From Parafrankia discariae (GTDB lineage: Bacteria; Actinomycetota; Actinomycetes; Frankiales; Frankiaceae), in NCBI RefSeq assembly GCF_000373365.1, contig NZ_KB891102.1:79632-143631 (forward strand): 64,000 nt of DNA, given 5' to 3'. The notes beneath the pieces were generated by a model that ran no database searches, was not told the origin of the DNA, and worked only from the letters and a program-made list of their open reading frames with translations. Position 1 is the stretch's first letter; the number at the start of each line of letters is the position of its first letter. This document shows, one piece after another, positions 1 through 64,000 of this stretch. Made by a program: the position numbers and the translations under genes.

Positions 1-1
1 G

Positions 2-244
2 CGGGCCGCGCCGGAGGAGTCGGAGCTGCGCGCCACCGAACGCCGGATCGAGGCGCTGTGGTCGGCCATCGCCCGGGCCCACCGGACAGGCGACTGGCGG
101 GCCACCCCGAACCGGCTGTGTGACTGGTGCGACCACAAGTCGCGGTGCCCGGCCTTCGGTGGCACCCCTCCCCCGCTGCCGGAGAAGCACGCGGAGCTGC
201 CCGTGGACGACGCCGCCCCCGCCGTCTGCGAGGCGGACGGCTGA
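2..244 (+). CDS. RecB-family PD-(D/E)XK nuclease, C-terminal fragment
   Basis: Only the last 80 codons lie in the window; the gene begins to the left. The visible end carries LCDWCDHKSRCPAF, a Cys-x2-Cys-x5-Cys cluster of the kind that, with an upstream Cys, binds an Fe-S cluster in AddB/RecB-like and Cas4-like exonucleases. The catalytic PD-(D/E)XK residues themselves lie outside the window, so the family call rests on the Cys cluster and the preceding helical stretch. Such proteins are normally single-strand or end-processing DNA exonucleases. The stop is TGA at 242-244, and the following 335 bases hold no gene. Confidence 0.7.
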   Translation, partial: RAAPEESELRATERRIEALWSAIARAHRTGDWRATPNRLCDWCDHKSRCPAFGGTPPPLPEKHAELPVDDAAPAVCEADG

Positions 245-579
245 ACCACCCGACCGTCCGCCGAATCGCGGCAGATGCCCCCTACCTGGCCATTCGGCAA
301 TGTGGCGGACCAGACGTGGGGGCACCCGTTCGGGTACCCGAGGGCACCTTCGGACGGCGGCCCCCGGGTGGGCCGGACATTGGCGCACCCGGGCGGTCAC
401 CGAACGGGAAGATCCGGCGTCCCGGGCGGTGTCGGGGGCGGTTACCGTCGGCGGCGGACGTGGGCGGCGGGAGGATGCGGATCACCTCTCCGGCGTTGTC
501 CCTTCGGGGCCTGGATCCCGGCACTCCGCGGGGGCCGACCGCCGATCGGTGAGGTAGTTCGCGACAGTTGGAGGAACGC
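245..579. other. Intergenic stretch without a recognisable gene
   Basis: I see no convincing coding signal here on either strand. It contains a 10-bp perfect palindrome (CGGGTACCCG, 331-340) and several short GC-rich inverted repeats. It presumably carries the terminator of the nuclease gene and the promoter of the ABC operon, but I cannot place either with confidence. Confidence 0.5.
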
Positions 580-1845
580 ATGGCCCGACGCACCGCATCG
601 GACCGCGACGGTGCCCGCGGCGGTTCACAGCGCGGCCGGGGGTCCGCCGCGCGGGCCTCCAGACTCACCAAGGTCTACGGCTCGGGTGACACCGCCGTCA
701 CCGCTTTGCGGGGCATCGACCTGACCTTCCCCTACGGCCGGTTCACCGCGATCATGGGCCCCTCCGGCTCGGGCAAGTCGACCCTGATGCACTGCCTCGC
801 CGGGCTGGACCCGGCGACCACGGGGCGGGTCTTCATCGGCGACGTCGACCTGTCCCGGCTCAACGACCGGCAGCTCACCCAGCTCCGCCGGGACCGGATC
901 GGCTTCATCTTCCAGCAGTTCAACCTGTTGCCGACGCTCACCGCGGCCGAGAACATCACGCTGCCGCTGGACATCGCCGGCCGCAAACCCGACCAGAAGT
1001 GGATGCGGATGGTCGTCGACGCCGTGGGCCTCGCGCCCCGGCTGGGGCACCGCCCGCCGGAGCTGTCCGGCGGCCAGCAGCAGCGGGTCGCGTGTGCCCG
1101 GGCCCTGGTCACCCGCCCGGAGATCGTCTTCGCCGACGAGCCGACCGGGAACCTCGACTCGCGGTCGGGCGCGGAGGTCCTGTCGTTCCTGCGCGACTCG
1201 GTCCGCGAGCTGGGCCAGACCATCGTGATGGTCACCCACGACCCCACGGCCGCCTCGTACTCCGACGAAGTGATCTTCCTCGCCGACGGCCGGCTGGTCG
1301 ACGCGATGGCCGAGCCCACGCCGGACGCCGTCCTGGACCGGATGAAGAACCTGGACGCCCTCGTACGCGGCGAAGCCGTGCCGGAACCCGAACCCGACTA
1401 CGACGACCTGCCGCCGGGGCCACCCGAGCCGCGCGGCCCCGAGTACGACGACCACGGCTACGCCACGGGTGGCTACCCGACGGGCGGCTATCCGGCCGAT
1501 CACTATCCACCGGCCGGATACGACGACGAGGGCTACGTCGGGCCGGTGGACGATCATCTGGCCGCGGGCTATGGCCAGGGGGGCTACCCCGGCGGGCCGC
1601 ACACCGGGGAGTACCCGAGCCCGGGGCAGCACCGGGGCGACCCCCGCACCGGCGGGTACGCCAGCCAGTTCGAGGCGGCCCAGGCCGACGCCGGCCGGTA
1701 CGACGCCGGCCAGATCGACGGGTACCGCGCTCCGGACGACCGCGACCGCGGGCCCCACGACGCGCGCGGGCACGGTAGCGCCCGGGGCTACGACCGGGGC
1801 ACCGGCCGGGGCCCGGGCCGGGCGAATCCGACCGGGTGGGCCTGA
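580..1845 (+). CDS. ABC transporter ATP-binding protein (MacB/LolD type) with Gly/Tyr-rich tail
   Basis: This is the ATPase half of a MacB-type exporter, paired with the permease 3 bases downstream. Visible motifs are Walker A GPSGSGKST (about residues 64-72), a Q-loop, the signature LSGGQQQR and Walker B IVFADEPTGNLD. The ATPase core ends near residue 260. About 160 residues of low-complexity tail follow, rich in Gly, Tyr, Asp and Pro with repeated GGYP units, which is unusual for this family, whose members are normally about 230-260 residues. The start chosen is ATG 580 because GGAGG at 569-573 sits 6-7 bases upstream; the TTG at 568 overlaps that ribosome binding site. The substrate is unknown. 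Confidence 0.92.
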   Translation: MARRTASDRDGARGGSQRGRGSAARASRLTKVYGSGDTAVTALRGIDLTFPYGRFTAIMGPSGSGKSTLMHCLAGLDPATTGRVFIGDVDLSRLNDRQLTQLRRDRIGFIFQQFNLLPTLTAAENITLPLDIAGRKPDQKWMRMVVDAVGLAPRLGHRPPELSGGQQQRVACARALVTRPEIVFADEPTGNLDSRSGAEVLSFLRDSVRELGQTIVMVTHDPTAASYSDEVIFLADGRLVDAMAEPTPDAVLDRMKNLDALVRGEAVPEPEPDYDDLPPGPPEPRGPEYDDHGYATGGYPTGGYPADHYPPAGYDDEGYVGPVDDHLAAGYGQGGYPGGPHTGEYPSPGQHRGDPRTGGYASQFEAAQADAGRYDAGQIDGYRAPDDRDRGPHDARGHGSARGYDRGTGRGPGRANPTGWA

Positions 1846-1848
1846 CGG

Positions 1849-4377
1849 ATGCTGCGCGCCACGCTGCGGAGCCTGCTGGCCCGCAAGGTCCGGCTTGTCC
1901 TGTCGGCGCTCGCGGTCGTCGTGGGTGTCAGCTTCGTCACCGGCACCCTGGTCCTCACCGACACGCTGAACCGGACGTTCGACACCCTGTTCACCGACAT
2001 CAACAAGAACGTCAGTGTCTCCGTGCGGAGGGTCAACGCGGTCGGGTCGGGTGAACAGGCCGACCGGCTGCCGGTGCCCGCCACCCTGATCCCCACCGTG
2101 GCCAAGGTGGCCGGGGTCACCGCGGCGACCGGGACGGTCCGGGGCCAGGCCGTCCTGATCGACCCCGCGTCGGGCGACCCGCTCAACAGCGGCGGCGCAC
2201 CGGGCATCGGAACGAACTGGACCGGCGGCACCGCGACGGGGTCGGAGGAGATCGCCGACGGCCGGCCACCGAACGGCCAGGAGATCGCGGTCGACAAGTC
2301 GACCGCGGACAAACACCACCTCACGCTCGGCCAGCGGATCTCGGTGCAGACCCGGGGGCAGCCCGAGGAGTTCACCCTCGTCGGCACCTTCCGCATCGGC
2401 GGGCAGGACAGCCTCGGCGGTGCCGCCGTCACCACGTTCGACACGGCGACGGCGCAGCGGCTGCTGCTCGCGCCCGACCAGTTCACCTCGATCAGCCTCG
2501 CCGCGGCCGGCGGCGTCTCCCAGGAGCAGCTGCGGGACCGGGTCGCCGCGGTGCTTCCCACCGGGGTCGAGGCGATCACCGGCACCCAGCTCGCCGAGGA
2601 GAACGCGAGCGCGGTCCAGGACGCCGTCAGCGGGTTCTCGACCTTCCTGCTGGTCTTCGCCGGCATCGCGGTGTTCGTCGGCGCCTTCATCATCTTCAAC
2701 ACCTTCACGATGCTGGTCGCGCAGCGCGTGCGCGAGCTGGCGCTGATGCGCGCGATCGGCGCGAGCAGGTTCCAGGTGCAGCTCTCGGTCCAGGTCGAGG
2801 CCCTGATCGTCGGTTTCATCGGCGCCACGACCGGGCTGGCCCTCGGGGCCCTGCTGGCGATAGGTCTGCGGGCGGCCGTCGGCGCGTTCGGGATCTCGCT
2901 GCCGTCCGGTCCGCTGGTCTTCCAGCCCCGGACCTTCCTGCTCGCCTACGGCGTCGGTCTGGTCATCACCGGGCTCGCGGCGTTCGTACCGGCCCGCAAG
3001 GCGGCGTCGGTGCCGCCGGTGGCGGCGATGCGCGAGACGTACGTGCTGCCCACCAGGTCTCTGCGCACCCGGGCGCTCGGCGGCGGCGCGCTGACCACGC
3101 TGGGCGTGATCTGCCTGGTGGCGGGCCTGGCCCGCGGGGAGAACCCCAACGCGAGCATGGTCGGCGCCGGCGCGGCGTTCGTGTTCCTCGGCATCGCCAC
3201 CCTCTCGCCGCTGCTGGCCCCGCCGATCACCCGGGTTGTGGGCATACCCCTGCGCGCGATCTTCGGGACGACCGGCCGGCTCGGCCAGGAGAACGCCATC
3301 CGCAACCCACGGCGCACCGCCTCCACCGCGTCGGCCCTGATGATCGGCCTGGCTCTGGTGAGCGCGTTCGCCGTGCTCGGCCAGTCCATCAAGGAGTCGG
3401 TACGCGCGACGGTGTCGGAGAGCCTGGGTGCCGACTTCTACATCACCGGGACCAACTTCGCCGGTTTCAGCCCGCAGGTCGCCGCGGGGCTCCAGGGCAA
3501 GCCCGGCGTCGCGGTCTCCACCGGCATCCGGGGCGGCTCGGTCAAGATCGGCGACGCGGACTCGTCGGTGCTCGCGGGCGATCCGGCCGGTCTGCTGCAG
3601 GTCCTGTCCATCAAGCAGCTCGACGGCGACGTCCACGCGCTGGGTGCGGGTTCCCTGCTGGTGGACGAGACGACAGCGGCCGAGCGGGGGCTGCGGGTCG
3701 GCGCGCCCGTCCCGGTCACGTTTGCGGACGGCCCGACCGAGCTCACCCTGGTGGGTACCTACGAGAAGAGCGCGATCGCCGGCCCCGCGATCATCGCGAC
3801 CAGCGAGTTCGAGAAGCACTCGAACAACAACCTCGACCTGTTCGTCATGCTCAAGCTGGCCGAGGGCGCCGATCCGGTCGCGGTCCGGTCCGAGATCGAC
3901 ACGGTGATCAAGCCGTTCGGGAACGTCGAGGTCCGCGACCAGTCGGAGTTCGTGGCCCAGCAGGAGCAGCAGGTCGACCAGCTGCTCGGGGTCGTGTACG
4001 TGCTGCTCGCCCTGGCGGTGGTGATCGCGCTGTTCGGCATCGTGAACACTCTCGCACTCTCGGTGATCGAGCGCACCCGGGAGATCGGGATGCTCCGGGC
4101 GATCGGCATGACCCGGCGGCAGATGCGGATGATGGTCATCGTCGAATCAATGATCATCTCAGTCTTCGGCGCGGTGCTCGGCGTGCTGGTCGGCAGTTTC
4201 TTCGGCTGGGCGCTGACCGGGGCGTTGCGGACCCAGGGGGTGACGACCTTCGCCTATCCCGTCGTAACGATCATCGCAGTGATGATCGCCGGCGCGATCA
4301 TGGGGGTGCTCGCCGCGGTCTTCCCGGCACGGCGGGCCGCCAGGATGGACATCCTGCGGGCGATCGCCACGACCTGA
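1849..4377 (+). CDS. ABC transporter permease with two FtsX domains
   Basis: This is an 842-residue membrane protein of the MacB/FtsX type. It has an N-terminal membrane anchor (residues 8-35), a large extracytoplasmic MacB_PCD-like region, then a first FtsX domain with three helices around residues 255-380. After that come a further helix pair, a second periplasmic-like domain and a C-terminal FtsX domain (about 705-835) ending in the typical arginine-rich VFPARRAARMDILRAI. This two-block layout is common in actinobacterial permeases thought to export lipids, peptides or antibiotics, or to transmit force to the cell wall. It follows the ATPase by 3 bases, so the two are very likely cotranscribed. 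The substrate cannot be read from the sequence. Confidence 0.92.
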   Translation: MLRATLRSLLARKVRLVLSALAVVVGVSFVTGTLVLTDTLNRTFDTLFTDINKNVSVSVRRVNAVGSGEQADRLPVPATLIPTVAKVAGVTAATGTVRGQAVLIDPASGDPLNSGGAPGIGTNWTGGTATGSEEIADGRPPNGQEIAVDKSTADKHHLTLGQRISVQTRGQPEEFTLVGTFRIGGQDSLGGAAVTTFDTATAQRLLLAPDQFTSISLAAAGGVSQEQLRDRVAAVLPTGVEAITGTQLAEENASAVQDAVSGFSTFLLVFAGIAVFVGAFIIFNTFTMLVAQRVRELALMRAIGASRFQVQLSVQVEALIVGFIGATTGLALGALLAIGLRAAVGAFGISLPSGPLVFQPRTFLLAYGVGLVITGLAAFVPARKAASVPPVAAMRETYVLPTRSLRTRALGGGALTTLGVICLVAGLARGENPNASMVGAGAAFVFLGIATLSPLLAPPITRVVGIPLRAIFGTTGRLGQENAIRNPRRTASTASALMIGLALVSAFAVLGQSIKESVRATVSESLGADFYITGTNFAGFSPQVAAGLQGKPGVAVSTGIRGGSVKIGDADSSVLAGDPAGLLQVLSIKQLDGDVHALGAGSLLVDETTAAERGLRVGAPVPVTFADGPTELTLVGTYEKSAIAGPAIIATSEFEKHSNNNLDLFVMLKLAEGADPVAVRSEIDTVIKPFGNVEVRDQSEFVAQQEQQVDQLLGVVYVLLALAVVIALFGIVNTLALSVIERTREIGMLRAIGMTRRQMRMMVIVESMIISVFGAVLGVLVGSFFGWALTGALRTQGVTTFAYPVVTIIAVMIAGAIMGVLAAVFPARRAARMDILRAIATT

Positions 4378-4418
4378 CCCCGGCCCGGCCTGGCGCGGGC
4401 CGGCCCTCAGCCGGGGTC
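4376..4418. terminator. Bidirectional nested hairpin between convergent genes
   Basis: The outer arms GACCCCGGC (4376-4384) and GCCGGGGTC (4410-4418) enclose a second stem CCGGCC/GGCCGG (4385-4390 and 4398-4403). The structure overlaps the stop codons of both the permease (+) and the HAD gene (-), so it can end transcripts from either side. There is no T-run, as is usual in very GC-rich actinobacteria. Confidence 0.65.
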
Positions 4419-5108
4419 GGCGCGGGCCGGGTCCGGGCGGCGGACGAGCTCGGCCAGCAGGCCCGGGTCGACCGCGTGCAGGCTGTCGACCCGGGCCGTG
4501 ACCTGGCCGGGCACATCGGCCGCCGCGATCGGCATCGACGGGACGAGGACCGTCGCGCAGCCGGCCGCGACGCCCGCCGCGGCACCCGTGAGGCTGTCCT
4601 CGAGGACCACGCAGGCGGCGGGATCCACCCCGAGCAGCCGGATCGCGGCGAGGTAGGAATCCGGGTACGGCTTGCGCCGGGCGACCTCGTCACCGGCCAC
4701 GGTCACGGTGAAGTGGTGCGCGCCCAGTACGGCGACCACCGCGTCGACCAGCGCCCGGTAGGACGACGAGACCAGGGCGGTCGGCACCCCGGCCGCCGTG
4801 ACGGCCCCCAGCAGCTCCAGCGCCCCGGGCTGCGCGACGACCGCGCCCGGCTCCCGGAACAGCTCCGCGGAACGGCGCAGCAGGAACTCGGTGGTCGCGG
4901 GCTCGTCCGTGACGGGGCGCCCCAGCATCGAAACCATGATCGGGACGGCGGTGTCGATACCGTGGCCGATCATGGCCAGCTTCATCTCGGGCGTGAACCG
5001 CCCGCCCAGGCGCGCCGCGGCCTCGTTCTCCGCGATCGTCCACAGCGGTTCGGTGTCGACGAGCAGTCCGTCCATGTCGAACAGGACCGCCGCCGGGAGG
5101 TCGCTCAC
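4407..5108 (-). CDS. HAD-family hydrolase (beta-phosphoglucomutase/phosphatase-like)
   Basis: The 233-residue product begins with the HAD motif I FDMDGLLVDTEP (nucleophile Asp and acid/base Asp). It continues with a helical cap, motif II around ALVSSSYRALVDAV, motif III Lys in GDEVARRKPYPDSYL and motif IV LEDSLTGAAAGVAAG. This is subfamily I, the group of sugar-phosphate phosphatases and phosphoglucomutases; a PgmB-type mutase or a GS1-like phosphatase are both possible. The start is GTG 5108 with GGAGGA about 8 bases upstream. It is convergent with the ABC permease gene and shares the terminator with it. Confidence 0.9.
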   Translation of the reverse strand: MSDLPAAVLFDMDGLLVDTEPLWTIAENEAAARLGGRFTPEMKLAMIGHGIDTAVPIMVSMLGRPVTDEPATTEFLLRRSAELFREPGAVVAQPGALELLGAVTAAGVPTALVSSSYRALVDAVVAVLGAHHFTVTVAGDEVARRKPYPDSYLAAIRLLGVDPAACVVLEDSLTGAAAGVAAGCATVLVPSMPIAAADVPGQVTARVDSLHAVDPGLLAELVRRPDPARADPG

Positions 5109-5562
5109 AGGGTGTCGTCCTCCGGTGCACCGGTCGGGCCGCGGCCCGCGGACGGCCGCACCGGGCCGACAGCCGCGGCGGAGAGCAGTTCGGGACGCAC
5201 CCTGAAAGGGTACCGGGGTGGAACGGAAGGCCCTCCGCGGGCACCGGGCCGGACCACGGGCCGGGGCCGGCGACCTTTGGCGGCGGTGGCCGCGGGCACC
5301 CCGGTTCCGCCGTCGGTGGAACGCGGCACATACCCGATATCAACCTGACAGGTCCCGCCCGACATAACCTCTGCGACGGGATGGACACGATGGATCGATC
5401 CCCGCCCGCTTACCGGTCACGGACCGGGGGCGTCGATGCCCTTGAGGCGGAGGTTGCGATCACGCGGCAGACTGGACAGCAGGCGTTCTCTCGGATCGGG
5501 AGGACGTACGGTTGCACTGTCACGGGGGCAGGGGGCCGCCGCGGGGCGGCAGGAGGTGGTAG
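5109..5562. other. Divergent intergenic region (HAD / PAC2)
   Basis: This 454-base gap separates two divergent genes and must hold both promoters. A short open frame at 5381-5566 on the plus strand overlaps the PAC2 start, has no ribosome binding site and looks non-coding. No operator-like palindrome stood out. The sequence AGGAGG before position 5563 serves the PAC2 gene. Confidence 0.45.
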
Positions 5563-6405
5563 GTGATCGAGTTCTCCGGCGTCGGCCAGCTGCGGTCGCC
5601 GGTGGTCGTGGCCGCCTTCGAAGGGTGGAACGACGCCGCTGACGCGTCGTCGGCGGCTGTCGAGCACCTGGAAGACGTCTTCGGCGCACGCGTCATCGGC
5701 GCGATCGACCCGGACGACTACTACGACTTCCAGGTCAACCGGCCGACGGTCAGCGGCGCGGACGGCGCGTCCCGCAAGATCGCCTGGCCGACCACGCGGC
5801 TCTCGGTGGCGCGGCCGGCCAATTCCGACTCCGACCTGGTGCTCGTGCGGGGCCTGGAGCCGAACATGCGTTGGCGGGGGTTCACCGACGAGTTGATCGA
5901 GGCCGTGCACGCGCTCGGCAGCGACATGGTCATCACGCTCGGGGCGCTGCTCGCGGACTCGCCGCACACCCGCCCCGTCCCGATCAGCGGTACCGCCGGG
6001 GATCCGGCCACCGCCGCGCGGCTGGGCCTGGAGGCCTCCCGCTACGAGGGGCCGACGGGCATCGTGGGCGTCTTCGCCGACGCCTGCTCCCGGGCGGAGC
6101 TGGCCTCGGTGTCGTTCTGGGCGGCGGTTCCGCACTACGTCGCCAACCCGCCGTGCCCGAAGGCCACCCTCGCGCTGCTCCGTCGGGTCGAGGATCTTCT
6201 CGACATGGAGATCCCGCTCGGCGAGCTGCCGGAGAAGGCCAAGGCGTGGGAGCGGCAGGTCGACGAGCTCGCCGCCGGGGACACCGAGGTCGCCGAGTAC
6301 GTCCGCTCCCTGGAGTCGCGCGAGCCGGAGACGGCGTTGCCCGAGGCCAGCGGCGACGCCATCGCCCGGGAGTTCGAGCGCTACCTGCGCCGCCGAGGGG
6401 AGTGA
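5563..6405 (+). CDS. PAC2-family protein (ParJ/SCO1662-like)
   Basis: This is a 280-residue PAC2 protein, named after a eukaryotic proteasome-assembly chaperone. It shows the family's N-terminal VVVAAFEGWNDAADASSAA, a central VRGLEPNMRWRGFTDEL and the LLADSPHTRPVPISG stretch. Bacterial members occur throughout actinobacteria near proteasome and mycothiol genes; the Streptomyces relative SCO1662 was, as I recall, described as ParJ, a modulator of ParA. The enzymatic role, if any, is unknown. The start is GTG 5563 with AGGAGG upstream. It is convergent with the DivIVA-like gene, with a 25-base gap. Confidence 0.88.
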   Translation: MIEFSGVGQLRSPVVVAAFEGWNDAADASSAAVEHLEDVFGARVIGAIDPDDYYDFQVNRPTVSGADGASRKIAWPTTRLSVARPANSDSDLVLVRGLEPNMRWRGFTDELIEAVHALGSDMVITLGALLADSPHTRPVPISGTAGDPATAARLGLEASRYEGPTGIVGVFADACSRAELASVSFWAAVPHYVANPPCPKATLALLRRVEDLLDMEIPLGELPEKAKAWERQVDELAAGDTEVAEYVRSLESREPETALPEASGDAIAREFERYLRRRGE

Positions 6406-6430
6406 CTCCAACCCCGGCCGGCCCCGGGAG

Positions 6431-7837
6431 CTACTCCTCGACGATCTCCGCGTCGATGATGTCCTCCTCGGCGGCGGGACGGTAGCCCGCGGGGGGCATC
6501 CGGACCGGGCCGGTTCCGGCGTCCCCGCCGGCCGGCCCGCCGGGGACGAAGCCGCCGGGGAGGTCGGTCGGGTAGGGCTCCGCCTCGGGGACGTCCCGCT
6601 GGCGATGGCGCCCCGGGCCGCGCCGCGCGCCCACGGTCGCCGCGCCGGCGGTCGCGGGGCCCGCGGCCGTGGCGCCGGCGGTCGCGGGGCCCGCGGCGGC
6701 TGAGGGCGCCGTCTGGCCGTTGTCCGCCGTGAGCCGGGACGAGGTGGCCCAGGCCCCGCCCAGGCCCCCCATGGAGCCTGTCGCCCCGGCGGCCGCCGAC
6801 GCCGACGCGCCGGTGCGGCTCGCGCCCAGATGACCGGTACCGGCGGGGCCGCCCGCGGTGTGCCCAGCCGCCGCGTACCCGGCGGCGGCGTACCCGGGCG
6901 CGGCGTAGGCGGTGCCGCCCGGCCCCCCGACACCGGTCTGACCGGTGCCGGTGTTGGTGTGGCCGGAAGAAGACGGGAAGTGTCGGCTGGACGCCGCCCC
7001 GCCCGGCCCCGGCTGCGGGGATCCCGGCTGCGGCGACCCGGGCTGCCCTGGTGGCACCGGCTGTTCCGACATGGCCGGCTGGCCGGGACCCGCCGGCGAT
7101 CGGCCCGGCGTGAACGGGGCCGCCGACGGGGCGCCGGCCGGGTGCGGGTGCGCCGGGGCACCGGAACCGGCGCGGGCGCCGCGTCGGCCGCCCGCGCCGC
7201 CCGCGGAGGCGACATCCTCGGAGGCCACGTCCTCGGGTGACAGGCCGGCGCGGGCGAGGTCGGTCACCGCCCGGTCGATCTCGTCCCCGCCGAGCAGTCT
7301 GCGCAGCCGCAGGACGGCGCCGATGATCTCACCCTGCTGGCGTCGCAGCGCCTCCAGCGAGTGCGTTCCGCGCACGATCTCGGCCTCGAGGTCCTCGTGC
7401 CGGGTCAGCGCGAGCCGCCGGCTCTCCTCGACCGCGTCCAGGATCAGTTTCTCGGCCTGCTCCCGGGCCTCCCGGACGATCGGGTGATTCGCCCCGGCCT
7501 GCGCCACCGCCTCCTCCAGCGCCGACTCGGCGAGGTGGCGGGCGCCCGCGATGATGTCCTCGGCCTCGCGCTGCGCGATCTCGAGCATCAGCCCGATGCG
7601 CCCACCGGCCTGGGCGGGCACACCCTCGGCGAGGCGGGCCTCGGCCTCCCGCCGGTCGCGCTCGTGGCGCAGCGCCGCCTCGGCCGCGGCCGCCCGGGAG
7701 GTCACCTCGCTCGCGTACCGCCACAGGACCCCGAGGTACTCGTCGACCTGCCGCGGGTCGTATCCCTGCGGTGCCTCGTCGAAGGTCGGCCGGTCCATGG
7801 CGGCGCCGGGGGACTCCCGGCGGTGGTGCGCCCCCAT
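6431..7837 (-). CDS. DivIVA-domain coiled-coil protein with long Ala/Gly/Pro tail
   Basis: The product has 468 residues. The segment FDEAPQGYDPRQVDEYLGVL (about residues 19-38) matches the membrane-curvature-sensing N-terminus of DivIVA/Wag31-like proteins. A long, heavily charged coiled coil with many Ala, Glu and Arg follows to about residue 205. The C-terminal half is low complexity (Gly, Ala, Pro, Ser, Thr) and ends in the acidic EEDIIDAEIVEE. Such proteins recruit polar growth or division machinery. The start is ATG 7837 with GAGAGGA 9 bases upstream inside the mshC stop region; ATG 7798 is an alternative. It starts 3 bases after mshC and is almost surely cotranscribed with it. Confidence 0.85.
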   Translation of the reverse strand: MGAHHRRESPGAAMDRPTFDEAPQGYDPRQVDEYLGVLWRYASEVTSRAAAAEAALRHERDRREAEARLAEGVPAQAGGRIGLMLEIAQREAEDIIAGARHLAESALEEAVAQAGANHPIVREAREQAEKLILDAVEESRRLALTRHEDLEAEIVRGTHSLEALRRQQGEIIGAVLRLRRLLGGDEIDRAVTDLARAGLSPEDVASEDVASAGGAGGRRGARAGSGAPAHPHPAGAPSAAPFTPGRSPAGPGQPAMSEQPVPPGQPGSPQPGSPQPGPGGAASSRHFPSSSGHTNTGTGQTGVGGPGGTAYAAPGYAAAGYAAAGHTAGGPAGTGHLGASRTGASASAAAGATGSMGGLGGAWATSSRLTADNGQTAPSAAAGPATAGATAAGPATAGAATVGARRGPGRHRQRDVPEAEPYPTDLPGGFVPGGPAGGDAGTGPVRMPPAGYRPAAEEDIIDAEIVEE

Positions 7838-7840
7838 CGG

Positions 7841-9097
7841 CTAGGTTCCTCTCGGTAGGACAGGCCCAAGGTCGACACCGAGCAGCGCGTCGACGGTGTC
7901 ACGGACGGTGGCCGGCGCCTGGTCGTCCGCCCCGGTGCCGCCCGCGGCCAGTGCGGCCGCCGCCCACACGTCGACCGCGGCGAGCGCTCCCGGCGCGTCG
8001 AGGTCGTCGGCGAGCCGGGCCCGGACCTCGGCCAGCACCGGCCGGAAGTCGGGCCCGGACGGCAGCGCGACGGCGGCGCGCCACCGGTCGAGCCGCTCGA
8101 CCGCCGCCGGCATGGCGGTCGCGGTCCACTCCCACTCCACGGTGTGATGATGCTGCAACAGGGCCAGCCTGATCGCGGCCGGGTCCGCTCCGCGCGCGAG
8201 CAGCCTCGAGACGAACTCGAGGTTCCCCCGCGACTTCGACATCTTGTGGCCGTCGAGGCTGACCAACGCGGTGTGGACGTAGGCGCGGGCGAACGGCCGG
8301 GCACCGTTCGCGACCTCGGCGTGCGCGGCGCTGCACTCGTGGTGCGGGAAGGCGAGGTCGCTCCCGCCGCCCTGGATGTCGATCGTGGCGCCCAGGTAGT
8401 GCCGGGCGATCGCGGAGCACTCGACGTGCCAGCCCGGCCGGCCCCGGCCGAACGGCGACGGCCAGGACGGTTCCCCCGGCCGCTCCGCCCGCCACAGCAG
8501 CGGGTCGAGCGGGTCCTTCTTGCCCGGTCGGCCGGGATCACCGCCGTTCTCCGCACAGGACACCAGCATCCGCCCGGGGTCGAGGTGGGCCACCTGGCCG
8601 AAGTCCGGCGCCGCGGCGACGGAGAAGTAGAGATCACCGTCGACCGGGTACGCGGCGCCACGCTCGACGAGCTGGGAGACCATGTCGACGATGAGCCCGA
8701 CGGCCTCGACGACGCCGACGTAGTGGTCGGGGGGCAGGATGCGCAGCGCCGTCATGTCGGCCCGGAACAGGTCGATCTCGCGCCGGGCGAGGTCACGCCA
8801 GTCGATGCCGTCGCGGGTGGCCCGCTCGAGCAGCGGATCGTCGACGTCGGTGACGTTCTGCACGTACCGCACCCCGTGACCGGCGTCCCGCAGGACGCGC
8901 TGCATGAGGTCGTAGGTGAGGTAGGTGAAGGCGTGCCCGATGTGGGTGGCGTCGTACGGGGTGATCCCGCAGGCGTAGAGCCGGACGGTCGGACCGAGGT
9001 CCAGAGTCCGCACTCCGCCGTGCGCGGTGTCGAGAACGCGGAGGTCGCGACCCTGTCCGGGAAGCTTGGGGAGCTGGGGAAAGGGCCACGCCTGCAT
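7841..9097 (-). CDS. mshC: Mycothiol ligase MshC (L-cysteine:GlcN-Ins ligase)
   Basis: MshC joins cysteine to 1D-myo-inositol 2-amino-2-deoxy-glucopyranoside in mycothiol synthesis, using ATP through a cysteinyl-adenylate. The 418-residue protein is a cysteinyl-tRNA-synthetase-like enzyme. Cys43 in [15 protein letters not shown] fits the zinc ligand, and the HIGH signature itself reads HIGH at 52-55. [20 protein letters not shown] and the KMSKS loop (HKMSKSRGN) are intact. It lacks the long tRNA-binding tail of true CysRS. The start chosen is ATG 9097, which gives the usual MQAWPFP N-terminus; the reading frame is open 23 codons further upstream without homology. Upstream genes in the same direction are the SCO1664-like and mutase genes. 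Confidence 0.96.
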
Positions 9098-9221
9098 GCG
9101 TGTCAGGGTAACCGGGGCCGGGCCGGCCGCGGGACGAGCCGGGCAGGCCGGTGACGAGCAGGGCACAACCCCCGCCTGGGCGTGTCGCGGCCGGCGGCCC
9201 CGTCAGGCCACGTCCACCGGT

Positions 9222-10001
9222 TCAGAACGGCGGCCAGGGAATGGCCGGCCAGTCCCCGGAGGGCAACGGGAAACGGCCCTCGGCGAGGAGCCGGTCGACC
9301 CGGGCTCCCAGTGCCCGTAGCTCGGCCGTGGTCAGCAGCGGCTCCAGCCGCTCCCCCAGATCACCGCCCAGCGCGTCGCGCAGCTCCCGCAGAAGCGTGG
9401 TCTCCGCCGCGTCCAGCCGCTGCCCCCGCCAGGTCCACAGCAGGGTGCGCAGCTTGTCGTCCGTGTGGAACGTCACGCCGTGGTCGATGCCGTGCACCCG
9501 CCCGGACGGCGCCGGGAGCAGGTGCCCGCCCTTGCGGTCGGCGTTGTTGATGACGGCGTCGAACAACGCGATGCGCCGCAGCTGTGGGTCGTCCGACCGG
9601 GCGAGCGCCACGAGGTCGACGGTCACGTCGACGTCGATCCAGAGCTGGACCATCCCCGCGCCGAAGGGGCCGTCGCGCATGACGGTCGGCGGGACGATGC
9701 CCGGGTCCATCGCCTCGGCGACCTCGTAGGCAGCCAGCTCACGGGCCGCCAGCGTCCCGTCCGGGAAGTCCCAGAGGGCCCGCTCGCCGCGCACCGGCTT
9801 GTACACGCACCGCCCGCTGACCTCGTCGGCCCGGATCTCGCACAGCAGCGTGGCGTTGCTGGCGTCGACCAGCCGACCGGTGATCTCCAGCTCTCCGGCA
9901 CGCAGGAGCGACAGGGCCTCGGCGACCTCCAGCCCGCCGCTGTCGAGCGGGTCCAGGGGCACGCGCCGGCCATGGTCGGGCCCAGCCGCGGAGACGCTCA
10001 C
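9222..10001 (-). CDS. SCO1664-family protein (PI3/PI4-kinase-like fold)
   Basis: This 259-residue actinobacterial protein of unknown function belongs to a family with a phosphatidylinositol-kinase-like core. Readable elements are a Lys in GRCVYKPVRGERALWDFP, the hydrophobic VQLWIDVDVTVDLVAL, and the catalytic-loop-like ALFDAVINNADRKGGHLL followed by GIDHGVTFH, where Asp would bind metal. These resemble HxDxxxxN and DH(G) motifs of the HipA/PI-kinase clan. GTG 10001 overlaps the TGA of the upstream gene by 4 bases, a sign of translational coupling. The linkage to mshC and to a histidine phosphatase-like gene is conserved in Streptomyces (SCO1663-SCO1665), so a role near mycothiol or inositol chemistry is a reasonable guess only. 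Confidence 0.85.
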   Translation of the reverse strand: MSVSAAGPDHGRRVPLDPLDSGGLEVAEALSLLRAGELEITGRLVDASNATLLCEIRADEVSGRCVYKPVRGERALWDFPDGTLAARELAAYEVAEAMDPGIVPPTVMRDGPFGAGMVQLWIDVDVTVDLVALARSDDPQLRRIALFDAVINNADRKGGHLLPAPSGRVHGIDHGVTFHTDDKLRTLLWTWRGQRLDAAETTLLRELRDALGGDLGERLEPLLTTAELRALGARVDRLLAEGRFPLPSGDWPAIPWPPF

Positions 10002-10822
10002 GGTTCCAGTCTGGACGTCCGCGGGGCCACCGGGGAGGTGGCCCCGCCCGATCCGGCCCCGCCCGTCCCGGGACCGGGGGCCGGCCTGCCGCCGTCCGCG
10101 GCCGGTTCGGCGCCGGCGCCGCCGCCCACGACCTCGTCCTCGCGGGGAGGGGCGCCCGCGCCGTCCGCCGCCGGCGGGGCGGGCAGCAGGTCGGCGACCG
10201 AGCCGCCGACGTCGTTGACGCGCCGGACGAACGGCCGGTGGTCGCCGTAACGGACGACCGTCAGCGAGCACGGGTCGACGGTGATCCGGTGGTACATGTC
10301 GAGGTGCATGCCGAGGGCGTCGGCGAGCACGGTCCGGATCACGTCACCGTGCGAGCACAGCAGCCAGGTCGCGTCCGGGCCGAGGCGCTCGTTCCACTCA
10401 CGCACCGCGGTGACGCCGCGGGACTGGGTGTCGCGCAGCGCCTCCCCGCCGGGGAACGTCACCGCGCTCGGCTGGGCCTGCACCACCTTCCACAGCGGCT
10501 CCTTCGCCAGGGTCGCGAGCTCCTGCCCGGTCCAGTCGCCGTAGTGGCACTCCCCGATCCGCTCGTCGGTGTCGATCCTCTGCACGCCGGCGGGCGCGGA
10601 CGGGCCCTCCGGACGGCTCCGGGCGATCGCCGCGGCCGTCTGCTGGCAGCGGTCGAGCGGGCTGGACACGATCGCGGCGAGCGGGATCCCGGCGAGCCGC
10701 GCGGCCAGCGCCTCGGCCTGACCGCGGCCCCGCTCGTCGAGCCCGACGCCCGGGGTCCACCCGAGCAGGATCTTGCCGGTGACCGCGGTGAGGCCGTGCC
10801 GGACCAGCAGGACGGTGGTCAA
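9998..10822 (-). CDS. MSMEG_4193-family histidine phosphatase/phosphomutase
   Basis: The protein starts LTTVLLVRHGLTAVTGKILLG, in which RHG is the catalytic histidine motif of the phosphoglycerate-mutase superfamily. SSPLDRCQQTAAAI carries the second Arg, GECHYGDWTGQEL the Glu, and LLCSHGDVIRTVLADALG the second catalytic His. The usual actinobacterial family length is about 230, and here a Gly/Pro/Ala-rich tail of some 50 residues is added. I place the start at TTG 10822 because AAGGGAAGG lies 7 bases upstream and the catalytic strand begins at once. It is the first gene of an operon with the SCO1664-like gene, mshC and the DivIVA-like gene. The substrate is unknown. Confidence 0.87.
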   Translation of the reverse strand: MTTVLLVRHGLTAVTGKILLGWTPGVGLDERGRGQAEALAARLAGIPLAAIVSSPLDRCQQTAAAIARSRPEGPSAPAGVQRIDTDERIGECHYGDWTGQELATLAKEPLWKVVQAQPSAVTFPGGEALRDTQSRGVTAVREWNERLGPDATWLLCSHGDVIRTVLADALGMHLDMYHRITVDPCSLTVVRYGDHRPFVRRVNDVGGSVADLLPAPPAADGAGAPPREDEVVGGGAGAEPAADGGRPAPGPGTGGAGSGGATSPVAPRTSRLEP

Positions 10823-11009
10823 CTTCGGACCTTCCCTTCGTGGTGCGGCGGCAGGCCGGCCCGCGGATGCGTACCACCGCGCTACGGCGCGTACCACCAG
10901 GCGACACCAACCGGCCCGCAAGTGGGGTGCCGGGCACGCGCGGCCCGGTCGGCTCGGCTGGGACAGGCCCGCTGACCTGGCCGAACGCCTGGATTCGATC
11001 GTTCGGCCG

Positions 11010-11041
11010 TTGACACCGAAATACGCGATCGGACTACCTAC
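11010..11041 (+). promoter_or_regulatory. Possible promoter for the RecD-like helicase
   Basis: A perfect TTGACA hexamer lies at 11010-11015. The best -10 candidates (CTACCT or TACCTA) follow after 18-19 bases, near 11034-11040, and the ATG is at 11113. The spacing is slightly long, so this is a weak call. Confidence 0.35.
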
Positions 11042-11112
11042 GGACCACCCGCTCCACCACGCTACCGAGCGGGCGGGCTCGGGGCGGCAGCCGGCGTCGT
11101 TACGCTTCCGCC

Positions 11113-13398
11113 ATGCCCGAAGACGCCGCCGACTCCCCGTTTCCGACCGCCGCCGCGGTCGAGGACCGCGCCGCCGGCTCGCCGGCGGCCCCGGGTCCGG
11201 ATCCGGTCCCGGACGACGCCGTCGTCTTCAAGGCCTTCTGCGCCGCCGGCCTGTGGCCGGGCCTGGGCCGGACGACAGCCGGCCGGCTGGAGGAGGCCGG
11301 CGTCGAACGGCGCGAGCACGTCGACCTGCATCGGCTGTCCTCGGTGCCGGGTGTCTCCGGGCCGCGGGCCCGCCGGCTGCTCGACACGTTCCGCGCGGCG
11401 GAACCCACCTACGCCGCGGTGGAGATGCTGGTCGCGGCGCGGCTGCCGGCGCGACTGGCCCGGGGCCTGGCCGACGCGCTCGGTCCCGCCGCGGCCAAGG
11501 CGCTGCGCGCGGACCCGTGGTCGCTGCTCGAGGGAGGCGAGGCCGAGCTCGGGGACGCCGACCGTTTCGCCCGCCACCTCGGGCTGGGCCGGGCGGACCC
11601 TCGCCGCGGCCCGGCGGTCCTCCTGCACCTGCTCGGGCGGGCGGCGAGCCGGGCCGGCGACACCGCCGCCCCGGTGGCCGAGGTCGCCCGGGCCGCCGTC
11701 CGTGAGGGGGTCACCGAACCGCTCGACGCGCTGTCCGCCGCGCTCGACTCCGGCCGGCTGATCCAGGTCGACGACCGCCTCGCCCTCGAGCGGTACGCGA
11801 TGGCCGAGCAGGCGATCTCGGACGGGGTGGAGCGGCTGCTCGCGACCGCCGAGCCGTTCCGGCCGGAGGAGGCCGGCGGGCGGCGGGCCCGGCGACGCCC
11901 CGGCGGGCCGGGCGACCACCGCCCGACGGTCGACGCGCCGCCGGCACCGACCTCGATGTTCGACGACGACACGACGGATGACGACGACGGTCCGGGCGAC
12001 CACGCGCCGGACGACGGGACACCCGACGACGGCGCGACCATGGGCTCCGACAGTGGCGAACCGGGCGCGGCGGCCGACCACGCGGTGGCCGGGTTGGACG
12101 AGGTCCAGCTCCGGGCCGCCCGCACCGCGCTGGAGGTCGGCGTGAGCGTGCTGACGGGTGGTCCCGGGACGGGCAAGAGCCGTACCGTGGCCGCGGTCGT
12201 CCGGCTCGCCGAGGCCGCCGGCGTCGAGGTGGCGCTCGCCGCGCCGACCGGCCGGGCGGCGAAACGGCTCGAGGAGCTGTGCGGCGCGCCGGCCAGCACC
12301 CTGCACCGGCTGCTCGGGGCGCAGGGTCGCGGCGGCGGGTTCGCCCGCGACGAGCACAACCCCATCGAGGCCGATCTGGTCGTCGTCGACGAGACGTCCA
12401 TGCTCGACGCCGAGCTGGCCGCCGCCCTGCTGGACGCCTGCGCCGACGGCACCCACCTGCTCCTCGTCGGCGACCCCGCGCAGCTGCCCAGCATCGGGCC
12501 GGGTCAGGTCCTGGCCGACCTGCTGGAGGCGGAGGTCACACCGATCACCGAGCTGACCCGGCTCTACCGGCAGGCCGACGGCGGCGCGATCGCCACGATG
12601 GCCGCGGCGGTCCGCCGCGGCGAGCTGCCGCCGCCCGGCCCGGGCCGCGAGGTCGTCGTCGTGGCCGCGCGTTCCTCCGGCGAGGCCGCGCACCGCGTCG
12701 TCCAGCTCGTCACCGACTCGATTCCGCGGGCCCTGGGCATACCCACCGAGGACGTGCAGGTGGTGACCCCCGTGCACGGGGGGCCGGCCGGCACCGGCGC
12801 GCTCAACACGGCGCTGAAGAACGCGCTCAACCCGGGTCGCGGCGAGGTCTCCGGCTTCGACGTCGGCGATCGGGTGGTGGCGACCGCGAACCACCTCGAC
12901 GTGGGGTTCGCCAACGGGGAGATCGGCGTGGTCGTCGCGCTCGGCGAACGGGGTGGCCTGCGGGTCGCCTTTCCCGGCGGGGAGCTGGACGTCCCCTCGC
13001 ACGGTGTGGTGGACCTGCGCCACGGGTGGGCCGTCACGGTGCACCGCGCCCAGGGCAGCGAGTGGGCCGCCGTGGTCGGCGTCTTCCCACCGGAGGCCGG
13101 CCGGATGCTGACCCGGCCACTGATCTACACGGCGATGACCCGGGCCCGCAGCCACCTGTCGGTCGTGTCGGTGAACGGCCCGGCGCTGCGGGCGGCGGTA
13201 CGCGACGCGGGTGGCCGGCGGCGGGCGACCCTGCTCCCGGCATTGCTGACCGGCGAGTCCGCGGAGCCCTTCGGGTCGATGGACGACGTGGGCGACCCCG
13301 ACCACCAGCCGGGCGCGGGCGGCTTCGGCGCCGCCCTCGCCGCCGGCACCGGGGCGGCCGGGCTCGCGCCGGCCGCGAAGGAGCCGGTCGGACCATGA
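11113..13398 (+). CDS. RecD-like superfamily 1B DNA helicase, no N-terminal OB domain
   Basis: This 761-residue helicase resembles RecD2. It has a helix-hairpin-helix-rich front (about residues 35-250) that lacks the ITYxNEETGY OB-type domain seen in the paralog at 48.3-50.5 kb. An acidic Asp-rich linker with DDDTTDDDD (about 275-320) follows. The helicase core has Walker A LTGGPGTGKSRT, Walker B VVVDETSMLDAEL, motif III VGDPAQLPSIGPGQVL and the C-terminal motif VTVHRAQGSEW. It should translocate 5' to 3' on single-stranded DNA like other RecD enzymes. No RecB or RecC subunit is adjacent. ATG 11113 has no clear ribosome binding site, so it could be leaderless or start elsewhere nearby. Confidence 0.87.
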   Translation: MPEDAADSPFPTAAAVEDRAAGSPAAPGPDPVPDDAVVFKAFCAAGLWPGLGRTTAGRLEEAGVERREHVDLHRLSSVPGVSGPRARRLLDTFRAAEPTYAAVEMLVAARLPARLARGLADALGPAAAKALRADPWSLLEGGEAELGDADRFARHLGLGRADPRRGPAVLLHLLGRAASRAGDTAAPVAEVARAAVREGVTEPLDALSAALDSGRLIQVDDRLALERYAMAEQAISDGVERLLATAEPFRPEEAGGRRARRRPGGPGDHRPTVDAPPAPTSMFDDDTTDDDDGPGDHAPDDGTPDDGATMGSDSGEPGAAADHAVAGLDEVQLRAARTALEVGVSVLTGGPGTGKSRTVAAVVRLAEAAGVEVALAAPTGRAAKRLEELCGAPASTLHRLLGAQGRGGGFARDEHNPIEADLVVVDETSMLDAELAAALLDACADGTHLLLVGDPAQLPSIGPGQVLADLLEAEVTPITELTRLYRQADGGAIATMAAAVRRGELPPPGPGREVVVVAARSSGEAAHRVVQLVTDSIPRALGIPTEDVQVVTPVHGGPAGTGALNTALKNALNPGRGEVSGFDVGDRVVATANHLDVGFANGEIGVVVALGERGGLRVAFPGGELDVPSHGVVDLRHGWAVTVHRAQGSEWAAVVGVFPPEAGRMLTRPLIYTAMTRARSHLSVVSVNGPALRAAVRDAGGRRRATLLPALLTGESAEPFGSMDDVGDPDHQPGAGGFGAALAAGTGAAGLAPAAKEPVGP

Positions 13399-13443
13399 CC
13401 CCCTTGACAACCCGCACACGACAGCACGGCAAGATCGTGCGTC

Positions 13444-15375
13444 GTGCGAATGGGTAGCGTGCGGATGGTGAGCGCAGACGACCTGCCGACCGGCCAGGTC
13501 ACGGGCACTGCCGCGGAGCCGGCGGCCGGGAGGCCGGCGGCCCCGGCGGTGGCCCCTCGGCCCCGGTCGGCGCCGGACCCGGCGGGCGACCGCGCGGTGC
13601 TGACCGGCCGGCCCCCGCGCGCCGAGCCGCCGGTGGGCGCCGAGCCGGCCGTCGAGGGCCCACCGGACACCGGAACCCCGCCGGACGCGGAGACCCCTGT
13701 CACGGAGACTCCTGTCGCGGAGGCTGAGCCGGGTGACCGGACCGGGCCCGCCCAGCGGGCCGACGCTCCGGCGCGGTCCGAGCCGGCGCGGCTGATCGCC
13801 CGGTTCCGCCAGGCTCGGGACTGGACGATCGCGGCCTCATACCAGTTCTTCCTGGCCGGGACCGTGCTGGCCGTCGCCGCCGGCGCCGTGCTCCGGTTCG
13901 CCACCCCGAGCCATCTGTGGCTCGACGAGTCACTCACCGTCGGCATCGCGTCCCGGCCGGTGCCGGACCTGCTGCAGGCACTGCGCCACGACGGGTCACC
14001 CCCGCTCTACTACCTGCTCCTGCACGTCTGGATCACGCTGTTCGGCGACGGGGACATCGCCGTCCGGGCGCTGTCGGGTGTGCTCTCCCTCGCCACGCTC
14101 CCGCTGGCCTGGCTCGCCGGGCGGTACGTCGGCCGGGCGGCGACCGCTCTCGGCAACGGCGGGCCGTCGGCCGAGCGGCGGGTCGGGCTCGCCGCCCTCC
14201 TGCTGTTCGCCTGCTCGCCGTACGCGATCCGCTACGGCAGCGAGACGCGGATGTACTCGCTGGTCGTCCTGCTCGTGCTGGTGTTCGGCTTCGCCGCCGT
14301 CCGGGCGCTGAACCGGCCGGACCTGCCGCGGCTCGCCGCGCTGACGCTGGCGACGGCCGCGCTGGTCTACACCCACTACTGGACGTTCCTGGTGGTGTTC
14401 ACCGTGGCGGCGTTCCTGCTCCTGCAGGCGCGGCGGCGGGAGCACTACCGTCGACCGGCGCTGCGGGCGTTCGCCGCGATGGCTGCCTCGGCGGTGCTGT
14501 TCGCGCCCTGGATGCCGGTGTTCCTCTTCCAGATGCTGCACACCGGCACCCCGTGGGCGCCCCGGGTGCAGGCCCAGGTCCTGCTCGACACGGTCTTCGA
14601 CTGGGCCGGCCCGCAGTCGACCGGCGCGCTGCTCGGCATCATCCTGCTCGGCGGGGCGCTGATCGGGCTGACGGCCCGTCCGCTCGGCGGGGAACTGCAC
14701 GTCAAGATCTCCGGGCGGGCACCCGGCAGGTACCTCGCCGCGATCTGGCTCGCGCCGCTGGTGCTGGCGTACTTCGTCAACATGTTCGGCGGCAGCGCCT
14801 ACGCGGAGCGGTACACCGGGATCGCGCTGCCCGCCTGCCTGCTGCTCGCCTCGCTGGGGATAGCGCAGCTGCCGGTGCACCGGGCGTTCGTGGCGGTGGT
14901 CGTGATCGCCTCGATCAGCGGTCTGCTCGGCGGGTACCAGCTCGCCCGGACGGAGCGGACCCAGGCCAGTGAGATCGCCAACCGGATCGCCGACCTCGCC
15001 CGGCCGGGGGACGTGGTCGCCTACTGCCCCGACCAGCTCGGCCCGGCCGTGCACCGGGCGATCCAGCGCCGGGGCGGCATCGACGTCCGGGAGATCGTCT
15101 ACGCCGACGAGGCCGGGCCGGCGCTGGTCGACTGGGTCGACTACGCCGACCGGATGAAACGGGCGAACGGCGCGGCCTTCGCGGTCGAGGTCAACGATCT
15201 GGCCGGGCCCGATCACGCCGTCCTGCTCGTCCGCGCGGACGGGTACCGCTTCCTGGAGGGCGCGTGCGCGGTGCTCTCCGACCAGCTGGCGTCCCTGCGG
15301 GACCGGGCGTTGCAGGTCGAGAAGCGCGACCTCTACGAGGGTGCCTCGCTCGAACGGTTCTCCACCCTGCGCTGA
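13444..15375 (+). CDS. GT39-like membrane glycosyltransferase (mannosyltransferase family), copy 1
   Basis: The product is a 643-residue polytopic protein. A Pro/Ala/Glu-rich cytoplasmic N-terminus (about 115 residues) precedes the first helix. The conserved LWLDESLTVGIASRPV then supplies the Asp-Glu pair typical of GT-C enzymes of the ArnT/GT39 group, followed by HDGSPPLYYLLLHVWITLFG. Eight or more further helices follow, and a soluble C-terminal part starts near residue 500. Such enzymes transfer a sugar from a polyprenyl-phosphate donor on the outer membrane face. GTG 13444 is used; ATG 13450 and 13465 are equally possible and none has a clear ribosome binding site. It is clearly paralogous to the gene at 19074 and overlaps the converging GT87-like gene by 43 bases. 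Confidence 0.87.
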   Translation: MRMGSVRMVSADDLPTGQVTGTAAEPAAGRPAAPAVAPRPRSAPDPAGDRAVLTGRPPRAEPPVGAEPAVEGPPDTGTPPDAETPVTETPVAEAEPGDRTGPAQRADAPARSEPARLIARFRQARDWTIAASYQFFLAGTVLAVAAGAVLRFATPSHLWLDESLTVGIASRPVPDLLQALRHDGSPPLYYLLLHVWITLFGDGDIAVRALSGVLSLATLPLAWLAGRYVGRAATALGNGGPSAERRVGLAALLLFACSPYAIRYGSETRMYSLVVLLVLVFGFAAVRALNRPDLPRLAALTLATAALVYTHYWTFLVVFTVAAFLLLQARRREHYRRPALRAFAAMAASAVLFAPWMPVFLFQMLHTGTPWAPRVQAQVLLDTVFDWAGPQSTGALLGIILLGGALIGLTARPLGGELHVKISGRAPGRYLAAIWLAPLVLAYFVNMFGGSAYAERYTGIALPACLLLASLGIAQLPVHRAFVAVVVIASISGLLGGYQLARTERTQASEIANRIADLARPGDVVAYCPDQLGPAVHRAIQRRGGIDVREIVYADEAGPALVDWVDYADRMKRANGAAFAVEVNDLAGPDHAVLLVRADGYRFLEGACAVLSDQLASLRDRALQVEKRDLYEGASLERFSTLR

Positions 15376-17015
15376 GGCGGCGCCGCGGTGCGCCGGGGCG
15401 GGGCCGCGGCGCGCCGAGGCGCCGCCCCGCCCGCGGCCACCGCCAGCACCAGCAGTCCCATCGGCAGCGTGTAGTGGTTGAAGAAGGTCTGCTTGTTCAT
15501 CACGTCGAGGGCGAGCAGCACCAGCGCCGATCCCGCGCAGAACCCGGTGGCGCCGCCGCGGGCCCGCCAGGCCAGCAGGTAGGCCGCGCCCAGCACCACG
15601 GCGGTCACGCCGAAGCCCAGGGTGATCCCGAAATGATGGGCCCAGCCGGGGATGGACAGGGAGTGGTCCAGGACCGGGTAGCCGAGGTTGGTGCGCACGG
15701 CGTCGTCGACGAAGTCGCCCGGTGCCGCGACGACCCAGGGCGCCACCACCGCCGCCCCCAGGCCGGCGGCGGCCAGCGCGCGGCGCGGACCGAACGCCGG
15801 CCAGCAGGCCGCGAGCGGGAGCAGCAGGGCCACGTGCTGCTTGCTCGCCAGGGCCAGCGCGAACGCGACGACGGCCGGCGTCGGCCGGCCGGCGGCGACC
15901 GCCCAGACCATCACCGCGAGCAGCGCGACCAGCAGCGGCTCGGTCCAGGACTGCTGCAGCGCGTACATGGACTCCGGGAAGACGACGACGAGCAACGGCA
16001 GCAGACCGGCGGCGGCCACCGCCGCACCGCCGCCGCCATCGTCGACGCCCCCGCCACCGCCGACGCCCCCGGCGCCGTCCCACGCCCGTCCCGGTACCCG
16101 GGCGAGGGTGAGCGCGCGGCCGGCCACGGCCGCCAGGGCGAGGGCGGCCAGCAGCCCGTAGCGGACGTCCCCCAGCACCCACCGGAAGGGCGCGAGCAGC
16201 AGGGACGTCCCCGGCAGGTACGGGTAGACGTCGAACAGCCCGCCGGCGGTGTAGCTGGCCCGATCCGGCCCCCACTGCTGGCGGTACATGTTCGTGCCCC
16301 GGGCCAGCCCGGAGGTGGAGACCTGGAGGAGATGGAACACGTCGATCCGCGGTTGCGGGGCGGCGACGACCGTCGCGACCCCCGCGGCGAGCGCGAGGCC
16401 GAGCACGACCCAGAACACCCGGCCACCCGGCGCCCGGCCGGCCGCGGGCCCGTACGCCCACCGTCCGCCGGACGGCACGGCGCAGCGCAGCAGCGCCAGG
16501 CCGGCGAGCAGGCCGGCGGCGGCGGCGAGCACGTCCGCGGCCGCCGCGGCCGGACCGTGGGCGTAGTAACGCGGGTGCCGCAGGATCGGCCCGGCGGCGA
16601 CCACGATCCCGCACGACGCGCAGGCCAGCCGAACACCCGCGGCCCGCGACGGAAGTCCCCGCGGCCGGCCGCGGCCGACCCGGACCCGCGGGCCACCCCA
16701 GCCACCTCCACCCCAGCCACCTCGGCCGGCCCGACCGATCGGCACCGCGACGGCGAGGGCCACCGCGAGGCAGCCCAGGAGCACCATGACCAGGGCGAGC
16801 GGGCTGTACCGGCCGTCGGAGAGGCTGATCCCCACGGCGACCCCACACCAGCCCAGCAGGAGCGCCACCGCCTCCGGTCGGGCCCCCGCCACCCCCGCGG
16901 CACGACCCGCCAGCGGGACCGGCGCCGCCCCGGCGGTCCCCCGGGGAGGGTGGTCACTCGGGCCGCCCGGCCCGGCCGACTTCGGCTCCGGGGAGTCGGG
17001 TAGGGCGCAGGACAT
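15333..17015 (-). CDS. GT87/DUF2029-like polytopic glycosyltransferase
   Basis: This 560-residue integral membrane protein has about ten hydrophobic segments. The region RIDVFHLLQVSTSGLARGTN, with a following YPYLPGTSLLLAPFRWVLGD, resembles the extracytoplasmic loop of GT87/GT-C mannosyl- and arabinosyltransferases (polyprenyl-phosphate sugar donors). A second recognisable piece is QQSWTEPLLVALLAVMVWA with ASKQHVALLLPLA. Two Gly-rich cytoplasmic loops are low complexity. ATG 17015 is chosen because hydrophobic sequence begins about 50 residues later; the upstream open frame looks non-coding. Its 3' end overlaps the convergent GT39-like gene. It is divergent from the FAD oxidoreductase, and the intervening 300 bases hold no other gene. 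Confidence 0.8.
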   Translation of the reverse strand: MSCALPDSPEPKSAGPGGPSDHPPRGTAGAAPVPLAGRAAGVAGARPEAVALLLGWCGVAVGISLSDGRYSPLALVMVLLGCLAVALAVAVPIGRAGRGGWGGGGWGGPRVRVGRGRPRGLPSRAAGVRLACASCGIVVAAGPILRHPRYYAHGPAAAAADVLAAAAGLLAGLALLRCAVPSGGRWAYGPAAGRAPGGRVFWVVLGLALAAGVATVVAAPQPRIDVFHLLQVSTSGLARGTNMYRQQWGPDRASYTAGGLFDVYPYLPGTSLLLAPFRWVLGDVRYGLLAALALAAVAGRALTLARVPGRAWDGAGGVGGGGGVDDGGGGAAVAAAGLLPLLVVVFPESMYALQQSWTEPLLVALLAVMVWAVAAGRPTPAVVAFALALASKQHVALLLPLAACWPAFGPRRALAAAGLGAAVVAPWVVAAPGDFVDDAVRTNLGYPVLDHSLSIPGWAHHFGITLGFGVTAVVLGAAYLLAWRARGGATGFCAGSALVLLALDVMNKQTFFNHYTLPMGLLVLAVAAGGAAPRRAAAPPRRTAAPPQRRVENRSSEAPS

Positions 17016-17315
17016 GCCCGCACGATGCCAGAGCAGCCGTCCCACCGGCCCGTGCGGACCCCGTCGGCGGCCGGGTGGGCGACAACGGGCCACATACGGA
17101 CACGGTGACGCCGGGCCATACGCCGCCCCCGGCGCGGCGTCCGCGCCGGGGGGCCCGGTGAGGCGACGGTAACTGTCATGCGAGACTGCCCCCCGAGGCC
17201 GGATGCGAAGGTTCCGGCACCGGGAGGGGTCCTGCCAGTCGCGGGCGCGAAATCTCGCCGCGCGCACACCCCCCTACAGACCACGGACGTTGTCGTTGAG
17301 GAGAGGTCCGGCACA

Positions 17316-18800
17316 GTGACCGAAAAGCCAGAGGTAGTCGTCATCGGAGCCGGGCCGGCCGGTCTCTCCGCCGGCTGGGAGCTGATGAAGCGGGAGATCC
17401 CCGTGACGATTATCGAGGGTGACTCGGTGGTCGGCGGAATCAGCCGTACGGCCCAGCGGGACGGATGGCGTTTCGACATCGGGGGCCACCGTTTCTTCAC
17501 CAAGGTCCCCGAGGTCGAGAAGCTGTGGCACGAGATCCTGCCGGATGAGGACTTCCTGCTCCGGCCGCGGTCGAGCCGCATCTACTACAACGGCAAGTTC
17601 TTCGACTACCCGCTGAAGGCCGGTAACGCGCTGGGCGGGCTCGGTGTCGCCGAGGCGGCCCGGTGCATCGGCTCGTACGCGCTGGCGAAGCTGCGCCCGC
17701 CGAAGGACCAGTCGAACTACGAGAACTGGCTGGTCGCCCGTTTCGGCTGGCGGCTCTACCGCACCTTCTTCAAGACCTACACCGAGAAGCTCTGGGGTGT
17801 GAAGGTCAGCGACATGCCGTCCGACTGGGCGGCCCAGCGCATCAAGAGCCTCTCGCTGATGAACGCCATCACCAACGCGGTGCTGCCCAAGCGCAACCAG
17901 ACCGACATCACCTCTCTCATCGAGGAGTTCCAGTACCCGAAGTTCGGGCCGGGAATGATGTGGGAGACGGCGGCGGACAAGATCGTCAAGCAGGGCGGCC
18001 GGATCGTCTTCGAGGAGAAGGTCCGCAAGATCCACCACGAGAACGGCCGCGCGACCGGTGTCACGACAGTGGTCACCGGCGGCTACGGGCCGGGCGCCGG
18101 CGCGCCGGAGTCGTCCCGGGACGACCTCGGCACCGAGTACCAGTACACCGGCGACCACTTCATCTCCTCGATGTCGTTCTCGTCGCTGGTGCGCGTGATG
18201 GACCCGCCGGTTCCGCCGCGCGTCCTGGCCGCCGCGAACGCCCTGAAGTACCGCGACTTCCTCACCGTCGCGCTGGTCGTCCCCGAATCGGCCGGATTCC
18301 CGGACAACTGGATCTACATCCACGCGCCGGACGTCAAGGTCGGCCGGATCCAGAACTTCGCCTCCTGGTCGCCGTTCCTGGTCAAGGACGGCCGGACCTG
18401 TCTCGGCCTGGAGTACTTCGTCTTCGAGGGCGACGAGATGTGGAACTCCTCGGACGAGGAGCTGATCGCGCTCGGCACCAAGGAGCTCGCCAAGCTGGGC
18501 CTCGTCCAGGCGGACCAGGTCGAGCAGGGCTATGTCGTGCGGATGCCCAAGGCATACCCGTACTACGACATGGATTACAAGAAGAACGTCGACATCATCC
18601 GCGGCTGGCTCGAGGACTACGCTCCCAACGTCCACCCGGTCGGCCGTAACGGAATGCACCGCTACAACAACCAGGACCACTCCATGCTCACCGCGATGCT
18701 CACCGTCGAGAACATCATCGACGGGAAGAGCCACGACGTGTGGGAGGTCAACGTCGAGGAGGACTACCACGAGGAGGTCTCCTCCCCGGGCCGGTCGTAG
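17316..18800 (+). CDS. NAD(P)/FAD-dependent oxidoreductase (UDP-galactopyranose mutase/HemY-like)
   Basis: The product is a 494-residue flavoprotein. The dinucleotide fold VVVIGAGPAGLSAGWEL is at residues 7-23, followed by the GGISRT segment and DIGGHRFFTK, a signature of the amine oxidase/UDP-galactopyranose mutase-like group used in polysaccharide synthesis. A C-terminal YDMDYKKNVDIIRGWL and NQDHSMLTAMLTVENI end the FAD-binding part. GTG 17316 has GAGGAGAGG 9 bases upstream, so the longer in-frame opening from 17178 is not used. It sits between the membrane glycosyltransferases, which supports a role in making an envelope glycan or its lipid-linked sugar donor; the exact reaction is not evident. 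Confidence 0.88.
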   Translation: MTEKPEVVVIGAGPAGLSAGWELMKREIPVTIIEGDSVVGGISRTAQRDGWRFDIGGHRFFTKVPEVEKLWHEILPDEDFLLRPRSSRIYYNGKFFDYPLKAGNALGGLGVAEAARCIGSYALAKLRPPKDQSNYENWLVARFGWRLYRTFFKTYTEKLWGVKVSDMPSDWAAQRIKSLSLMNAITNAVLPKRNQTDITSLIEEFQYPKFGPGMMWETAADKIVKQGGRIVFEEKVRKIHHENGRATGVTTVVTGGYGPGAGAPESSRDDLGTEYQYTGDHFISSMSFSSLVRVMDPPVPPRVLAAANALKYRDFLTVALVVPESAGFPDNWIYIHAPDVKVGRIQNFASWSPFLVKDGRTCLGLEYFVFEGDEMWNSSDEELIALGTKELAKLGLVQADQVEQGYVVRMPKAYPYYDMDYKKNVDIIRGWLEDYAPNVHPVGRNGMHRYNNQDHSMLTAMLTVENIIDGKSHDVWEVNVEEDYHEEVSSPGRS

Positions 18801-18835
18801 CGGCGGGCCGGCCTCCCCGGGCCGGCCTTCCAGGT

Positions 18836-18868
18836 GGGCGTCGGGCCCGGTCTCCGGCCCTGACGCCC
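18836..18868 (+). terminator. Probable terminator after the FAD oxidoreductase
   Basis: GGGCGTC (18836-18842) pairs with GACGCCC (18862-18868), and the stem continues with GGCC/GGCC after a one-sided bulge. It lies 36 bases beyond the stop codon. No T-tract follows. Confidence 0.45.
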
Positions 18869-19073
18869 GCCGTTCACCGCTCTCTGTCGTTCCGCGGCAC
18901 GGTCCCGGCCGGCCGGCGCGGCGCCGCAGGACCGGTCAGGACCAGTCAGGACCAGGTTTCACCCGTGGACGTGTCCACGTTCACCTGCAGCAACGGGCGC
19001 GAACACGCGCCGGGCGTCCGCACCCGCGGACCTCGCCGTCGCAGTCGTGCCCCCGGTACCGAAGGGACTGACC

Positions 19074-20849
19074 GTGACCGACGTCGCGGTGCGGCCGGCG
19101 GAACACACCCCCGAGCCGGTCGACAGGGTCGGAGGCCGACCCGACCGCGAGCACCGGATCTTCCGGGGCGCGCTGGTGCTGATCATCGCCGCGGCGGTGC
19201 TGGTGCGTTTCATCGCCCGCCAGCCGCTGTGGCTCGACGAGGCACAGAGCGTGGCGATCGCCCGCCTGCCACTGTCCGGTACGGCGCCCACCATGTGGGA
19301 CGGGCTCCTCCAGGACGGCTCGCCGCCCCTGTACTACATCCTGCTGCACCTGTGGATCAGCGTCTTCGGTGAGAGCACCGCGTCGGTGCGCGGGATGTCC
19401 GCGGTCATCAACCTGGGTTCCGCGGTGCCGGTCTTCTACCTCGGACGCCGGCTCGTCGGTGACCGCGGCGCGAAGGTCGCGGTGGTGCTGTACCTCACCT
19501 CGCCGTTCGCGCTGTACTTCGGCACCGAGACCCGGATGTACAGCCTGATCGTGCTGCTCACCGCGCTCGGCGGGCTGGCCCTGGAACGGGTGCTGCGCGC
19601 GCCGTCGGTGCGGAACGTGGTGCTGCTGGCCGTGGCGTCGGGATGCCTGGCCCTGACCCACTACTGGTGCCTCTACCTGCTGATGACCGTGGGTGCGTGG
19701 CTGGTCGGGCTGGTCTTCGTCCGGCCCCGGCTGGCGGCGGCGCGGGCCGCCCGGCGGGGCCGCGCCGGGCGTTCCGGGGCCCACTCGCGGGGCGGGCGCC
19801 GTCCGGGCGCACCGGCACCGGCGGGTGCGGGCGAGCAGCCCACGGCCGCGCAGCCCTCGGCCGCGCCCGAGCTGCTCGCCGACGCCGCCGGCGGCGCGCG
19901 CCGGGCCGTGCCCACCTGGCACCCCCGCGGCCCGGTCACCGGAATCGTCGGGATCATCGCCGGCGGCCTGGTGTTCTCTCCGTGGCTGCCGAACTTCCGC
20001 TCCCAGCTCGCCCACACCGGGACGCCCTGGGGCGAGCCGGCGAGCTTCGCCGCCGTCAGCCACGCCTACGGGCAGTGGGCCGGCGGGCCGACCACGCTCG
20101 GCCGGCTGCTGCTGTTCCTGATCACCGGCCTGGTCGCCGCCGGTATCGCCGGACGTCCGCTGGGCGGGCGGTTCGTCCTGCTCGACCTGAAGGGCCTCGA
20201 GCCCGGCCGCACGCTGTTCTTCCTGGCCACCGGGACGCTGATCGTCGCCGTGGCGGCCGGCAAGCTGGTGGGCAACGCCTGGGCCGACCGTTACACCGCG
20301 ACGGCGTTCGTCCCGTTCCTGCTCGTGGTGGGCCTGGGCGCGACGATGCTGGCCGACCGCCGGGTGTTCCACGGCGTGGTCGTGGTCGCGGCGCTCGTCG
20401 GTGTCATCGCCGGGACGAGCGACGTGCGGCGGGAACGGTCCCAGGCCGGCGAGGCCGCGGCCGTCCTCACCCGCCTGGCCAGGCCGGGCGACATCCTGCT
20501 GGTGTGCCCGGACCAGCTCGGGCCGGGCCTCGCGCGCACCGTGCCGTCCTGGCTCAAGGTGTACGTCGTCCCGACCTACGCCGCCCCGGACCGGGTCGAC
20601 TGGGTCGACTACGAGCAGCGCAACGAGTCCGCCAACGGCGTGGCGATCGCCCGCCGGGCGATCGCCGAGGCCGGCTCGAACACCGTGTTCATGGCCGGCT
20701 CGGGCGCCTACCGGACCTACGAGCAGCTGTGCACCCAGGTCCGGGCGACGTTGCAGGAGCAGCGGCCGGTGGCCGACGAGGTGATGGAGCAGGGTCTGCC
20801 GGCACGGGTCTACGAGAACTACGCCCTGCTGCGGTTCCGGCCCTCGTGA
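19074..20849 (+). CDS. GT39-like membrane glycosyltransferase (mannosyltransferase family), copy 2
   Basis: The product has 591 residues and is a close paralog of the protein at 13.4 kb. Both share LWLDEAQSVAIARLP (residues about 50-64), the QDGSPPLYYILLHLWISVFGE loop, GTETRMYSLIVLL, ALTHYW and the TGTPWG(E/A)P pattern. They also share a soluble tail with RPGD(I/V)(L/V)xxCPDQLGP and DRVDWVDY. The first copy has a long Pro-rich N-terminus whereas this one is short. A low-complexity cytoplasmic loop (about 225-285) is inserted here. The start is GTG 19074, with GAAGGGA 6 bases upstream. The stop overlaps the start of the next gene by 4 bases (GTGA), so the pair is translationally coupled. Confidence 0.9.
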   Translation: MTDVAVRPAEHTPEPVDRVGGRPDREHRIFRGALVLIIAAAVLVRFIARQPLWLDEAQSVAIARLPLSGTAPTMWDGLLQDGSPPLYYILLHLWISVFGESTASVRGMSAVINLGSAVPVFYLGRRLVGDRGAKVAVVLYLTSPFALYFGTETRMYSLIVLLTALGGLALERVLRAPSVRNVVLLAVASGCLALTHYWCLYLLMTVGAWLVGLVFVRPRLAAARAARRGRAGRSGAHSRGGRRPGAPAPAGAGEQPTAAQPSAAPELLADAAGGARRAVPTWHPRGPVTGIVGIIAGGLVFSPWLPNFRSQLAHTGTPWGEPASFAAVSHAYGQWAGGPTTLGRLLLFLITGLVAAGIAGRPLGGRFVLLDLKGLEPGRTLFFLATGTLIVAVAAGKLVGNAWADRYTATAFVPFLLVVGLGATMLADRRVFHGVVVVAALVGVIAGTSDVRRERSQAGEAAAVLTRLARPGDILLVCPDQLGPGLARTVPSWLKVYVVPTYAAPDRVDWVDYEQRNESANGVAIARRAIAEAGSNTVFMAGSGAYRTYEQLCTQVRATLQEQRPVADEVMEQGLPARVYENYALLRFRPS

Positions 20850-22909
20850 CCACCGCGCGCGGCTGGCACCCGGGCGGACGTCAGCCGGATCCGGCCCGCC
20901 GCGAGCCCGCCGCGGGCATGACGGAGGGCGGCGGCCCGGATCCGGAGGGAAGCCAGGCGGCGCTGCCCGCCGCGCTCCCGCCAGGACCGCTCCCGGCCGG
21001 GCCCGCTCCGCTCCCGCCGGTCCCGGCCGGTCCCGGCCGGGACGGCGACAGCCCCCGCGTCGGCCCGGTCTACCTGGCCGGGCCGGCGTACGAGTCCTCG
21101 TTCGCCCCGTCCGGGCCACCCGCGCAGTCCGCCCCACCCGCGAGCCCCGTCCCGCCGGTGCCGCCCGCGCCCGCCGCGTGGGCGGACCCGGCGGGCTCCG
21201 GGAGCTCCTGGTTCGAGCCGGGACGTCCCAGCTACCCGGCGCTGCACCAGCCCACCCCGCCGGCCGTGATGCCGGAACCGGAACCGGAACCGGAACCGGC
21301 CGCCGCCTCACCGGGACCGGCGGCCAGGGACGAGCCGCCGATCAGGCCGTGGGGGGCGGCTCAGCCGGCAGCGCACCCGCCGGCACCGGCATGGGTACCG
21401 GAGGACTCGTGGGCGCCTGACCGTCGGACGGCTGACCGGTGGGCACCACTGCCGCCGGAAACGCCGGTGCCGGCACCACAGACACCGCCACCGCCAGCGG
21501 CGGCGGCGGCAGGAGCAGCAGCCGTATCGGCGGCGGAGCCGTTCGGGACGGATCCCGGCCCGGCCCGGGATCCGGTCGGGGGGACCGGGCCGGGCCAGCA
21601 ACGCCTCTACGCCCGCGGCAGCCGGCGAAGGTCTACACGCGGCCCGGGTGGCGCCGACCACGGCCGGCCGGCGACGGCCGCGGACACCTCGACCCGGGCC
21701 GCGGCCGCTCTGGCCTGGGCGCGGCGCTGGTACCTGCGGGACGTGCTCGTCGCCTGGATCGCGGCGCGGGCAGTGGTGGGCGCGGCGCTGGCGCTGACCA
21801 GGTTCGTCGCGGACACCGTCGCCGGCGACAACGGCGCCACGCTGGACACCACGGACCTGCTCGGCTGGGACGCGGGCTGGTATCTCAACATCGCCGACAA
21901 CGGCTACGACGCGGCCGGGGTCGAGAGCCGCCGGTTCTTCCCCCTGCTCCCCCTGCTGGTCCGGCTCTTCACCGCCCTGCCCGGCCTGGGCGGGCACAGC
22001 GGCCAGGTGCTGCTCGTCCTGGTGAACCTGATCGCCGTCCTGTTCGCCCTCGCCCTGGTCGGCATCGCGCGGGTCGAGGGGTTCGACGACGACACGGTGC
22101 GCCGGGTGATCTGGATCTCCGCGCTGGCCCCGCCGGCGTTCGTCCTGGTGATGGGCTACGCGGAGGCCCTGGCGGGGCTGCTGGCCGTCACCGCGTTCCT
22201 GGGCGCGCGGACCCGGCGCTGGGAGCTGGCGATGGCCGCCGGGCTGCTCGGCGGCCTGTGCCGGCCGCTGGGCCTGCTGCTGGTCGTCCCCGTCGCGATC
22301 GAGGCCGCCAGAGGGCTGCCGCTCCCCCTGGCCCGGCGCCTCGGCGCCCCACCGCCGGACCGCCTGGGTGCGACGTCACCGGACCGTTCGGGTGTCCCAC
22401 CGCCGCCGCGGGCGGCCGCGACCGAGGCGCTCGCCCGGCTGTGCGCGGTGGCCGCGCCCGCGGCCGGGGCGGGGATCTACCTGCTGTGGTCGGCGGTGGT
22501 GCACGGCGACGGCCTCGCCCCGCTGACCATGCAGCGGGACGCGGCCCGCCACGGGAGCACGGCCAACCCGCTGCTGACCGTCGTCGACGCGGCGAAGGGC
22601 GCGCTGCACGGCGAGCTCGGTACCGCGCTGCACGTTCCCTGGCTGCTGCTGGCGGTCGTCGCGCTGGTGGTCATGGCCCGGGCCCTGCCGGTGTCCTATT
22701 GCGTGTGGTCGGGTCTCGTTCTCGCCGCGGTGCTGACGGGCAGCAATCTCGACTCCTCGGAGCGCTACCTGTACGGAGCATTTCCGTTCCTGCTCGTCGC
22801 CGCGCTGGTGACGGCGCGGCGCGAGATGTGGATGCTGGTGATCACCGTCTCGACCGCGGCGATGACCGTGTACGCGACGCTGGCGTTCACACTGTCCTAC
22901 GTTCCCTGA
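20846..22909 (+). CDS. PIG-V-like mannosyltransferase family membrane protein with Pro-rich N-terminus
   Basis: Residues 1 to about 285 are disordered, Pro/Ala/Gly-rich and include four CCGGAA hexamer repeats at the DNA level. The membrane part then starts with YLRDVLVAWIAARAVVGAALAL. LGWDAGWYLNIADNGYD and SRRFFPLLPLLVRL match the catalytic loop of the PIG-V/GPI-mannosyltransferase-II-like GT-C family, which uses dolichyl- or polyprenyl-phosphate mannose. Eight or so helices follow, and the protein ends in a hydrophobic segment. GTG 20846 overlaps the upstream stop by 4 bases, so it is coupled to the GT39-like gene. Together they point to extracytoplasmic mannosylation of an envelope lipid, glycan or protein; the acceptor is unknown. 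Confidence 0.85.
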   Translation: MTTARGWHPGGRQPDPARREPAAGMTEGGGPDPEGSQAALPAALPPGPLPAGPAPLPPVPAGPGRDGDSPRVGPVYLAGPAYESSFAPSGPPAQSAPPASPVPPVPPAPAAWADPAGSGSSWFEPGRPSYPALHQPTPPAVMPEPEPEPEPAAASPGPAARDEPPIRPWGAAQPAAHPPAPAWVPEDSWAPDRRTADRWAPLPPETPVPAPQTPPPPAAAAAGAAAVSAAEPFGTDPGPARDPVGGTGPGQQRLYARGSRRRSTRGPGGADHGRPATAADTSTRAAAALAWARRWYLRDVLVAWIAARAVVGAALALTRFVADTVAGDNGATLDTTDLLGWDAGWYLNIADNGYDAAGVESRRFFPLLPLLVRLFTALPGLGGHSGQVLLVLVNLIAVLFALALVGIARVEGFDDDTVRRVIWISALAPPAFVLVMGYAEALAGLLAVTAFLGARTRRWELAMAAGLLGGLCRPLGLLLVVPVAIEAARGLPLPLARRLGAPPPDRLGATSPDRSGVPPPPRAAATEALARLCAVAAPAAGAGIYLLWSAVVHGDGLAPLTMQRDAARHGSTANPLLTVVDAAKGALHGELGTALHVPWLLLAVVALVVMARALPVSYCVWSGLVLAAVLTGSNLDSSERYLYGAFPFLLVAALVTARREMWMLVITVSTAAMTVYATLAFTLSYVP

Positions 22910-23146
22910 CCGGTCTCGCTCGTCTCGGATGTGACCCGCGGCTGATGATGGCTTGTGCTCGATGAGCCGTTACGCCAAGGTTTCCCCACGGGACACCCGT
23001 CGTTCGCCGAGGTGGGCGCGGGTTCGCGGGACAGGTCCGCGCCCGCACGGGCCGACGGGCGGCCGGCTGACGGCCGGCGGACGAGGCCGCGCGGGGGCGG
23101 CAGGGCGGCCGGCACCACGGGCCGGCGACCAGGAGGTGCATGTGCC

Positions 23147-23350
23147 TTGGCCGACAGGGAGCTCGAGTACCAGCGGCTGACGATGCCGCCGGGCACCGAC
23201 CGCCGGACCGCGGTCGCCATTCTCACCCTGCACGCCGAGTTCGGGGACTGGGAGCTCGAGCGCTCCCGCATCTACCCCGACGGGACCCGCCGAGTGGTGC
23301 TACGCCGGCGGCGCCGTCCGGGCGGTCTGCCGGGATATCTCCCCACCTGA
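23147..23350 (+). CDS. DUF5703 small conserved actinobacterial protein
   Basis: This 67-residue protein has the DUF5703 pattern: a short N-terminal REYxY-like start (here RELEYQRLTMP), then HAEFGDWELERSRIYPDGTR and an Arg-rich end. Nothing is known of its function. The TTG start at 23147 is chosen because AGGAGG lies 10 bases upstream and the family normally begins only a few residues before ELEY; the GTG at 23142 is in another frame. Its base composition is like that of its neighbours. It precedes the NDH-2 gene by 227 bases. Confidence 0.8.
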   Translation: MADRELEYQRLTMPPGTDRRTAVAILTLHAEFGDWELERSRIYPDGTRRVVLRRRRRPGGLPGYLPT

Positions 23351-23577
23351 AGTTCGCCGTTGGCGGCCTGGAAAGGCCCGCCCGACGCCGCCGGTCACCA
23401 GCCCCGCCCGGATAGACACAACACCCCGGGACGAGTGCGTGGTCGGCCGTCGGGAACGCCGCGTGGCGGGACGTGAGTATCAACACGATCTCCCTACGGC
23501 TTCACGGCGGAAGATGGAGAGGCGGACGGACCGTGCACCACTTCCGTCAGACACCCATCGGCACGTGGGGAGCGATT

Positions 23578-25050
23578 GTGACCGCTACGAGCGACGAACA
23601 CCAAAAGCACCGGGTCGTGATCATCGGCTCGGGTTTCGGCGGGTTGTTCGCCGCGCAGGCCCTGCGGCGCGAGCCCGTCGAGGTGACTGTCGTCGCGAAG
23701 ACCACACATCACCTGTTCCAGCCGCTGCTCTACCAGGTCGCGACGGGCATCCTGTCCGAGGGGGAGATCGCCCCGACCACGCGTGAGGTACTGCGCCGCC
23801 AGGAGAACGTGAAGGTGGAACTCGGCGAGGTCGTGTCCATCGACCTCGCGGCGAAGTCCGTGACGTCCAACCTGCTCGGGCGCACGGACGTACAGCACTA
23901 CGACAGTCTCATCGTCGCGGCCGGCGCCGGTCAGTCCTATTTCGGCAACGACCACTTCGCCGAGCACGCGCCCGGCATGAAGAGCATCGATGACGCGCTG
24001 GAGCTGCGCGGGCGCATCTTCGGCGTGTTCGAGGTGGCGGAGACGACAACCGACCCGGCCGACGCCGCGCGTTACATGACGTTCGTCGTCGTCGGCGCCG
24101 GGCCGACCGGCGTGGAGATGGCCGGGCAGATCGCCGAGCTGTCGCACCGCACGCTCCGGCAGGACTTCCGGCGCATCGACACGACGAAGGCACGGATCAT
24201 CCTGCTCGACGCCGCCCCGTCGGTGCTCGGCACGTTCGGCGAGAAGCTGGCCGCCAAGGCCACCGCCAAGCTGGAGAAGCTCGGCGTCGAGATCCAGCTC
24301 GGCGCCCGCGTGGTCAACGTCGACTCCCGCGGGATCGATGTGGAGGACTCCGACGGCACCCGCCGCCGGATCGAGTCGGTCTGCAAGATCTGGGCCGCCG
24401 GCGTCGCGGCCAGCCCGCTCGGCAAGCAGCTCGCCGAGCAGTCCGGCGCGGTCCTCGACCGGGCGGGCCGCATCCAGGTGCAGCCCGACCTGACGCTGCC
24501 CGGGCACCCCGAGGTGTTCGTCGTCGGTGACATGGCCACCCTCGACCGGCTGCCCGGTGTGGCCCAGGTCGCGATCCAGGGCGGCAAGTACGCCGCGAAG
24601 ACGATCAGCACCCGGCTGCGCGGTGGCCCGCCGATGCGGAACTTCGAGTACAAGGACAAGGGCAGCATGGCCACGATCTCGCGCTTCAGCGCCGTGGCCA
24701 GCATCAAGGGCGTCCAGCTCAGCGGGTTCGTCGCCTGGCTGATGTGGCTCGCCGTGCACCTCGTCTACATCATCGGGTTCAAGCACCGGGTGACGACCCT
24801 GCTGCACTGGACGGTCAGCTTCATCGGCCGGGGCCGCTCCGAGCGGACGGTGACCACGCAGCAGACCTTCGCCCGTTCGGCGCTGCAGCGGCTGGGCGAT
24901 GGCTTCATGCCGACGCTGCCCGACGACTGGGCCTCCCGGGGCCCCTCGGCGGCGACCCGCCCGGTGGGGCAGCCCGGCACCGTCCCGACGGCCCGCAAGG
25001 CGCCGGCCGGCAACCCGGCGCCGGGCAGCGCGTCCACCGGCACCGCCTGA
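23578..25050 (+). CDS. Type II NADH dehydrogenase (NDH-2)
   Basis: The product has 490 residues. NDH-2 oxidises NADH and reduces membrane quinone without pumping protons. The FAD-binding RVVIIGSGFGGLFAAQAL is at the N-terminus, and the second dinucleotide fold FVVVGAGPTGVEMAGQIAEL (about 164-183) binds NADH. Near the C-terminus, FVVGDMATLDRLPGVAQVAI closes the FAD site. A hydrophobic stretch, FVAWLMWLAVHLVYIIGF, then anchors it in the membrane. The tail is Pro/Ala-rich. GTG 23578 has GGGGAG 5 bases upstream and yields the usual length; the upstream open frame from 23473 is not homologous. It may be preceded by its own promoter in the 227-base gap. Confidence 0.93.
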   Translation: MTATSDEHQKHRVVIIGSGFGGLFAAQALRREPVEVTVVAKTTHHLFQPLLYQVATGILSEGEIAPTTREVLRRQENVKVELGEVVSIDLAAKSVTSNLLGRTDVQHYDSLIVAAGAGQSYFGNDHFAEHAPGMKSIDDALELRGRIFGVFEVAETTTDPADAARYMTFVVVGAGPTGVEMAGQIAELSHRTLRQDFRRIDTTKARIILLDAAPSVLGTFGEKLAAKATAKLEKLGVEIQLGARVVNVDSRGIDVEDSDGTRRRIESVCKIWAAGVAASPLGKQLAEQSGAVLDRAGRIQVQPDLTLPGHPEVFVVGDMATLDRLPGVAQVAIQGGKYAAKTISTRLRGGPPMRNFEYKDKGSMATISRFSAVASIKGVQLSGFVAWLMWLAVHLVYIIGFKHRVTTLLHWTVSFIGRGRSERTVTTQQTFARSALQRLGDGFMPTLPDDWASRGPSAATRPVGQPGTVPTARKAPAGNPAPGSASTGTA

Positions 25051-25132
25051 TCCCGGGGTTCACCCCGACCGCACGGCCCGTCCGCATCCCCCGTCCGCAC
25101 CGCCTGACCACCCGGCCCGTGCGCACGGCCTC

Positions 25133-25172
25133 CGTGAACCGGCCCGGACCTGCAGGTCCGGGCCGGTTCACG
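25133..25172. terminator. 40-bp perfect palindrome, bidirectional terminator
   Basis: Positions 25133-25172 form an uninterrupted inverted repeat (left half CGTGAACCGGCCCGGACCTG), so the RNA would fold to a hairpin with a nearly 20-bp stem. It sits between the convergent NDH-2 gene (+) and M20 peptidase gene (-). No T-run follows on either side. Confidence 0.75.
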
Positions 25173-25205
25173 CGTCAGGATGCTGTCGCCTCAGAAGGCG
25201 GCCGG

Positions 25206-26537
25206 TCAGGAGGCGGCGAGGAAACGGTCCAGGACCCGGACCCCGAACCGCAGGGCGTCGACGGGCACCCGCTCGTCCACGCCGTGGAACATGCCGGCGA
25301 AGTCGAGGTCCGGCGGGAGCAGCAGCGGGGAGAACCCGAAGCAGCGGATGCCCAGCCGGGAGAACGACTTCGCGTCGGTGCCGCCGGAGAGCATGTACGG
25401 GACGGCCCGGGCCGCCGGGTCCTCCGCGCGCAGTGCCGAGGCCATCGCGTCCACCAGCGGGCCGTCGAACCCGGTCTCCAGCGCCTGGTCGTTCACCACC
25501 CACTCGCGCCGGACCTCCGGCCCGAGCAGCTCGTCGACCTGACGCAGGAACTCCTCCTCCTGCCCGGGCAGGTAGCGACCGTCGACGTAGGCCACGGCCT
25601 CGCCCGGGATCACGTTGACCTTGTGCCCGGCGGCGAGCTGCGTGGGGTTCACCGTGTTGCGGATCGTCGCCCCGATCATGCGGGCGATCGGGCCGAGCTT
25701 CGCGACCGTGGTCTCCAGGTCGTCCGCGTCGAGCTCGATGCCCAGCGCCTCGCCGATCGAGTCGAGGAAGACCCGCACGGTCGGGGTCACCACGATGGGG
25801 AACTGGTGCCGGCCGAGCCGGGCGACCGCCTCGCACAGCTTGGTGACCGCGTTGTCCTCGCTGATCATCGATCCGTGCCCGGCCCGGCCGGCGACGGTCA
25901 GCTTCATCCAGGCGATGCCCTTCTGCGCCGTCTCGATCAGGTACAGCCGCAGGTCGTCCGAGACGGTGTAGGAGAACCCGCCGACCTCGCTGATCGCCTC
26001 GGTGCAGTCGGCGAAGTGGTCGGGATGGTTGTCGACCAGCCACCGCGCGCCGAGGGTCCCACCGGCCTCCTCGTCCGCCACGAAGGCGACGACGAGATCA
26101 CGCGACGGCCGCCGGCCCGACCGGGCCATGTCGCGCACGACGGCGAGCGTCATCGCGTCCATGTCCTTCATGTCGATGGCGCCGCGCCCCCACAGGCAGC
26201 CATCGGCCTCCTCACCCGAGAAGGGGTGCACCCGCCACTCGGACGGGTCGGCGGGCACGACGTCCAGATGGCCGTGGATGAGCAGCGGGGAGCGGGACGG
26301 GTCGGTGCCCTCCAGCCTGGCCACGACGCTCGTGCGGCCGGGCGCGGACTCGAGCAGCACCGGCTCCAGCCCGACCTCGGCCAGCTTGCCGGCCACGTAC
26401 TCGGCGATGGGCCGCTCGTGGCCGTCACCGTTCCCGTGGTTCACCGATTCGAAGCGCAGCAGGTCCCTACACAGATCCACGACCTCGGACTCGGCGGGGG
26501 CGGGGGCGGCGGTGGGATCACGGGGCGCGTTTGCCAT
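25206..26537 (-). CDS. M20-family metallopeptidase/amidohydrolase
   Basis: The product has 443 residues and is a di-zinc hydrolase of the dipeptidase/ArgE/DapE group. The first metal ligand is in LLIHGHLDVVPAD, the bridging Asp in LWGRGAIDMKDMDAM, and the catalytic Glu in VAFVADEEAGGTLGARW. An Asp-containing segment follows at EVGGFSYTVSD, and the last His is expected near the C-terminal MFHGVDERVPVDAL. A dimerisation lid (about 195-310) is present. The likely activity is hydrolysis of a dipeptide or N-acyl amino acid. The start ATG 26537 gives a typical length. It is divergent from the small C2H2 protein. Confidence 0.92.
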   Translation of the reverse strand: MANAPRDPTAAPAPAESEVVDLCRDLLRFESVNHGNGDGHERPIAEYVAGKLAEVGLEPVLLESAPGRTSVVARLEGTDPSRSPLLIHGHLDVVPADPSEWRVHPFSGEEADGCLWGRGAIDMKDMDAMTLAVVRDMARSGRRPSRDLVVAFVADEEAGGTLGARWLVDNHPDHFADCTEAISEVGGFSYTVSDDLRLYLIETAQKGIAWMKLTVAGRAGHGSMISEDNAVTKLCEAVARLGRHQFPIVVTPTVRVFLDSIGEALGIELDADDLETTVAKLGPIARMIGATIRNTVNPTQLAAGHKVNVIPGEAVAYVDGRYLPGQEEEFLRQVDELLGPEVRREWVVNDQALETGFDGPLVDAMASALRAEDPAARAVPYMLSGGTDAKSFSRLGIRCFGFSPLLLPPDLDFAGMFHGVDERVPVDALRFGVRVLDRFLAAS

Positions 26538-26656
26538 GCCTCCAGTCTGCCCCGCGCGGCATGCGGTCGCCGGGGCGGGGACGTACCTTCACAGGTGCAC
26601 GTTGCCGGCCGGTTTCAGGTCCCACAACGACCGATCACCCGGTAGGAGGACCAGCC

Positions 26657-26953
26657 ATGACGCTGTACCGGTGCCCACGCGACGACCTGGGGTGCACTGC
26701 CCTCTTCCCAACCACCGGCGACCTCGACGACCACCTTCGGGCGCGGCACGAGTACGGGCGGGTGTGGCGGCTGACGTCGAGCCTGGGCCACGTGCGGGTG
26801 CTGCCCGTCGGGCCGAAGGCGCAGCGCCGGGTGCCCGGCGGGCGGGCGGCGCGAACGGCCCGGACGGCCGGGGCGGCGCGGCGCGGCCGGGATGGCCCGG
26901 GGGCACGGGCGCGCTCGACCGGCTCGGGTGGAGGCACCCGCGCGAGCGGCTAG
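26657..26953 (+). CDS. Small protein with a C2H2-type zinc-finger-like motif
   Basis: The product has 98 residues. Residues 4-33 carry Cys6-x6-Cys13-x12-His26-x4-His31, with the hydrophobic residue spacing (Leu16/Phe17, Leu23, Leu27) of a classical C2H2 finger, although the Cys-Cys loop is two to four residues longer than the textbook form. The rest is basic, with Arg, Gly and Ala repeats, as in a nucleic-acid binding tail. The start is ATG 26657 with TAGGAGGA about 7 bases upstream. I do not recognise a named family. The role could be DNA/RNA binding or a metal-stabilised mini-domain. It is divergent from the M20 gene and followed 160 bases later by the TM2 gene. Confidence 0.75.
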   Translation: MTLYRCPRDDLGCTALFPTTGDLDDHLRARHEYGRVWRLTSSLGHVRVLPVGPKAQRRVPGGRAARTARTAGAARRGRDGPGARARSTGSGGGTRASG

Positions 26954-27112
26954 CGGCGTGCCGCGGAGCCTCCGTCGTCGTACGCCGCCCGCGATGTCCG
27001 CCATCCGACGCCAGGCTGGCCGGCTCGGAGATCCCGCCGGCCGGTATCTTCCGGAAGCCACGACACCGCCCGGGCGCGCGAACCCGAGCACCGGTACCGG
27101 ATGGAGCCGCCG

Positions 27113-27661
27113 ATGACCACGCCAGGACAGCCGCCCAGCTACGGCGAGGGCTATCCCGGTCAGGGCCACCCCGGTCCGGATCTCTCGAAGAACCCCGGCT
27201 ACGGGCCGCCGCCCGGCGGGTACCCCGCGGGCCAGCCCGACCCCGGCTACGGGCCCCCGACCGGCGGGTACCCCGCGGGCCAGCCGGATCCCGGCTATGG
27301 TCCCCCGCCGGGCTATCCGCCCCCGCCGGGTTACGCCCCCGGGTACGGGCCGCCGCCGCCCGGGTACGGCCCGCCCGGGTACCCCGGCGGTTACGGCCCG
27401 GGTGGGTTCGACCCCTCCGCGCCGTTCGGCCGGCATCCGATCACCGGTGAGCCCTACTCGGACAAGCAGAAGATCGTCGCCGGCCTGCTGCAGATCTTCC
27501 TGGGCTGTTTCGGCGTCGGGCGTTTCTACCTCGGCAGCGCGGGCATCGGGGTGGCCCAGCTCCTCACCTGCGGCGGTCTGGGCGTCTGGGCGCTGGTGGA
27601 CGGCGTCCTGATACTCACGGGCAACGTCCGGGACCAGTACGGCCGTCCGCTGCGGGACTGA
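27113..27661 (+). CDS. TM2-domain membrane protein with Pro/Gly/Tyr-rich N-terminus
   Basis: The product has 182 residues. Residues 1-105 are repeats of Gly, Pro and Tyr (two exact copies of GYPAGQPDPGYGPP around 43-70). The C-terminal TM2 domain begins at KQKIVAGLLQIFLGCFGVGRFYLG and continues with LLTCGGLGVWALVDGVLILT, the two helices with the central Gly/Arg-Phe-Tyr turn of that family. The molecular role of bacterial TM2 proteins is not known. The start is ATG 27113 with GGAG upstream; ATG 27101 is the alternative. A DUF2752 gene follows 57 bases downstream in the same direction and often keeps such company in actinobacteria. Confidence 0.88.
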   Translation: MTTPGQPPSYGEGYPGQGHPGPDLSKNPGYGPPPGGYPAGQPDPGYGPPTGGYPAGQPDPGYGPPPGYPPPPGYAPGYGPPPPGYGPPGYPGGYGPGGFDPSAPFGRHPITGEPYSDKQKIVAGLLQIFLGCFGVGRFYLGSAGIGVAQLLTCGGLGVWALVDGVLILTGNVRDQYGRPLRD

Positions 27662-27718
27662 CCGCGGCGCTCGGCGGGACCGGCCGGCGGGCGCCGGCCG
27701 GAGTCGGGAGGGAACGGC

Positions 27719-28141
27719 ATGACCACCACCGGGCTGTGGGCCGACCGCGGCCGGCGGCGGCTGGCACTGGCGGGCGCCGGCGGCTGCCTGCTCGCCGGGC
27801 TCGGCTACCTGGCCGGCACCGACCCGCACGACCCGTCGTCCCTGCTGCCGCGGTGCCCGGTCCGGGCGGTCACCGGGCTGGACTGCCCGGCCTGCGGCGG
27901 CCTGCGACTGACCTACGACCTGTTGCACGGCATGCCGGCCGCGGCCGTCCGCGACAACCTGTTCCTCCTGGTCTGCTCGCCGCTGCTGGTCATCCTCGTC
28001 CTGCGGCAGGCCCGCGCCTTCGACCGCGGCCGCCCCGCGCCGCTGCCGCGGGCCGTGGGCTACGGGCTCGCCGGCGCGGCGCTGGCCTGGATGGCGGTGC
28101 GCAACCTGCCCGGATGGCCGCTCACCCCGACCTCGGGCTGA
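27719..28141 (+). CDS. DUF2752 membrane protein
   Basis: The product has 140 residues and three predicted membrane helices (about 14-32, 78-96 and 115-132). The family signature CPVRAVTGLDCPACGGLRL, with the paired CPxCG motif, sits between helix 1 and 2, then TYDLLHGMPAAAVRDN. The function is unknown; the Cys-x2-Cys motif suggests metal binding or redox activity. ATG 27719 has GGGAGGGA just upstream. It is probably in an operon with the TM2 gene. Confidence 0.88.
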   Translation: MTTTGLWADRGRRRLALAGAGGCLLAGLGYLAGTDPHDPSSLLPRCPVRAVTGLDCPACGGLRLTYDLLHGMPAAAVRDNLFLLVCSPLLVILVLRQARAFDRGRPAPLPRAVGYGLAGAALAWMAVRNLPGWPLTPTSG

Positions 28142-28168
28142 GCCCGGCTCCCCCCGGGTGGCGCTCCG

Positions 28169-29182
28169 GTGGTGAGTCGCGCCACGTTCTGCCAGGTTGT
28201 TCCCATGGTCCCCGATGACCCGATCGCCCCGGCGGCATCGCCCGCGCCGGCCACGGCCGCCGCGGCGCCGGCCCGTGTGCTGCCCGAGGTCTGGTTGTTC
28301 CTCCCCCAGATGCGGATGAGCTTCCCCCGGCTGCTGGACCGGGTGCGGGCGGCGGAGGCGGCCGGGTTCGACGGTGTCGCGTTCATGGATCACCTGGCCC
28401 CGCCCGGGCTGCCCGCCGGGGACAGCTTCGACGCGATGACGACGGCGACGGCCGCGCTGGCAGCCACCAGCCGGCTGCGGGTCGGCCACCTGGTGCTGTG
28501 CGCGTCGTTCCGCCATCCGGCGATGCTCGCCAAGGAGGCGGTCAGCCTTGACCATCTCTCCGGCGGGCGCTTCGAGCTTGGCCTGGGCTGGGGGTCCGCG
28601 CCAGCCGAACTCGAACGGTTCGGCCTGCCGGTCGAGGACAACCCGACCCGCGCCGCCCGGCTCGCCGAGTACCTGGAGGTGCTCGGCGCCCTGTTCGGCG
28701 GCGAGGAGGTGACCCACGAGGGCCGTTTCTTCACCCTGCGCGGGGCGTCGCAGCACCCGGTGCCGGTGAACGGGCGGATCCCGCTGCTGCTGGGCGGTGC
28801 CGGCCCGAAGCTGACGATGCCGCTGGTCGCCCGGCACGCCGACTGGTGGAACTGTCCGACCTACGGGCTGCGCGACCTCGCCGAGCTGCGTCCCCTCGCC
28901 GGTGGCGCGCGGCTGTCGACCCAGCACCCGGTCGGTTTCGCGGCGAGCGGGGTGGAGCTCGACGACGTCACGGCTCTCGCCCGGCGGCGTTTCGGGAACT
29001 GGGGTGGCCTGGTGGTCGGAACCCCGGACACGCTCGCCGACCACTTCGGTGAGCTGGCGGCGCTCGGCGTCGAGCGTTTCTACCTGCAGTTCACCGACTT
29101 CGCGACGCCCGCGACGATCGCGGCGTTCGCTCGCGACGTCCTGCCCGCCGTGCGCCGGACCGCGCCGACCGCCCGCGGCTGA
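28169..29182 (+). CDS. LLM-class flavin-dependent oxidoreductase
   Basis: The product has 337 residues and is a luciferase-like TIM barrel that uses FMN or F420. Typical segments are VWLFLPQMRMSFPRLLDRVR, AEAAGFDGVAFMDHL, RLRVGHLVLCASFRHPAMLAK and DHLSGGRFELGLGWG, all hallmarks of the family. The C-terminal half has the GGAGPKLTMPLVARHADWWN signature. In actinobacteria many such proteins are F420-dependent, but the substrate is not clear. Start codons GTG 28169 and ATG 28205 are both possible, neither with a strong ribosome binding site; the Ala/Pro-rich first 35 residues are not conserved. It lies 27 bases after the DUF2752 gene. Confidence 0.88.
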   Translation: MVSRATFCQVVPMVPDDPIAPAASPAPATAAAAPARVLPEVWLFLPQMRMSFPRLLDRVRAAEAAGFDGVAFMDHLAPPGLPAGDSFDAMTTATAALAATSRLRVGHLVLCASFRHPAMLAKEAVSLDHLSGGRFELGLGWGSAPAELERFGLPVEDNPTRAARLAEYLEVLGALFGGEEVTHEGRFFTLRGASQHPVPVNGRIPLLLGGAGPKLTMPLVARHADWWNCPTYGLRDLAELRPLAGGARLSTQHPVGFAASGVELDDVTALARRRFGNWGGLVVGTPDTLADHFGELAALGVERFYLQFTDFATPATIAAFARDVLPAVRRTAPTARG

Positions 29183-29192
29183 CCGCCGCCCG

Positions 29193-29379
29193 TCAGGGCT
29201 GCCGCCGGTACCGGGCCGGGCGCGGGCCGTCGACATCGCTCGAGACCACGACCAGCCGCCGCGCGCCGAACAGAGGCACCAGGATCGGCGTCATCAGCCC
29301 GCCGCCGCCCAGTCGGTCAGCCGCCGCCACGAACCCCGCGAAGCAGCCCGGCCAGTATTACCAGCGGATCAACGTCCAT
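29193..29379 (-). pseudogene. Truncated, frameshifted TSUP (TauE/SafE) permease remnant
   Basis: Reading the minus strand, ATG 29379 starts MDVDPLVILAGLL in one frame. After a one-base shift near 29340 the other frame continues CFAGFVAAADRL and then GGGGLMTPILVPLFGARRLV and VVSSDVDG. Intact actinobacterial TSUP permeases have, right after their first helix, a GLTGMGGGALMTP-type loop and then LVLLFGxxPLAAVSSDLV. The match in order and spacing is convincing, but the protein stops after about 60 residues, where a 250-residue permease should continue. I read it as the 5' stub of a lost sulfite/sulfonate-type exporter gene. The end at 29193 is a TGA in the shifted frame. Confidence 0.6.
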
Positions 29380-29617
29380 CAGATAAACGTCCAGCAGATA
29401 ACCGTTACTCGGGGCGACATCGGCCCGGGGCCCGGGTGGACACCGGTCGCGATCGAAAGAATGGCACCGAGACCGGCGAACCGGCAACCGGAAAACGCCC
29501 ACAGGAATACCTGTCATCTCCACGAAAACCCATTCGCAACAACACGGCGTCCAGTTCCACCACCGCCGACACGACCCGGAATCAGCCGTGGTCAAATCTC
29601 CACAATCTCACGGCACC

Positions 29618-29623
29618 TAGATT
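29618..29623 (+). promoter_or_regulatory. Candidate -10 box for the repeat-protein gene
   Basis: TAGATT (TANNNT) lies in a locally AT-rich stretch, giving a transcript start near 29630 and a leader of about 73 bases. The -35 region is poor. The rest of 29380-29617 holds no gene that I can support. Confidence 0.4.
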
Positions 29624-29642
29624 CTTTGTTTGGGGAGAGCGC

Positions 29643-29685
29643 CGGGTGGCGAGACCCTTTTTCGGGGGCGGGTCAGCCGCACCCG
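29643..29685 (+). promoter_or_regulatory. Candidate structured RNA leader (two-stem hairpin)
   Basis: CGGGTG (29643-29648) pairs with CACCCG (29680-29685), then GCGA faces AGCCG as an internal loop. GACCC (29653-29657) next pairs with GGGTC (29670-29674), with TTTTTCGGGGGC as apical loop. The structure ends 17 bases before the start codon, so it could control ribosome access or mRNA stability. It does not match a riboswitch class I know. Confidence 0.45.
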
Positions 29686-29702
29686 AAACCGGTAATGGGG
29701 GA

Positions 29703-30071
29703 ATGATGGGAAAGTCCGCTCCACGCAGGATCCTCGCGCTGGTCGCCACCAGCGCCGCCGCCGTGACCCTGGGCCTGGGCCCGGGTGCCGGCGCCGCACA
29801 GGCCTTCAGCGACTGGGACGACAAGGGGTGCCACCACCAGCAGCACTGGGACGACAAGGACTGGAGGAACTCGAAGGACAAGGACTGCTGGAAGAAAGAC
29901 GAATGGAAGAAAGACGAGTGGCGGAAGGACGATTGGCGAAAGGACGACAAGTGGCAGAAGGACGAGTGGCGAAAGGACGACAAGTGGCGGAAGGATGATT
30001 GGCGAAAGGACAACAGGTGGAAGAAGGACGATCGGAAGAAGGATGACTGGGACTGGGACTGGGACTGGTGA
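29703..30071 (+). CDS. Secreted Trp/Lys/Asp-repeat protein
   Basis: The product has 122 residues. Residues 1-34 form a clear signal peptide (KSAPRR, hydrophobic core, cleavage after AAQA). The mature part of about 88 residues has 16 tryptophans, almost all in W-(K/R)-K-D-(D/E) units, and a C-terminal WDWDWDW. Two Cys and the HHQQH segment lie near the front. There is no recognised domain. Alternating Trp, Lys and Asp could give a charged, aromatic, self-associating or cell-wall/metal-binding polymer; this is inference. ATG 29703 follows GGGGGA; ATG 29706 is adjacent. It has its own leader hairpin and a terminator with a T-tract, and convergent DUF456 follows, so it is an independent single-gene unit. 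Confidence 0.75.
   Translation: MMGKSAPRRILALVATSAAAVTLGLGPGAGAAQAFSDWDDKGCHHQQHWDDKDWRNSKDKDCWKKDEWKKDEWRKDDWRKDDKWQKDEWRKDDKWRKDDWRKDNRWKKDDRKKDDWDWDWDW
29889..30068 (+). repeat. Tandem repeat coding W-(K/R)-K-D-(D/E) units
   Basis: Degenerate 15- to 18-base units (such as TGGCGAAAGGACGA) follow one another from 29889 to the end of the gene. They code for about a dozen Trp-basic-Lys-Asp-acidic blocks. Base composition is much lower in GC than in the neighbouring genes because of the AAG, AAA and GAC codons. Confidence 0.8.
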
Positions 30072-30131
30072 TCGGACGGTTCGTCGACTGAACCACTTAT
30101 CCGGTCACCTCCAGACGATCATCGGACGACA

Positions 30132-30212
30132 GCGCCGGGGAATAGAGATGACTCGCGACACGCCGCTTTCCGCCATCGCGAACCACAGTTCCCCGGCGCG
30201 CTTCCCTTTTTT
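30132..30212 (+). terminator. Long-loop terminator with T-tract
   Basis: GCGCCGGGGAA (30132-30142) pairs perfectly with TTCCCCGGCGC (30189-30199). Seven bases later comes TTTTTT (30207-30212). The 46-base loop is unusually large and may itself fold. It ends the repeat-protein transcript before the convergent DUF456 gene. Confidence 0.6.
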
Positions 30213-30262
30213 CCGGTACCGGCCCCCCCACGCCGCGCGCCCGGCCCCGGATGACTACCGGC

Positions 30263-30748
30263 TCAGCTGACGAGCTCGCCGACACCCCAGGTCACGGCCA
30301 TCGCGACGGCCGCCCCGAGCTCGACGAGCAGCCCGACGCCGAAGGCGACGACGGCGGCCCAGGTGGAGGCCGCGGCCCGCCGGGCGTCGCGCAGGCGGGT
30401 GAGCTCCGCGAGGTAGATGCCCGCGAGCCCGCCGACGAGCAGGCCGAGGACCGGCACCACGAAGAAGCCGATGACGGCGCAGACCGCACCGACGATCATC
30501 GTTGAGAACGGCGCGCCGGCGGCCGACGCGGCCCGGTTCGGCAGCACGTACTTGGCGAGCGCGCCGGCGACGAACAGCACGGTCATGACCGCGAGCACCG
30601 CCCAGCGGGCAGCGCCGCCGCCGTCCGCGATCGTCCACCAGACTCCGGCGCCCCAGACGAGGAGCAGGCCGGGCAGCACCGGCACGACCACCCCGACGAC
30701 GCCGACGGCCATCACCAGCGCCACGGCGAGCAGTTCGACACCGTTCAT
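30263..30748 (-). CDS. DUF456 membrane protein
   Basis: The product has 161 residues and five hydrophobic segments. It opens with ELLAVALVMAVGVVGVVVPVLPG, the typical DUF456 start with the VPVLPG turn, and then has the glycine-zipper-like FFVVPVLGLLVGGLAGIYLAEL. The function of the family is unknown; the name reflects sequence conservation only. ATG 30748 with GGGAGG 8 bases upstream is preferred over the longer frame from 30802. It is the last gene before the secreted repeat protein, from which it is separated by a strong terminator. Confidence 0.85.
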   Translation of the reverse strand: MNGVELLAVALVMAVGVVGVVVPVLPGLLLVWGAGVWWTIADGGGAARWAVLAVMTVLFVAGALAKYVLPNRAASAAGAPFSTMIVGAVCAVIGFFVVPVLGLLVGGLAGIYLAELTRLRDARRAAASTWAAVVAFGVGLLVELGAAVAMAVTWGVGELVS

Positions 30749-30833
30749 GACGACGGCCTCCCGGTACCCGGCTGCAGGATGCCCCGCTCGCGCGGCTGGC
30801 ACGCTCCGCCCGAAAACACCCGTCCCGCCGGTG

Positions 30834-32489
30834 TCACGCGGGGGCCTCGGTGACCTGGCCGTCCGCCACGCTCAGGCGTCGGGTCACCCGCACGGCCTCG
30901 AGCAGCCGCCGATCGTGGGTGACCAGCAGCAGCGTCCCCTCGAACCCCTCGACTGCCTGTTCGAGCTGCTCGATCGCGGGCAGGTCGAGGTGGTTCGTCG
31001 GCTCGTCGAGGACCAGGCAGTTCACTCCGGCGCCCTGCAGGAGCGCGAGGGCCGCCCTGGTCCGCTCGCCGGGCGACAGGGACGACGCGGGCCTGGTCAT
31101 CTGGTCCGGGCCCAGCCCGAACTTCGCGAACAGGGTCCGGACGTCGGCCGGGGAGGCCCCGGTCGCCACCTCGGCGACCTCGGCCGCCGTCGACTCGCCG
31201 CGGAAGTGGGTGCGGGCCTGGTCGACCTCGCCGAGAAGCACCCCGGAGCCGAGCGAGTGCCGGCCGGCGGTCAGCGGCTGGCGGCCGAGCAGCGCGGCCA
31301 GCAGCGTGCTCTTCCCGCCGCCGTTACGGCCGGTGATCACGATCCGGTCCGCCCAGGCGACGGTGAGGTCGACCGGGCCGAGCCGGAATCCGGGCCGCTC
31401 GACGACGGCGCCGGCCAGCGTGGCCACCACGTCGCCGGACCGGGGGGCGGGGGCGATCGACATGCGCAGCTGCCACTCCTTGCGCGGCTCGGCCACCGCC
31501 TCGTCGCCGCGCTCCATCCGGTCGAGCTGGGTCTGCAGGGTGCGGACCCGTCCGGCGCTCTTGGTGGCGGCCTCGATCCGCGCGCCGCGCGCCGAGCGGT
31601 CCGAGTCCGGCGACCGGCGCTTCGCCCGGACGGCTCCGCGCACCGACTGCTCCCGCTGACGCTGGACCTGCTCCACCAGCCCGGCCCGCCGGTCGGCGTA
31701 ACGCTCGAAGCGCTCCCGGGCCTGGCGCCGGGCCAGGCCCCGGGCCTCCAGGTAGGCGTCCCAGCCGCCGGCGTACCGGGTGACGCCGTGCCGGTGCTGG
31801 TCGATCTCGGCGACGGCGTCGATGGACCGGTCGAGGAACTCCCGGTCGTGGCTGACCACCACCAGCGCGCCCGACATCTGCGCGACGTACCGCTCCAGTC
31901 GTTCCAGACCGTCGAAGTCCAGATCGTTGGTCGGCTCGTCGAGCAGGGTGATGTCGAAGCGGGACAGCAGGATGCTCGCGAGCGAGCCGCGCGCGGCCTG
32001 CCCGCCGGACAGCGTCGCGGTCGGGCGGTCGAGCGCCCCGGCGGGCAGCCCGAGATCGGCGACGACCTGCTCGGCGCGGACGTCCAGGTCGGCGGCGCCG
32101 ATCGCGAGCCACCGCTCCAGCGCCAGGCTGTACCCGTCGTCCGCGCCGACGACGCCGGTCGTCAGGTCCTCGGTCGCGGCGTCCAGCGCCTGCTGGGCCG
32201 CCGCGACGCCGGTGCGTCGGGCGAGGTACTCACGCAGGGTCTCGTCGTCGCGCCGGTCCGGCTCCTGGGGCAGCAGCCCGACCACGGCGGTGGGCGGCGA
32301 GAGCTCGACCCGTCCGCTGTCGAGCCGGACCAGGCCGGCCAGCGCCCGCAGCAGCGTCGACTTGCCGACGCCGTTGGGCCCGACCACACCGAGGCGATCA
32401 CCGGGGGCGACGGTCAGGGACACCCCTTCGAGGACGACGGTGCCGCCCCGCAGCACGGTCAGATCGGTGGCGACGAGAGTGGCGGACAT
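30834..32489 (-). CDS. ABC-F family ATPase (two ATP-binding domains, no membrane part)
   Basis: The product has 551 residues. The first ATPase has Walker A VVGPNGVGKSTLLRAL, signature LSGGQAARGSLA and Walker B LLDEPTNDLDFDGL. A charged linker around residues 245-325 separates it from the second ATPase, with Walker A TGRNGGGKSTLL, signature LSPGERTRAALAL and DEPTNHLDLPAI. ABC-F proteins act on the ribosome, including translation factors and antibiotic-resistance proteins; which kind this is cannot be read from sequence alone. ATG 32489 is used. Confidence 0.93.
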   Translation of the reverse strand: MSATLVATDLTVLRGGTVVLEGVSLTVAPGDRLGVVGPNGVGKSTLLRALAGLVRLDSGRVELSPPTAVVGLLPQEPDRRDDETLREYLARRTGVAAAQQALDAATEDLTTGVVGADDGYSLALERWLAIGAADLDVRAEQVVADLGLPAGALDRPTATLSGGQAARGSLASILLSRFDITLLDEPTNDLDFDGLERLERYVAQMSGALVVVSHDREFLDRSIDAVAEIDQHRHGVTRYAGGWDAYLEARGLARRQARERFERYADRRAGLVEQVQRQREQSVRGAVRAKRRSPDSDRSARGARIEAATKSAGRVRTLQTQLDRMERGDEAVAEPRKEWQLRMSIAPAPRSGDVVATLAGAVVERPGFRLGPVDLTVAWADRIVITGRNGGGKSTLLAALLGRQPLTAGRHSLGSGVLLGEVDQARTHFRGESTAAEVAEVATGASPADVRTLFAKFGLGPDQMTRPASSLSPGERTRAALALLQGAGVNCLVLDEPTNHLDLPAIEQLEQAVEGFEGTLLLVTHDRRLLEAVRVTRRLSVADGQVTEAPA

Positions 32490-32597
32490 GCGTCCAGTGT
32501 CCCTGGCCGGAAATCCGTCCCGCCCAGGCGTTCACCGCCACGCGCCGCCGGGACCAGGAACGGCCGGCCCGATGGGGTGATCCCGCCCGGACTCCAC

Positions 32598-32645
32598 CAC
32601 AAATCGCTTACTTAAAGTAGTTTCATATGTTCATTAAGTTAGCTG
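32598..32645 (+). promoter_or_regulatory. AT-rich promoter region with TACTT-A-AAGTA palindrome
   Basis: About 48 bases are strongly AT-rich in an otherwise very GC-rich window. They include the perfect inverted repeat TACTTAAAGTA (32609-32619) directly upstream of the GGDEF gene. This is probably the promoter or an operator for that gene; the factor is unknown. Confidence 0.45.
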
Positions 32646-34552
32646 GGGTCTACGATGGACCCACAATGGGTCGGACCGGCGCCAGATCACCCTTCCCGGT
32701 CGAGCTGGACGCGGGTTCAGCGCGACCGGGGGTTCGCCCACCCCCGGCACCCCCGGCATCCCCGGCGTCTCGGGGCTCCGCCGGCGGTCGGTCCGGCTTC
32801 GACCGCGCGGGCGGCATCCTCACGCCGCGGGTCCGGGCCCACGGTGCCAGGCGAGGGAGCGGCCAGGTTTTCCGCCGCGCCGCGATCGCCGCCCTCGTGG
32901 TCCTCGCCGCCACCGCGCTCGCGCTGCCGATCCTGCCCGGACGCCCCGAGCTCGTGCTCGTCCATCTCGTCGACACCGGCTGCCTGGTGCTCGGCGGAGG
33001 TGCCTGCCTGTGGGCCGGGCTGCGCGAGCGCGGCGCCGAGCGGGCGTGGCGGCTGCTGGTCGGCGCGATGGTGCTGTCCCTCGGCCTGGCGTCCGGCGCG
33101 GTCGTCCGGGACATCATCTTCAACCACAGCGGGCCGATCCCCAGACTGACCTCCGCGACCCTGCTGTACCTCGTCCCGGCGGCCGCGGGCTTCGCGGGCC
33201 TGCTGTGCGTGCCGTCCGAGCCCTACGACCTGGCTCTGCACGGACGGGGCGACGGCCGGGACCGACGATGGCTGCTGATCACCGCGCTCGACAGCCTGAT
33301 CGTCGTCGGAGCGGTGGCGCTGCTGCTCTGGACGCTCATCCTGCGTCGCGCCGCGCTCTCGCCGACGGCCTCGCCCGATCTGCCCTATTTCATGATCAGC
33401 CCACTGGTCGCCGGGCTGCTCAGCATCGTCGTCGTGCTGACGGCCGCGTTCCGCCGGCCGCGGTCACCGCACAGCCTGGCCATGCTCGGCGCCGGCATCA
33501 TCGTGTTCTCGTTCTCGTCGGCGGCGCACGCCTACGCGGCGGCCCGCGGGCGGACCGACCTCCCCCGCGTCATAGACCTCGGCTTCGCCGTCGGCGCGCT
33601 GTGCATCGCGCTGGCCGCCCTGCTCCCGCCGGCCGCGATCCCGGCGGGCGCCGAGGAGCGGGGCCGGCCGCGCCGCCACTGGTGGCACGCGGTCCTGCCC
33701 TACCTCCCGGTGCTCGTGGCCGGGACGGGGGCCCTTCTGCAGTCCGGCGCGGGGGACCTCGGCCGGCGGGCGGAGATCTGGGCGCTGCTGGCGCTGCTCG
33801 CGCTGGCCCTCGTCCGGCAGATGGTCACCATGGTGGACAACACCCGGCTGCTGACACGCGTCGAGGAGAAACAGCGGCAACTGCGCCACCAGGCCTTCCA
33901 CGATCCGCTCACCGGGCTGGCGAACCGGGCGCTGTTCGCCGAGCGGCTCACCCGGGCCCTGGCCGACCGCGAACGCCATCCACGCGGACTGGCCGTCCTG
34001 TTCTGCGACCTGGACGACTTCAAGGACGTCAACGACGTGCTCGGCCACGCGGCCGGCGACGAACTACTCAAGATCACGGCGGCTCGGCTCGCCGCGCAGG
34101 TCCGGCCCACCGACACCGTCGCCCGCTTCGGCGGTGACGAGTTCGCGATCCTGCTCGAGTCGGACGGGAACGACCCCGCGGCGGTCGGCCGGCGGCTGGC
34201 CGAAGCTGTCCGGGCCCCCGCCCGCCTGGCCCGGACGACCTACACGATCGCCGTGAGCGTCGGCCTGGTCACCGTCGGCCCGGACTCGGGACCGACCTCG
34301 GCCGAGAACCTGCTGCACCGCGCCGACCTGGCGATGTACCAGGCGAAGAGTGCGTGGAAGCGAGATCCCGCGGGCGGCCGACCGGTGTCGCGCCCGACGC
34401 TGACCACGACCCGGTGCGACGGCCCCGGCCGGCTGGGGGCACCGCCGCGCGCCTCCCCACTCGACAGGTCGCCGCCGCCCGGTGTCCCGGGAGCCGCCGC
34501 CGGACCTGTCCGACCGGGACGCGACCGCCAGAACACCCGCGGAATAGGCTGA
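32627..34552 (+). CDS. Membrane-anchored GGDEF protein (probable diguanylate cyclase)
   Basis: The product has 641 residues. A cytoplasmic, Pro-rich N-terminus precedes at least eight membrane helices between about residues 85 and 410. HQAFHDPLTGLANRALFAERL then opens the GGDEF domain, and the active site reads RFGGDEFAILL, intact for c-di-GMP synthesis. No EAL domain follows; the tail is Pro/Arg-rich. GGDEF proteins with a multi-helix membrane part usually sense an envelope signal. ATG 32627 has no clear ribosome binding site; ATG 32666 in the same frame is another choice. Confidence 0.87.
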   Translation: MFIKLAGVYDGPTMGRTGARSPFPVELDAGSARPGVRPPPAPPASPASRGSAGGRSGFDRAGGILTPRVRAHGARRGSGQVFRRAAIAALVVLAATALALPILPGRPELVLVHLVDTGCLVLGGGACLWAGLRERGAERAWRLLVGAMVLSLGLASGAVVRDIIFNHSGPIPRLTSATLLYLVPAAAGFAGLLCVPSEPYDLALHGRGDGRDRRWLLITALDSLIVVGAVALLLWTLILRRAALSPTASPDLPYFMISPLVAGLLSIVVVLTAAFRRPRSPHSLAMLGAGIIVFSFSSAAHAYAAARGRTDLPRVIDLGFAVGALCIALAALLPPAAIPAGAEERGRPRRHWWHAVLPYLPVLVAGTGALLQSGAGDLGRRAEIWALLALLALALVRQMVTMVDNTRLLTRVEEKQRQLRHQAFHDPLTGLANRALFAERLTRALADRERHPRGLAVLFCDLDDFKDVNDVLGHAAGDELLKITAARLAAQVRPTDTVARFGGDEFAILLESDGNDPAAVGRRLAEAVRAPARLARTTYTIAVSVGLVTVGPDSGPTSAENLLHRADLAMYQAKSAWKRDPAGGRPVSRPTLTTTRCDGPGRLGAPPRASPLDRSPPPGVPGAAAGPVRPGRDRQNTRGIG

Positions 34553-34764
34553 TCAGGCCCCGTATCGCCCGATCTCGGCAACTGCCGCAGCCCTGCCCCG
34601 CCGCGTCGGCGCGCATGCCGGGGCGAGCAGCGCCGGCCGAGCGGCCCGCGGGCCCGCATTTCCTCGGGGAGGCCCACACCGGTGACCAGCAGGCGGGTAG
34701 CGGCCCGCAACGGCCCAGGCTGGGACCGCGCGCGGAACCGGGGCGCACGGAACGGGGCGCCGAG

Positions 34765-36330
34765 ATGATCGTCGACCGGGACGCCGTCGCGGCGGCCCTG
34801 CCCGGCTACGCCCTCGCGGCGGAGCTCGGCCGTGGCTCGTCCGGCGTCGTGCTGGCGGCGCGGGACGACGCCCACCGCCGGGTCGCGGTGAAGATCATGC
34901 CGCTCGGCGTCGAGGAGGACGCCACCTTCGGCGTGACCGGCGTCCTGCGCCCCGCCTCGGCTGTCACGCTCGACGCCGAGTCCGAGGCGCTGCTGCTGGC
35001 CGGTCTGGACCATCCGCACCTGGTCCGCGTGTACCGCTACACCGCCCGGGCGGACCTGGCCCTGATCGTCATGGAGCTCCTCGACGGCGGCAGCCTGCGG
35101 ATGCGGGCGACCACCGGCCTCTCGCTGGAAGCCGCCTGCGCCATGGCCCTCGTCACCGCGGCCGCCCTGGAGCACGTGCACGCCCAGGGCATCCTGCACC
35201 GCGACATCAAGCCCGAGAACATCCTGTTCACGGCGGCGGGAGTGCCCAAGCTGACCGACTTCGGCATCGCCCACACACCGCTGGTGCCCCCGGGAGCGAC
35301 CGGGGCGCGCGCGCCGTGGGGCGCGGGTGCTCCGCGTGGTGCCGGGGATCCGGGCGGTGTGGGTGACGCGGGCGGCCTGGGCGGCCTGGGTGGCCCGGGT
35401 CGGCCGCCGGGCTCCGCGATCGGCACACCGCGGTACATGGCTCCCGAGCAGTTCACGCTGGCCCCGCCGAGCCCCGCGACCGACGTCTACGGGCTCGGGG
35501 TCGTGCTGTACGAACTGCTGGCCCGACGGCCGCTCTTCCACGTCCGGCCCGCGACAACCGACGGGTGGGCCCGCCACCATCTCACCGTGACACCCCGCCC
35601 GCTGGCCGGCATCCCGGAGCCCGTCGCCCGGGTCGTCGAGCAGGCCCTCGCCAAGGATCCGGGCCGCCGACCGCAGACGGCACGCGCGTTCGCGCTCAGC
35701 CTGGCCGCGGCGATGGCACGCGCCCGTGGGCCCGGCTGGCTCGACCGGGCCGGCGTCCCGACGTTCCTCGACGACGAGGTCCGGGCCTCGGCCACCGGCT
35801 CGGGAACACCGACCCGGACCACCGCGGCGAACCGGCGCCCCGACGCGACCGGAGCTGGCCACGACCGTGAGGACCACGGCCTCGAGGTCATCCTGGACAG
35901 CCCGGCACCGACCACCACCGACGACGGCCCCGGTGACCACGCCCACGCCCAGCGGACGCCGGACCAGCCCACGGCGGACCAGCCCACGGCGGCTCCGGAG
36001 GTCGGTCAGGATCGCGCCGCCGACCCGGTGGCGGCGGACGGCCCCCCGACGGTCGGCGTGGTCGACGACGACACGTCCACCGGTGCCGCCGACCCGGCCG
36101 GCACCGCCAGTGCCGGCCGCACCGCCGGTGACGCCGGCACGGTCGACACTGCCAGTGCCGCCGGCACGGTCGACACCGCCGGTGCCGCCGGTGACGTGCG
36201 CGCCGGCGATGCCCGCGGATCGGAGCCGCGCCGGCGGGCCGGCCTTCCGCCCGCCCGGGTGTGGGCCGTCGCGGCATTGACCCTGGCGCTGGCGGCGCTG
36301 CTCGCCGTCCTGATCGCGATGCCAGGTTGA
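34765..36330 (+). CDS. Ser/Thr protein kinase with Gly-rich activation-loop insert and membrane anchor
   Basis: The product has 521 residues. The kinase core has the glycine loop LGRGSSGVV, the invariant Lys in VAVKIMPL, HRDIKPENILF and TDFGIAHT. Between DFG and GTPRYMAPEQ there are about 40 inserted Gly/Ala/Pro residues, far longer than in ordinary PknB-like kinases. After residue 310 comes an acidic, Asp/Thr/Ala-rich linker with 30-base repeats, and the last residues WAVAALTLALAALLAVLIAM form a single membrane helix. No PASTA or other sensor domain follows. The start is ATG 34765, with no strong ribosome binding site. The DUF309 gene overlaps its stop by 4 bases (TTGA), so both are probably coupled. 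Confidence 0.87.
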   Translation: MIVDRDAVAAALPGYALAAELGRGSSGVVLAARDDAHRRVAVKIMPLGVEEDATFGVTGVLRPASAVTLDAESEALLLAGLDHPHLVRVYRYTARADLALIVMELLDGGSLRMRATTGLSLEAACAMALVTAAALEHVHAQGILHRDIKPENILFTAAGVPKLTDFGIAHTPLVPPGATGARAPWGAGAPRGAGDPGGVGDAGGLGGLGGPGRPPGSAIGTPRYMAPEQFTLAPPSPATDVYGLGVVLYELLARRPLFHVRPATTDGWARHHLTVTPRPLAGIPEPVARVVEQALAKDPGRRPQTARAFALSLAAAMARARGPGWLDRAGVPTFLDDEVRASATGSGTPTRTTAANRRPDATGAGHDREDHGLEVILDSPAPTTTDDGPGDHAHAQRTPDQPTADQPTAAPEVGQDRAADPVAADGPPTVGVVDDDTSTGAADPAGTASAGRTAGDAGTVDTASAAGTVDTAGAAGDVRAGDARGSEPRRRAGLPPARVWAVAALTLALAALLAVLIAMPG

Positions 36331-36929
36331 CAGTCGGCCCACCGCCCGGCCCGGCGCGGCGCCCACGTCCGGCGGCCCGGTCCCGCGACGCGCTCGGCCG
36401 GCCCCTCCCCCACGGGGCCGTCGGGGTCCCACCGTTGCCGGACGACCTTCCCACGGCGCCACGCGCGGCGCTGAGCGCGGCGCAGGACCTGCTGGACGCA
36501 GGTCTGTACTTCCAGGCCCACGAGGTCCTCGAACGGGCGTGGCGGACCGCTCCGGCGGCCGAGCGCGGCCTGTGGCGGGCCCTGACCCAGATCGTGGTCG
36601 GGCTGGTCCACGCGGCGCGCGGCAACACCCGCGGGGCGACGGCCCTGCTGCGCCGGGGGCTGACCGGGCTGGCTCCGTACCTGCCCGACCCCACCACGGA
36701 CGCAGGGCCGGCCGGCGCCGACCCAGACCCCGCCGGCGCCCGGCAGGAGGCCGCGGGCTGCGCCGACGGTGGCCGGCGGCCCGCGCCGGACAGTCGGCGG
36801 ACTCACGGCGTGAACCTGACGGGTGTCGCCCGGTGGGCTGAGGACCTGCTCGCCCGGCTCGAGAAGCCCGGGCCGCAGGCCGGCGGAGTTCCACCGCCCC
36901 CGCGCCTGCTCGCCCCTGGGCGGGACTGA
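36327..36929 (+). CDS. DUF309 family protein
   Basis: The product has 200 residues. The core is AAQDLLDAGLYFQAHEVLER and AWRTAPAAERGLWRALTQI, in which the His-Glu pair belongs to the conserved DUF309 helices; VVGLVHAARGNTRGATALLRRG is the second helical block. The N- and C-terminal parts are Pro/Arg-rich and not conserved. TTG 36327 gives a 4-base overlap with the kinase stop. The function is unknown; the members are small all-helical proteins. Confidence 0.72.
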   Translation: MTVGPPPGPARRPRPAARSRDALGRPLPHGAVGVPPLPDDLPTAPRAALSAAQDLLDAGLYFQAHEVLERAWRTAPAAERGLWRALTQIVVGLVHAARGNTRGATALLRRGLTGLAPYLPDPTTDAGPAGADPDPAGARQEAAGCADGGRRPAPDSRRTHGVNLTGVARWAEDLLARLEKPGPQAGGVPPPPRLLAPGRD

Positions 36930-36980
36930 ACTTCAGCCAGCGCACCCCGCCGGCCTCCCGCGCACCGCGCACCGCGCACC

Positions 36981-37043
36981 GGGTGCCGGGTGCCGGGCGC
37001 CGGGCGCCGGGTGCCGGGCGCCGGGCGCCGGGTGCCGGGCGCC
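36981..37043. repeat. Nine tandem heptamers GGG(T/C)GCC
   Basis: Nine back-to-back copies of GGGYGCC run from 36981 to 37043. They are preceded by nearly three copies of another 7-mer (CGCACCG, 36961-36980). They sit in the 359-base gap between DUF309 and the GlsB-like gene. A heptamer array is likely to slip in length between strains. Confidence 0.75.
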
Positions 37044-37121
37044 GGCCGGCGGCCGGGAGGCGTCTCCGCCCCCGTCCGGGCCGCCGTGTCGAGCGAGGAC
37101 CACATTCGCGTGTTAGTGCGT

Positions 37122-37146
37122 GTTTGTCGCCCAGGACCTCGGGTAC
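37122..37146 (+). promoter_or_regulatory. Sigma-B/H-like stress promoter
   Basis: GTTT (37122-37125), a 15-base spacer and GGGTAC (37141-37146) match the actinobacterial stress-sigma consensus GTTT-N14-16-GGGTAT except for the last base. The GlsB-like gene starts about 135 bases downstream. A small hairpin GAGGCG/CGCCTC (37164-37181) lies in the leader. Confidence 0.5.
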
Positions 37147-37288
37147 CAGACTTTTGGCGGCGCGAGGCGAAAAAGCGCCTCCGGTCGGCAAAACACCCGA
37201 ACGTACTTTCCACGGTTGCACTTCTCGCCAGAAATGTGCGCGACGGCACCTCGGACACGGGTTTCACCTCACAACGAAGGCGGTCAAC

Positions 37289-37573
37289 GTGCTCTGGTTC
37301 ATCATTAGCATGATCGTTCTCGGTCTCATCGCGGGCGCCGTGGCGAGGCTGGTCGTCCCCGGGCGCGACCCGATGGGAATCCCGGGAACCGTTCTGCTCG
37401 GCATTGTCGGGTCCTTCATCGGCGGGCTCCTCGGCTACGTGCTGTTCGGCCATGACCTGAGCGAGGGCGCGCTTCAGCCGTCCGGGATCATCGGTTCGAT
37501 CATCGGCGCCGTCGTCGCCCTGCTGATCTGGCGTGCGGTGCACAGCCGGGGCCGCACCTCCGTTCGGCACTGA
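37289..37573 (+). CDS. GlsB/YeaQ/YmgE family stress-response membrane protein
   Basis: The product has 94 residues with three hydrophobic segments, typical of this family: LWFIISMIVLGLIAGAVARL, then GTVLLGIVGSFIGGLLGYVL and the last IIGSIIGAVVALLIWRAV. The conserved ARLVVPGRDPMG turn between helix 1 and 2 is present. Members are transglycosylase-associated proteins of unknown mechanism, induced by stress in several bacteria. GTG 37289 has GAAGG 8 bases upstream. The sigma-B-like promoter and the terminator at 37605 suggest a single-gene transcript. Confidence 0.9.
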   Translation: MLWFIISMIVLGLIAGAVARLVVPGRDPMGIPGTVLLGIVGSFIGGLLGYVLFGHDLSEGALQPSGIIGSIIGAVVALLIWRAVHSRGRTSVRH

Positions 37574-37604
37574 CCTCCACCGCCGACCGAGCAGCCACCA
37601 CGCA

Positions 37605-37640
37605 GACGGCCGGGCGAGTCCGTGGACTCGCCCGGCCGTC
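37605..37640. terminator. Strong bidirectional terminator
   Basis: Arms of 17 bp (37605-37621 and 37624-37640, starting GACGGCCGGGCGAGTCC) are perfectly complementary, with only GT between them. It lies between the GlsB-like gene and the convergent exonuclease gene. Confidence 0.75.
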
Positions 37641-37805
37641 ACGCGTCCGGGAAAAGAATTCCGGGGCGAACGGCCACACGCGATTCCAGGAAATCCCGCT
37701 CGCCGCGTACGGGCGTGTTCGGCGACGTGGCGGCGCGAGCCTTTCTCGTCACGCCCCGGGTTTCATCGGTCACCAACGGGCCCGTGCGCCGGCTCACGAA
37801 TTCCG

Positions 37806-38435
37806 TCACATGCGGGCCCGCGGCGGACGCACCGTGCCGCCGTCGCGGTCGACGCCGCAGCGGGTGAGCGGCAACTCCAGGTGCTGGTCGGCGGCACGTT
37901 GCAGAATCAGGGGCAACAGGGCCGCGAGCACATCGGCGTCGTCCTGCGCGTCATGCGCCCGCCGCTGGGCGACACCCCAGTAGGCCGCGAGCGAGGCCAG
38001 GCGCAGGCTCGCCAGCCCCAGGCCGAGCCGACTGGCCAAGGTCAGCGTGCACAGCCGCCACTCGACGGGCAGGGTCGCCCCGATCCGCAGGGCCTCGCCG
38101 GCGAGCATCCGCCAGTCGAAGGCCGCGTTGTGCGCGACCAGCACCCGCCCGGCGAGCAGCGCGGTGACCTCGTCGACGACGGCGGCGAACGTCGGGCTCC
38201 CGGCCAGGCGCTGCCTGGTCAGACCGTGGATATGGACGGGGCCGGGATCACAGCCGGGATCCAGGAGCGTTGACCAGCGATGCTCGACGGTGCCGTCGGC
38301 GGCGGTCAGGACCACCGCTATCGACAGCACCCGGTCCCTCGTCGGGGACAGGCCGGTCGTCTCGACGTCCACCACCGCGTACGGCCGGCGAGGACGTACG
38401 GCGAAGCCGGGCGGGGCAGGAACCTCAGCACTCAC
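37806..38435 (-). CDS. DEDDh-type 3'-5' exonuclease (DnaQ-like)
   Basis: The product has 209 residues. The acidic motifs are intact: AVVDVETTGLSPTRDRVLSI (Asp, Glu), VLVAHNAAFDWRML (Asp) and RAHDAQDDADVLAALL (His, Asp), as in the proofreading epsilon subunit or RNase T. It has no extra domain such as a GIY-YIG or BRCT region. I used GTG 38435, which starts VSAEVPAPPGFAV 20 residues before motif I; no good ribosome binding site is present and upstream in-frame sequence is not convincing. The cellular substrate could be DNA or RNA ends. Confidence 0.87.
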   Translation of the reverse strand: MSAEVPAPPGFAVRPRRPYAVVDVETTGLSPTRDRVLSIAVVLTAADGTVEHRWSTLLDPGCDPGPVHIHGLTRQRLAGSPTFAAVVDEVTALLAGRVLVAHNAAFDWRMLAGEALRIGATLPVEWRLCTLTLASRLGLGLASLRLASLAAYWGVAQRRAHDAQDDADVLAALLPLILQRAADQHLELPLTRCGVDRDGGTVRPPRARM

Positions 38436-38767
38436 AGCCGCAGATGATGACGCAGACCTCCGACGGTCCGGCGCCGTGCCGCCCAGCGCAGTGCGGGGAC
38501 GGAGCGGGCCTGGTGCGCGCGGAGGGCAACACGAGGGATACCGGGAATCCGACCGCGACCACAGCTGGCATTGTGTGTCCGTTGTTTTAAGTCGCTCGTT
38601 GACGGCTGCCGGAGCCGGTTCCCACCTGGGCCCGGCCGTGCTGGCCGGCACCGTCGCCCGCGACCCGCCGCGCACCTGTCGTTTGTCGGGGACGATCAGG
38701 TGCGGCAGCTCAGACGGCGGAAGCGCACCGCGTCGCGCGATTGGAGGGCGGGGGCACCGAAGAAAAG
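38436..38767. other. Divergent intergenic region (exonuclease / HTH regulator)
   Basis: This 332-base gap holds the promoters of two divergent genes. An AT-rich patch around 38570-38596 (GTTGTTTTAAGTCG) stands out. A TTGACG hexamer follows near 38597 but has no convincing -10 partner. No gene is supported here. Confidence 0.45.
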
Positions 38768-39436
38768 GTGAGACGATTGTTCGTCATACCGACCGAGCAT
38801 CCCCTTTCCCACCCGGAGTCGACGTCCGAGCCCAGTCACCCGCTGCGGCGGCTGCGAGCACTGCACGGCTGGTCGTACGAGGCGGTGGCCCGCATCGTCG
38901 CGGTCCGCGCCCGCGAGCTCGGCGTCGCGAGCATGGCCGCCCAGCGGCAGAAGATCTGGCGCTGGGAGAATCGTGGCGTGATCCCGGATCGGATCTCGCA
39001 GCTCGCGCTCGCCCGCGAACTGGGCGTGCCCGACGGTGAGGTGACGGCTCATCCGTGGCCGGAGTGGCTCCCCGAGCTCGGAGCCCCCAACTGCGCCCAG
39101 CAGATCGCGACCCTGCGCGGAATCCTCGAGCGGGTGCGGGACGTGCTGCGCGCAGGGGACAGCGCGACGGCATCCGCCCTGGTCGAACAGGGGCTCACCG
39201 TCCCCGTCGACGAGATGGTGCTCGGCACGGCCCAGATACGCGGCGCCGCGGTGCGCACCGCCATGGTCCGCGGCGCGCGGCGCGGCGGACCGGCCGAGCA
39301 CAGCCGACACGAGCGGTTCCCGGACGGACCCGCCCCGCAGGACCGGTTCCCCGCCGGGCACAGCGCCCGACCAGGGCCGGCCCGGCGGCCGGTGAACCGG
39401 GGCCCGGCGGGTTCCGCTGATCAGCTGATCAGCTGA
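38768..39436 (+). CDS. HTH (XRE-like) transcriptional regulator
   Basis: The product has 222 residues. The segment SHPLRRLRALHGWSYEAVAR through QRQKIWRWENRGVIPDRISQ and LALARELGVPDGEV reads as an XRE-type helix-turn-helix with the WxWENxG pattern. It then has a small helical region (about 95-160) and an Arg/Pro-rich tail. Similar proteins in streptomycetes and frankiae are small DNA-binding regulators of development. GTG 38768 is the best start by length, with AGAAAAG upstream, but TTG 38741 is possible. It ends inside the TGATCAGC repeat, adjacent to the stop of the converging kinase. Confidence 0.72.
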   Translation: MRRLFVIPTEHPLSHPESTSEPSHPLRRLRALHGWSYEAVARIVAVRARELGVASMAAQRQKIWRWENRGVIPDRISQLALARELGVPDGEVTAHPWPEWLPELGAPNCAQQIATLRGILERVRDVLRAGDSATASALVEQGLTVPVDEMVLGTAQIRGAAVRTAMVRGARRGGPAEHSRHERFPDGPAPQDRFPAGHSARPGPARRPVNRGPAGSADQLIS

Positions 39437-39441
39437 TCAGC
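39416..39441. repeat. Three GCTGATCA repeats giving stops in all six frames
   Basis: GCTGATCA is repeated three times (39416-39439), followed by GC. Because the unit has 8 bases, the TGA copies (39418, 39426, 39434) fall in all three plus frames and the TCA copies (39421, 39429, 39437) in all three minus frames. The HTH gene and the kinase gene end on the last copy with no base between their stop codons. Confidence 0.85.
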
Positions 39442-41170
39442 GAATGTTGACCACCGCGGTACCGACCAGCACCAGCGCGGCCAGGACAGCGAGGACGACG
39501 ATCCAGCGCGGGTCGCAGGCCCAGGCCGCGGCCCGCCGGATCGAAGCCCTCCGTTCCTGTTCCCGCTCCCGCCTGCGCCGCTCCCGGCGGGAGACGGTGG
39601 GCGCACCGGGCGGGGCCGGCGCTCGGGTGGCGCCACGCGCCGCCGGCGGGTCGGGCGTCCGTTCCTGACGCGGCGGCCGTGTCGCGGCGCTCGCGGAGCG
39701 CGTCGGAACACGCCGCGGGCTCTCCCGCGGACCCGGCACGTCCGGTCCCCAGACCGTGCCCGGTCGGCCGGTCCCGTTCGGCTGAGCGGGCTCGGTCGGC
39801 CGGACGGGCGGGGCCGGACGGGCGGGCTCGGTCGGCCGGACGGGCGGGGCCGGACGGGCGGGCTCGGTCGGGCGGGCGGGCTCGGTCGGGCGGGCGGGCG
39901 GGGCCGGACGGGCGGGCGGGCCGGACTGGCTGGGAGCGCTCGCGCGACCGGGTGCCGGCTGTCGGCGGCCCGCGCTCGGCTGATCGGGTGCGCTCGGCTC
40001 CCCCGGAACGCGCCGGGGCCCGCCCACTCCGGGCCCGCCAGGGCGCCCGGGGCCGGTCCGGCGCAGCGTCGGGGACTCCGCTCGCGGCAACGGCACGACA
40101 CGCGCGGCCGGCGTCCCCGCAGCGGGCGTCCCCGCGGCCGGCGTCCCCGCGGCGGGCTCGGTTCTCGGCCGGGGCGCCACCGAGCGGGCGTAGGCGGCGT
40201 AGCCGCCGGCCGCCGCCCTGACGATCGGCAACGGGTTCACGTCCCGCTGGTCGAGGTCGAGGATGCGGGGGTCCAGGTGCTCGACGGACAGCCAGCCCTC
40301 GGCGATCACCTGGTTGACCAGCGCCGTCAGGTCGGTGTCCTGGGCCTCGCTGCTGACCGCGGCGCCGACGTCCGACAGGGCGAGGATCTCCCGGAACAGG
40401 GTGTGGATGTCCGGCCGCGCCTTGGCGTTCTTCGCCAGCGACCGGGCGAGCAGCGCGTACAGCCGGCCCGGGACCCCGTCCAGATTGGCCGGATCGTGCC
40501 GTACCCGGAACAGGACCGCGTCGGCCGGGCCGCCGCCGAACGGCGAACGTCCGGTGGCCGCGTACGCGACCGTGCAGCCCCAGGCGAACACGTCCATAGC
40601 CGGGGCCGGGGCACTCCCCCGGCCGCTGATCTGCTCAGGGCTCATGTAGGCGGGGCTGCCGACCGAGGAACCGGCGCCGGTGAGCGACACCGTGTCGGCG
40701 GCCTGGGCGATCCCGAAATCGACCACCCGCGGCCCTTCCCGGGTGAGCAGCACGTTCGACGGCTTCAGATCGCGGTGGACGACACCGGCGTCGTGGATCG
40801 CGACGAGCGCCTCGGCCAGTCCGACGGCGAGCGTCCGCAGGGTCTCCCCGGCGAGGGGGCCGTGCTGGCGGACGTACTCGGCCAGGTTCGGGCCGGCGAG
40901 GTACTCGGTGGCGAGGTAGGGCGGGTCGCCGTCCGGGTCGGCGGCCAGGACGCGCGCGGTGCACGCGCCGGCGACCCGAGAGACGACCTCGATCTCCCGC
41001 CGGAAACGCGCGCGGAACTCCGGGTCATCGGCGTACTCCGCGCGGATGACCTTCACCGCCGCGGGCCGGCCGGCGGGCCCGCCGAGCGTTCCGTAATAGA
41101 CCGTGCCCATGCCACCGGCACCGATGCGGTGGGTGAGCAGGAACGGCCCCAACCTCCGCGGAATCTCCAT
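39437..41170 (-). CDS. PknB-like Ser/Thr protein kinase with Pro-rich linker and C-terminal membrane helix
   Basis: The product has 577 residues. The kinase domain (about 6-265) carries IGAGGMGTVYYG, the Lys in AAVKVIRAEY, HRDLKPSNVLL, VDFGIAQA and SPAYMSPEQISG. A spacer to about 340 precedes a long proline-rich linker with repeats of RPTEPARPAPPV. The tail is a single helix, WIVVLAVLAALVLVGTAV, so the protein would be a cytoplasmic kinase anchored at its end with almost nothing outside. ATG 41170 is preferred, with GGGGGGAG about 8 bases upstream. The NUDIX gene lies 244 bases upstream in the same direction. Confidence 0.9.
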   Translation of the reverse strand: MEIPRRLGPFLLTHRIGAGGMGTVYYGTLGGPAGRPAAVKVIRAEYADDPEFRARFRREIEVVSRVAGACTARVLAADPDGDPPYLATEYLAGPNLAEYVRQHGPLAGETLRTLAVGLAEALVAIHDAGVVHRDLKPSNVLLTREGPRVVDFGIAQAADTVSLTGAGSSVGSPAYMSPEQISGRGSAPAPAMDVFAWGCTVAYAATGRSPFGGGPADAVLFRVRHDPANLDGVPGRLYALLARSLAKNAKARPDIHTLFREILALSDVGAAVSSEAQDTDLTALVNQVIAEGWLSVEHLDPRILDLDQRDVNPLPIVRAAAGGYAAYARSVAPRPRTEPAAGTPAAGTPAAGTPAARVVPLPRAESPTLRRTGPGRPGGPGVGGPRRVPGEPSAPDQPSAGRRQPAPGRASAPSQSGPPARPAPPARPTEPARPTEPARPAPPVRPTEPARPAPPVRPTEPAQPNGTGRPGTVWGPDVPGPRESPRRVPTRSASAATRPPRQERTPDPPAARGATRAPAPPGAPTVSRRERRRREREQERRASIRRAAAWACDPRWIVVLAVLAALVLVGTAVVNIR

Positions 41171-41414
41171 CCGCCAGACTCCCCCCGTTTCGACCGGCAC
41201 CGTGCGCCGCGACCAAGCACCGTGCGCCGCCGTCCGGGGTCATGCACGCGACGTCGCGCGTCCAAGTGTTCACCCCTGGGCGTCGTTCCGCCCGGGCAGG
41301 TCCCGACCGCCGGTCAAGAAGATCGTGCCCGGGGATCGGGGCGGCGGCGAATCGTGGGGCCGGACCGTGCCGGTGCTTACACCCGTTCGGGACCAACGGC
41401 CCGCACGCCGACGA

Positions 41415-42239
41415 TCATCGGTATCTGGTGCCCGGGTCGACCAGCGCGGCGGCCACCCGGCGCGCCAGCCGGCCGCCGAGCGCCGACACTTCGCTCCAAC
41501 GGGCGCCGGCGACCTCCTCAGCCTGCAGAACCAGCCCCGCCGGCACGACGGGAGCCGCTCCCGGCTCCGCGTCGGGCACCGCGCCCGGCACCGGCGGGGA
41601 CGGTGCCGCGGCCACCCCACGGCCACCCCACGGGGCCGTCGACGGCCCCGGCACCTTCGTTCCCCCCACCCCCGGCGGCACGGGCCCGGACGCGCCAACC
41701 CCTGGGGGCACGACGATCGGCGGGGCGGCCAGCGGACGCGTCGTCTCCGGATCATCGAGGTCGACACCCGCCTCGGCCGGCGCGAGCCCGGACCCGCGGA
41801 TCTCGACCAGGAACCGGAAGTCGTAGTGCAGGTGCTCCGGCTCCCCGCGGGCGGCGCTCGCCGACACCCAGTGGATGTCGACGTCCACCGGCTGCTCGCT
41901 GATCGCGCTGACGCGGCGGCGGCCGATCCCCGTCTCCTCGGCCAGCTCGCGCAACGCCGCGCTGAACAGCGAGCCGTCGCGGTCCTCGATGTGGCCTCCC
42001 GGCTGAAGCCAGTGGCCGGACGCCCGGTGATGGATCTGCAGAACGCGGCCCTCGTCGTTCACCGCGACCGTCGAGCAGGTCACGTGGCCGGGCAGCGTCC
42101 GACGCGAGGTCAACCGGGCCGAGCCGCGGGCGGGGGCCGCCGCGGCCCGGACGAGCGGGGTCAGCCGCTCGCGGTCACCGGGATGGGCGGTCAGGTACAC
42201 CGCGAGAACCCGTCCGACCGCCTCGTTGGTGATGCTCAC
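41415..42239 (-). CDS. NUDIX hydrolase with Pro/Gly/Ala insertion
   Basis: The product has 274 residues. The Nudix box reads GGHIEDRDGSLFSAALRELAEETGI, which keeps the REL-x-EE-x-G catalytic core; the upstream Glu is replaced by Asp, as in many relatives. The second half contains a 70-residue low-complexity insert (about 172-240, rich in Pro, Gly, Val) and then resumes with LVLQAEEVAGARWSEV, which is homologous to the end of the fold. The substrate is a nucleoside diphosphate derivative in general, unknown here. GTG 42239 has GGAGG 12 bases upstream. Confidence 0.87.
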   Translation of the reverse strand: MSITNEAVGRVLAVYLTAHPGDRERLTPLVRAAAAPARGSARLTSRRTLPGHVTCSTVAVNDEGRVLQIHHRASGHWLQPGGHIEDRDGSLFSAALRELAEETGIGRRRVSAISEQPVDVDIHWVSASAARGEPEHLHYDFRFLVEIRGSGLAPAEAGVDLDDPETTRPLAAPPIVVPPGVGASGPVPPGVGGTKVPGPSTAPWGGRGVAAAPSPPVPGAVPDAEPGAAPVVPAGLVLQAEEVAGARWSEVSALGGRLARRVAAALVDPGTRYR

Positions 42240-42636
42240 GGCTGCCGCCTACCTCCACTCGTCGCCGACATGTCGAGTCTGACCGATCGAGCGCGCGTTC
42301 GGGCGCCGACACCAGGTGTACGTCCCCGTGCGTCATGGCGGCCACATCATCAGCGTGCGTCCGATGTCGGCAGGGCGACAATCACGGATGACCACCGGTA
42401 TGCCCGGCGAGAAAGCGACTTAGCCCGACAATGAACCGGCGATCGTCTGGCAATCGACCGGTGCGGCGGCGGCGCGCTTTTCCTCGGGGGCCATCCGGTC
42501 CACCCGCACGGACACCGGGCCGTCACGATCCGCGCAAGCACGATGACCTGAAGCGGCGGGCGGGCTCTCCCCCGGCGCCGACGCCGGGGGCGGACGCCGG
42601 CCGTCAGGCCGATTTCCGCCCCGGTCTGCGACGTCG

Positions 42637-42642
42637 TACAGT
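42637..42642 (+). promoter_or_regulatory. Candidate -10 box of the MerR1 gene
   Basis: TACAGT is a good TANNNT match. The transcript would start near 42650, a few bases before ATG 42654, which could then act as a leaderless upstream start. The rest of the 510-base gap from 42240 to 42749 shows no further gene. Confidence 0.4.
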
Positions 42643-42749
42643 GCTCCGTACCAATGGCACAGTCTATGCAGACGTGTTCGGGAGTCACCCCGTTCGGCCA
42701 CCGGTCCGCCCCACGGCCCGCGGTTCCCGACCCTGACGTAAGGGTAGCT

Positions 42750-43214
42750 TTGTCGACGATACGCAGGGACGAATCCCTCCCCAGCCTGATCCGACGCAAC
42801 ACCCTCCAGATCGGAGAGGTGGCCGAGCGGGTGGGATTGTCGCTGCGAACGGTGCGCTACTACGAGGAGGCCGGGCTTCTCGTACCGGCCGGCCGGACGC
42901 CCGGCGGATTCCGTCTTTATAACGACGACGCCGTCAGCCGGCTGCTCGTCATCCGGAAGATGAAGCCGCTGGGTTTCACCCTGGACGAGATGCGCTCGCT
43001 GCTGGCCGTCCGCGACGAGCTGGCCGACCCGGAGCTGACGCCCGAGCGGCGGGCCGAGCTGCGCGAGCGGCTGCGGACCTGGGTCGCCCTGGCCGAGGAG
43101 AAACTGGCGACACTGCGTGAGCAGGCCGGCGTCGCCGAGGATTTCGTCGTCGGCCTGCACGGCGACGTCGAGCGGTCGCGCTCGGAGGAACGGACCGATC
43201 ACCCGGAGCGGTGA
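42750..43214 (+). CDS. MerR-family transcriptional regulator, copy 1
   Basis: The product has 154 residues. LQIGEVAERVGLSLRTVRYY and EEAGLLVPAGRTPGGFRLYN form the MerR winged-helix DNA-binding domain; a coiled dimerisation helix (about 75-125) and a short tail follow, with no obvious metal or ligand Cys. I use TTG 42750 because the adjacent paralog starts at the same point (both read L-S-T) and both have TAAGGGT a few bases upstream. ATG 42654 would add 32 residues without similarity. MerR2 follows 189 bases later, and the clpP pair after that. Confidence 0.85.
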   Translation: MSTIRRDESLPSLIRRNTLQIGEVAERVGLSLRTVRYYEEAGLLVPAGRTPGGFRLYNDDAVSRLLVIRKMKPLGFTLDEMRSLLAVRDELADPELTPERRAELRERLRTWVALAEEKLATLREQAGVAEDFVVGLHGDVERSRSEERTDHPER

Positions 43215-43403
43215 ACCACCCCGACACCGCGCCGGCCCGCGAGCGGACCACCACGCGCGCCGCCGCGTACGCGGACCGCCGCCCGGCCGCAATATGCTGG
43301 TCACGAACCCGCCTACGGGAGTGTCGCACCGAGATCCGCCCAGCCGGCACGGTTCCGCTCGCGCCACCATCACCTCGCCCGTGATACCGACGTAAGGGTC
43401 GAA

Positions 43404-43862
43404 TTGTCCACGACAGGCAACATCACCTCTTCCTCAGCCCGCCGCGGCGTCTACGAGATCGGAGAGGTCGCCACCCTGGTCGCGCTCTCCCTGCGGACGG
43501 TCCGCTTCTACGAGGAAGCCGGCCTGCTCGTGGCCGTCGGGGAGAGCCCCGGCGGCTATCCGCTCTACGACGACGACGCTCTGGATCGTTTCCTTCTCAT
43601 CAAGAAGATGAAACCGTTGGGTTTCACCCTCGAGGAGATGCGGGCGCTGCTCGGCCTGCGCGAGGAGATCGACCGGGAGGGCCTCGCCCACGAGCGGCGC
43701 GAGGAACTCCAGGAGCGGCTGGCGACCTGGGTCAGCCTCGCCGAGGAGAAGCTGGCGTCGCTGCAGGAGCAGGTCCGCGTCGCCGAGGACTTCATGGTCA
43801 CGCTGCACGACGACACCGCCCGGGCCCGGCTGCGCTTCGACATCGATCCGGACGTCTTCTAG
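43404..43862 (+). CDS. MerR-family transcriptional regulator, copy 2
   Basis: The product has 152 residues and is an evident duplicate of MerR1. Matching blocks are [40 protein letters not shown] and [20 protein letters not shown]. The DNA-contact helices are alike but not identical, so the two may bind overlapping sites. The TTG 43404 start is shared with copy 1. It stands directly upstream of clpP, with two inverted repeats in between, which makes a regulator-target link plausible. Confidence 0.87.
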
Positions 43863-43866
43863 GCAG

Positions 43867-43898
43867 GGCCGTCCCGGCGATCGGCCGTCCCGGCGATC
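43867..43898. repeat. Two copies of a 16-bp direct repeat
   Basis: GGCCGTCCCGGCGATC occurs twice in tandem (43867-43882 and 43883-43898), immediately after the MerR2 stop codon. Its role is unknown; it may be part of the control region of the clpP operon. Confidence 0.7.
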
Positions 43899-43979
43899 GA
43901 GCGTTCCAGGGCGCCTTTGCCAGATGGCGGGCGGCCGCCGGGCATGAGCACCTCGGATCCCCGGCGCCCGCTCCGGCGC

Positions 43980-44009
43980 TCTGCCGTGGGCAGATCTGCC
44001 ACGGGCAGA
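43980..44009. promoter_or_regulatory. Two adjacent inverted repeats TCTGCC-N3-GGCAGA upstream of clpP
   Basis: Two 15-bp elements with perfect 6-bp arms stand end to end: TCTGCCGTGGGCAGA (43980-43994) and TCTGCCACGGGCAGA (43995-44009). They are about 100 bases before the first clpP start. Adjacent dyads in this place look like a binding site for a dimeric regulator; a terminator or attenuator is the alternative. Confidence 0.6.
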
Positions 44010-44107
44010 CCGGCCGTCCGACGGCCCGTTTCTCGGCGACGCTGACCTGGCCGGCCACTTCGTTCGATCCCCACACCCCGTCGGGCCGGCGGGAGGTCAC
44101 GCGCACC

Positions 44108-44794
44108 ATGAATGCCCTGTATCAGCCGCGACACAGCCGGCCACACCGCCCACGCGCCGGTACCGGCATCGACGCCGGCCAGTACGGCGAGGCCCCGGGG
44201 ACGGCGGCCGGCCCGTTCGAGGACCAGGTGTTCCACCGGCTCCTCCAGAACCGGATCGTCTTCCTCGGCTCGGTGGTCGAGGACACCGTCGCCAACGCGA
44301 TCTGCGCGAAGCTGCTCCTTCTCGCCAGTGACGACCCGTCCGCGGACATTCACCTGTACATCAATTCGCCGGGTGGGTCGGTCAGCGCGGGAATGGCCAT
44401 CTACGACACGATGCAGTACATCGCGAACGACGTGGCGACCGTCGCGCTGGGATTCGCCGGGTCGATGGGCCAGTTCCTGCTCTCCTCCGGAGCGCCCGGA
44501 AAGCGGTTCGCACTGCCCCATTCCCGGGTGATGATGCACCAGCCGTCCGGTGGGATCGGCGGGACCGCGACCGACATCGCGATCCAGGCGGAGCAGCTCC
44601 TGTTCACCAAGCGGCTGATCCAGGAACGCATCGCCGAGCACACCGGACAGCCCGTCGAGCGGATCGAGGCGGATTCCGACCGTGACCGCTGGTTCACCGC
44701 CGAGGAGGCCCGGGACTACGGCCTGGTCGACCGGGTGATCGCTCGGGTCGACCAGGTCACCCCGGACGCGAACAGCCGGGTGGCCCTCCGATGA
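44108..44794 (+). CDS. clpP: ATP-dependent Clp protease proteolytic subunit, first of pair
   Basis: The product has 228 residues and is a barrel-forming serine protease that works with ClpX or ClpC. The catalytic Ser is in [19 protein letters not shown], the His in [11 protein letters not shown], and the Asp at the LVDRV turn. The first 35 residues are a non-conserved Arg/Gly-rich extension. ATG 44108 has GGGAGG about 10 bases upstream. Its stop overlaps the next start by 4 bases (ATGA), so the two subunits are made together, as expected for mixed ClpP1P2 barrels of actinobacteria. Confidence 0.96.
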
Positions 44795-45423
44795 CCCCGG
44801 CCCCGATGCCCGCGTCCGCGCGGTACGTGCTGCCGAACGTCGTCGAGCGCACCCCCCGCGGCGAATACTCGATGGACCCGTACTCGAAGCTGCTCCGTGA
44901 ACGGATCATCTTCCTCGGCACGCAGATCGACGACACCTCCGCCAACGATGTGATGGCGCAGCTCCTCTTCCTGGAGGGTGAGGATCCCGACCGGGACATC
45001 TCGATCTACATCAACTCACCCGGCGGATCACTCACCGCGCTCACCGCGATCTACGACACGATCCGCTTCGTGCGGCCCGAGGTGGCCACGGTGTGCCTGG
45101 GCCAGGCCGCGTCCGCGGCGGCGATCCTGCTCGCCGCGGGCGCTCCGGGGAAGCGGGCCGCACTGCCGAACAGCCGGATCCTGATCCACCAGCCCTCGGC
45201 GCAGGGCGAGGGCCAGTCGAGCGACCTGGAGATCCAGGCCCGGGAGGTGCTGCGGCTGCGCGCGCTGATGGAGCGGATGCTCGTCGAGCACACCGGGCGG
45301 GCCGAACACGAGATCCGACGGGACGTCGAACGCGACACGATCCTCACCGCCGAGCAGGCGCGGCAGTACGGGATCGTGGACGAGGTCGTCGCCAGCCGAA
45401 AGGTCCGCCGCGTGCCGGCCTGA
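44791..45423 (+). CDS. clpP: ATP-dependent Clp protease proteolytic subunit, second of pair
   Basis: The product has 210 residues. The active-site Ser lies in [21 protein letters not shown], where Met-Gly of the usual ASMG stretch is replaced by Ala-Ala. The catalytic His is in [12 protein letters not shown] and the Asp in [25 protein letters not shown] is the handle region. ATGA overlaps with the first clpP. The substitution next to the catalytic Ser could alter peptidase activity, as one of the two ClpPs is often less active; that is inference. It ends 93 bases before the convergent ClgR-like gene. Confidence 0.95.
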
Positions 45424-45516
45424 GCCCTCCCGGCACCGCGGGGCAGTCGGGTGGACGCCGGAGCGGAGCCACGCGGCGGGGCGATCGTCGGCGCGGAGAG
45501 CCGCGGCGGGCTCAGG

Positions 45517-46290
45517 TCAGCGGACGCGCTGAACATGCGCTGTCGTCCCCACCGCCCCGCGCGTCGTGGGGAGCGCGCCGACCGACTGGACGGCCCAGCA
45601 CGAACGGCGGCGCACGAGAGCACCCGGGTGGGCCGGCGGACGCCCCGGACCCGGTCGGGCGGCGAGCCGGATCGTGCCCCCTCGACGGCGGTGGCCCGGA
45701 ACCCGGCGGACCGCCCGGCCACGCCGGGCGACAACGAGATGGACGCTCGCCGAGGCATGCACCACACCGGCTCCGGCATCCGGGCCGCCGAGCGCCACGG
45801 AACCGAGCGTCGCGGACGGATGGACCGCCGTCACGTGCGCCGTGGCCGCGTGCGCCGTGGCCGGCGTTCCCGCGACGACATCCAGGTCGGCCGCGGCCGT
45901 CGCTACCCGGGCCCCGGGAGAGGCGGTGGGGGTGGCGGTCGTCAGCGGCAGCGGCTCGTAGCGGACCAGCTCGGCCATCACCTCGGCGAGGAGGTCGACC
46001 AGTCTGATGTTGAGCGCCCGGCAGATCGCGGCCAGTACCTCCGAGGAGGCCTCCTTGCGACCGCGTTCCACCTCCGAGAGGTAGGGCATGGAGACCTGCG
46101 CGGCCTCGGCGACGTCCCGCAACGTGCGGCCCTGCGCCTGGCGGAGCCGACGCAGCACCCCACCGATCAGCCTGCGCAGCGGCGGCGCGACCGGCTCCAC
46201 AGGCGGGCCGGCGCTCTCGGGCCGGTAGCCGGCGGCCCGTGTCGGAGCGACACCGCCACCCGCGGCCACTGTTCCGGCGATCATCGTCAA
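45517..46290 (-). CDS. ClgR/PopR-like HTH regulator of clp genes
   Basis: The product has 257 residues. Residues 38-104 contain LRRLIGGVLRRLRQAQGRTL, then RDVAEAAQVSMPYLSEVERG and RKEASSEVLAAICRALNI, which is the ClgR signature of the activator of clpP and other protease genes in Streptomyces and Mycobacterium. The usual ClgR length is about 110-150; here a 150-residue Ala/Arg/Gly-rich tail is added. TTG 46290 is placed because GGAGG lies 8 bases upstream; ATG 46284 is close. Its position beside the clpP pair supports clp control. Whether a ClgR operator lies before clpP could not be shown by eye. Confidence 0.82.
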   Translation of the reverse strand: MTMIAGTVAAGGGVAPTRAAGYRPESAGPPVEPVAPPLRRLIGGVLRRLRQAQGRTLRDVAEAAQVSMPYLSEVERGRKEASSEVLAAICRALNIRLVDLLAEVMAELVRYEPLPLTTATPTASPGARVATAAADLDVVAGTPATAHAATAHVTAVHPSATLGSVALGGPDAGAGVVHASASVHLVVARRGRAVRRVPGHRRRGGTIRLAARPGPGRPPAHPGALVRRRSCWAVQSVGALPTTRGAVGTTAHVQRVR

Positions 46291-46408
46291 GCCCGCCACC
46301 TCCCTGCGCGACAGTGCCCCGTGCGAAGCGTACGCGGGCAGCCGGGCCCGGACGACGGACATCCGCGAGTCCGCAACCATGACGAGAAACATCCACGCCC
46401 GCGCCGGC

Positions 46409-48022
46409 TCAGGTCCCGCAGGGGCTGGAGTACGCGGGCAGGCCGGCCCGGTCGTGCGCGTGGCCCGGCACGGGCGCACGACCGGGGGCGTCACCGGCCG
46501 CCATGTGCTCGGCGACCCAGGGCGGCAGCGCGCGACCGTCGGACGCCGGACCCCAGCTTCCGTCGCCCAGCTCGCGATACCGCCGGCGCGGCCCGCGGCC
46601 GACGAGCTCCGCCAGCCCGGCCAGCAGCCTGTCGACGTCGGCGCTCGTCGAGCCGACGCCGACACTCGCGCGGATCGCGCCATCCTCGGCACCGAGCCGC
46701 CCCAGCAGTGGATGCGCGCAGAAGCGCCCGGCGCGTACCCCGACGCCGTGCTCGGCGGAGAGGACCGCGGCGACGAACCCGGGGTCATGCCCGGCGACCG
46801 AGAAGGTGACGACCCCGACCGGCCCCGTGGCCAGTGGCCCGGCCGAGCCTCCGCCCTCGGCGGCCTCGCGACCGGCAGCCCCGTCTCCAGCGGCCCTGTC
46901 GTCCGCGGGGCCGTCATCCGTGGACCCGTCTCCGTCGGCCCACAGGGAGTGGATGGTCACCCCGTCGATCGCGCGCAGCCCGTCGACCAGGCGGCGGCGC
47001 AGCAGATCTTCGTGCTCGTGCAGGTCGCGGGCGTCGAGCGCGCCGAGCAGCCGGCAGGCGGCCGCGATCGCCGTCGCGCCGAGGAGGTTGGGGCTGCCGG
47101 CCTCGTGCCGGGCCGGGCCGTCCGCCCAGGCCACGGTGGAGCTGGTCACCTCGCGGACCGCGCCCCCGCCGGCCAGGTAGGGCGGAGCCGTCGCCAGCCA
47201 GTCCGGACGTCCGACGAGCACACCGGCGCCGAACGGCGCGTACAGCTTGTGCCCGGAGAAGGCGAGGTAGTCGATGCCCAGCGCGGCCATGTCGACCCGA
47301 CGGTGCGGGACGAGCTGGGCGCCGTCCACGAAGACCCGCGCGCCGGCCGCCCGCGCCAGCCGGACGATCTCGGCGAGCGGTGGCACCTCACCGGTGACGT
47401 TCGACGCGCCGGTCACCGCGACGAGCGCGGTCGGCGCCGCGTCCAGGGCGGTGGCGAGCGCGCGCAGTGTCTCGGCCCGGGTGCGCGCGGCCGGCACCCA
47501 CCGGTAGCCCGGTCGGGACCGCCACGGGAGGAGGTTCGCGTGATGCTCGAGGTCGAACACGACGACACCGCCGGAGGAACGCGCCGAGTCCAGGTCGGGC
47601 GGCTGCGCCGGGAGGCTGCGGGCCAGCAGGTTCACCGAGTCCGTGGTGTTCCGGGTGAAGATCACGACGTCGTCCGGACGGCCACCGACGAACGTGCGCA
47701 CGGCGTCGCGGGCCCCCTCGTAGAGCGCGGTGCAGACCGCGGAGGAGTAGCCGGTTCCGCGGTGCACGCTCGCCGAGTACGGCAGGACGCGCTCGACGTG
47801 CTCGGCGACCCCGCGCAGGCAGGGCGCGCTGGCGGCCTGGTCGAGGTTGGCGTACGGAACCTCGCGCCCGTCGGCGAGCGGAACGGGGACGCCGGCCCCG
47901 ACCACGTCGAGCAACGCGCCGACGGCGAGCTCCGCCCGATCAACGCCCGACGATGTCGTGGCAGACGGAGTCGCGGCAGACAGAGTCGTGGCAGACGGAG
48001 TCGCGGCACGCGAAAAGGACAC
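46409..48022 (-). CDS. Cysteine desulfurase-like aminotransferase class V protein
   Basis: The product has 537 residues and is PLP-dependent. The Lys that carries PLP is in SGHKLYAPFGAGVLVG, and FTRNTTDSVNLLARSL and FDLEHHANLLPW (His ligand) fit SufS/CsdA-type group II enzymes. An Ala/Gly/Asp-rich stretch is inserted near residues 355-400, and a short Cys-containing C-terminal part, GVRAGRFCAHPLLG, follows. GTG 48022 has AAGGAGG 7 bases upstream. A SAM-IV-type riboswitch in the leader points to sulfur or methionine metabolism, for example sulfur transfer to a thionucleoside or cofactor. A plain selenocysteine lyase or racemase function is also possible. Confidence 0.85.
   Translation of the reverse strand: MSFSRAATPSATTLSAATPSATTSSGVDRAELAVGALLDVVGAGVPVPLADGREVPYANLDQAASAPCLRGVAEHVERVLPYSASVHRGTGYSSAVCTALYEGARDAVRTFVGGRPDDVVIFTRNTTDSVNLLARSLPAQPPDLDSARSSGGVVVFDLEHHANLLPWRSRPGYRWVPAARTRAETLRALATALDAAPTALVAVTGASNVTGEVPPLAEIVRLARAAGARVFVDGAQLVPHRRVDMAALGIDYLAFSGHKLYAPFGAGVLVGRPDWLATAPPYLAGGGAVREVTSSTVAWADGPARHEAGSPNLLGATAIAAACRLLGALDARDLHEHEDLLRRRLVDGLRAIDGVTIHSLWADGDGSTDDGPADDRAAGDGAAGREAAEGGGSAGPLATGPVGVVTFSVAGHDPGFVAAVLSAEHGVGVRAGRFCAHPLLGRLGAEDGAIRASVGVGSTSADVDRLLAGLAELVGRGPRRRYRELGDGSWGPASDGRALPPWVAEHMAAGDAPGRAPVPGHAHDRAGLPAYSSPCGT
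47955..48010. repeat. 15-bp tandem repeat in the desulfurase gene
   Basis: Nearly four copies of GTCGYGGCAGACRGA run from 47955 to 48010, coding on the minus strand for repeats of Thr, Ser, Ala and Pro in the N-terminal residues. It probably forms a flexible, length-variable leader to the enzyme. Confidence 0.6.
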
Positions 48023-48057
48023 GGCGAAGCCTCCTTGGGCCCCGGTGGACCCAGAGG

Positions 48058-48175
48058 GGGTCCGCACTTGCCGACGGCGGGTTCGCCGCGGGCCTGGTCA
48101 CACCCGGGGCACCCCACCGCGGAGGAGGGTTGCCGGCCAGCAAGCCGGGGCTTGACGCTGGCGCTCAGGACCTGG
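48058..48175 (-). ncRNA. SAM-IV-type riboswitch
   Basis: On the minus strand the sequence runs GGTCCTGAGCGCCAGCGTCA, then AGCCCCGGCTTGCTGGCCGG, CAACCCTCCTCCGCGGTGGG and GTGCCCCGGGTGTGACC. This agrees closely with the SAM-IV core I know, including the AGCGCCAGCGTCAAGCC motif, the CTGGCCGGCAACCCTCC segment and the pairing of GGTC with GACC. It ends with GGCAAGTGCGGACC, the terminal pseudoknot region. The desulfurase start codon follows about 36 bases later, so SAM binding would act on that gene. The expression platform is not fully resolved. Confidence 0.85.
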
Positions 48176-48180
48176 CGAAG

Positions 48181-48186
48181 ACTGTA
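48181..48186 (-). promoter_or_regulatory. Candidate -10 box of the riboswitch transcript
   Basis: TACAGT on the minus strand places the transcript start near 48174, just at the first base of the riboswitch. No strong -35 hexamer was seen, and the ordinary gap 48187-48304 shows no gene. Confidence 0.45.
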
Positions 48187-48304
48187 GCAGCCCGTGCCGG
48201 ACGGACGCCGCAGAGACACCGAGAGCGGGCCGAAAGACCCGGAGCAACCGGCAGACCGAAGGCCCGGACCACCGACCCCCGGCTGCCGACCGCTGGCCGG
48301 CGAG

Positions 48305-50542
48305 CTATCCGGAACGCCCGGCGGACCGCAGGCGGTGCGCGAGCGCGGTGTGCCGCTGGCCGTGGCCGGCCGAGCGGACCGCCTGCCCGACGGCCCGGCG
48401 CGAGCCGACGAGGACCACCAGCCTCTTCGCCCGCGTCACCGCCGTGTAGAGCAGGTTGCGCTGCAGCATCATCCACGCGCTGGTCGTCAGCGGGATGACC
48501 ACGGCCGGGTACTCGCTGCCCTGCGAGCGGTGGATCGTCACCGCGTAGGCGTGGGTCAGCTCGTCGAGCTCGGTGAACTCGTAGTCGACGTCCTCGTCCT
48601 CGTCGGTGCGCACGGTCAGGGTCTGGTTGTCGTTGTCGAGCGCGGTGACGACCCCGAGCGTCCCGTTGAACACCCCGTTCGCGCCCTTGTCGTAGTTGTT
48701 GCGCACCTGGGTGACCTTGTCGCCGACCCGGAACACCCGGCCGCCGAAGCGGCGCTCGGGGCGGTCCTGCCGGCTCGGCGTGAGCGCCTCCTGCAGCGCG
48801 ATGTTGAGCGCCCCGGCGCCGGCCGGGCCGCGGTGCATCGGCGCGAGCACCTGGATGTCGCGCCGCGGGTCGAGGCCGAACTTCGCCGGGATCCGCCGTG
48901 CCACCACGTCCGCGGTGAGCCGGGCGGCGTCCTCGGCCTCCTCGGCGGCGAAGAGGAAGAAGTCGTCCAGGCCGCGCACCAGCGGATGGTCGCCGCGGTT
49001 GATGCGGTGCGCGTTGGTCACCACGCCCGACTCGCTGGCCTGACGGAACACCTGGGTCAGCCGCACGTGCGGGATCGGCGTGCCGGTGGCGAGCAGGTCG
49101 CGCAGCACCTGCCCGGCGCCGACGGAGGGGAGCTGGTCGACGTCGCCGACCAGCAGCAGGTGCCCGCCCGGCGGGACGGCCTTGACCAGCTTGTTCATCA
49201 GCAGCAGGTCGACCATGGACGCCTCGTCCACCACGACGAGGTCGGCGTCGAGCGGGCGGTCCCGGTCGAAGGCGGCGTCGCCGCCGGGGCGCAGCTCCAG
49301 CAGCCGGTGCACGGTGGACGCCTCGTGGCCGGTGAGCTCGGCGAGCCGCTTGGCGGCCCGGCCGGTCGGGGCGGTGAGGACGACCTTCGCCCGCCGGGCG
49401 CGGGCCAGCTCGACCACCGAGCGCACCGTGAAGCTCTTCCCGCAGCCGGGGCCGCCGGTCAGCACCGCCACCCGGGCGGTGAGGGCGAGGGTGACCGCCT
49501 CGCGCTGCGCCGCCGCCAGCTCGACCCCGGTGCGGGTGTGCAACCAGCCGAGCGCCTTCTCCCAGTCGACGGCGGCGAACGCGGCCAGGCGATCCTCGTC
49601 GGCCCGCAGCAGGCGCAGCAGCTGCCCCGCGACGGAGATCTCGGCGCGGTGGAACGGGACGAGGTACACGGCGGCGACCGGCTGCTCCGGGTCCTCGCCC
49701 GGGACGTCCTCACGCACCACCCCCTCCTCGGTGATCAGCTCGCCGAGCCCCTCGATCACCGCGCCGGTGTCGACGCCGAGGATGCGTACCGCGTCGGCGA
49801 TCAGCCGGGTCTCGGGCAGGAAGCAGTGCCCGCCGTCGGTGGCCTCGGAGAGGGTGAACGCGAGGCCGGCCTTGATCCGCTGCGGGCTGTCGTGCGGGAT
49901 GCCGACCGCCTGCGCGATGGTGTCCGCGGTGCGGAACCCGATGCCCCACACGTCGGCGGCCAGCCGGTAGGGCTCGGTGCGCACCACCCCGATCGAGGCG
50001 TCCCCGTACTGCTTGTAGATCTTGATCGCCAACGAGGTCGAGACGCCCACGCCCTGCAGGAAGACCATGACCTCCTTGATGGCCTTCTGCTCCTCCCAGG
50101 CCGCGGCGATCGCCTTCGTCCGCTTGGGGCCGAGGCCCGGCACCTCGATGAGCCGCGCCGGCTCGGTCTCGATGACGTCCAGCGCGTCGACGCCGAAGTG
50201 CTCGACGATGCGCTCGGCGAACCGCGGCCCGATCCCCTTGACCAGGCCCGATCCCAGATAGCGCTGGATGCCCTGGACGGTCGCCGGCAGGACGGTCGTG
50301 TAGTCCTCGACCTGGAACTGGCGGCCGTACTGGGGATGCGAGCCCCACCGCCCGCGCATCCGCAGCGACTCACCGGGCTGGGCGCCGAGCAGCGCGCCGA
50401 CGACCGTCAGCAGGTCCGCGCCGCGGCCCGTGTCGACCCGGGCGACCGTGTAGCCGGTCTCCTCGTTGGCGTACGTGATCCGTTCGAGGACGGCCTCGAG
50501 CACGGCGAGCTGGAACGGCGCGGCGGCGGCGGGTCGGGACAC
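48305..50542 (-). CDS. recD2: RecD2-type ATP-dependent DNA helicase
   Basis: The product has 745 residues. VLERITYANEETGYTVARVD at the start is the OB-fold domain of RecD2 enzymes, followed by GLVKGIGPRFAERIVEHFG and EVPGLGPKRTKAIAAAW as helix-hairpin-helix motifs. The core shows VLTGGPGCGKSFTVRSV, VVVDEASMVDLLL, LVGDVDQLPSVGAG and the motif TIHRSQGSEYPAVVIP. RecD2 unwinds 5' to 3' and acts in repair without RecBC. The start GTG 50542 has GGAG upstream. It is distinct from the RecD-like protein at 11.1 kb, which lacks the OB part. Confidence 0.93.
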   Translation of the reverse strand: MSRPAAAAPFQLAVLEAVLERITYANEETGYTVARVDTGRGADLLTVVGALLGAQPGESLRMRGRWGSHPQYGRQFQVEDYTTVLPATVQGIQRYLGSGLVKGIGPRFAERIVEHFGVDALDVIETEPARLIEVPGLGPKRTKAIAAAWEEQKAIKEVMVFLQGVGVSTSLAIKIYKQYGDASIGVVRTEPYRLAADVWGIGFRTADTIAQAVGIPHDSPQRIKAGLAFTLSEATDGGHCFLPETRLIADAVRILGVDTGAVIEGLGELITEEGVVREDVPGEDPEQPVAAVYLVPFHRAEISVAGQLLRLLRADEDRLAAFAAVDWEKALGWLHTRTGVELAAAQREAVTLALTARVAVLTGGPGCGKSFTVRSVVELARARRAKVVLTAPTGRAAKRLAELTGHEASTVHRLLELRPGGDAAFDRDRPLDADLVVVDEASMVDLLLMNKLVKAVPPGGHLLLVGDVDQLPSVGAGQVLRDLLATGTPIPHVRLTQVFRQASESGVVTNAHRINRGDHPLVRGLDDFFLFAAEEAEDAARLTADVVARRIPAKFGLDPRRDIQVLAPMHRGPAGAGALNIALQEALTPSRQDRPERRFGGRVFRVGDKVTQVRNNYDKGANGVFNGTLGVVTALDNDNQTLTVRTDEDEDVDYEFTELDELTHAYAVTIHRSQGSEYPAVVIPLTTSAWMMLQRNLLYTAVTRAKRLVVLVGSRRAVGQAVRSAGHGQRHTALAHRLRSAGRSG

Positions 50543-50582
50543 GGCTGGTCACTCCGGGGCTTCGGGCCTTGGGGACTTCGAG

Positions 50583-50622
50583 TCTTCGGGAACTTCGGGA
50601 ACTTCGGGACTCGGGAACTTCG
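50583..50622. repeat. Tandem 9-bp AACTTCGGG repeats
   Basis: Around four imperfect copies of AACTTCGGG lie in the 152-base gap between the recD2 start and the TetR stop. Since recD2 reads leftward, this is its upstream region. It could affect expression or simply be a slippage array. Confidence 0.55.
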
Positions 50623-50694
50623 GCGATCCGGGCTTCGGCAACTACGGGAATCCGGTCATCCTCGCCCACAGTCTCGGTGCCGGGAGCAGGCGGA

Positions 50695-51324
50695 TCAGCG
50701 CGGCCCGACGTCCGGGCACAGGTGGACACCGATCGCCTCGACGACCAGGTCGGTGGGATCGGGTGATCCGGTGACCAGCCCCAGGCTGTCGTTGGCCGCG
50801 AGCACGGCGATGCCGTGCAGGTGCGTCCACGCCAGCAGGGCCCGCCCGCGCGCCCGCTCCGCAAGGTCAGCCGGGTCAGCGCCGGCCCCGGCGGGCGGCG
50901 GGGGCAGCGCGGCCCGGACGAGATCGGTCCAGGCGTCGAACAGCGGCAGGCTCCGCCCGCGGAGGTTCTCCCCCGACCCGACCAGGATGTCGTGCCGGAA
51001 CATCAGCTCGAACATGGCGGGCCGTTCGCGGGCGAACCGGACGTACGCGGATCCGGCGTGGACGACGCACTCGCGCGGGGAGGCTCCGGCCGCCTCGCGT
51101 CCCGCCCGGACCCGGGCCAGGCGGGACGTGAGGTCGGCCAGCCCGCCGCCCGCGATCGCCGCGAGCAGCGCCGCATGGGTGGGGAAGTACCGCCGGGGCG
51201 CGCCGTGTGAGACGCCCGCCTGCCGCGCGATCGCCCGCAGGCTGACGGCGGCCAGCCCGCCCTCGTCGAGCATCGCCGTGCCCACCTCGACCAGCCGGCA
51301 CCGCAGCGTCCCGTCACCCGTCAC
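50695..51324 (-). CDS. TetR/AcrR-family repressor
   Basis: The product has 209 residues. RLVEVGTAMLDEGGLAAVSL, then RAIARQAGVSHGAPRRYFP forms the TetR N-terminal helix-turn-helix. The C-terminal half resembles the WHG-type ligand domain, with RPAMFELMFRHDILVG. GTG 51324 is used since its coding begins right at the edge of an operator; a frame that starts inside the operator (51357) is less likely. The plsC-like gene stands on the other side of the same operator, so auto- and divergent regulation is expected. Confidence 0.85.
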   Translation of the reverse strand: MTGDGTLRCRLVEVGTAMLDEGGLAAVSLRAIARQAGVSHGAPRRYFPTHAALLAAIAGGGLADLTSRLARVRAGREAAGASPRECVVHAGSAYVRFARERPAMFELMFRHDILVGSGENLRGRSLPLFDAWTDLVRAALPPPPAGAGADPADLAERARGRALLAWTHLHGIAVLAANDSLGLVTGSPDPTDLVVEAIGVHLCPDVGPR

Positions 51325-51371
51325 GTAGACAGTGTCTACTATCCGATGGGTAGACACTGTCTACCCATCGG
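51325..51371. promoter_or_regulatory. Double TetR operator (GTAGACA-S-TGTCTAC)
   Basis: Two almost identical 15-bp palindromes lie side by side: GTAGACAGTGTCTAC (51325-51339) and GTAGACACTGTCTAC (51350-51364). The second is extended to a 29-bp perfect palindrome (51343-51371). They directly precede the TetR gene (-) and the acyltransferase gene (+), the usual layout for a TetR operator. Confidence 0.85.
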
Positions 51372-51413
51372 GAGGCCGCTTGCCGGCCGGGCGAGTCAGG
51401 AGTGGGCGGACAC

Positions 51414-52223
51414 ATGGTGTACTGGCTGATCAAGCTGCTGGTGGTGGGACCGCTACTCGGCCTGCTGGGACGTCCGAGCGTCACCGGCGCGGAGCACATC
51501 CCACGCCGCGGGCCGGTCATCCTGGCCGGCAACCACCTGGCCGTGGCCGACTCGTTCTTCCTGGTCCGCCTCGTCCCCCGGCGGATCACGTTCCTGGCCA
51601 AGCAGGAGTACTTCACCGGGCGGGGAGCGCGGGGGCGGCTGGTCCGCTGGTTCTTCACCGCCGCCGGGCAGGTGCCGGTCGACCGGCGCGGTGGCGCCGC
51701 GGCGGCCGGGGCGCTCACCGCCGCCGTCCGGGTCCTCGATGCCGGCGGCGCGTGGGGGGTCTACCCGGAGGGCACGAGATCACCGGACGGCCGGCTCTAC
51801 CGGGGCCGGACGGGGGTGGCCCGGGTCGCGCTCGCCACCGGGGCACCGGTCGTCCCGGTGGTGGTGAAGGGAACCGAGGCGGTGAGCCCACGCGGCCGGC
51901 GCCGCTGGCGCCGCGGGCGGGTCCAGATCGTCGTCGGCCGCCCCCTGGACTTCTCCCGGTACCGCCGCGTGCTGGCCGACGGCCCGCCGGGCCGCCCCGC
52001 GCCGGTCGAGCGGATGGTGCTCAGATCCGCCACGGACGAGCTCATGCGGGTGCTGGCCGAACATTCGGGCCAGGAGTACGTGGACGCCTACGCCGCGGAC
52101 CACCACCGACCGGCCCCACGCGGGCACACCGCGCCTTCACGCCGAACCGAGTTGCCAGACCAGCGCACGGACCGGATCAGGCCGACTCACCTCGGCGGCC
52201 CCCGGAACCACCGGAACCGCTGA
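51414..52223 (+). CDS. 1-acyl-sn-glycerol-3-phosphate acyltransferase (PlsC-like)
   Basis: The product has 269 residues. A hydrophobic N-terminus (VYWLIKLLVVGPLLGLLG) is followed by the HX4D motif in ILAGNHLAVADSFFL, the LAKQEYF block and the VYPEGTRSPDGRL (EGTR) phosphate-binding motif; VVPVVVKGTEAVSPRGR ends the core. It makes phosphatidic acid or a related lipid from lysophosphatidate and acyl-CoA or acyl-ACP. ATG 51414 is chosen over GTG 51402; AGGAG is near. The C-terminus is Arg/Pro-rich. A TetR gene and double operator face it, so its expression should respond to a small ligand such as an acyl compound. Confidence 0.9.
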   Translation: MVYWLIKLLVVGPLLGLLGRPSVTGAEHIPRRGPVILAGNHLAVADSFFLVRLVPRRITFLAKQEYFTGRGARGRLVRWFFTAAGQVPVDRRGGAAAAGALTAAVRVLDAGGAWGVYPEGTRSPDGRLYRGRTGVARVALATGAPVVPVVVKGTEAVSPRGRRRWRRGRVQIVVGRPLDFSRYRRVLADGPPGRPAPVERMVLRSATDELMRVLAEHSGQEYVDAYAADHHRPAPRGHTAPSRRTELPDQRTDRIRPTHLGGPRNHRNR

Positions 52224-52257
52224 GACCCCCCAGACCCCCGAGACCCCCCAGACCCCC
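52222..52257. repeat. Tandem repeat of an 18-bp C-rich unit
   Basis: Two copies of GAGACCCCCCAGACCCCC, with degenerate copies beyond, start at the plsC stop and reach about 52270. The rest of the 228-base gap to the sulfatase shows no gene. Confidence 0.6.
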
Positions 52258-52451
52258 GAGAACGCCGAGACCGCCCGAAGGGCTGGGCGGATCGACCCGC
52301 GGATTCCTCGGCCGGATGAGTCGGCGGCTCCCGGGCCGCCGATGCTCACATCCGGGGCACATGTTCCGTTCGCCTTTCTCGAATCCGAGCCGACCAGGAT
52401 GGGCCGGCCGTCGCCCGCCGGCCCGGCCACGGTCGAGAGAAGGAGCGCTCT

Positions 52452-54074
52452 GTGCCTGGACGACATCGACCCCGCGGAACCCGTGCCCGGATCGGGACGG
52501 CCGGTCTCCTCGTCGCGGCCCTCGGCGCGGCGGTGTTCGCCGCCGCGGGCGGCCCGGAGCCCTCGACACCACCCGGCCTGTCGGCCACGCCGCTGGCGGC
52601 CGACACACCTTTGGCGGCCGACACGCAGCGGCCCAACTTCGTCTTCATCCCCGCCGACGACCTCGACGCGACCACCTCGCCCTACTGGGCGGCGATGCCG
52701 AAGACGGCAGCGCTCATCCGGGACGCCGGCCTGACCTTCACCGAGAGTTTCGCGCCCACCCCGATCTGCTGCCCGGCCCGCGGGTCGCTGCTCACCGGGA
52801 AGTACGGGCACAACACCGGGGTGCTCACCAACAGCGGCGACGAGGGTGGCTGGGCGACGTTCGCGGCGAACGGCAACGAGGAGCACACCTTCGCGAAGTA
52901 CCTGCAGGACGCCGGCTACGACACCGCGCTCGTCGGCAAGTACATGAACGGCATCGAGGACGCGCCCGACCACGTTCCTCCGGGCTGGACGGAATGGTAT
53001 GGCAGCGTCGACAACTTCTTCTACACCGGCTACGACTACGCGCTGAACGAGAACGGGACGATCGTGCACTACGGCGGGCCGTCCGACCCGGCGAACTACT
53101 CCACCGACGTCGTCGCCGCGAAGTCGGTGGACTTCCTCCGGCGGGCGGCGGCGAAGGACGAGCCGTTCCTGCTCTACGCCGCCTCGACCGCGCCGCACCT
53201 GCCACTGCCGCCCGCGCCGCGCGACAGCGACAATCCGTTCACGGACGATCTCGCGCCGCGCTCGCCCAACTACCGGGAGCCGGACGTCAGCGACAAGCCC
53301 GCCTGGCTGCGGACGAGCGCCGGGGTCCGCTCCGCCCAGGTGAACCTGATCAACGACACCGACTACCGGAACCGGATGGGATCACTGCTCGCGCTCGACG
53401 ACATGGTCGGCGACATCGTCACGACGTTGCGCGACACCGGCGAGCTCGACCACACCTACCTGGTCTTCACCTCGGACAACGGCTACAACCTCGGCGCGCA
53501 CCGACTGATCCACAAGATGGCGCCGTACGAGGAGTCGCTGCGGGTCCCGCTGGTCGTCGCCGGGCCCGGGGTGACCCGGGGAACCGACGACCACATGGTC
53601 GCCGCGATCGACATCGCGCCGACGTTCCTGGAGCTGGCCGGGGTGCCCGTCCCGGCCGACGTCGACGGCCTGTCGCTCGCGCCGCTGCTGCGCGGACAGG
53701 ACCCGGCCCGGTGGCGCTCGGACCTGCTGGGCCAGTACGCCGGCCCGGGCGGCCAGGGTGACGACGGCATCGCCGCCGAGCAGGTGCCCGGCCGGCCGAT
53801 CGTGGCGGCCGCCACCGACCCGGTCGCCCACTACCTGGACATCCCGGCCTGGAGCGGGCTGCGGACCGACCGGTACACGTACGTGCGCTGGTACGACACG
53901 GACCGGACCGTGGTCCACGAGCGCGAGCTCTACGACCTGTCCAACGATCCGTACGAGCTCACGAATCTGCTGGCGACCCCGGCGGGACGCGCGGCGAACG
54001 CCGAGCTCGTCGCCCGCCTCGACAGCCGCCTGGACTCCCTCGCCGCCTGCGCCGGAGCGACCTGCCGGACGTGA
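52452..54074 (+). CDS. Secreted sulfatase (formylglycine-type)
   Basis: The product has 540 residues. An Arg-rich start and hydrophobic stretch (IGTAGLLVAALGAAVFAAAG) form a signal peptide. The Cys of the CXPXR motif (CCPARGSLLTGKYGHN) is the site for the conversion to formylglycine, and the metal-binding DDLDATTS precedes it. Near the end, LVFTSDNGYNLGAH is the second metal/active-site block. The protein would hydrolyse a sulfate ester outside the cell. GTG 52452 has AAGGAG upstream. No formylglycine-generating enzyme is in the window, so it must be encoded elsewhere. It is followed by a strong hairpin terminator. Confidence 0.92.
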   Translation: MPGRHRPRGTRARIGTAGLLVAALGAAVFAAAGGPEPSTPPGLSATPLAADTPLAADTQRPNFVFIPADDLDATTSPYWAAMPKTAALIRDAGLTFTESFAPTPICCPARGSLLTGKYGHNTGVLTNSGDEGGWATFAANGNEEHTFAKYLQDAGYDTALVGKYMNGIEDAPDHVPPGWTEWYGSVDNFFYTGYDYALNENGTIVHYGGPSDPANYSTDVVAAKSVDFLRRAAAKDEPFLLYAASTAPHLPLPPAPRDSDNPFTDDLAPRSPNYREPDVSDKPAWLRTSAGVRSAQVNLINDTDYRNRMGSLLALDDMVGDIVTTLRDTGELDHTYLVFTSDNGYNLGAHRLIHKMAPYEESLRVPLVVAGPGVTRGTDDHMVAAIDIAPTFLELAGVPVPADVDGLSLAPLLRGQDPARWRSDLLGQYAGPGGQGDDGIAAEQVPGRPIVAAATDPVAHYLDIPAWSGLRTDRYTYVRWYDTDRTVVHERELYDLSNDPYELTNLLATPAGRAANAELVARLDSRLDSLAACAGATCRT

Positions 54075-54087
54075 GCCCGGGTAGGGA

Positions 54088-54135
54088 CGAAATCCGCTCC
54101 GGGCGGGGTTCCGGCCCGGCCCGGAGCGGATTTCG
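54088..54135 (+). terminator. Terminator after the sulfatase gene
   Basis: CGAAATCCGCTCCGGG (54088-54103) is the perfect reverse complement of 54120-54135 (CCCGGAGCGGATTTCG), with a 16-base loop, 13 bases beyond the stop. Confidence 0.75.
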
Positions 54136-54330
54136 GATGACCCGTCGGTGCCTCCCGGAACGGGTACGGGACGACCGTCACACAATGCCGCGGACCGCAT
54201 GGCGAAGGTCACCCGCACGGCGTTGCCCAGGCTGAACCGGTAGTCCGGGAATACGGGCACACCCATTTCGGCCATCCCGGGGACGGCGGGTGTGCCATGG
54301 AGTCGACCGACCCCGCCCCGGGTGGCCGAA

Positions 54331-55101
54331 ATGCCCTCTACGGTGGCCGTCGTGCGCGCCAGAAAGGCCGTTGCGGCCGTATTCGCCCTTTCGTTCTTTC
54401 TGCTTGCGGGCTGGTTGGGCATCCCGCCGACGGGTGCCTCGGCGGCCTGGGCACAGACCCCGTCCTGCGGAGGGAAGATCGGAACCCTGGCGGATGTCGA
54501 CACGCTGATCTCGGAGCCCGCCGAATGCCCGGGGTCGGTGAACGGCTACTGGCGCGCCCACCTGGGCACCGCGTGGACCCAGCCGCACTACGTCCCCTAC
54601 CGCAACGGCGAGATTCCCAGGATCGCGTGCGCGGACGGCGTCACTGACCCGAAGGTGTTCGCCGACAACGCCCTCTACTGCACCACCGACGACACGGTCG
54701 CGTACAGCACCGACTTCATGGCCCAGCTCAACCAGAGCGGCGGGCCGTCCTACCCGGCTTTCGTGATCATGCATGAGCTGGGCCACCGCGGCGATCGGAT
54801 CGGCGGGACCCTCGGTTCGGTGTCCCGGGCCGAGGAGAACCAGGCCGACTGCCTGGCCGGTGGCCAGGCCCGCTTCGCGGTCGACGCGGGCCGGCTCACC
54901 TCGACCGACGCGGTGAACGGCTCGATGCTCTTCTTCAGCCTCGGCGACACCCGCGGCGGCTGGTTCGACCAGGAGGCGTCCGCCCCGGACGCGCACGGCA
55001 CGCCGATGCAGCGGGCGCAGGCCTTCGACCTCGGCTACCAGCAGGACATCTCCGCCTGCCGCCGCATCGGCCAGTCCCCGAACGGCAGCGTCACGGGCTG
55101 A
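54331..55101 (+). CDS. Secreted neutral zinc metallopeptidase
   Basis: The product has 256 residues. A signal peptide is clear (VRARKAVAAVFALSFFLLAG, then a GASAAWAQ-type cleavage). The zinc site is in FVIMHELGHRGDRIGG (HExxH), and a Glu follows in RAEENQADCLAGGQARF. These match the YpfJ-type neutral zinc metallopeptidases, with paired Cys expected to form disulfides (Cys in PSCGG, AECPG, IACADG, LYCTT and SACRR). ATG 54331 is chosen because it places the Arg-rich n-region at the start; GTG 54292 would add 13 residues. The substrate is unknown. Confidence 0.87.
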   Translation: MPSTVAVVRARKAVAAVFALSFFLLAGWLGIPPTGASAAWAQTPSCGGKIGTLADVDTLISEPAECPGSVNGYWRAHLGTAWTQPHYVPYRNGEIPRIACADGVTDPKVFADNALYCTTDDTVAYSTDFMAQLNQSGGPSYPAFVIMHELGHRGDRIGGTLGSVSRAEENQADCLAGGQARFAVDAGRLTSTDAVNGSMLFFSLGDTRGGWFDQEASAPDAHGTPMQRAQAFDLGYQQDISACRRIGQSPNGSVTG

Positions 55102-55178
55102 CGACGGCACGGACGGCACGGGGGCACCGGCCGCCCGGGGGCACCGGCGGGCCCGGCGTCCCCGGCGCCGGGTCGGCG

Positions 55179-55250
55179 GCCGGCTCGACGGGCGGCCCAA
55201 CGGCCGGCTCGGCGGGCGGCCCAGCAGCCGGCTCGGCGGGCGGCTCAGCA
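55179..55250. repeat. Three copies of a 24-bp tandem repeat at a gene end
   Basis: Three 24-base units (GCCGGCTCGGCGGGCGGCYC core) run from 55179 to 55250. The last includes the stop codon of the minus-strand flavoprotein gene: CTC in place of CCC there gives TGA on that strand, so the upstream copies are open while the last is closed. Confidence 0.7.
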
Positions 55251-55778
55251 CTCGTCGGCGGACGGCGGACGGGTGGTCGTCCGGCCGGAGACCGAGTCCC
55301 AGTGGATACGGACCCAGCTCGGCCGCTCGAGGTTCACCGACCAGGGCGCCAGCCCGCGGCCCTCGAGCCGGGCGATCTCGGTGTCCTCCCGGACGGCTTC
55401 CGCGCACCCGTTGATCAGCACGCTCCAGCCGACGCCGACGGTGGCGTCATAGCCGTCCACCTCGAAGGCGACGACGCTGTGGTTGGTGGCGGCGGAGAGC
55501 TTCGAGCCCACCCGGGAGCGGAACGCGACGGTGTTGCCGTCCACGATGTAGTTCACGGGCAGCACCAGGATCTCGCCGTCCGCGACGAACGCGACCCGGC
55601 CCATCCGCTCGCCGGCGACGAGCCGCACGCAGATGTCGAAGGTCAGGACGCCGAAGCCGGCGTGGTCACGCGGGATACCCGACCGGGGGATACCCGCCTC
55701 GTCGGTGGTGCGCTGCGCAGCACCGGAGCCCAGCGGAGCGCCGATGGTCGCCGGAGCAGGAGCGTCGGTCCGCGTCAT
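55245..55778 (-). CDS. Pyridoxamine 5'-phosphate oxidase-family flavin protein
   Basis: The product has 177 residues and is a split-barrel fold. Visible blocks are ERMGRVAFVADGEILVLPVN, then YIVDGNTVAFRSRVGSKLSA, followed by VVAFEVDGYD, VGWSVLINGCAEAV and ERPSWVRIHWDSVSGR. They resemble mycobacterial FMN/F420-binding proteins of the PPOX class. ATG 55778 has GGAGG 5 bases upstream. The first 40 residues are Ala/Thr-rich and not conserved. A perfect 10-bp-arm palindrome lies between this gene and the divergent methyltransferase. Confidence 0.85.
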   Translation of the reverse strand: MTRTDAPAPATIGAPLGSGAAQRTTDEAGIPRSGIPRDHAGFGVLTFDICVRLVAGERMGRVAFVADGEILVLPVNYIVDGNTVAFRSRVGSKLSAATNHSVVAFEVDGYDATVGVGWSVLINGCAEAVREDTEIARLEGRGLAPWSVNLERPSWVRIHWDSVSGRTTTRPPSADEC

Positions 55779-55844
55779 GACGGCCTCCGTGGTCGTAGGT
55801 CGCCGCCGGGGCGCCGGGCGGCGTCGCCGGGTCGGCGCTGGTCC

Positions 55845-55869
55845 GGTACCGAGGTGATCCCTCGGTACC
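55845..55869. promoter_or_regulatory. Hyphenated palindrome, candidate operator
   Basis: GGTACCGAGG (55845-55854), spacer TGATC, CCTCGGTACC (55860-55869): 10-bp perfect arms. It is in the 387-base divergent region of the flavin protein and the methyltransferase. The rest of that gap shows no gene. Confidence 0.55.
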
Positions 55870-56153
55870 TGGGCCACCGTAGGCGCGGCCCGACCGGGGT
55901 GGGCAGTGCCTGTCGCCGCCGGCCGCCGGTGCATGCGGCCGGTTCGGGACCCGTCGTCCGGACGCGGCGGGCAGGCCGGATGGCCGCCGCGCCCACGCTG
56001 ACCCGGGCCGCCGGAGCGGGCGCGGCCCAGCGCTGACGTCGGTCCCGGCTCCGCCGCGGACACCGACCCGGACGCCGGCCCGCACCGGCCGGGACGAAGG
56101 CCACACCCGTGCCGCAATGGGCCGACCGTCAGCACCCGGCGGATGGGCTGAAC

Positions 56154-56159
56154 TACGTT
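56154..56159 (+). promoter_or_regulatory. Candidate -10 box of a leaderless methyltransferase gene
   Basis: TACGTT lies 6 bases before ATG 56166, the usual spacing for a leaderless transcript. There is no ribosome binding site in front of this ATG. Confidence 0.45.
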
Positions 56160-56165
56160 CGGTAC

Positions 56166-57008
56166 ATGAACGAGGTTCCGCGGGGCGTGGGACGGACGGC
56201 TCTGGCCACGGCCTGGATCCGGGCCGGGGAGAACGACCGCCCGGACCGGCTGTTCGACGACTGGCTGGCACCGGCGTTCGTGGCCGCGGCCGGCGACGCG
56301 GTGCCGCTGCTCCCGCCCGACGCCGAGCACCGGCTGGGCGAGCTCACCGAGGTGATGACCACCTATCTGATCGTGCGGACCCGCTTCTTCGACGACGAGC
56401 TGCTCGCCGCCGCGCAGGCCGGGATCAGGCAGGTGGTCCTGCTCGCGGCCGGTCTCGACAGCCGCGCCTTCCGGCTCTCCTGGCCGGCCGGGACGCGTCT
56501 TTTCGAGGTGGACCGGCCGGACATGCTGACCTTCAAGGAGCGGGTCCTGACCTCGGCTGGGACCCGGCCGCGGTGCGAACGCCACGCCGTGCCGGCCGAC
56601 CTGACCGAGGACTGGGTCGACCGGCTCCTCGACGCCGGTTTCCGCCCGGACGAGCCCACCGCCTGGCTGGCCGAGGGCATCATCGTCTACCTGTCCGCGG
56701 AGGAGGCCGAACGCCTGCTCACCGACGTCACCCGCCTCTCGGCGCCGGGCAGCCGGCTCGCGCTGGAGGACTCGAAGGGCCTGGCCGACGAGATGATCGA
56801 GCAGGCCCGGCATATCCCCCCGCTGGGGGAGTTCGCCGACCTGTGGAAGGGCGGCCTGGAGGGGGCCTCCCCCGCCTGGCTGGGTGACCACGGCTGGCGC
56901 GGCCGGGAGATCGACTCCACCACCGTGGCGACCGGGCTGCACCGGCCGATCCCGGAGCGGCTGCCGGTCGCCGGCTACTTCGTCACGGCTCAGCGCACGG
57001 CGGGGTGA
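56166..57008 (+). CDS. SAM-dependent methyltransferase, TIGR00027 (LCMT-like) family
   Basis: The product has 280 residues. The mark of the family is the early RTALATAWIRAGENDRPDRL, followed by RTRFFDDELLAAAQAGIRQV and VLLAAGLDSRAFRLSW, in which AGLDSRAFRL is the SAM-binding segment. FEVDRPDMLTFKERVL and AWLAEGIIVYLSAEEAERLL are further family blocks. These enzymes are numerous in mycobacteria and frankiae, and many methylate polyketide- or lipid-type acceptors, but the substrate here is not known. ATG 56166 fits the family start; GTG 56109 would be longer. The 3' end overlaps the convergent SnoaL-like gene by 26 bases. Confidence 0.9.
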   Translation: MNEVPRGVGRTALATAWIRAGENDRPDRLFDDWLAPAFVAAAGDAVPLLPPDAEHRLGELTEVMTTYLIVRTRFFDDELLAAAQAGIRQVVLLAAGLDSRAFRLSWPAGTRLFEVDRPDMLTFKERVLTSAGTRPRCERHAVPADLTEDWVDRLLDAGFRPDEPTAWLAEGIIVYLSAEEAERLLTDVTRLSAPGSRLALEDSKGLADEMIEQARHIPPLGEFADLWKGGLEGASPAWLGDHGWRGREIDSTTVATGLHRPIPERLPVAGYFVTAQRTAG

Positions 57009-57483
57009 GCTGACACGGCCGCGAGCTGGCTGACACGGGCTCTGGCTCTGGCTCGGCCGCGGGCTCTGGCTCGGCCGCGAGCTGACGGTACAGGTGGGCC
57101 GCGTCGAAGTAGAAGCGGTTCTCCGTGATGTGGCCGCCCTGGACCCGGTAGACCTCGGCGACGCGCACCGAGACCCGCCGGCCGGTGGGCGCCAGGGCCT
57201 CCCCCGTGGGCGTGGTGAACGTCGCGGCGTGCGTGGCGACGAGCGTGTACTCCTCGACGACCATCTCGCCCTGCTCGGCCAGGACGTGGGTCCGCACCGT
57301 CAGGTCGGTGAAGGCGGCCAGGAACCGGGCGCTGTAGTCGGCGACCGCGTCCCGCCCGGTGAGCCGGACCGGGCCGGGCGCCTCCAGGACGACGTCGGCG
57401 GCGAGCAGCGACCGCAGCGTGACGTCGTCCGCCTCGTCGAAGGCGGTCAGCATCCGCCGCACCGTGTCCAGCGCCTCGCCCAT
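56983..57483 (-). CDS. SnoaL/NTF2-like protein
   Basis: The product has 166 residues and a single NTF2-like cone-shaped domain. LDTVRRMLTAFDEADDVTLR, LLAADVVLEAPGPVRLTGRD and AVADYSARFLAAFTDLTVRT are the early helices and strand, with VRVAEVYRVQGGHITENRFY near the end. The family includes polyketide cyclases, ester cyclases and simple dimerisation proteins. A C-terminal EPEPAAEPEPEP tail is odd. ATG 57483, with GGGGAGG close upstream, is used; ATG 57498 is the alternative. It overlaps the methyltransferase 3' end. Confidence 0.82.
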   Translation of the reverse strand: MGEALDTVRRMLTAFDEADDVTLRSLLAADVVLEAPGPVRLTGRDAVADYSARFLAAFTDLTVRTHVLAEQGEMVVEEYTLVATHAATFTTPTGEALAPTGRRVSVRVAEVYRVQGGHITENRFYFDAAHLYRQLAAEPEPAAEPEPEPVSASSRPCQLTPPCAEP

Positions 57484-57612
57484 GTGCCTCCCCCTCATCC
57501 AGGTGCCCGCCCCGCCGGGACCGCCGAGAGCCGACCAGCCGACTCAATTCCACCTTTCGGCGGGCAACGGCGTTCCGCGCCGCGGAACGGAATGCAGCGC
57601 GATCCGTTCGCA

Positions 57613-57618
57613 TACTCT
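57613..57618 (+). promoter_or_regulatory. Candidate -10 box of the double-TetR gene
   Basis: TACTCT stands 7 bases before ATG 57626, the spacing of a leaderless gene. No ribosome binding site is visible before that ATG. Confidence 0.45.
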
Positions 57619-57625
57619 GACATGG

Positions 57626-59113
57626 ATGTCCGAGAACGAGATCCTGCGACGGGCGAGCTACGGCCCCACCAGTCCGGTGGTGGGGGCACGCGGTTCACGC
57701 ACCCGCACGCGCATCGTCGACACGGCGCTGGCGCTATTCGAGGCCCAGGGCTTCCACGGCACGTCGGTGGACGACATCGCGAAGGCCGCCGAGGTGTCCC
57801 GGGCCACGCTGTACCAGTATTTCGAGAGCAAGGAACAGATCTTCGTCGAGCTGCTCGAGGAATGCGGCGGCGCGCTCATGCGGGTGGTTCGCCGCATCGG
57901 CCCGCTGGAGCCCGGCGAGCTCGGCTTCGACAATCTGCACTGGTGGCTCGGCGAGTGGGCCTGGGTGTACGACAGGTACGCGACGATGTTCGTGCAGTGG
58001 GCGAACGTCAGTTCGCCGGGCACCGCGATACCGCCACTGGTCAGCCGTTTCTCGGCCGCCTACCGGGACCGGATCGCGCAGCGGCTCGCCTCCTCGGGGG
58101 TGACCGGCCTCGCCCCGGCCGACGCCGCGCTGGCGCTGACGGCGCTGGTGAGCAGCTGTAACTACACCCGATACGCGCAGACACCGCCCGGTCGGGAACA
58201 GGGCGGAGCCGGGCCGGCCGCCCGCGGCCCGGCGGCGGGCACCGACTACCTGACCGACAACCTCGCCGTGCTCGTCCAGCTCATCCTTTTCCCGCACACC
58301 CCGGTGAGTGTTTTCGCCCAGCTGGGTCGGGAGATCCCCACCCCGCGCCCACCGAGCACCGGAGAACGCCTCTGGTCCGCGCCGGCCACGGCGGCCGACC
58401 CGCCACCGGTCCTGCCGCCGGACGGGCGCCTGCGGCAACTCAGCAGCCGCGCCACGGTGACCGTCCGGCGACTTCTCGACGCCGGGATCAGATGTTTCAC
58501 CGAAAAGGGCTACCACCAATGCTCGGTCGACGACATCGTCACTGAGGCGGGTTACGCACGCGGCACCTTCTACAAGTATTTCGACGAGAAACTCGACCTG
58601 TTGGTGGCGCTGAGCGACGAGGCGATCGAGACGATCACGGAGCTCGACGGCCGGCTGCGGCGGATCGGCCCGACCGTCGGCGACGACCCCACCGGGCTGC
58701 GGAGCTGGCTCGGCGACACCGTCGCCTTCCACCTGCGGTATCTGGGCGTCACCCGGGCCTGGCTCGACCGGCGGCCGTGCCACCCGCGTCTGGACGCGGC
58801 CCGCCGGCTCGTCGGCGAACGGCTGCACACCGGCTACCCCGCCCTGCTGGGCCCGGCGCGCTGGTCGCATCCGCTCGACCCGCGGGTCGCCAGCATCGCG
58901 TTCTTCAGCCTGCTGGAGCGACTGCCCGAGGCGATGGTGGCCGCCGAACCGGACCGCCCGCTGGAGGAGATCGTCGACCTCGTCGCCACGGTGCTGGAGC
59001 GCGCGCACCTGTGCCCCCGCGGCGGCCCCCGCGACTCCCACGGCTCCCGGCCCGGCGACGCCGGCGCGGACGCCGCCTCCGTCCCCTCGGGGCACCGCCT
59101 CCCCCGCCCCTGA
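57626..59113 (+). CDS. Double TetR-family regulator (two HTH domains in one chain)
   Basis: The product has 495 residues. Two TetR DNA-binding domains are present in the same chain. The first is at about 24-75 (TRIVDTALALFEAQGFHGTS, then VDDIAKAAEVSRATLYQYFE), the second at about 272-325 (LSSRATVTVRRLLDAGIRCF, SVDDIVTEAGYARGTFYKYF). Each is followed by a helical ligand/dimerisation domain. Single TetRs are 190-220 residues, so this is a true fusion or internal duplication with a long linker. It might act as a pseudo-dimer. ATG 57626 follows a -10 box with leaderless spacing. The neighbours downstream are a small Cys protein and an acyl-CoA ligase, possible targets. Confidence 0.88.
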   Translation: MSENEILRRASYGPTSPVVGARGSRTRTRIVDTALALFEAQGFHGTSVDDIAKAAEVSRATLYQYFESKEQIFVELLEECGGALMRVVRRIGPLEPGELGFDNLHWWLGEWAWVYDRYATMFVQWANVSSPGTAIPPLVSRFSAAYRDRIAQRLASSGVTGLAPADAALALTALVSSCNYTRYAQTPPGREQGGAGPAARGPAAGTDYLTDNLAVLVQLILFPHTPVSVFAQLGREIPTPRPPSTGERLWSAPATAADPPPVLPPDGRLRQLSSRATVTVRRLLDAGIRCFTEKGYHQCSVDDIVTEAGYARGTFYKYFDEKLDLLVALSDEAIETITELDGRLRRIGPTVGDDPTGLRSWLGDTVAFHLRYLGVTRAWLDRRPCHPRLDAARRLVGERLHTGYPALLGPARWSHPLDPRVASIAFFSLLERLPEAMVAAEPDRPLEEIVDLVATVLERAHLCPRGGPRDSHGSRPGDAGADAASVPSGHRLPRP

Positions 59114-59145
59114 CGCTTCTCGGCTCGGACCTCCCCCGGCCCTGA

Positions 59146-59164
59146 CACCGGCTCCTCGCCGGTG
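59146..59164 (+). terminator. Short hairpin after the double-TetR gene
   Basis: CACCGGC (59146-59152) pairs with GCCGGTG (59158-59164), with a TCCTC loop, 32 bases past the stop. The other bases of the 294-base gap to the next gene show no coding signal. Confidence 0.5.
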
Positions 59165-59407
59165 CCCCCGCCCGCTCCTCACCCGCTCCTCGCCGGCGGC
59201 CCCCGTCGTCACCGTCGGGGACCGCCGGCCGCACGTCCGGTGACCCTCGCGTGCCAGACGGGCCCCCGGTGGATCACCGACCGGCGCGGGGCCCGGCAAT
59301 CTGCTGGTGGCAAGGCATCTCGGCGGCAATTCTGAGAGTCTGGTGACAGGAGAATGGCCCCTGCGCGCGGATGTGCGGCGGGATGCCCGAACGAGGAGGT
59401 CACACGG

Positions 59408-59722
59408 GTGAGCACCCTGGTCAAGCCGGGTACGCGTTACAAGTCCACGGTGTGCGACACCGAGGTGATCGTCGTCAAGCCGGCGGCGGGCGCCGTCGAC
59501 CTGCGCTGCGGCGGGCACCCGGTGATCGAGGTCGGCGCGGAGGCACCCGCCGGGCTCACCCTCGACCCGGCGTTCAGCGCCGGCACCCCGCTGGGCAAGC
59601 GGTTCGCCGACCCCGAGTCCGGGCTCGAGCTGCTGGCCACCAAGGCGGGCGCCGGGTCACTGTCGATCGGCGACGTTCCGCTCCCGCTGAAGGACGCCAA
59701 GCCGCTCCCCTCCTCGGACTGA
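59408..59722 (+). CDS. Small conserved two-Cys protein upstream of acyl-CoA ligase
   Basis: The product has 104 residues. The core reads TLVKPGTRYKSTVCDTEVIV and VKPAAGAVDLRCGGHPVIEV, so two Cys (Cys15 and Cys33 in CDTE and RCGG) are 17 residues apart, in a pattern that suggests a compact, metal-binding or disulfide fold. The rest has no motif. I recall that similar short proteins with the DLRCGG element accompany acyl-CoA synthetase genes in other actinobacteria, but their role is not known to me. GTG 59408 has GAGGAGG 8 bases upstream. The acyl-CoA ligase starts 14 bases after its stop. Confidence 0.75.
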   Translation: MSTLVKPGTRYKSTVCDTEVIVVKPAAGAVDLRCGGHPVIEVGAEAPAGLTLDPAFSAGTPLGKRFADPESGLELLATKAGAGSLSIGDVPLPLKDAKPLPSSD

Positions 59723-59736
59723 CGGGCGACAGGCAC

Positions 59737-61236
59737 ATGCACCTCGGGATGCTGTTGGAGATGGCCGCGGACGGTCTGGCCGACCGGGTCGCGCTCGGTT
59801 CCCGCGTCGGCGGGCTGAGCTTCGCCGAACTCGCGCACCAGGCGCGCCGGGTCGGTGCCGCGCTGCAGGCCCTGCCTGGAGACCGGGTCGGGCTGATCGA
59901 CCTGAACTCGCCCGCAGTCCCGCTGGCCCTGTTCGGGTCGGCGATCGCGGGCAAGCCGTTCGTGCCGATCAACTACCGGCTCGCCGACGAGCAGCTGCGC
60001 GCGATCGTCACCCGGACCGCGCCGGCCACCGTCGTCGTCGGGGCCGGCGTCGCCGAACGGCTGGGCGACATCGACGGCATCCACCTGGTCACCCGGGACG
60101 AGCTGCTCGCCATCGCCGCGGACGCCGACGCCAAGGAGGCCGACGGCTGGGGCGGCGACCCCGAGGACATCGCAGTGCTGCTGTTCACCAGCGGCACCAC
60201 CGGCGAGCCCAAGGCCGCCGTGCTGCGCCACCGCAACCTGACCGAGTACGTCATCTCCACGGTCGAGTTCGCCGGTTCCGCCGAGGACGAGGTCGCGATC
60301 GTCAGCGTCCCGCCGTACCACATCGCCGGGGTGTCGGCGTCCTGCTCGTCGACCTACTCGGGACGTCGGGTCGTCCAGCTCGAGAGCTTCGAGCCCCGGG
60401 CCTGGGTCGAGCTCGTCCGGGCGGAGTCGGTCACGCACGCGATGGTGGTGCCGACCATGCTCGGCCGCATCCTCGACGTCATCGAGGCCGACGGCCAGGG
60501 GCTGCCGTCCCTGCGGTCGATCTCGTACGGCGGCGGGCCCATGCCGCTGCCGGTCATCGAGCGCGCGGTCTCCGCACTCCCGCACGTGGGGTTCGTGAAC
60601 GCCTACGGGCTCACCGAGACCTCGAGCACGATCGCCGTCCTCGGCCCGGACGACCACCAGGCCGCGATCAGCAGCGACGACCCGGAGGTACGGGCGCGGC
60701 TGGGGTCGGTCGGCAAGCCGCTGCCGAGCCTGGAGGTCACGATCCGCGACCCGGGCGGCCAGGAGGTCCCCACCGGCGAGCACGGTGAGATCTGGGTCCG
60801 CGGCGGGCAGGTCTCCGGCGAGTACCTGGGCATCGGGCGGGTCGAGAACGACGGCTGGTTCCCGACCCGCGACGAGGGCCACCTCGACTCGGGCGGCTAC
60901 CTGTACGTCCACGGCCGGCTCGACGACGTCATCGTGCGCGGCGGGGAGAACATGTCCCCGGGCGAGATCGAGGCCGTGCTCATCACCCATCCCGCCGTCG
61001 AGGAGGCCGCCGTCGTCGGCATCCCGCACCGGGACTGGGGCGAGCAGGTGGTGGCCGCGGTCGTCACCTCCGGCGAGGTCACCGAGGACGAGCTGCGCGG
61101 CCACGTGCGCGCCCAGCTGCGGTCCAGCCGCACCCCGGAACACATCCAGTTCCGCTCGGAGCTGCCGTTCAACGAGAACGGCAAGCTGCTGCGCCGGGTA
61201 CTGCGCACCGAACTCCAGGAGGCTTTCCCCTCCTGA
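59737..61236 (+). CDS. Acyl-CoA synthetase (AMP-forming, class I adenylate)
   Basis: The product has 499 residues. The P-loop is LLFTSGTTGEPKAAVLRHRN, the A5 block AYGLTETSSTIAVLG, the A8 hinge DDVIVRGGENMSPGEIEAVL and the catalytic Lys is in LPFNENGKLLRR at the end. It adenylates a carboxylic acid and joins it to CoA. The chain-length and acid specificity cannot be stated. ATG 59737 gives 499 residues, standard for the class. It lies 14 bases after the two-Cys gene and is presumably cotranscribed with it. A double-TetR gene is just upstream. Confidence 0.93.
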   Translation: MHLGMLLEMAADGLADRVALGSRVGGLSFAELAHQARRVGAALQALPGDRVGLIDLNSPAVPLALFGSAIAGKPFVPINYRLADEQLRAIVTRTAPATVVVGAGVAERLGDIDGIHLVTRDELLAIAADADAKEADGWGGDPEDIAVLLFTSGTTGEPKAAVLRHRNLTEYVISTVEFAGSAEDEVAIVSVPPYHIAGVSASCSSTYSGRRVVQLESFEPRAWVELVRAESVTHAMVVPTMLGRILDVIEADGQGLPSLRSISYGGGPMPLPVIERAVSALPHVGFVNAYGLTETSSTIAVLGPDDHQAAISSDDPEVRARLGSVGKPLPSLEVTIRDPGGQEVPTGEHGEIWVRGGQVSGEYLGIGRVENDGWFPTRDEGHLDSGGYLYVHGRLDDVIVRGGENMSPGEIEAVLITHPAVEEAAVVGIPHRDWGEQVVAAVVTSGEVTEDELRGHVRAQLRSSRTPEHIQFRSELPFNENGKLLRRVLRTELQEAFPS

Positions 61237-61275
61237 CCGCCGGTTCCGCCGGCCGCGGCCGGCGCGGCAGGCTTC

Positions 61276-61324
61276 GAAGTGAGGTGTGACAGCGGCTCAT
61301 CGAGTGGCTGTCACACCTCACTTC
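61276..61324. terminator. Bidirectional terminator with an 18-bp stem
   Basis: GAAGTGAGGTGTGACAGC (61276-61293) and its exact complement (61307-61324) enclose a 13-base loop. It lies between the converging acyl-CoA ligase and VIT-like genes. The stem is unusually rich in A and T for this window. Confidence 0.8.
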
Positions 61325-61349
61325 CGGCGGGGTCCGCGGCGCGGTGGTG

Positions 61350-62063
61350 TCAGGTGATGAAGGTGTTGACCAGGATGCCGATGCCGTAGGTGGCGGCGGC
61401 GGCGACCGACCCCAGCAGGAGCTGACGGCCGCCGCTGTAGAACGCCGAGCGCTCGGTGAAGCGGCTGACCGCGGCCCCGAGGGCGAACAGCCCGAGGCCG
61501 GCGAGCACCGCCGCGGTCGCGAACGAGGCGAACCCGGCCAGGTAGGGCGCCACCGGCACCAGCGCGCCGAGGGCGAACGCGCCGAACGACGCGCCGGCCG
61601 CGCCCAGCGGTGACGGCAGGTCGTCCACGTCCAGGCCGAGCTCGTTGCGGGCGTGCGCGCGCAGCGCGGCGTCCGGGTTGCGGGCCAGCTGACGGGCGAC
61701 CGACTCGGCGGTCGGCGCGTCGACCCCCTGGTCGCGGAAGAACCCGGCCAGCTCGGCGTGCTCGGCCTGCGGATACTGCTCCAGCTCGCGCCGTTCGACC
61801 TCGATCTGCGCCCGCATCGCCTCGTTCTGCGAACGGACGGAGGTGTACTCCCCGGTCGCCATCGAGAACGCCCCGGAGGCCAGGCCCGCGAGCCCGGCCA
61901 GCACGACCGCCGGCCGCCCGGCGGCCCCACCGGCGAACCCGCTGATCAGCGCGATGTTGCTGACCAGCCCGTCCATCGCCCCGAACACCGCCGGACGCAG
62001 CCACCCGGCGCCCGCCGAGTGCCCCGACGGATGCGCCTCCCCTGTCCCGCTCAAGTGCCGCAC
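61350..62063 (-). CDS. VIT1/CCC1-family metal transporter
   Basis: The product has 237 residues. VFGAMDGLVSNIALISGFAG is the first family signature, and GLAGLASGAFSMATGEYTSV the second. A soluble, acid-rich stretch (about 78-130) then leads to three more helices (GAFALGALVPVAPYLAGF, FATAAVLAGLGLFALGAAV and the last TYGIGILVNTFIT). The family exports or stores iron and manganese. GTG 62063 is the first start after the APC stop (62072), although its ribosome binding site is weak; TTG 62054 is another choice. It is close behind the APC permease gene and likely cotranscribed. Confidence 0.87.
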   Translation of the reverse strand: MRHLSGTGEAHPSGHSAGAGWLRPAVFGAMDGLVSNIALISGFAGGAAGRPAVVLAGLAGLASGAFSMATGEYTSVRSQNEAMRAQIEVERRELEQYPQAEHAELAGFFRDQGVDAPTAESVARQLARNPDAALRAHARNELGLDVDDLPSPLGAAGASFGAFALGALVPVAPYLAGFASFATAAVLAGLGLFALGAAVSRFTERSAFYSGGRQLLLGSVAAAATYGIGILVNTFIT

Positions 62064-62071
62064 ATCCCCGC

Positions 62072-64000
62072 TCAGGCCACGTGGACGAACGGGCGGCGCT
62101 GCGGGTCGGGCTCGGCCTCGCGGAGGATCTCCCGGGTCGTCGAGGCGACCTCGCCGACTCCGAAGAACACGAAGCGCGCCAGGTTCTGCAGCGGGTTGCC
62201 CTCGGACCACTCGAAGTACACGTTCGGCCTGGTCCCGGTGAGGTCGCGCAGGTGCAGGAGCAGGGCCGCGATCGCGTTCGGGACGGAGTTGCTGGTGAGC
62301 TGCAGGATCCGGTACCCGTGCCGCTCCCGCCCGCAGACGTCGAGCCCGCCCTCGAACTCCGACGAGTCCGGGACGACCACCTCCAGGAACAGCGGGCGGG
62401 CCGCGCGCGGGACGTGCAGCACCTCGTGCGCCTTGCCGGCCTTGTCGGCGTACTCCGCGGCGTCGCCGGTGTCGAACTCGTTGGCGACCAGGTGCAGCGA
62501 CCCCGAGCGGGCCGCCTCGGTGACCCACCGGGTCGCCGTCTCGTCGAGCCGAACGCCGGTGACCCGCAGCTCGAAGGACCGCACGGCCCGGGAGACGAAG
62601 GAGATCACCAGGATCGACAGGATGAAGATCGAACCGATGATGAGCCCGTCCGGCCGCTCGACGACGTTCGCGACGGTCGTGTAGACGAACACGGCCGCGA
62701 TGGCGCCGAACCCGAACACCGCCCGCCGCCGGCCGCGGCGCGCGGCGGAGATGGTGACGGCGACCGACGCCGAGGTGATCAGGACGAGCACCCCGGTCGC
62801 GTAGGCCCCGCCCTGCTTGTCGACGCTGGCCCGGAAGATGACCGTGACCGCGAAGCCGATGACGGTGAAGACCAGGACCAGCGGGCGCACCGCCCGGGCC
62901 CAGTGCGGAGCCATCCCGTACCTGGGCAGGTAGCGGGGAACGAGGTTGAGCAGGCCGGCCAGCGCCGAGGCGCCGGCGAACCACAGGATCGCGATCGTGC
63001 TGACGTCGTAGGCGGTGCCGAAGACGTTGCCCAGTTCCTGGTGCGCCAGATACGCCAGCGCCCGCCCGTTCGCCGGGCCGCCGGGCTCCGCGAGCCGCTC
63101 GGGGATGAGCACCGTCGTCGCGAGGCTGCTGGCGAGCAGCAGCACGGCCATGATCAGCGCGGCCGTGGTGAGCAGCCGCCGCGCGCCGCGGATCCGGCCG
63201 GCGAGGTTCGCGTCGGTGTCGGCCGAGTCGGCGGTGTCGGCGGTGTCGGCGGTGTCGGCGGGGCTGTCGGTGTCGGCGGGGCCGCCGCGGATCAACGGCA
63301 TCACCGCGACGCCGGTCTCGAAGCCGGAGAGTCCCAGCGCGAGCTTCGGGAAGACGATCAGGGCCACGCCCACCAGCGCGAACGCGTCCGGATGCTCGGC
63401 CACCAGCAGCGCGTGCCAGTCGTCGAGCAGGGACGGGTGGGTGGCGACCTTGTACAGTGACACCGCGATGACGACCACGTTCAGGGCCAGGTAGACCACG
63501 ACCAGGACGACGGCGATCCCCACCGCCTCGGTGAACCCGCGCAGGAACACGGCCGCGAGCAGGGCCAGCAGCACCAGCGTGACGGCGACCTCGTGGCCGG
63601 CGAGCAGGTCCGGCGCGTACGGGTTCTCCAGGATGTGCGCGGAGGCGTCCGCGGCCGAGAGGGTGATCGTGATCAGGAAGTCGGTGCAGGCGAAGCCGAG
63701 GAGCACCAGGACCAGCAGCTTGCCCTTCCACCAGGAGAGCTGCTTCTCCAGGATCGCGATCGAGCCCTCACCCCGCGGGCTCTCGCCGGCGACCCGCCGG
63801 TAGACCGGCAGCGCCCCGAACAGCGTCACGGCGACGAGCACCGCCGTCGCCACCGGGCTCACCGCGCCCGCCGCGAGGATGGCGATCCCCGGCTGGTAGC
63901 CCAGTGTGGAGAAGTAGTCGACGCCGGTCAGGCACATCACCCGCCACCAGTGATGGCGGGGCTGGTGCGGTTCGGGCTGCGCGTGCGGGCCGGGATGGCG
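62072..64000 (-). CDS. APC-family permease, N-terminus beyond the window
   Basis: The frame is open to the right edge of the window with [20 protein letters not shown] as a typical start region of this actinobacterial APC group, so the true start lies past 64000. About 640 codons are seen. At least ten membrane helices are visible, among them [40 protein letters not shown] and [18 protein letters not shown] stretch of Asp/Ser/Ala/Thr repeats (nine-base GTCGGCGGT array on the plus strand near 63230) sits in one loop. The C-terminal soluble part is about 165 residues. It probably imports an amino acid or an ion; the substrate is unknown. Confidence 0.88.

Follow-up and report, generated by a model that had tools for sequence, protein, structure and literature searches.

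The window analyzed here, a 64,000-nucleotide stretch from the genome (7.9 Mb in 194 contigs) of the nitrogen-fixing soil actinobacterium Parafrankia discariae, contains a real and conserved gene for a secreted Trp/Lys/Asp repeat protein (Table 1). Its product appears to belong to a secreted W-x-K-D family that is undescribed and confined to the Frankiaceae, the relatives of Frankia. Across this family, composition and local charge neutrality persist while repeat number and the sequence itself change. We favor, tentatively, a role in the hyphal surface or matrix as a sticky, disordered polyampholyte. The chemistry behind this reading is supported, and the function is inferred.

Table 1. Features of the repeat-protein locus, in window coordinates
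Feature	Position	Strand	Support
Conserved block TAGATTCTTTGTTT, possible promoter or transcript start	29618..29631	+	nearly invariant in 6/6 orthologs
Conserved leader; possible helix of GTGGC..GACCC (29646-29657) with GGGTCAGCCGC (29670-29680)	29646..29680	+	ortholog alignment
GGGGG Shine-Dalgarno-like sequence	29697..29701	+	sequence; invariant in orthologs
Secreted Trp/Lys/Asp repeat protein gene	29706..30071	+	121 aa; orthologs in 6/6 Parafrankia genomes
Sec signal peptide MGKSAPRRILALVATSAAAVTLGLGPGAGAAQA	29706..29804	+	purifying selection; N-terminus resembles those of two other genera and a sortase-linked family
Mature part, 88 aa: 16 W, 28 K/R, 30 D/E, no I/L/V/M	29805..30068	+	composition; no AlphaFold2 fold
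W-x-K-D-x repeat array, 15/18/33/66-base periods	29889..30043	+	TRF
Alternating Asp-Trp C-terminal end, GACTGG x4	30045..30068	+	TRF; W-D-W-type end in most members, three genera
Intrinsic terminator, 11-bp stem and T6	30132..30212	+	fold z = -4.0; position-matched long stems in four other loci

The reading frame opens with ATG 29706 and closes with a TGA stop at 30069-30071. A first-pass annotation, made from the letters alone, had noted this open frame, and it stands. The start at 29706 is better placed than an alternative ATG at 29703, which would give 122 residues, since the GGGGG sequence lies only 1 base from the earlier ATG and four of the six Parafrankia members have only the second one. 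The gene forms a single-gene unit, with a luciferase-like monooxygenase gene on one side and a convergent DUF456 gene on the other. Pfam domains found among the scanned neighbors were M20 peptidase, TM2, DUF2752, luciferase-like, DUF456 and ABC ATPase, and the side carrying DUF456 and the ABC ATPase is common to all six Parafrankia genomes. Neighborhoods are constant inside each genus and different from genus to genus, so no partner gene is suggested; a comparison across genera showed none common to several of them, in keeping with the earlier description of the gene as stand-alone. A RiPP precursor was considered and rejected, as there is no modification enzyme among the scanned neighbors and no partner gene common to genera.

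The predicted Sec signal peptide is 33 residues long and ends in the cleavage motif AQA. It is under strong purifying selection, with dN/dS of 0.08-0.15 between the window and four Parafrankia orthologs; the value of 0.44 in the close pair G002/EUN1f reflects two changes only and so carries little weight. Mature parts of the Parafrankia orthologs give 0.29-0.46, a range probably inflated by repeat misalignment. The initial description of the export signal and of what follows it, about 88 residues with 16 Trp, W-(K/R)-K-D-(D/E) units and a WDWDWDW end, was borne out by the translation. Within the mature chain, Trp recurs mostly every 5-6 residues, with locally neutral K-D segments between. AlphaFold2, run on a five-sequence genus alignment that is shallow and repetitive, returned a mean pLDDT of 46, a pTM of 0.12 and no secondary structure. 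This outcome is consistent with a disordered mature chain, short of proof, and the exported protein is probably unfolded.

Each of the six Parafrankia genomes has an ortholog that agrees in signal peptide, composition and end (E = 3.8e-41 to 2e-7). Homologs were found in about 11 of 13 genomes of Frankia (g2) and in seven of eight from a third Frankiaceae genus (g7), which contains EuI1c; two of the genomes used are what we take to be F. alni ACN14a and F. casuarinae CcI3, and EuI1c is presumably a Pseudofrankia. None were found in four other Frankiaceae genera (g3-g6), and a profile search of 394 genomes of the class gave no convincing homolog in the rest of it. Thirteen of the 394, all outside the Frankiaceae, gave weak matches only; the four that were translated are low-complexity frames of other kinds and were judged not to be homologs. 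A search for the alternating W-D coding motif elsewhere in the Frankiaceae, g4 and g6 among them, led to seven extra places that were read, all of them unrelated frames. Plasmids gave no match. Pfam, NCBIfam and PDB hold no family or relative for the repeat protein, which agrees with the earlier remarks that no domain is recognized and that the family may be new. What its members share, within the Frankiaceae only, is a homologous signal peptide, a W/K/D mature part predicted to be disordered and a W-x-W end, the last being absent from four divergent Frankia members (G010, G011, G012 and G013). The best library match, TIGR02953 (NCBIfam, pentapeptide MXKDX repeat; E = 5e-4 for a Frankia member), also describes small proteins with a signal peptide and x-K-D-x pentapeptide repeats. 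Its repeats are anchored by Met, whereas those of the window family are anchored by Trp, with a Trp-rich end and no Met in the mature part. Three members score 12.7, 20 and 17.7 bits against a cut-off of 41 bits, and we therefore reject membership.

The chemistry of the mature part was compared in 15 members from three genera. Lengths range from 57 to 140 residues, Trp makes up 10-19% and Asp 21-36%, with some His and Cys, and 11 of the 15 contain no Ile, Leu, Val or Met at all. The fraction of charged residues is 0.41-0.70 and the net charge per residue lies between -0.09 and +0.03, Lys and Arg balancing Asp and Glu, so that the label zwitterionic is deserved. Most members in the three genera end in WDWDW or W-D/N/G-W, and repeat number varies among related genomes. 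In the W-x-K-D-x unit the search pattern fixed W, K and D and left positions 2 and 5 free, and it is at these positions that species differ: the window and ACN14a have WRKDD, P. soli and P. colletiae have WEKDR/K, and EuI1c and EI5c have WGKDG and WAKDG respectively. Charges at the two positions are anticorrelated (r = -0.72, per protein, 13 proteins). Positions 2 and 5 sum to neutral in 57% of 49 unique units versus 34% in shuffles (p = 0.0006, optimistic as are all such shuffle values, since the units arise from one another by duplication and the proteins share descent). All 15 members also have their charges more evenly mixed than shuffled versions of the same chain. Because the unit swaps charge between species yet stays neutral, the pattern points to selection on polymer chemistry, with the proviso that low complexity and repeat slippage alone can keep composition alike in related genes.

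A conserved export signal and conserved chemistry, combined with a free sequence, lead us to favor a chain that works through many weak contacts. In the model we propose, Sec export and signal peptide cleavage would release a disordered polyampholyte that acts by composition, not by fold. Trp residues would be the stickers, through pi-pi contacts and cation-pi contacts with Lys and Arg, while the well-mixed K/D spacers would keep the chain soluble and prevent its collapse. The Trp-dense W-D-W-D-W end would make the strongest contact. Through multivalent, weak contacts with itself, the wall or lipid components, such a chain may cover or cross-link the surface or matrix of the hyphae. Designed sticker-and-spacer condensate peptides, for example those of PMC9879991, likewise use aromatic stickers on a disordered chain as their working principle; those peptides are synthetic, and the likeness is one of principle, not of homology.

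The same composition could be read in other ways. The abundance of Asp, the alternating D-W end and the scattered His and Cys would suit a secreted metal-binding protein, with calcium, iron, lanthanides or similar cations bound by the Asp-rich repeats and Trp packed about them. We consider this improbable: Lys and Arg match the Asp and should make it bind cations less well, the sign at unit positions 2 and 5 differs between species, Pfam shows neither an EF-hand nor any other metal domain, and no metal gene is among the scanned neighbors. The data fit a sticky, disordered polymer better than they fit a metal site. The protein might instead hold water outside the cell as a hydrophilin-like polyampholyte protecting against desiccation, osmotic or envelope stress, and its high charged fraction, neutrality, predicted disorder and near lack of aliphatic residues would fit that role. 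Hydrophilin composition is the opposite of Trp-rich, however, and a mature part with 10-19% Trp makes such a protectant a poor prospect in our view.

We also asked how the gene is distributed relative to nitrogen fixation. A nifH match above its cut-off occurs in g1, g2, g6 and, within g7, in G034 alone; g3-g5 have none. The repeat protein occurs in seven nifH-negative genomes (g7, G027-G033) and was not found in the nifH-positive g6 (five of five genomes) or in G034. Its presence thus does not track nifH, which rules out a general symbiosis or nitrogen-fixation gene; a symbiosis role in particular lineages is possible. That independence also counts against an extracellular interaction factor, whether a decoy for cationic peptides of a host or competitor or an antimicrobial Trp/Lys precursor cut by proteases into short units. 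A constrained signal peptide before a fast-changing mature part does recall secreted arms-race peptides, and trypsin-like cleavage would free short W-containing peptides, but the net charge is near zero, unlike that of antimicrobial peptides, and no maturation or immunity genes were seen among the neighbors. We give this idea little credence. Least credible by far, and already largely refuted, is a non-functional low-complexity frame kept open by GC-rich sequence or an overlapping RNA element: high-GC genomes have many chance open frames, other reading frames at this locus are also open and the leader is conserved, but a signal peptide dN/dS of about 0.1, the Shine-Dalgarno-like sequence, the terminator and homologs with recoded repeats in three genera all argue otherwise. 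The first-pass annotation had itself allowed that a lack of any homolog or transcript would suggest a spurious frame; orthologs occur in all six sampled Parafrankia genomes, and homologs in two more genera.

A cell-surface setting for the sticky polyampholyte finds a parallel in a second family, here called type II, for which each searched genome of g1, g2 and g7 has a match. In the window genome its gene lies at G000:C1:214927-215439 (L076:2928-3443). Immediately upstream of it, and divergent from it, is a sortase gene (about L076:1683-2720, - strand; PF04203, E = 4e-24), and a tRNA gene comes after it. Over the signal peptide and mature start the two families align with an hhalign probability of 97.5% (E = 8e-12, 51 columns), a homology that leans largely on the signal peptide, a stretch in which the likeness may be one of composition. 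The type II mature part starts FDDKG, compared with F-S-DWDDKG in the window family, and carries KD-rich repeats with a recurrent DWF-x-D motif. The C-termini differ. Type II proteins end in LP(I/L)AG, an unusual form of sorting motif, then a hydrophobic stretch and RRR (SPLLPIAG in the window genome), the features of an LPXTG-like sortase substrate, whereas the window protein ends in WDWDWDW with no anchor, having no sorting motif, hydrophobic stretch or positive tail. Type II proteins are probably attached to the wall by sortase, and their sorting signal and adjoining sortase gene make a cell-surface role likely for the wider group. The stand-alone protein could be a soluble partner of these attached relatives. 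It is tempting to go further and imagine a dedicated extracellular, fold-free sticker-and-spacer set in the Frankiaceae, in which free Trp-rich chains and sortase-anchored KD-repeat partners phase-separate or gel into a hyphal surface layer, selected on charge balance and Trp spacing and not on sequence; this larger scheme we judge unlikely, if worth entertaining.

Upstream of the gene, the leader sequence is kept across Parafrankia orthologs, and we regard it as a putative conserved regulatory sequence. No match to a sigma-70 type promoter was found there, and the claim that the gene has its own -10 box is not established, though the nearly invariant block TAGATTCTTTGTTT is a possible promoter. 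Nor did the two-stem leader hairpin hold up: its stability does not exceed that of shuffled sequence (z = -0.8), and ortholog leaders fold differently from that of the window (z from -2.4 to +0.8). The possible helix in Table 1 is paired in 89% of alignment cells versus 42-55% when slid, with one compensatory change only, a count reached by 167 of 500 shuffles. By eye, the leaders of the two other genera appear unrelated, and Rfam gave nothing relevant for the locus, for other family leaders or for the related KD family. Downstream, the terminator with a T-tract was confirmed. Its 11-bp stem, GCGCCGGGGAA/TTCCCCGGCGC at 30132-30142/30189-30199, is followed by TTTTTT at 30207-30212; its fold score was equaled by none of 200 shuffles, and it is placed between convergent genes. 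Position-matched long stems occur in all four other loci checked; among these and the window, a T run beyond the stem is seen only in the window and P. soli.

This family is a clear example, from nature, of a secreted bacterial protein that keeps its composition and charge pattern and not its sequence. Should the protein prove to be a polymer of the surface or matrix, it would offer a clue to the way these slow, filamentous bacteria make their outer layer. For one of them, F. alni ACN14a, a transformation system has been reported (PMC6769113). The searchable text of the Frankia secretome, exoproteome, transcriptome and proteome literature holds no mention of such a protein. With Lys or Arg every few residues, standard proteomics would mostly miss it: by computation, only 8-48 residues per mature protein fall in tryptic peptides that are 7 or more residues long. 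A proteomics paper on F. alni cautions that the shotgun approach may miss small proteins and those of unusual lysine and arginine content (PMC8951365). Given this warning and the few usable tryptic peptides, a lack of proteomic detection says little against the protein's existence.

Other secreted proteins came to light during the searches. A third Frankiaceae group (L077, at G000:C111:14778 on, L085 and L094) has a signal peptide of similar kind and K-rich blocks, VVWYDGKDKKHH / VIWFDNKDKKHH, that recur, its gene being partly N in the window genome. Related short secreted proteins rich in W/R/Q/N/D (NWDRQNWDRQNW) and without K-D repeats are encoded in the CcI3-sized (L079:3105-3473) and ACN14a-sized (L081:3492-3872) genomes, and are perhaps another branch of the family. 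Farther away, in another family of the class, genome G378 encodes a secreted low-complexity protein rich in W/H/D/S/G (L089:3976-4389), a candidate for an independent Trp-rich exoprotein in a distant actinobacterium.
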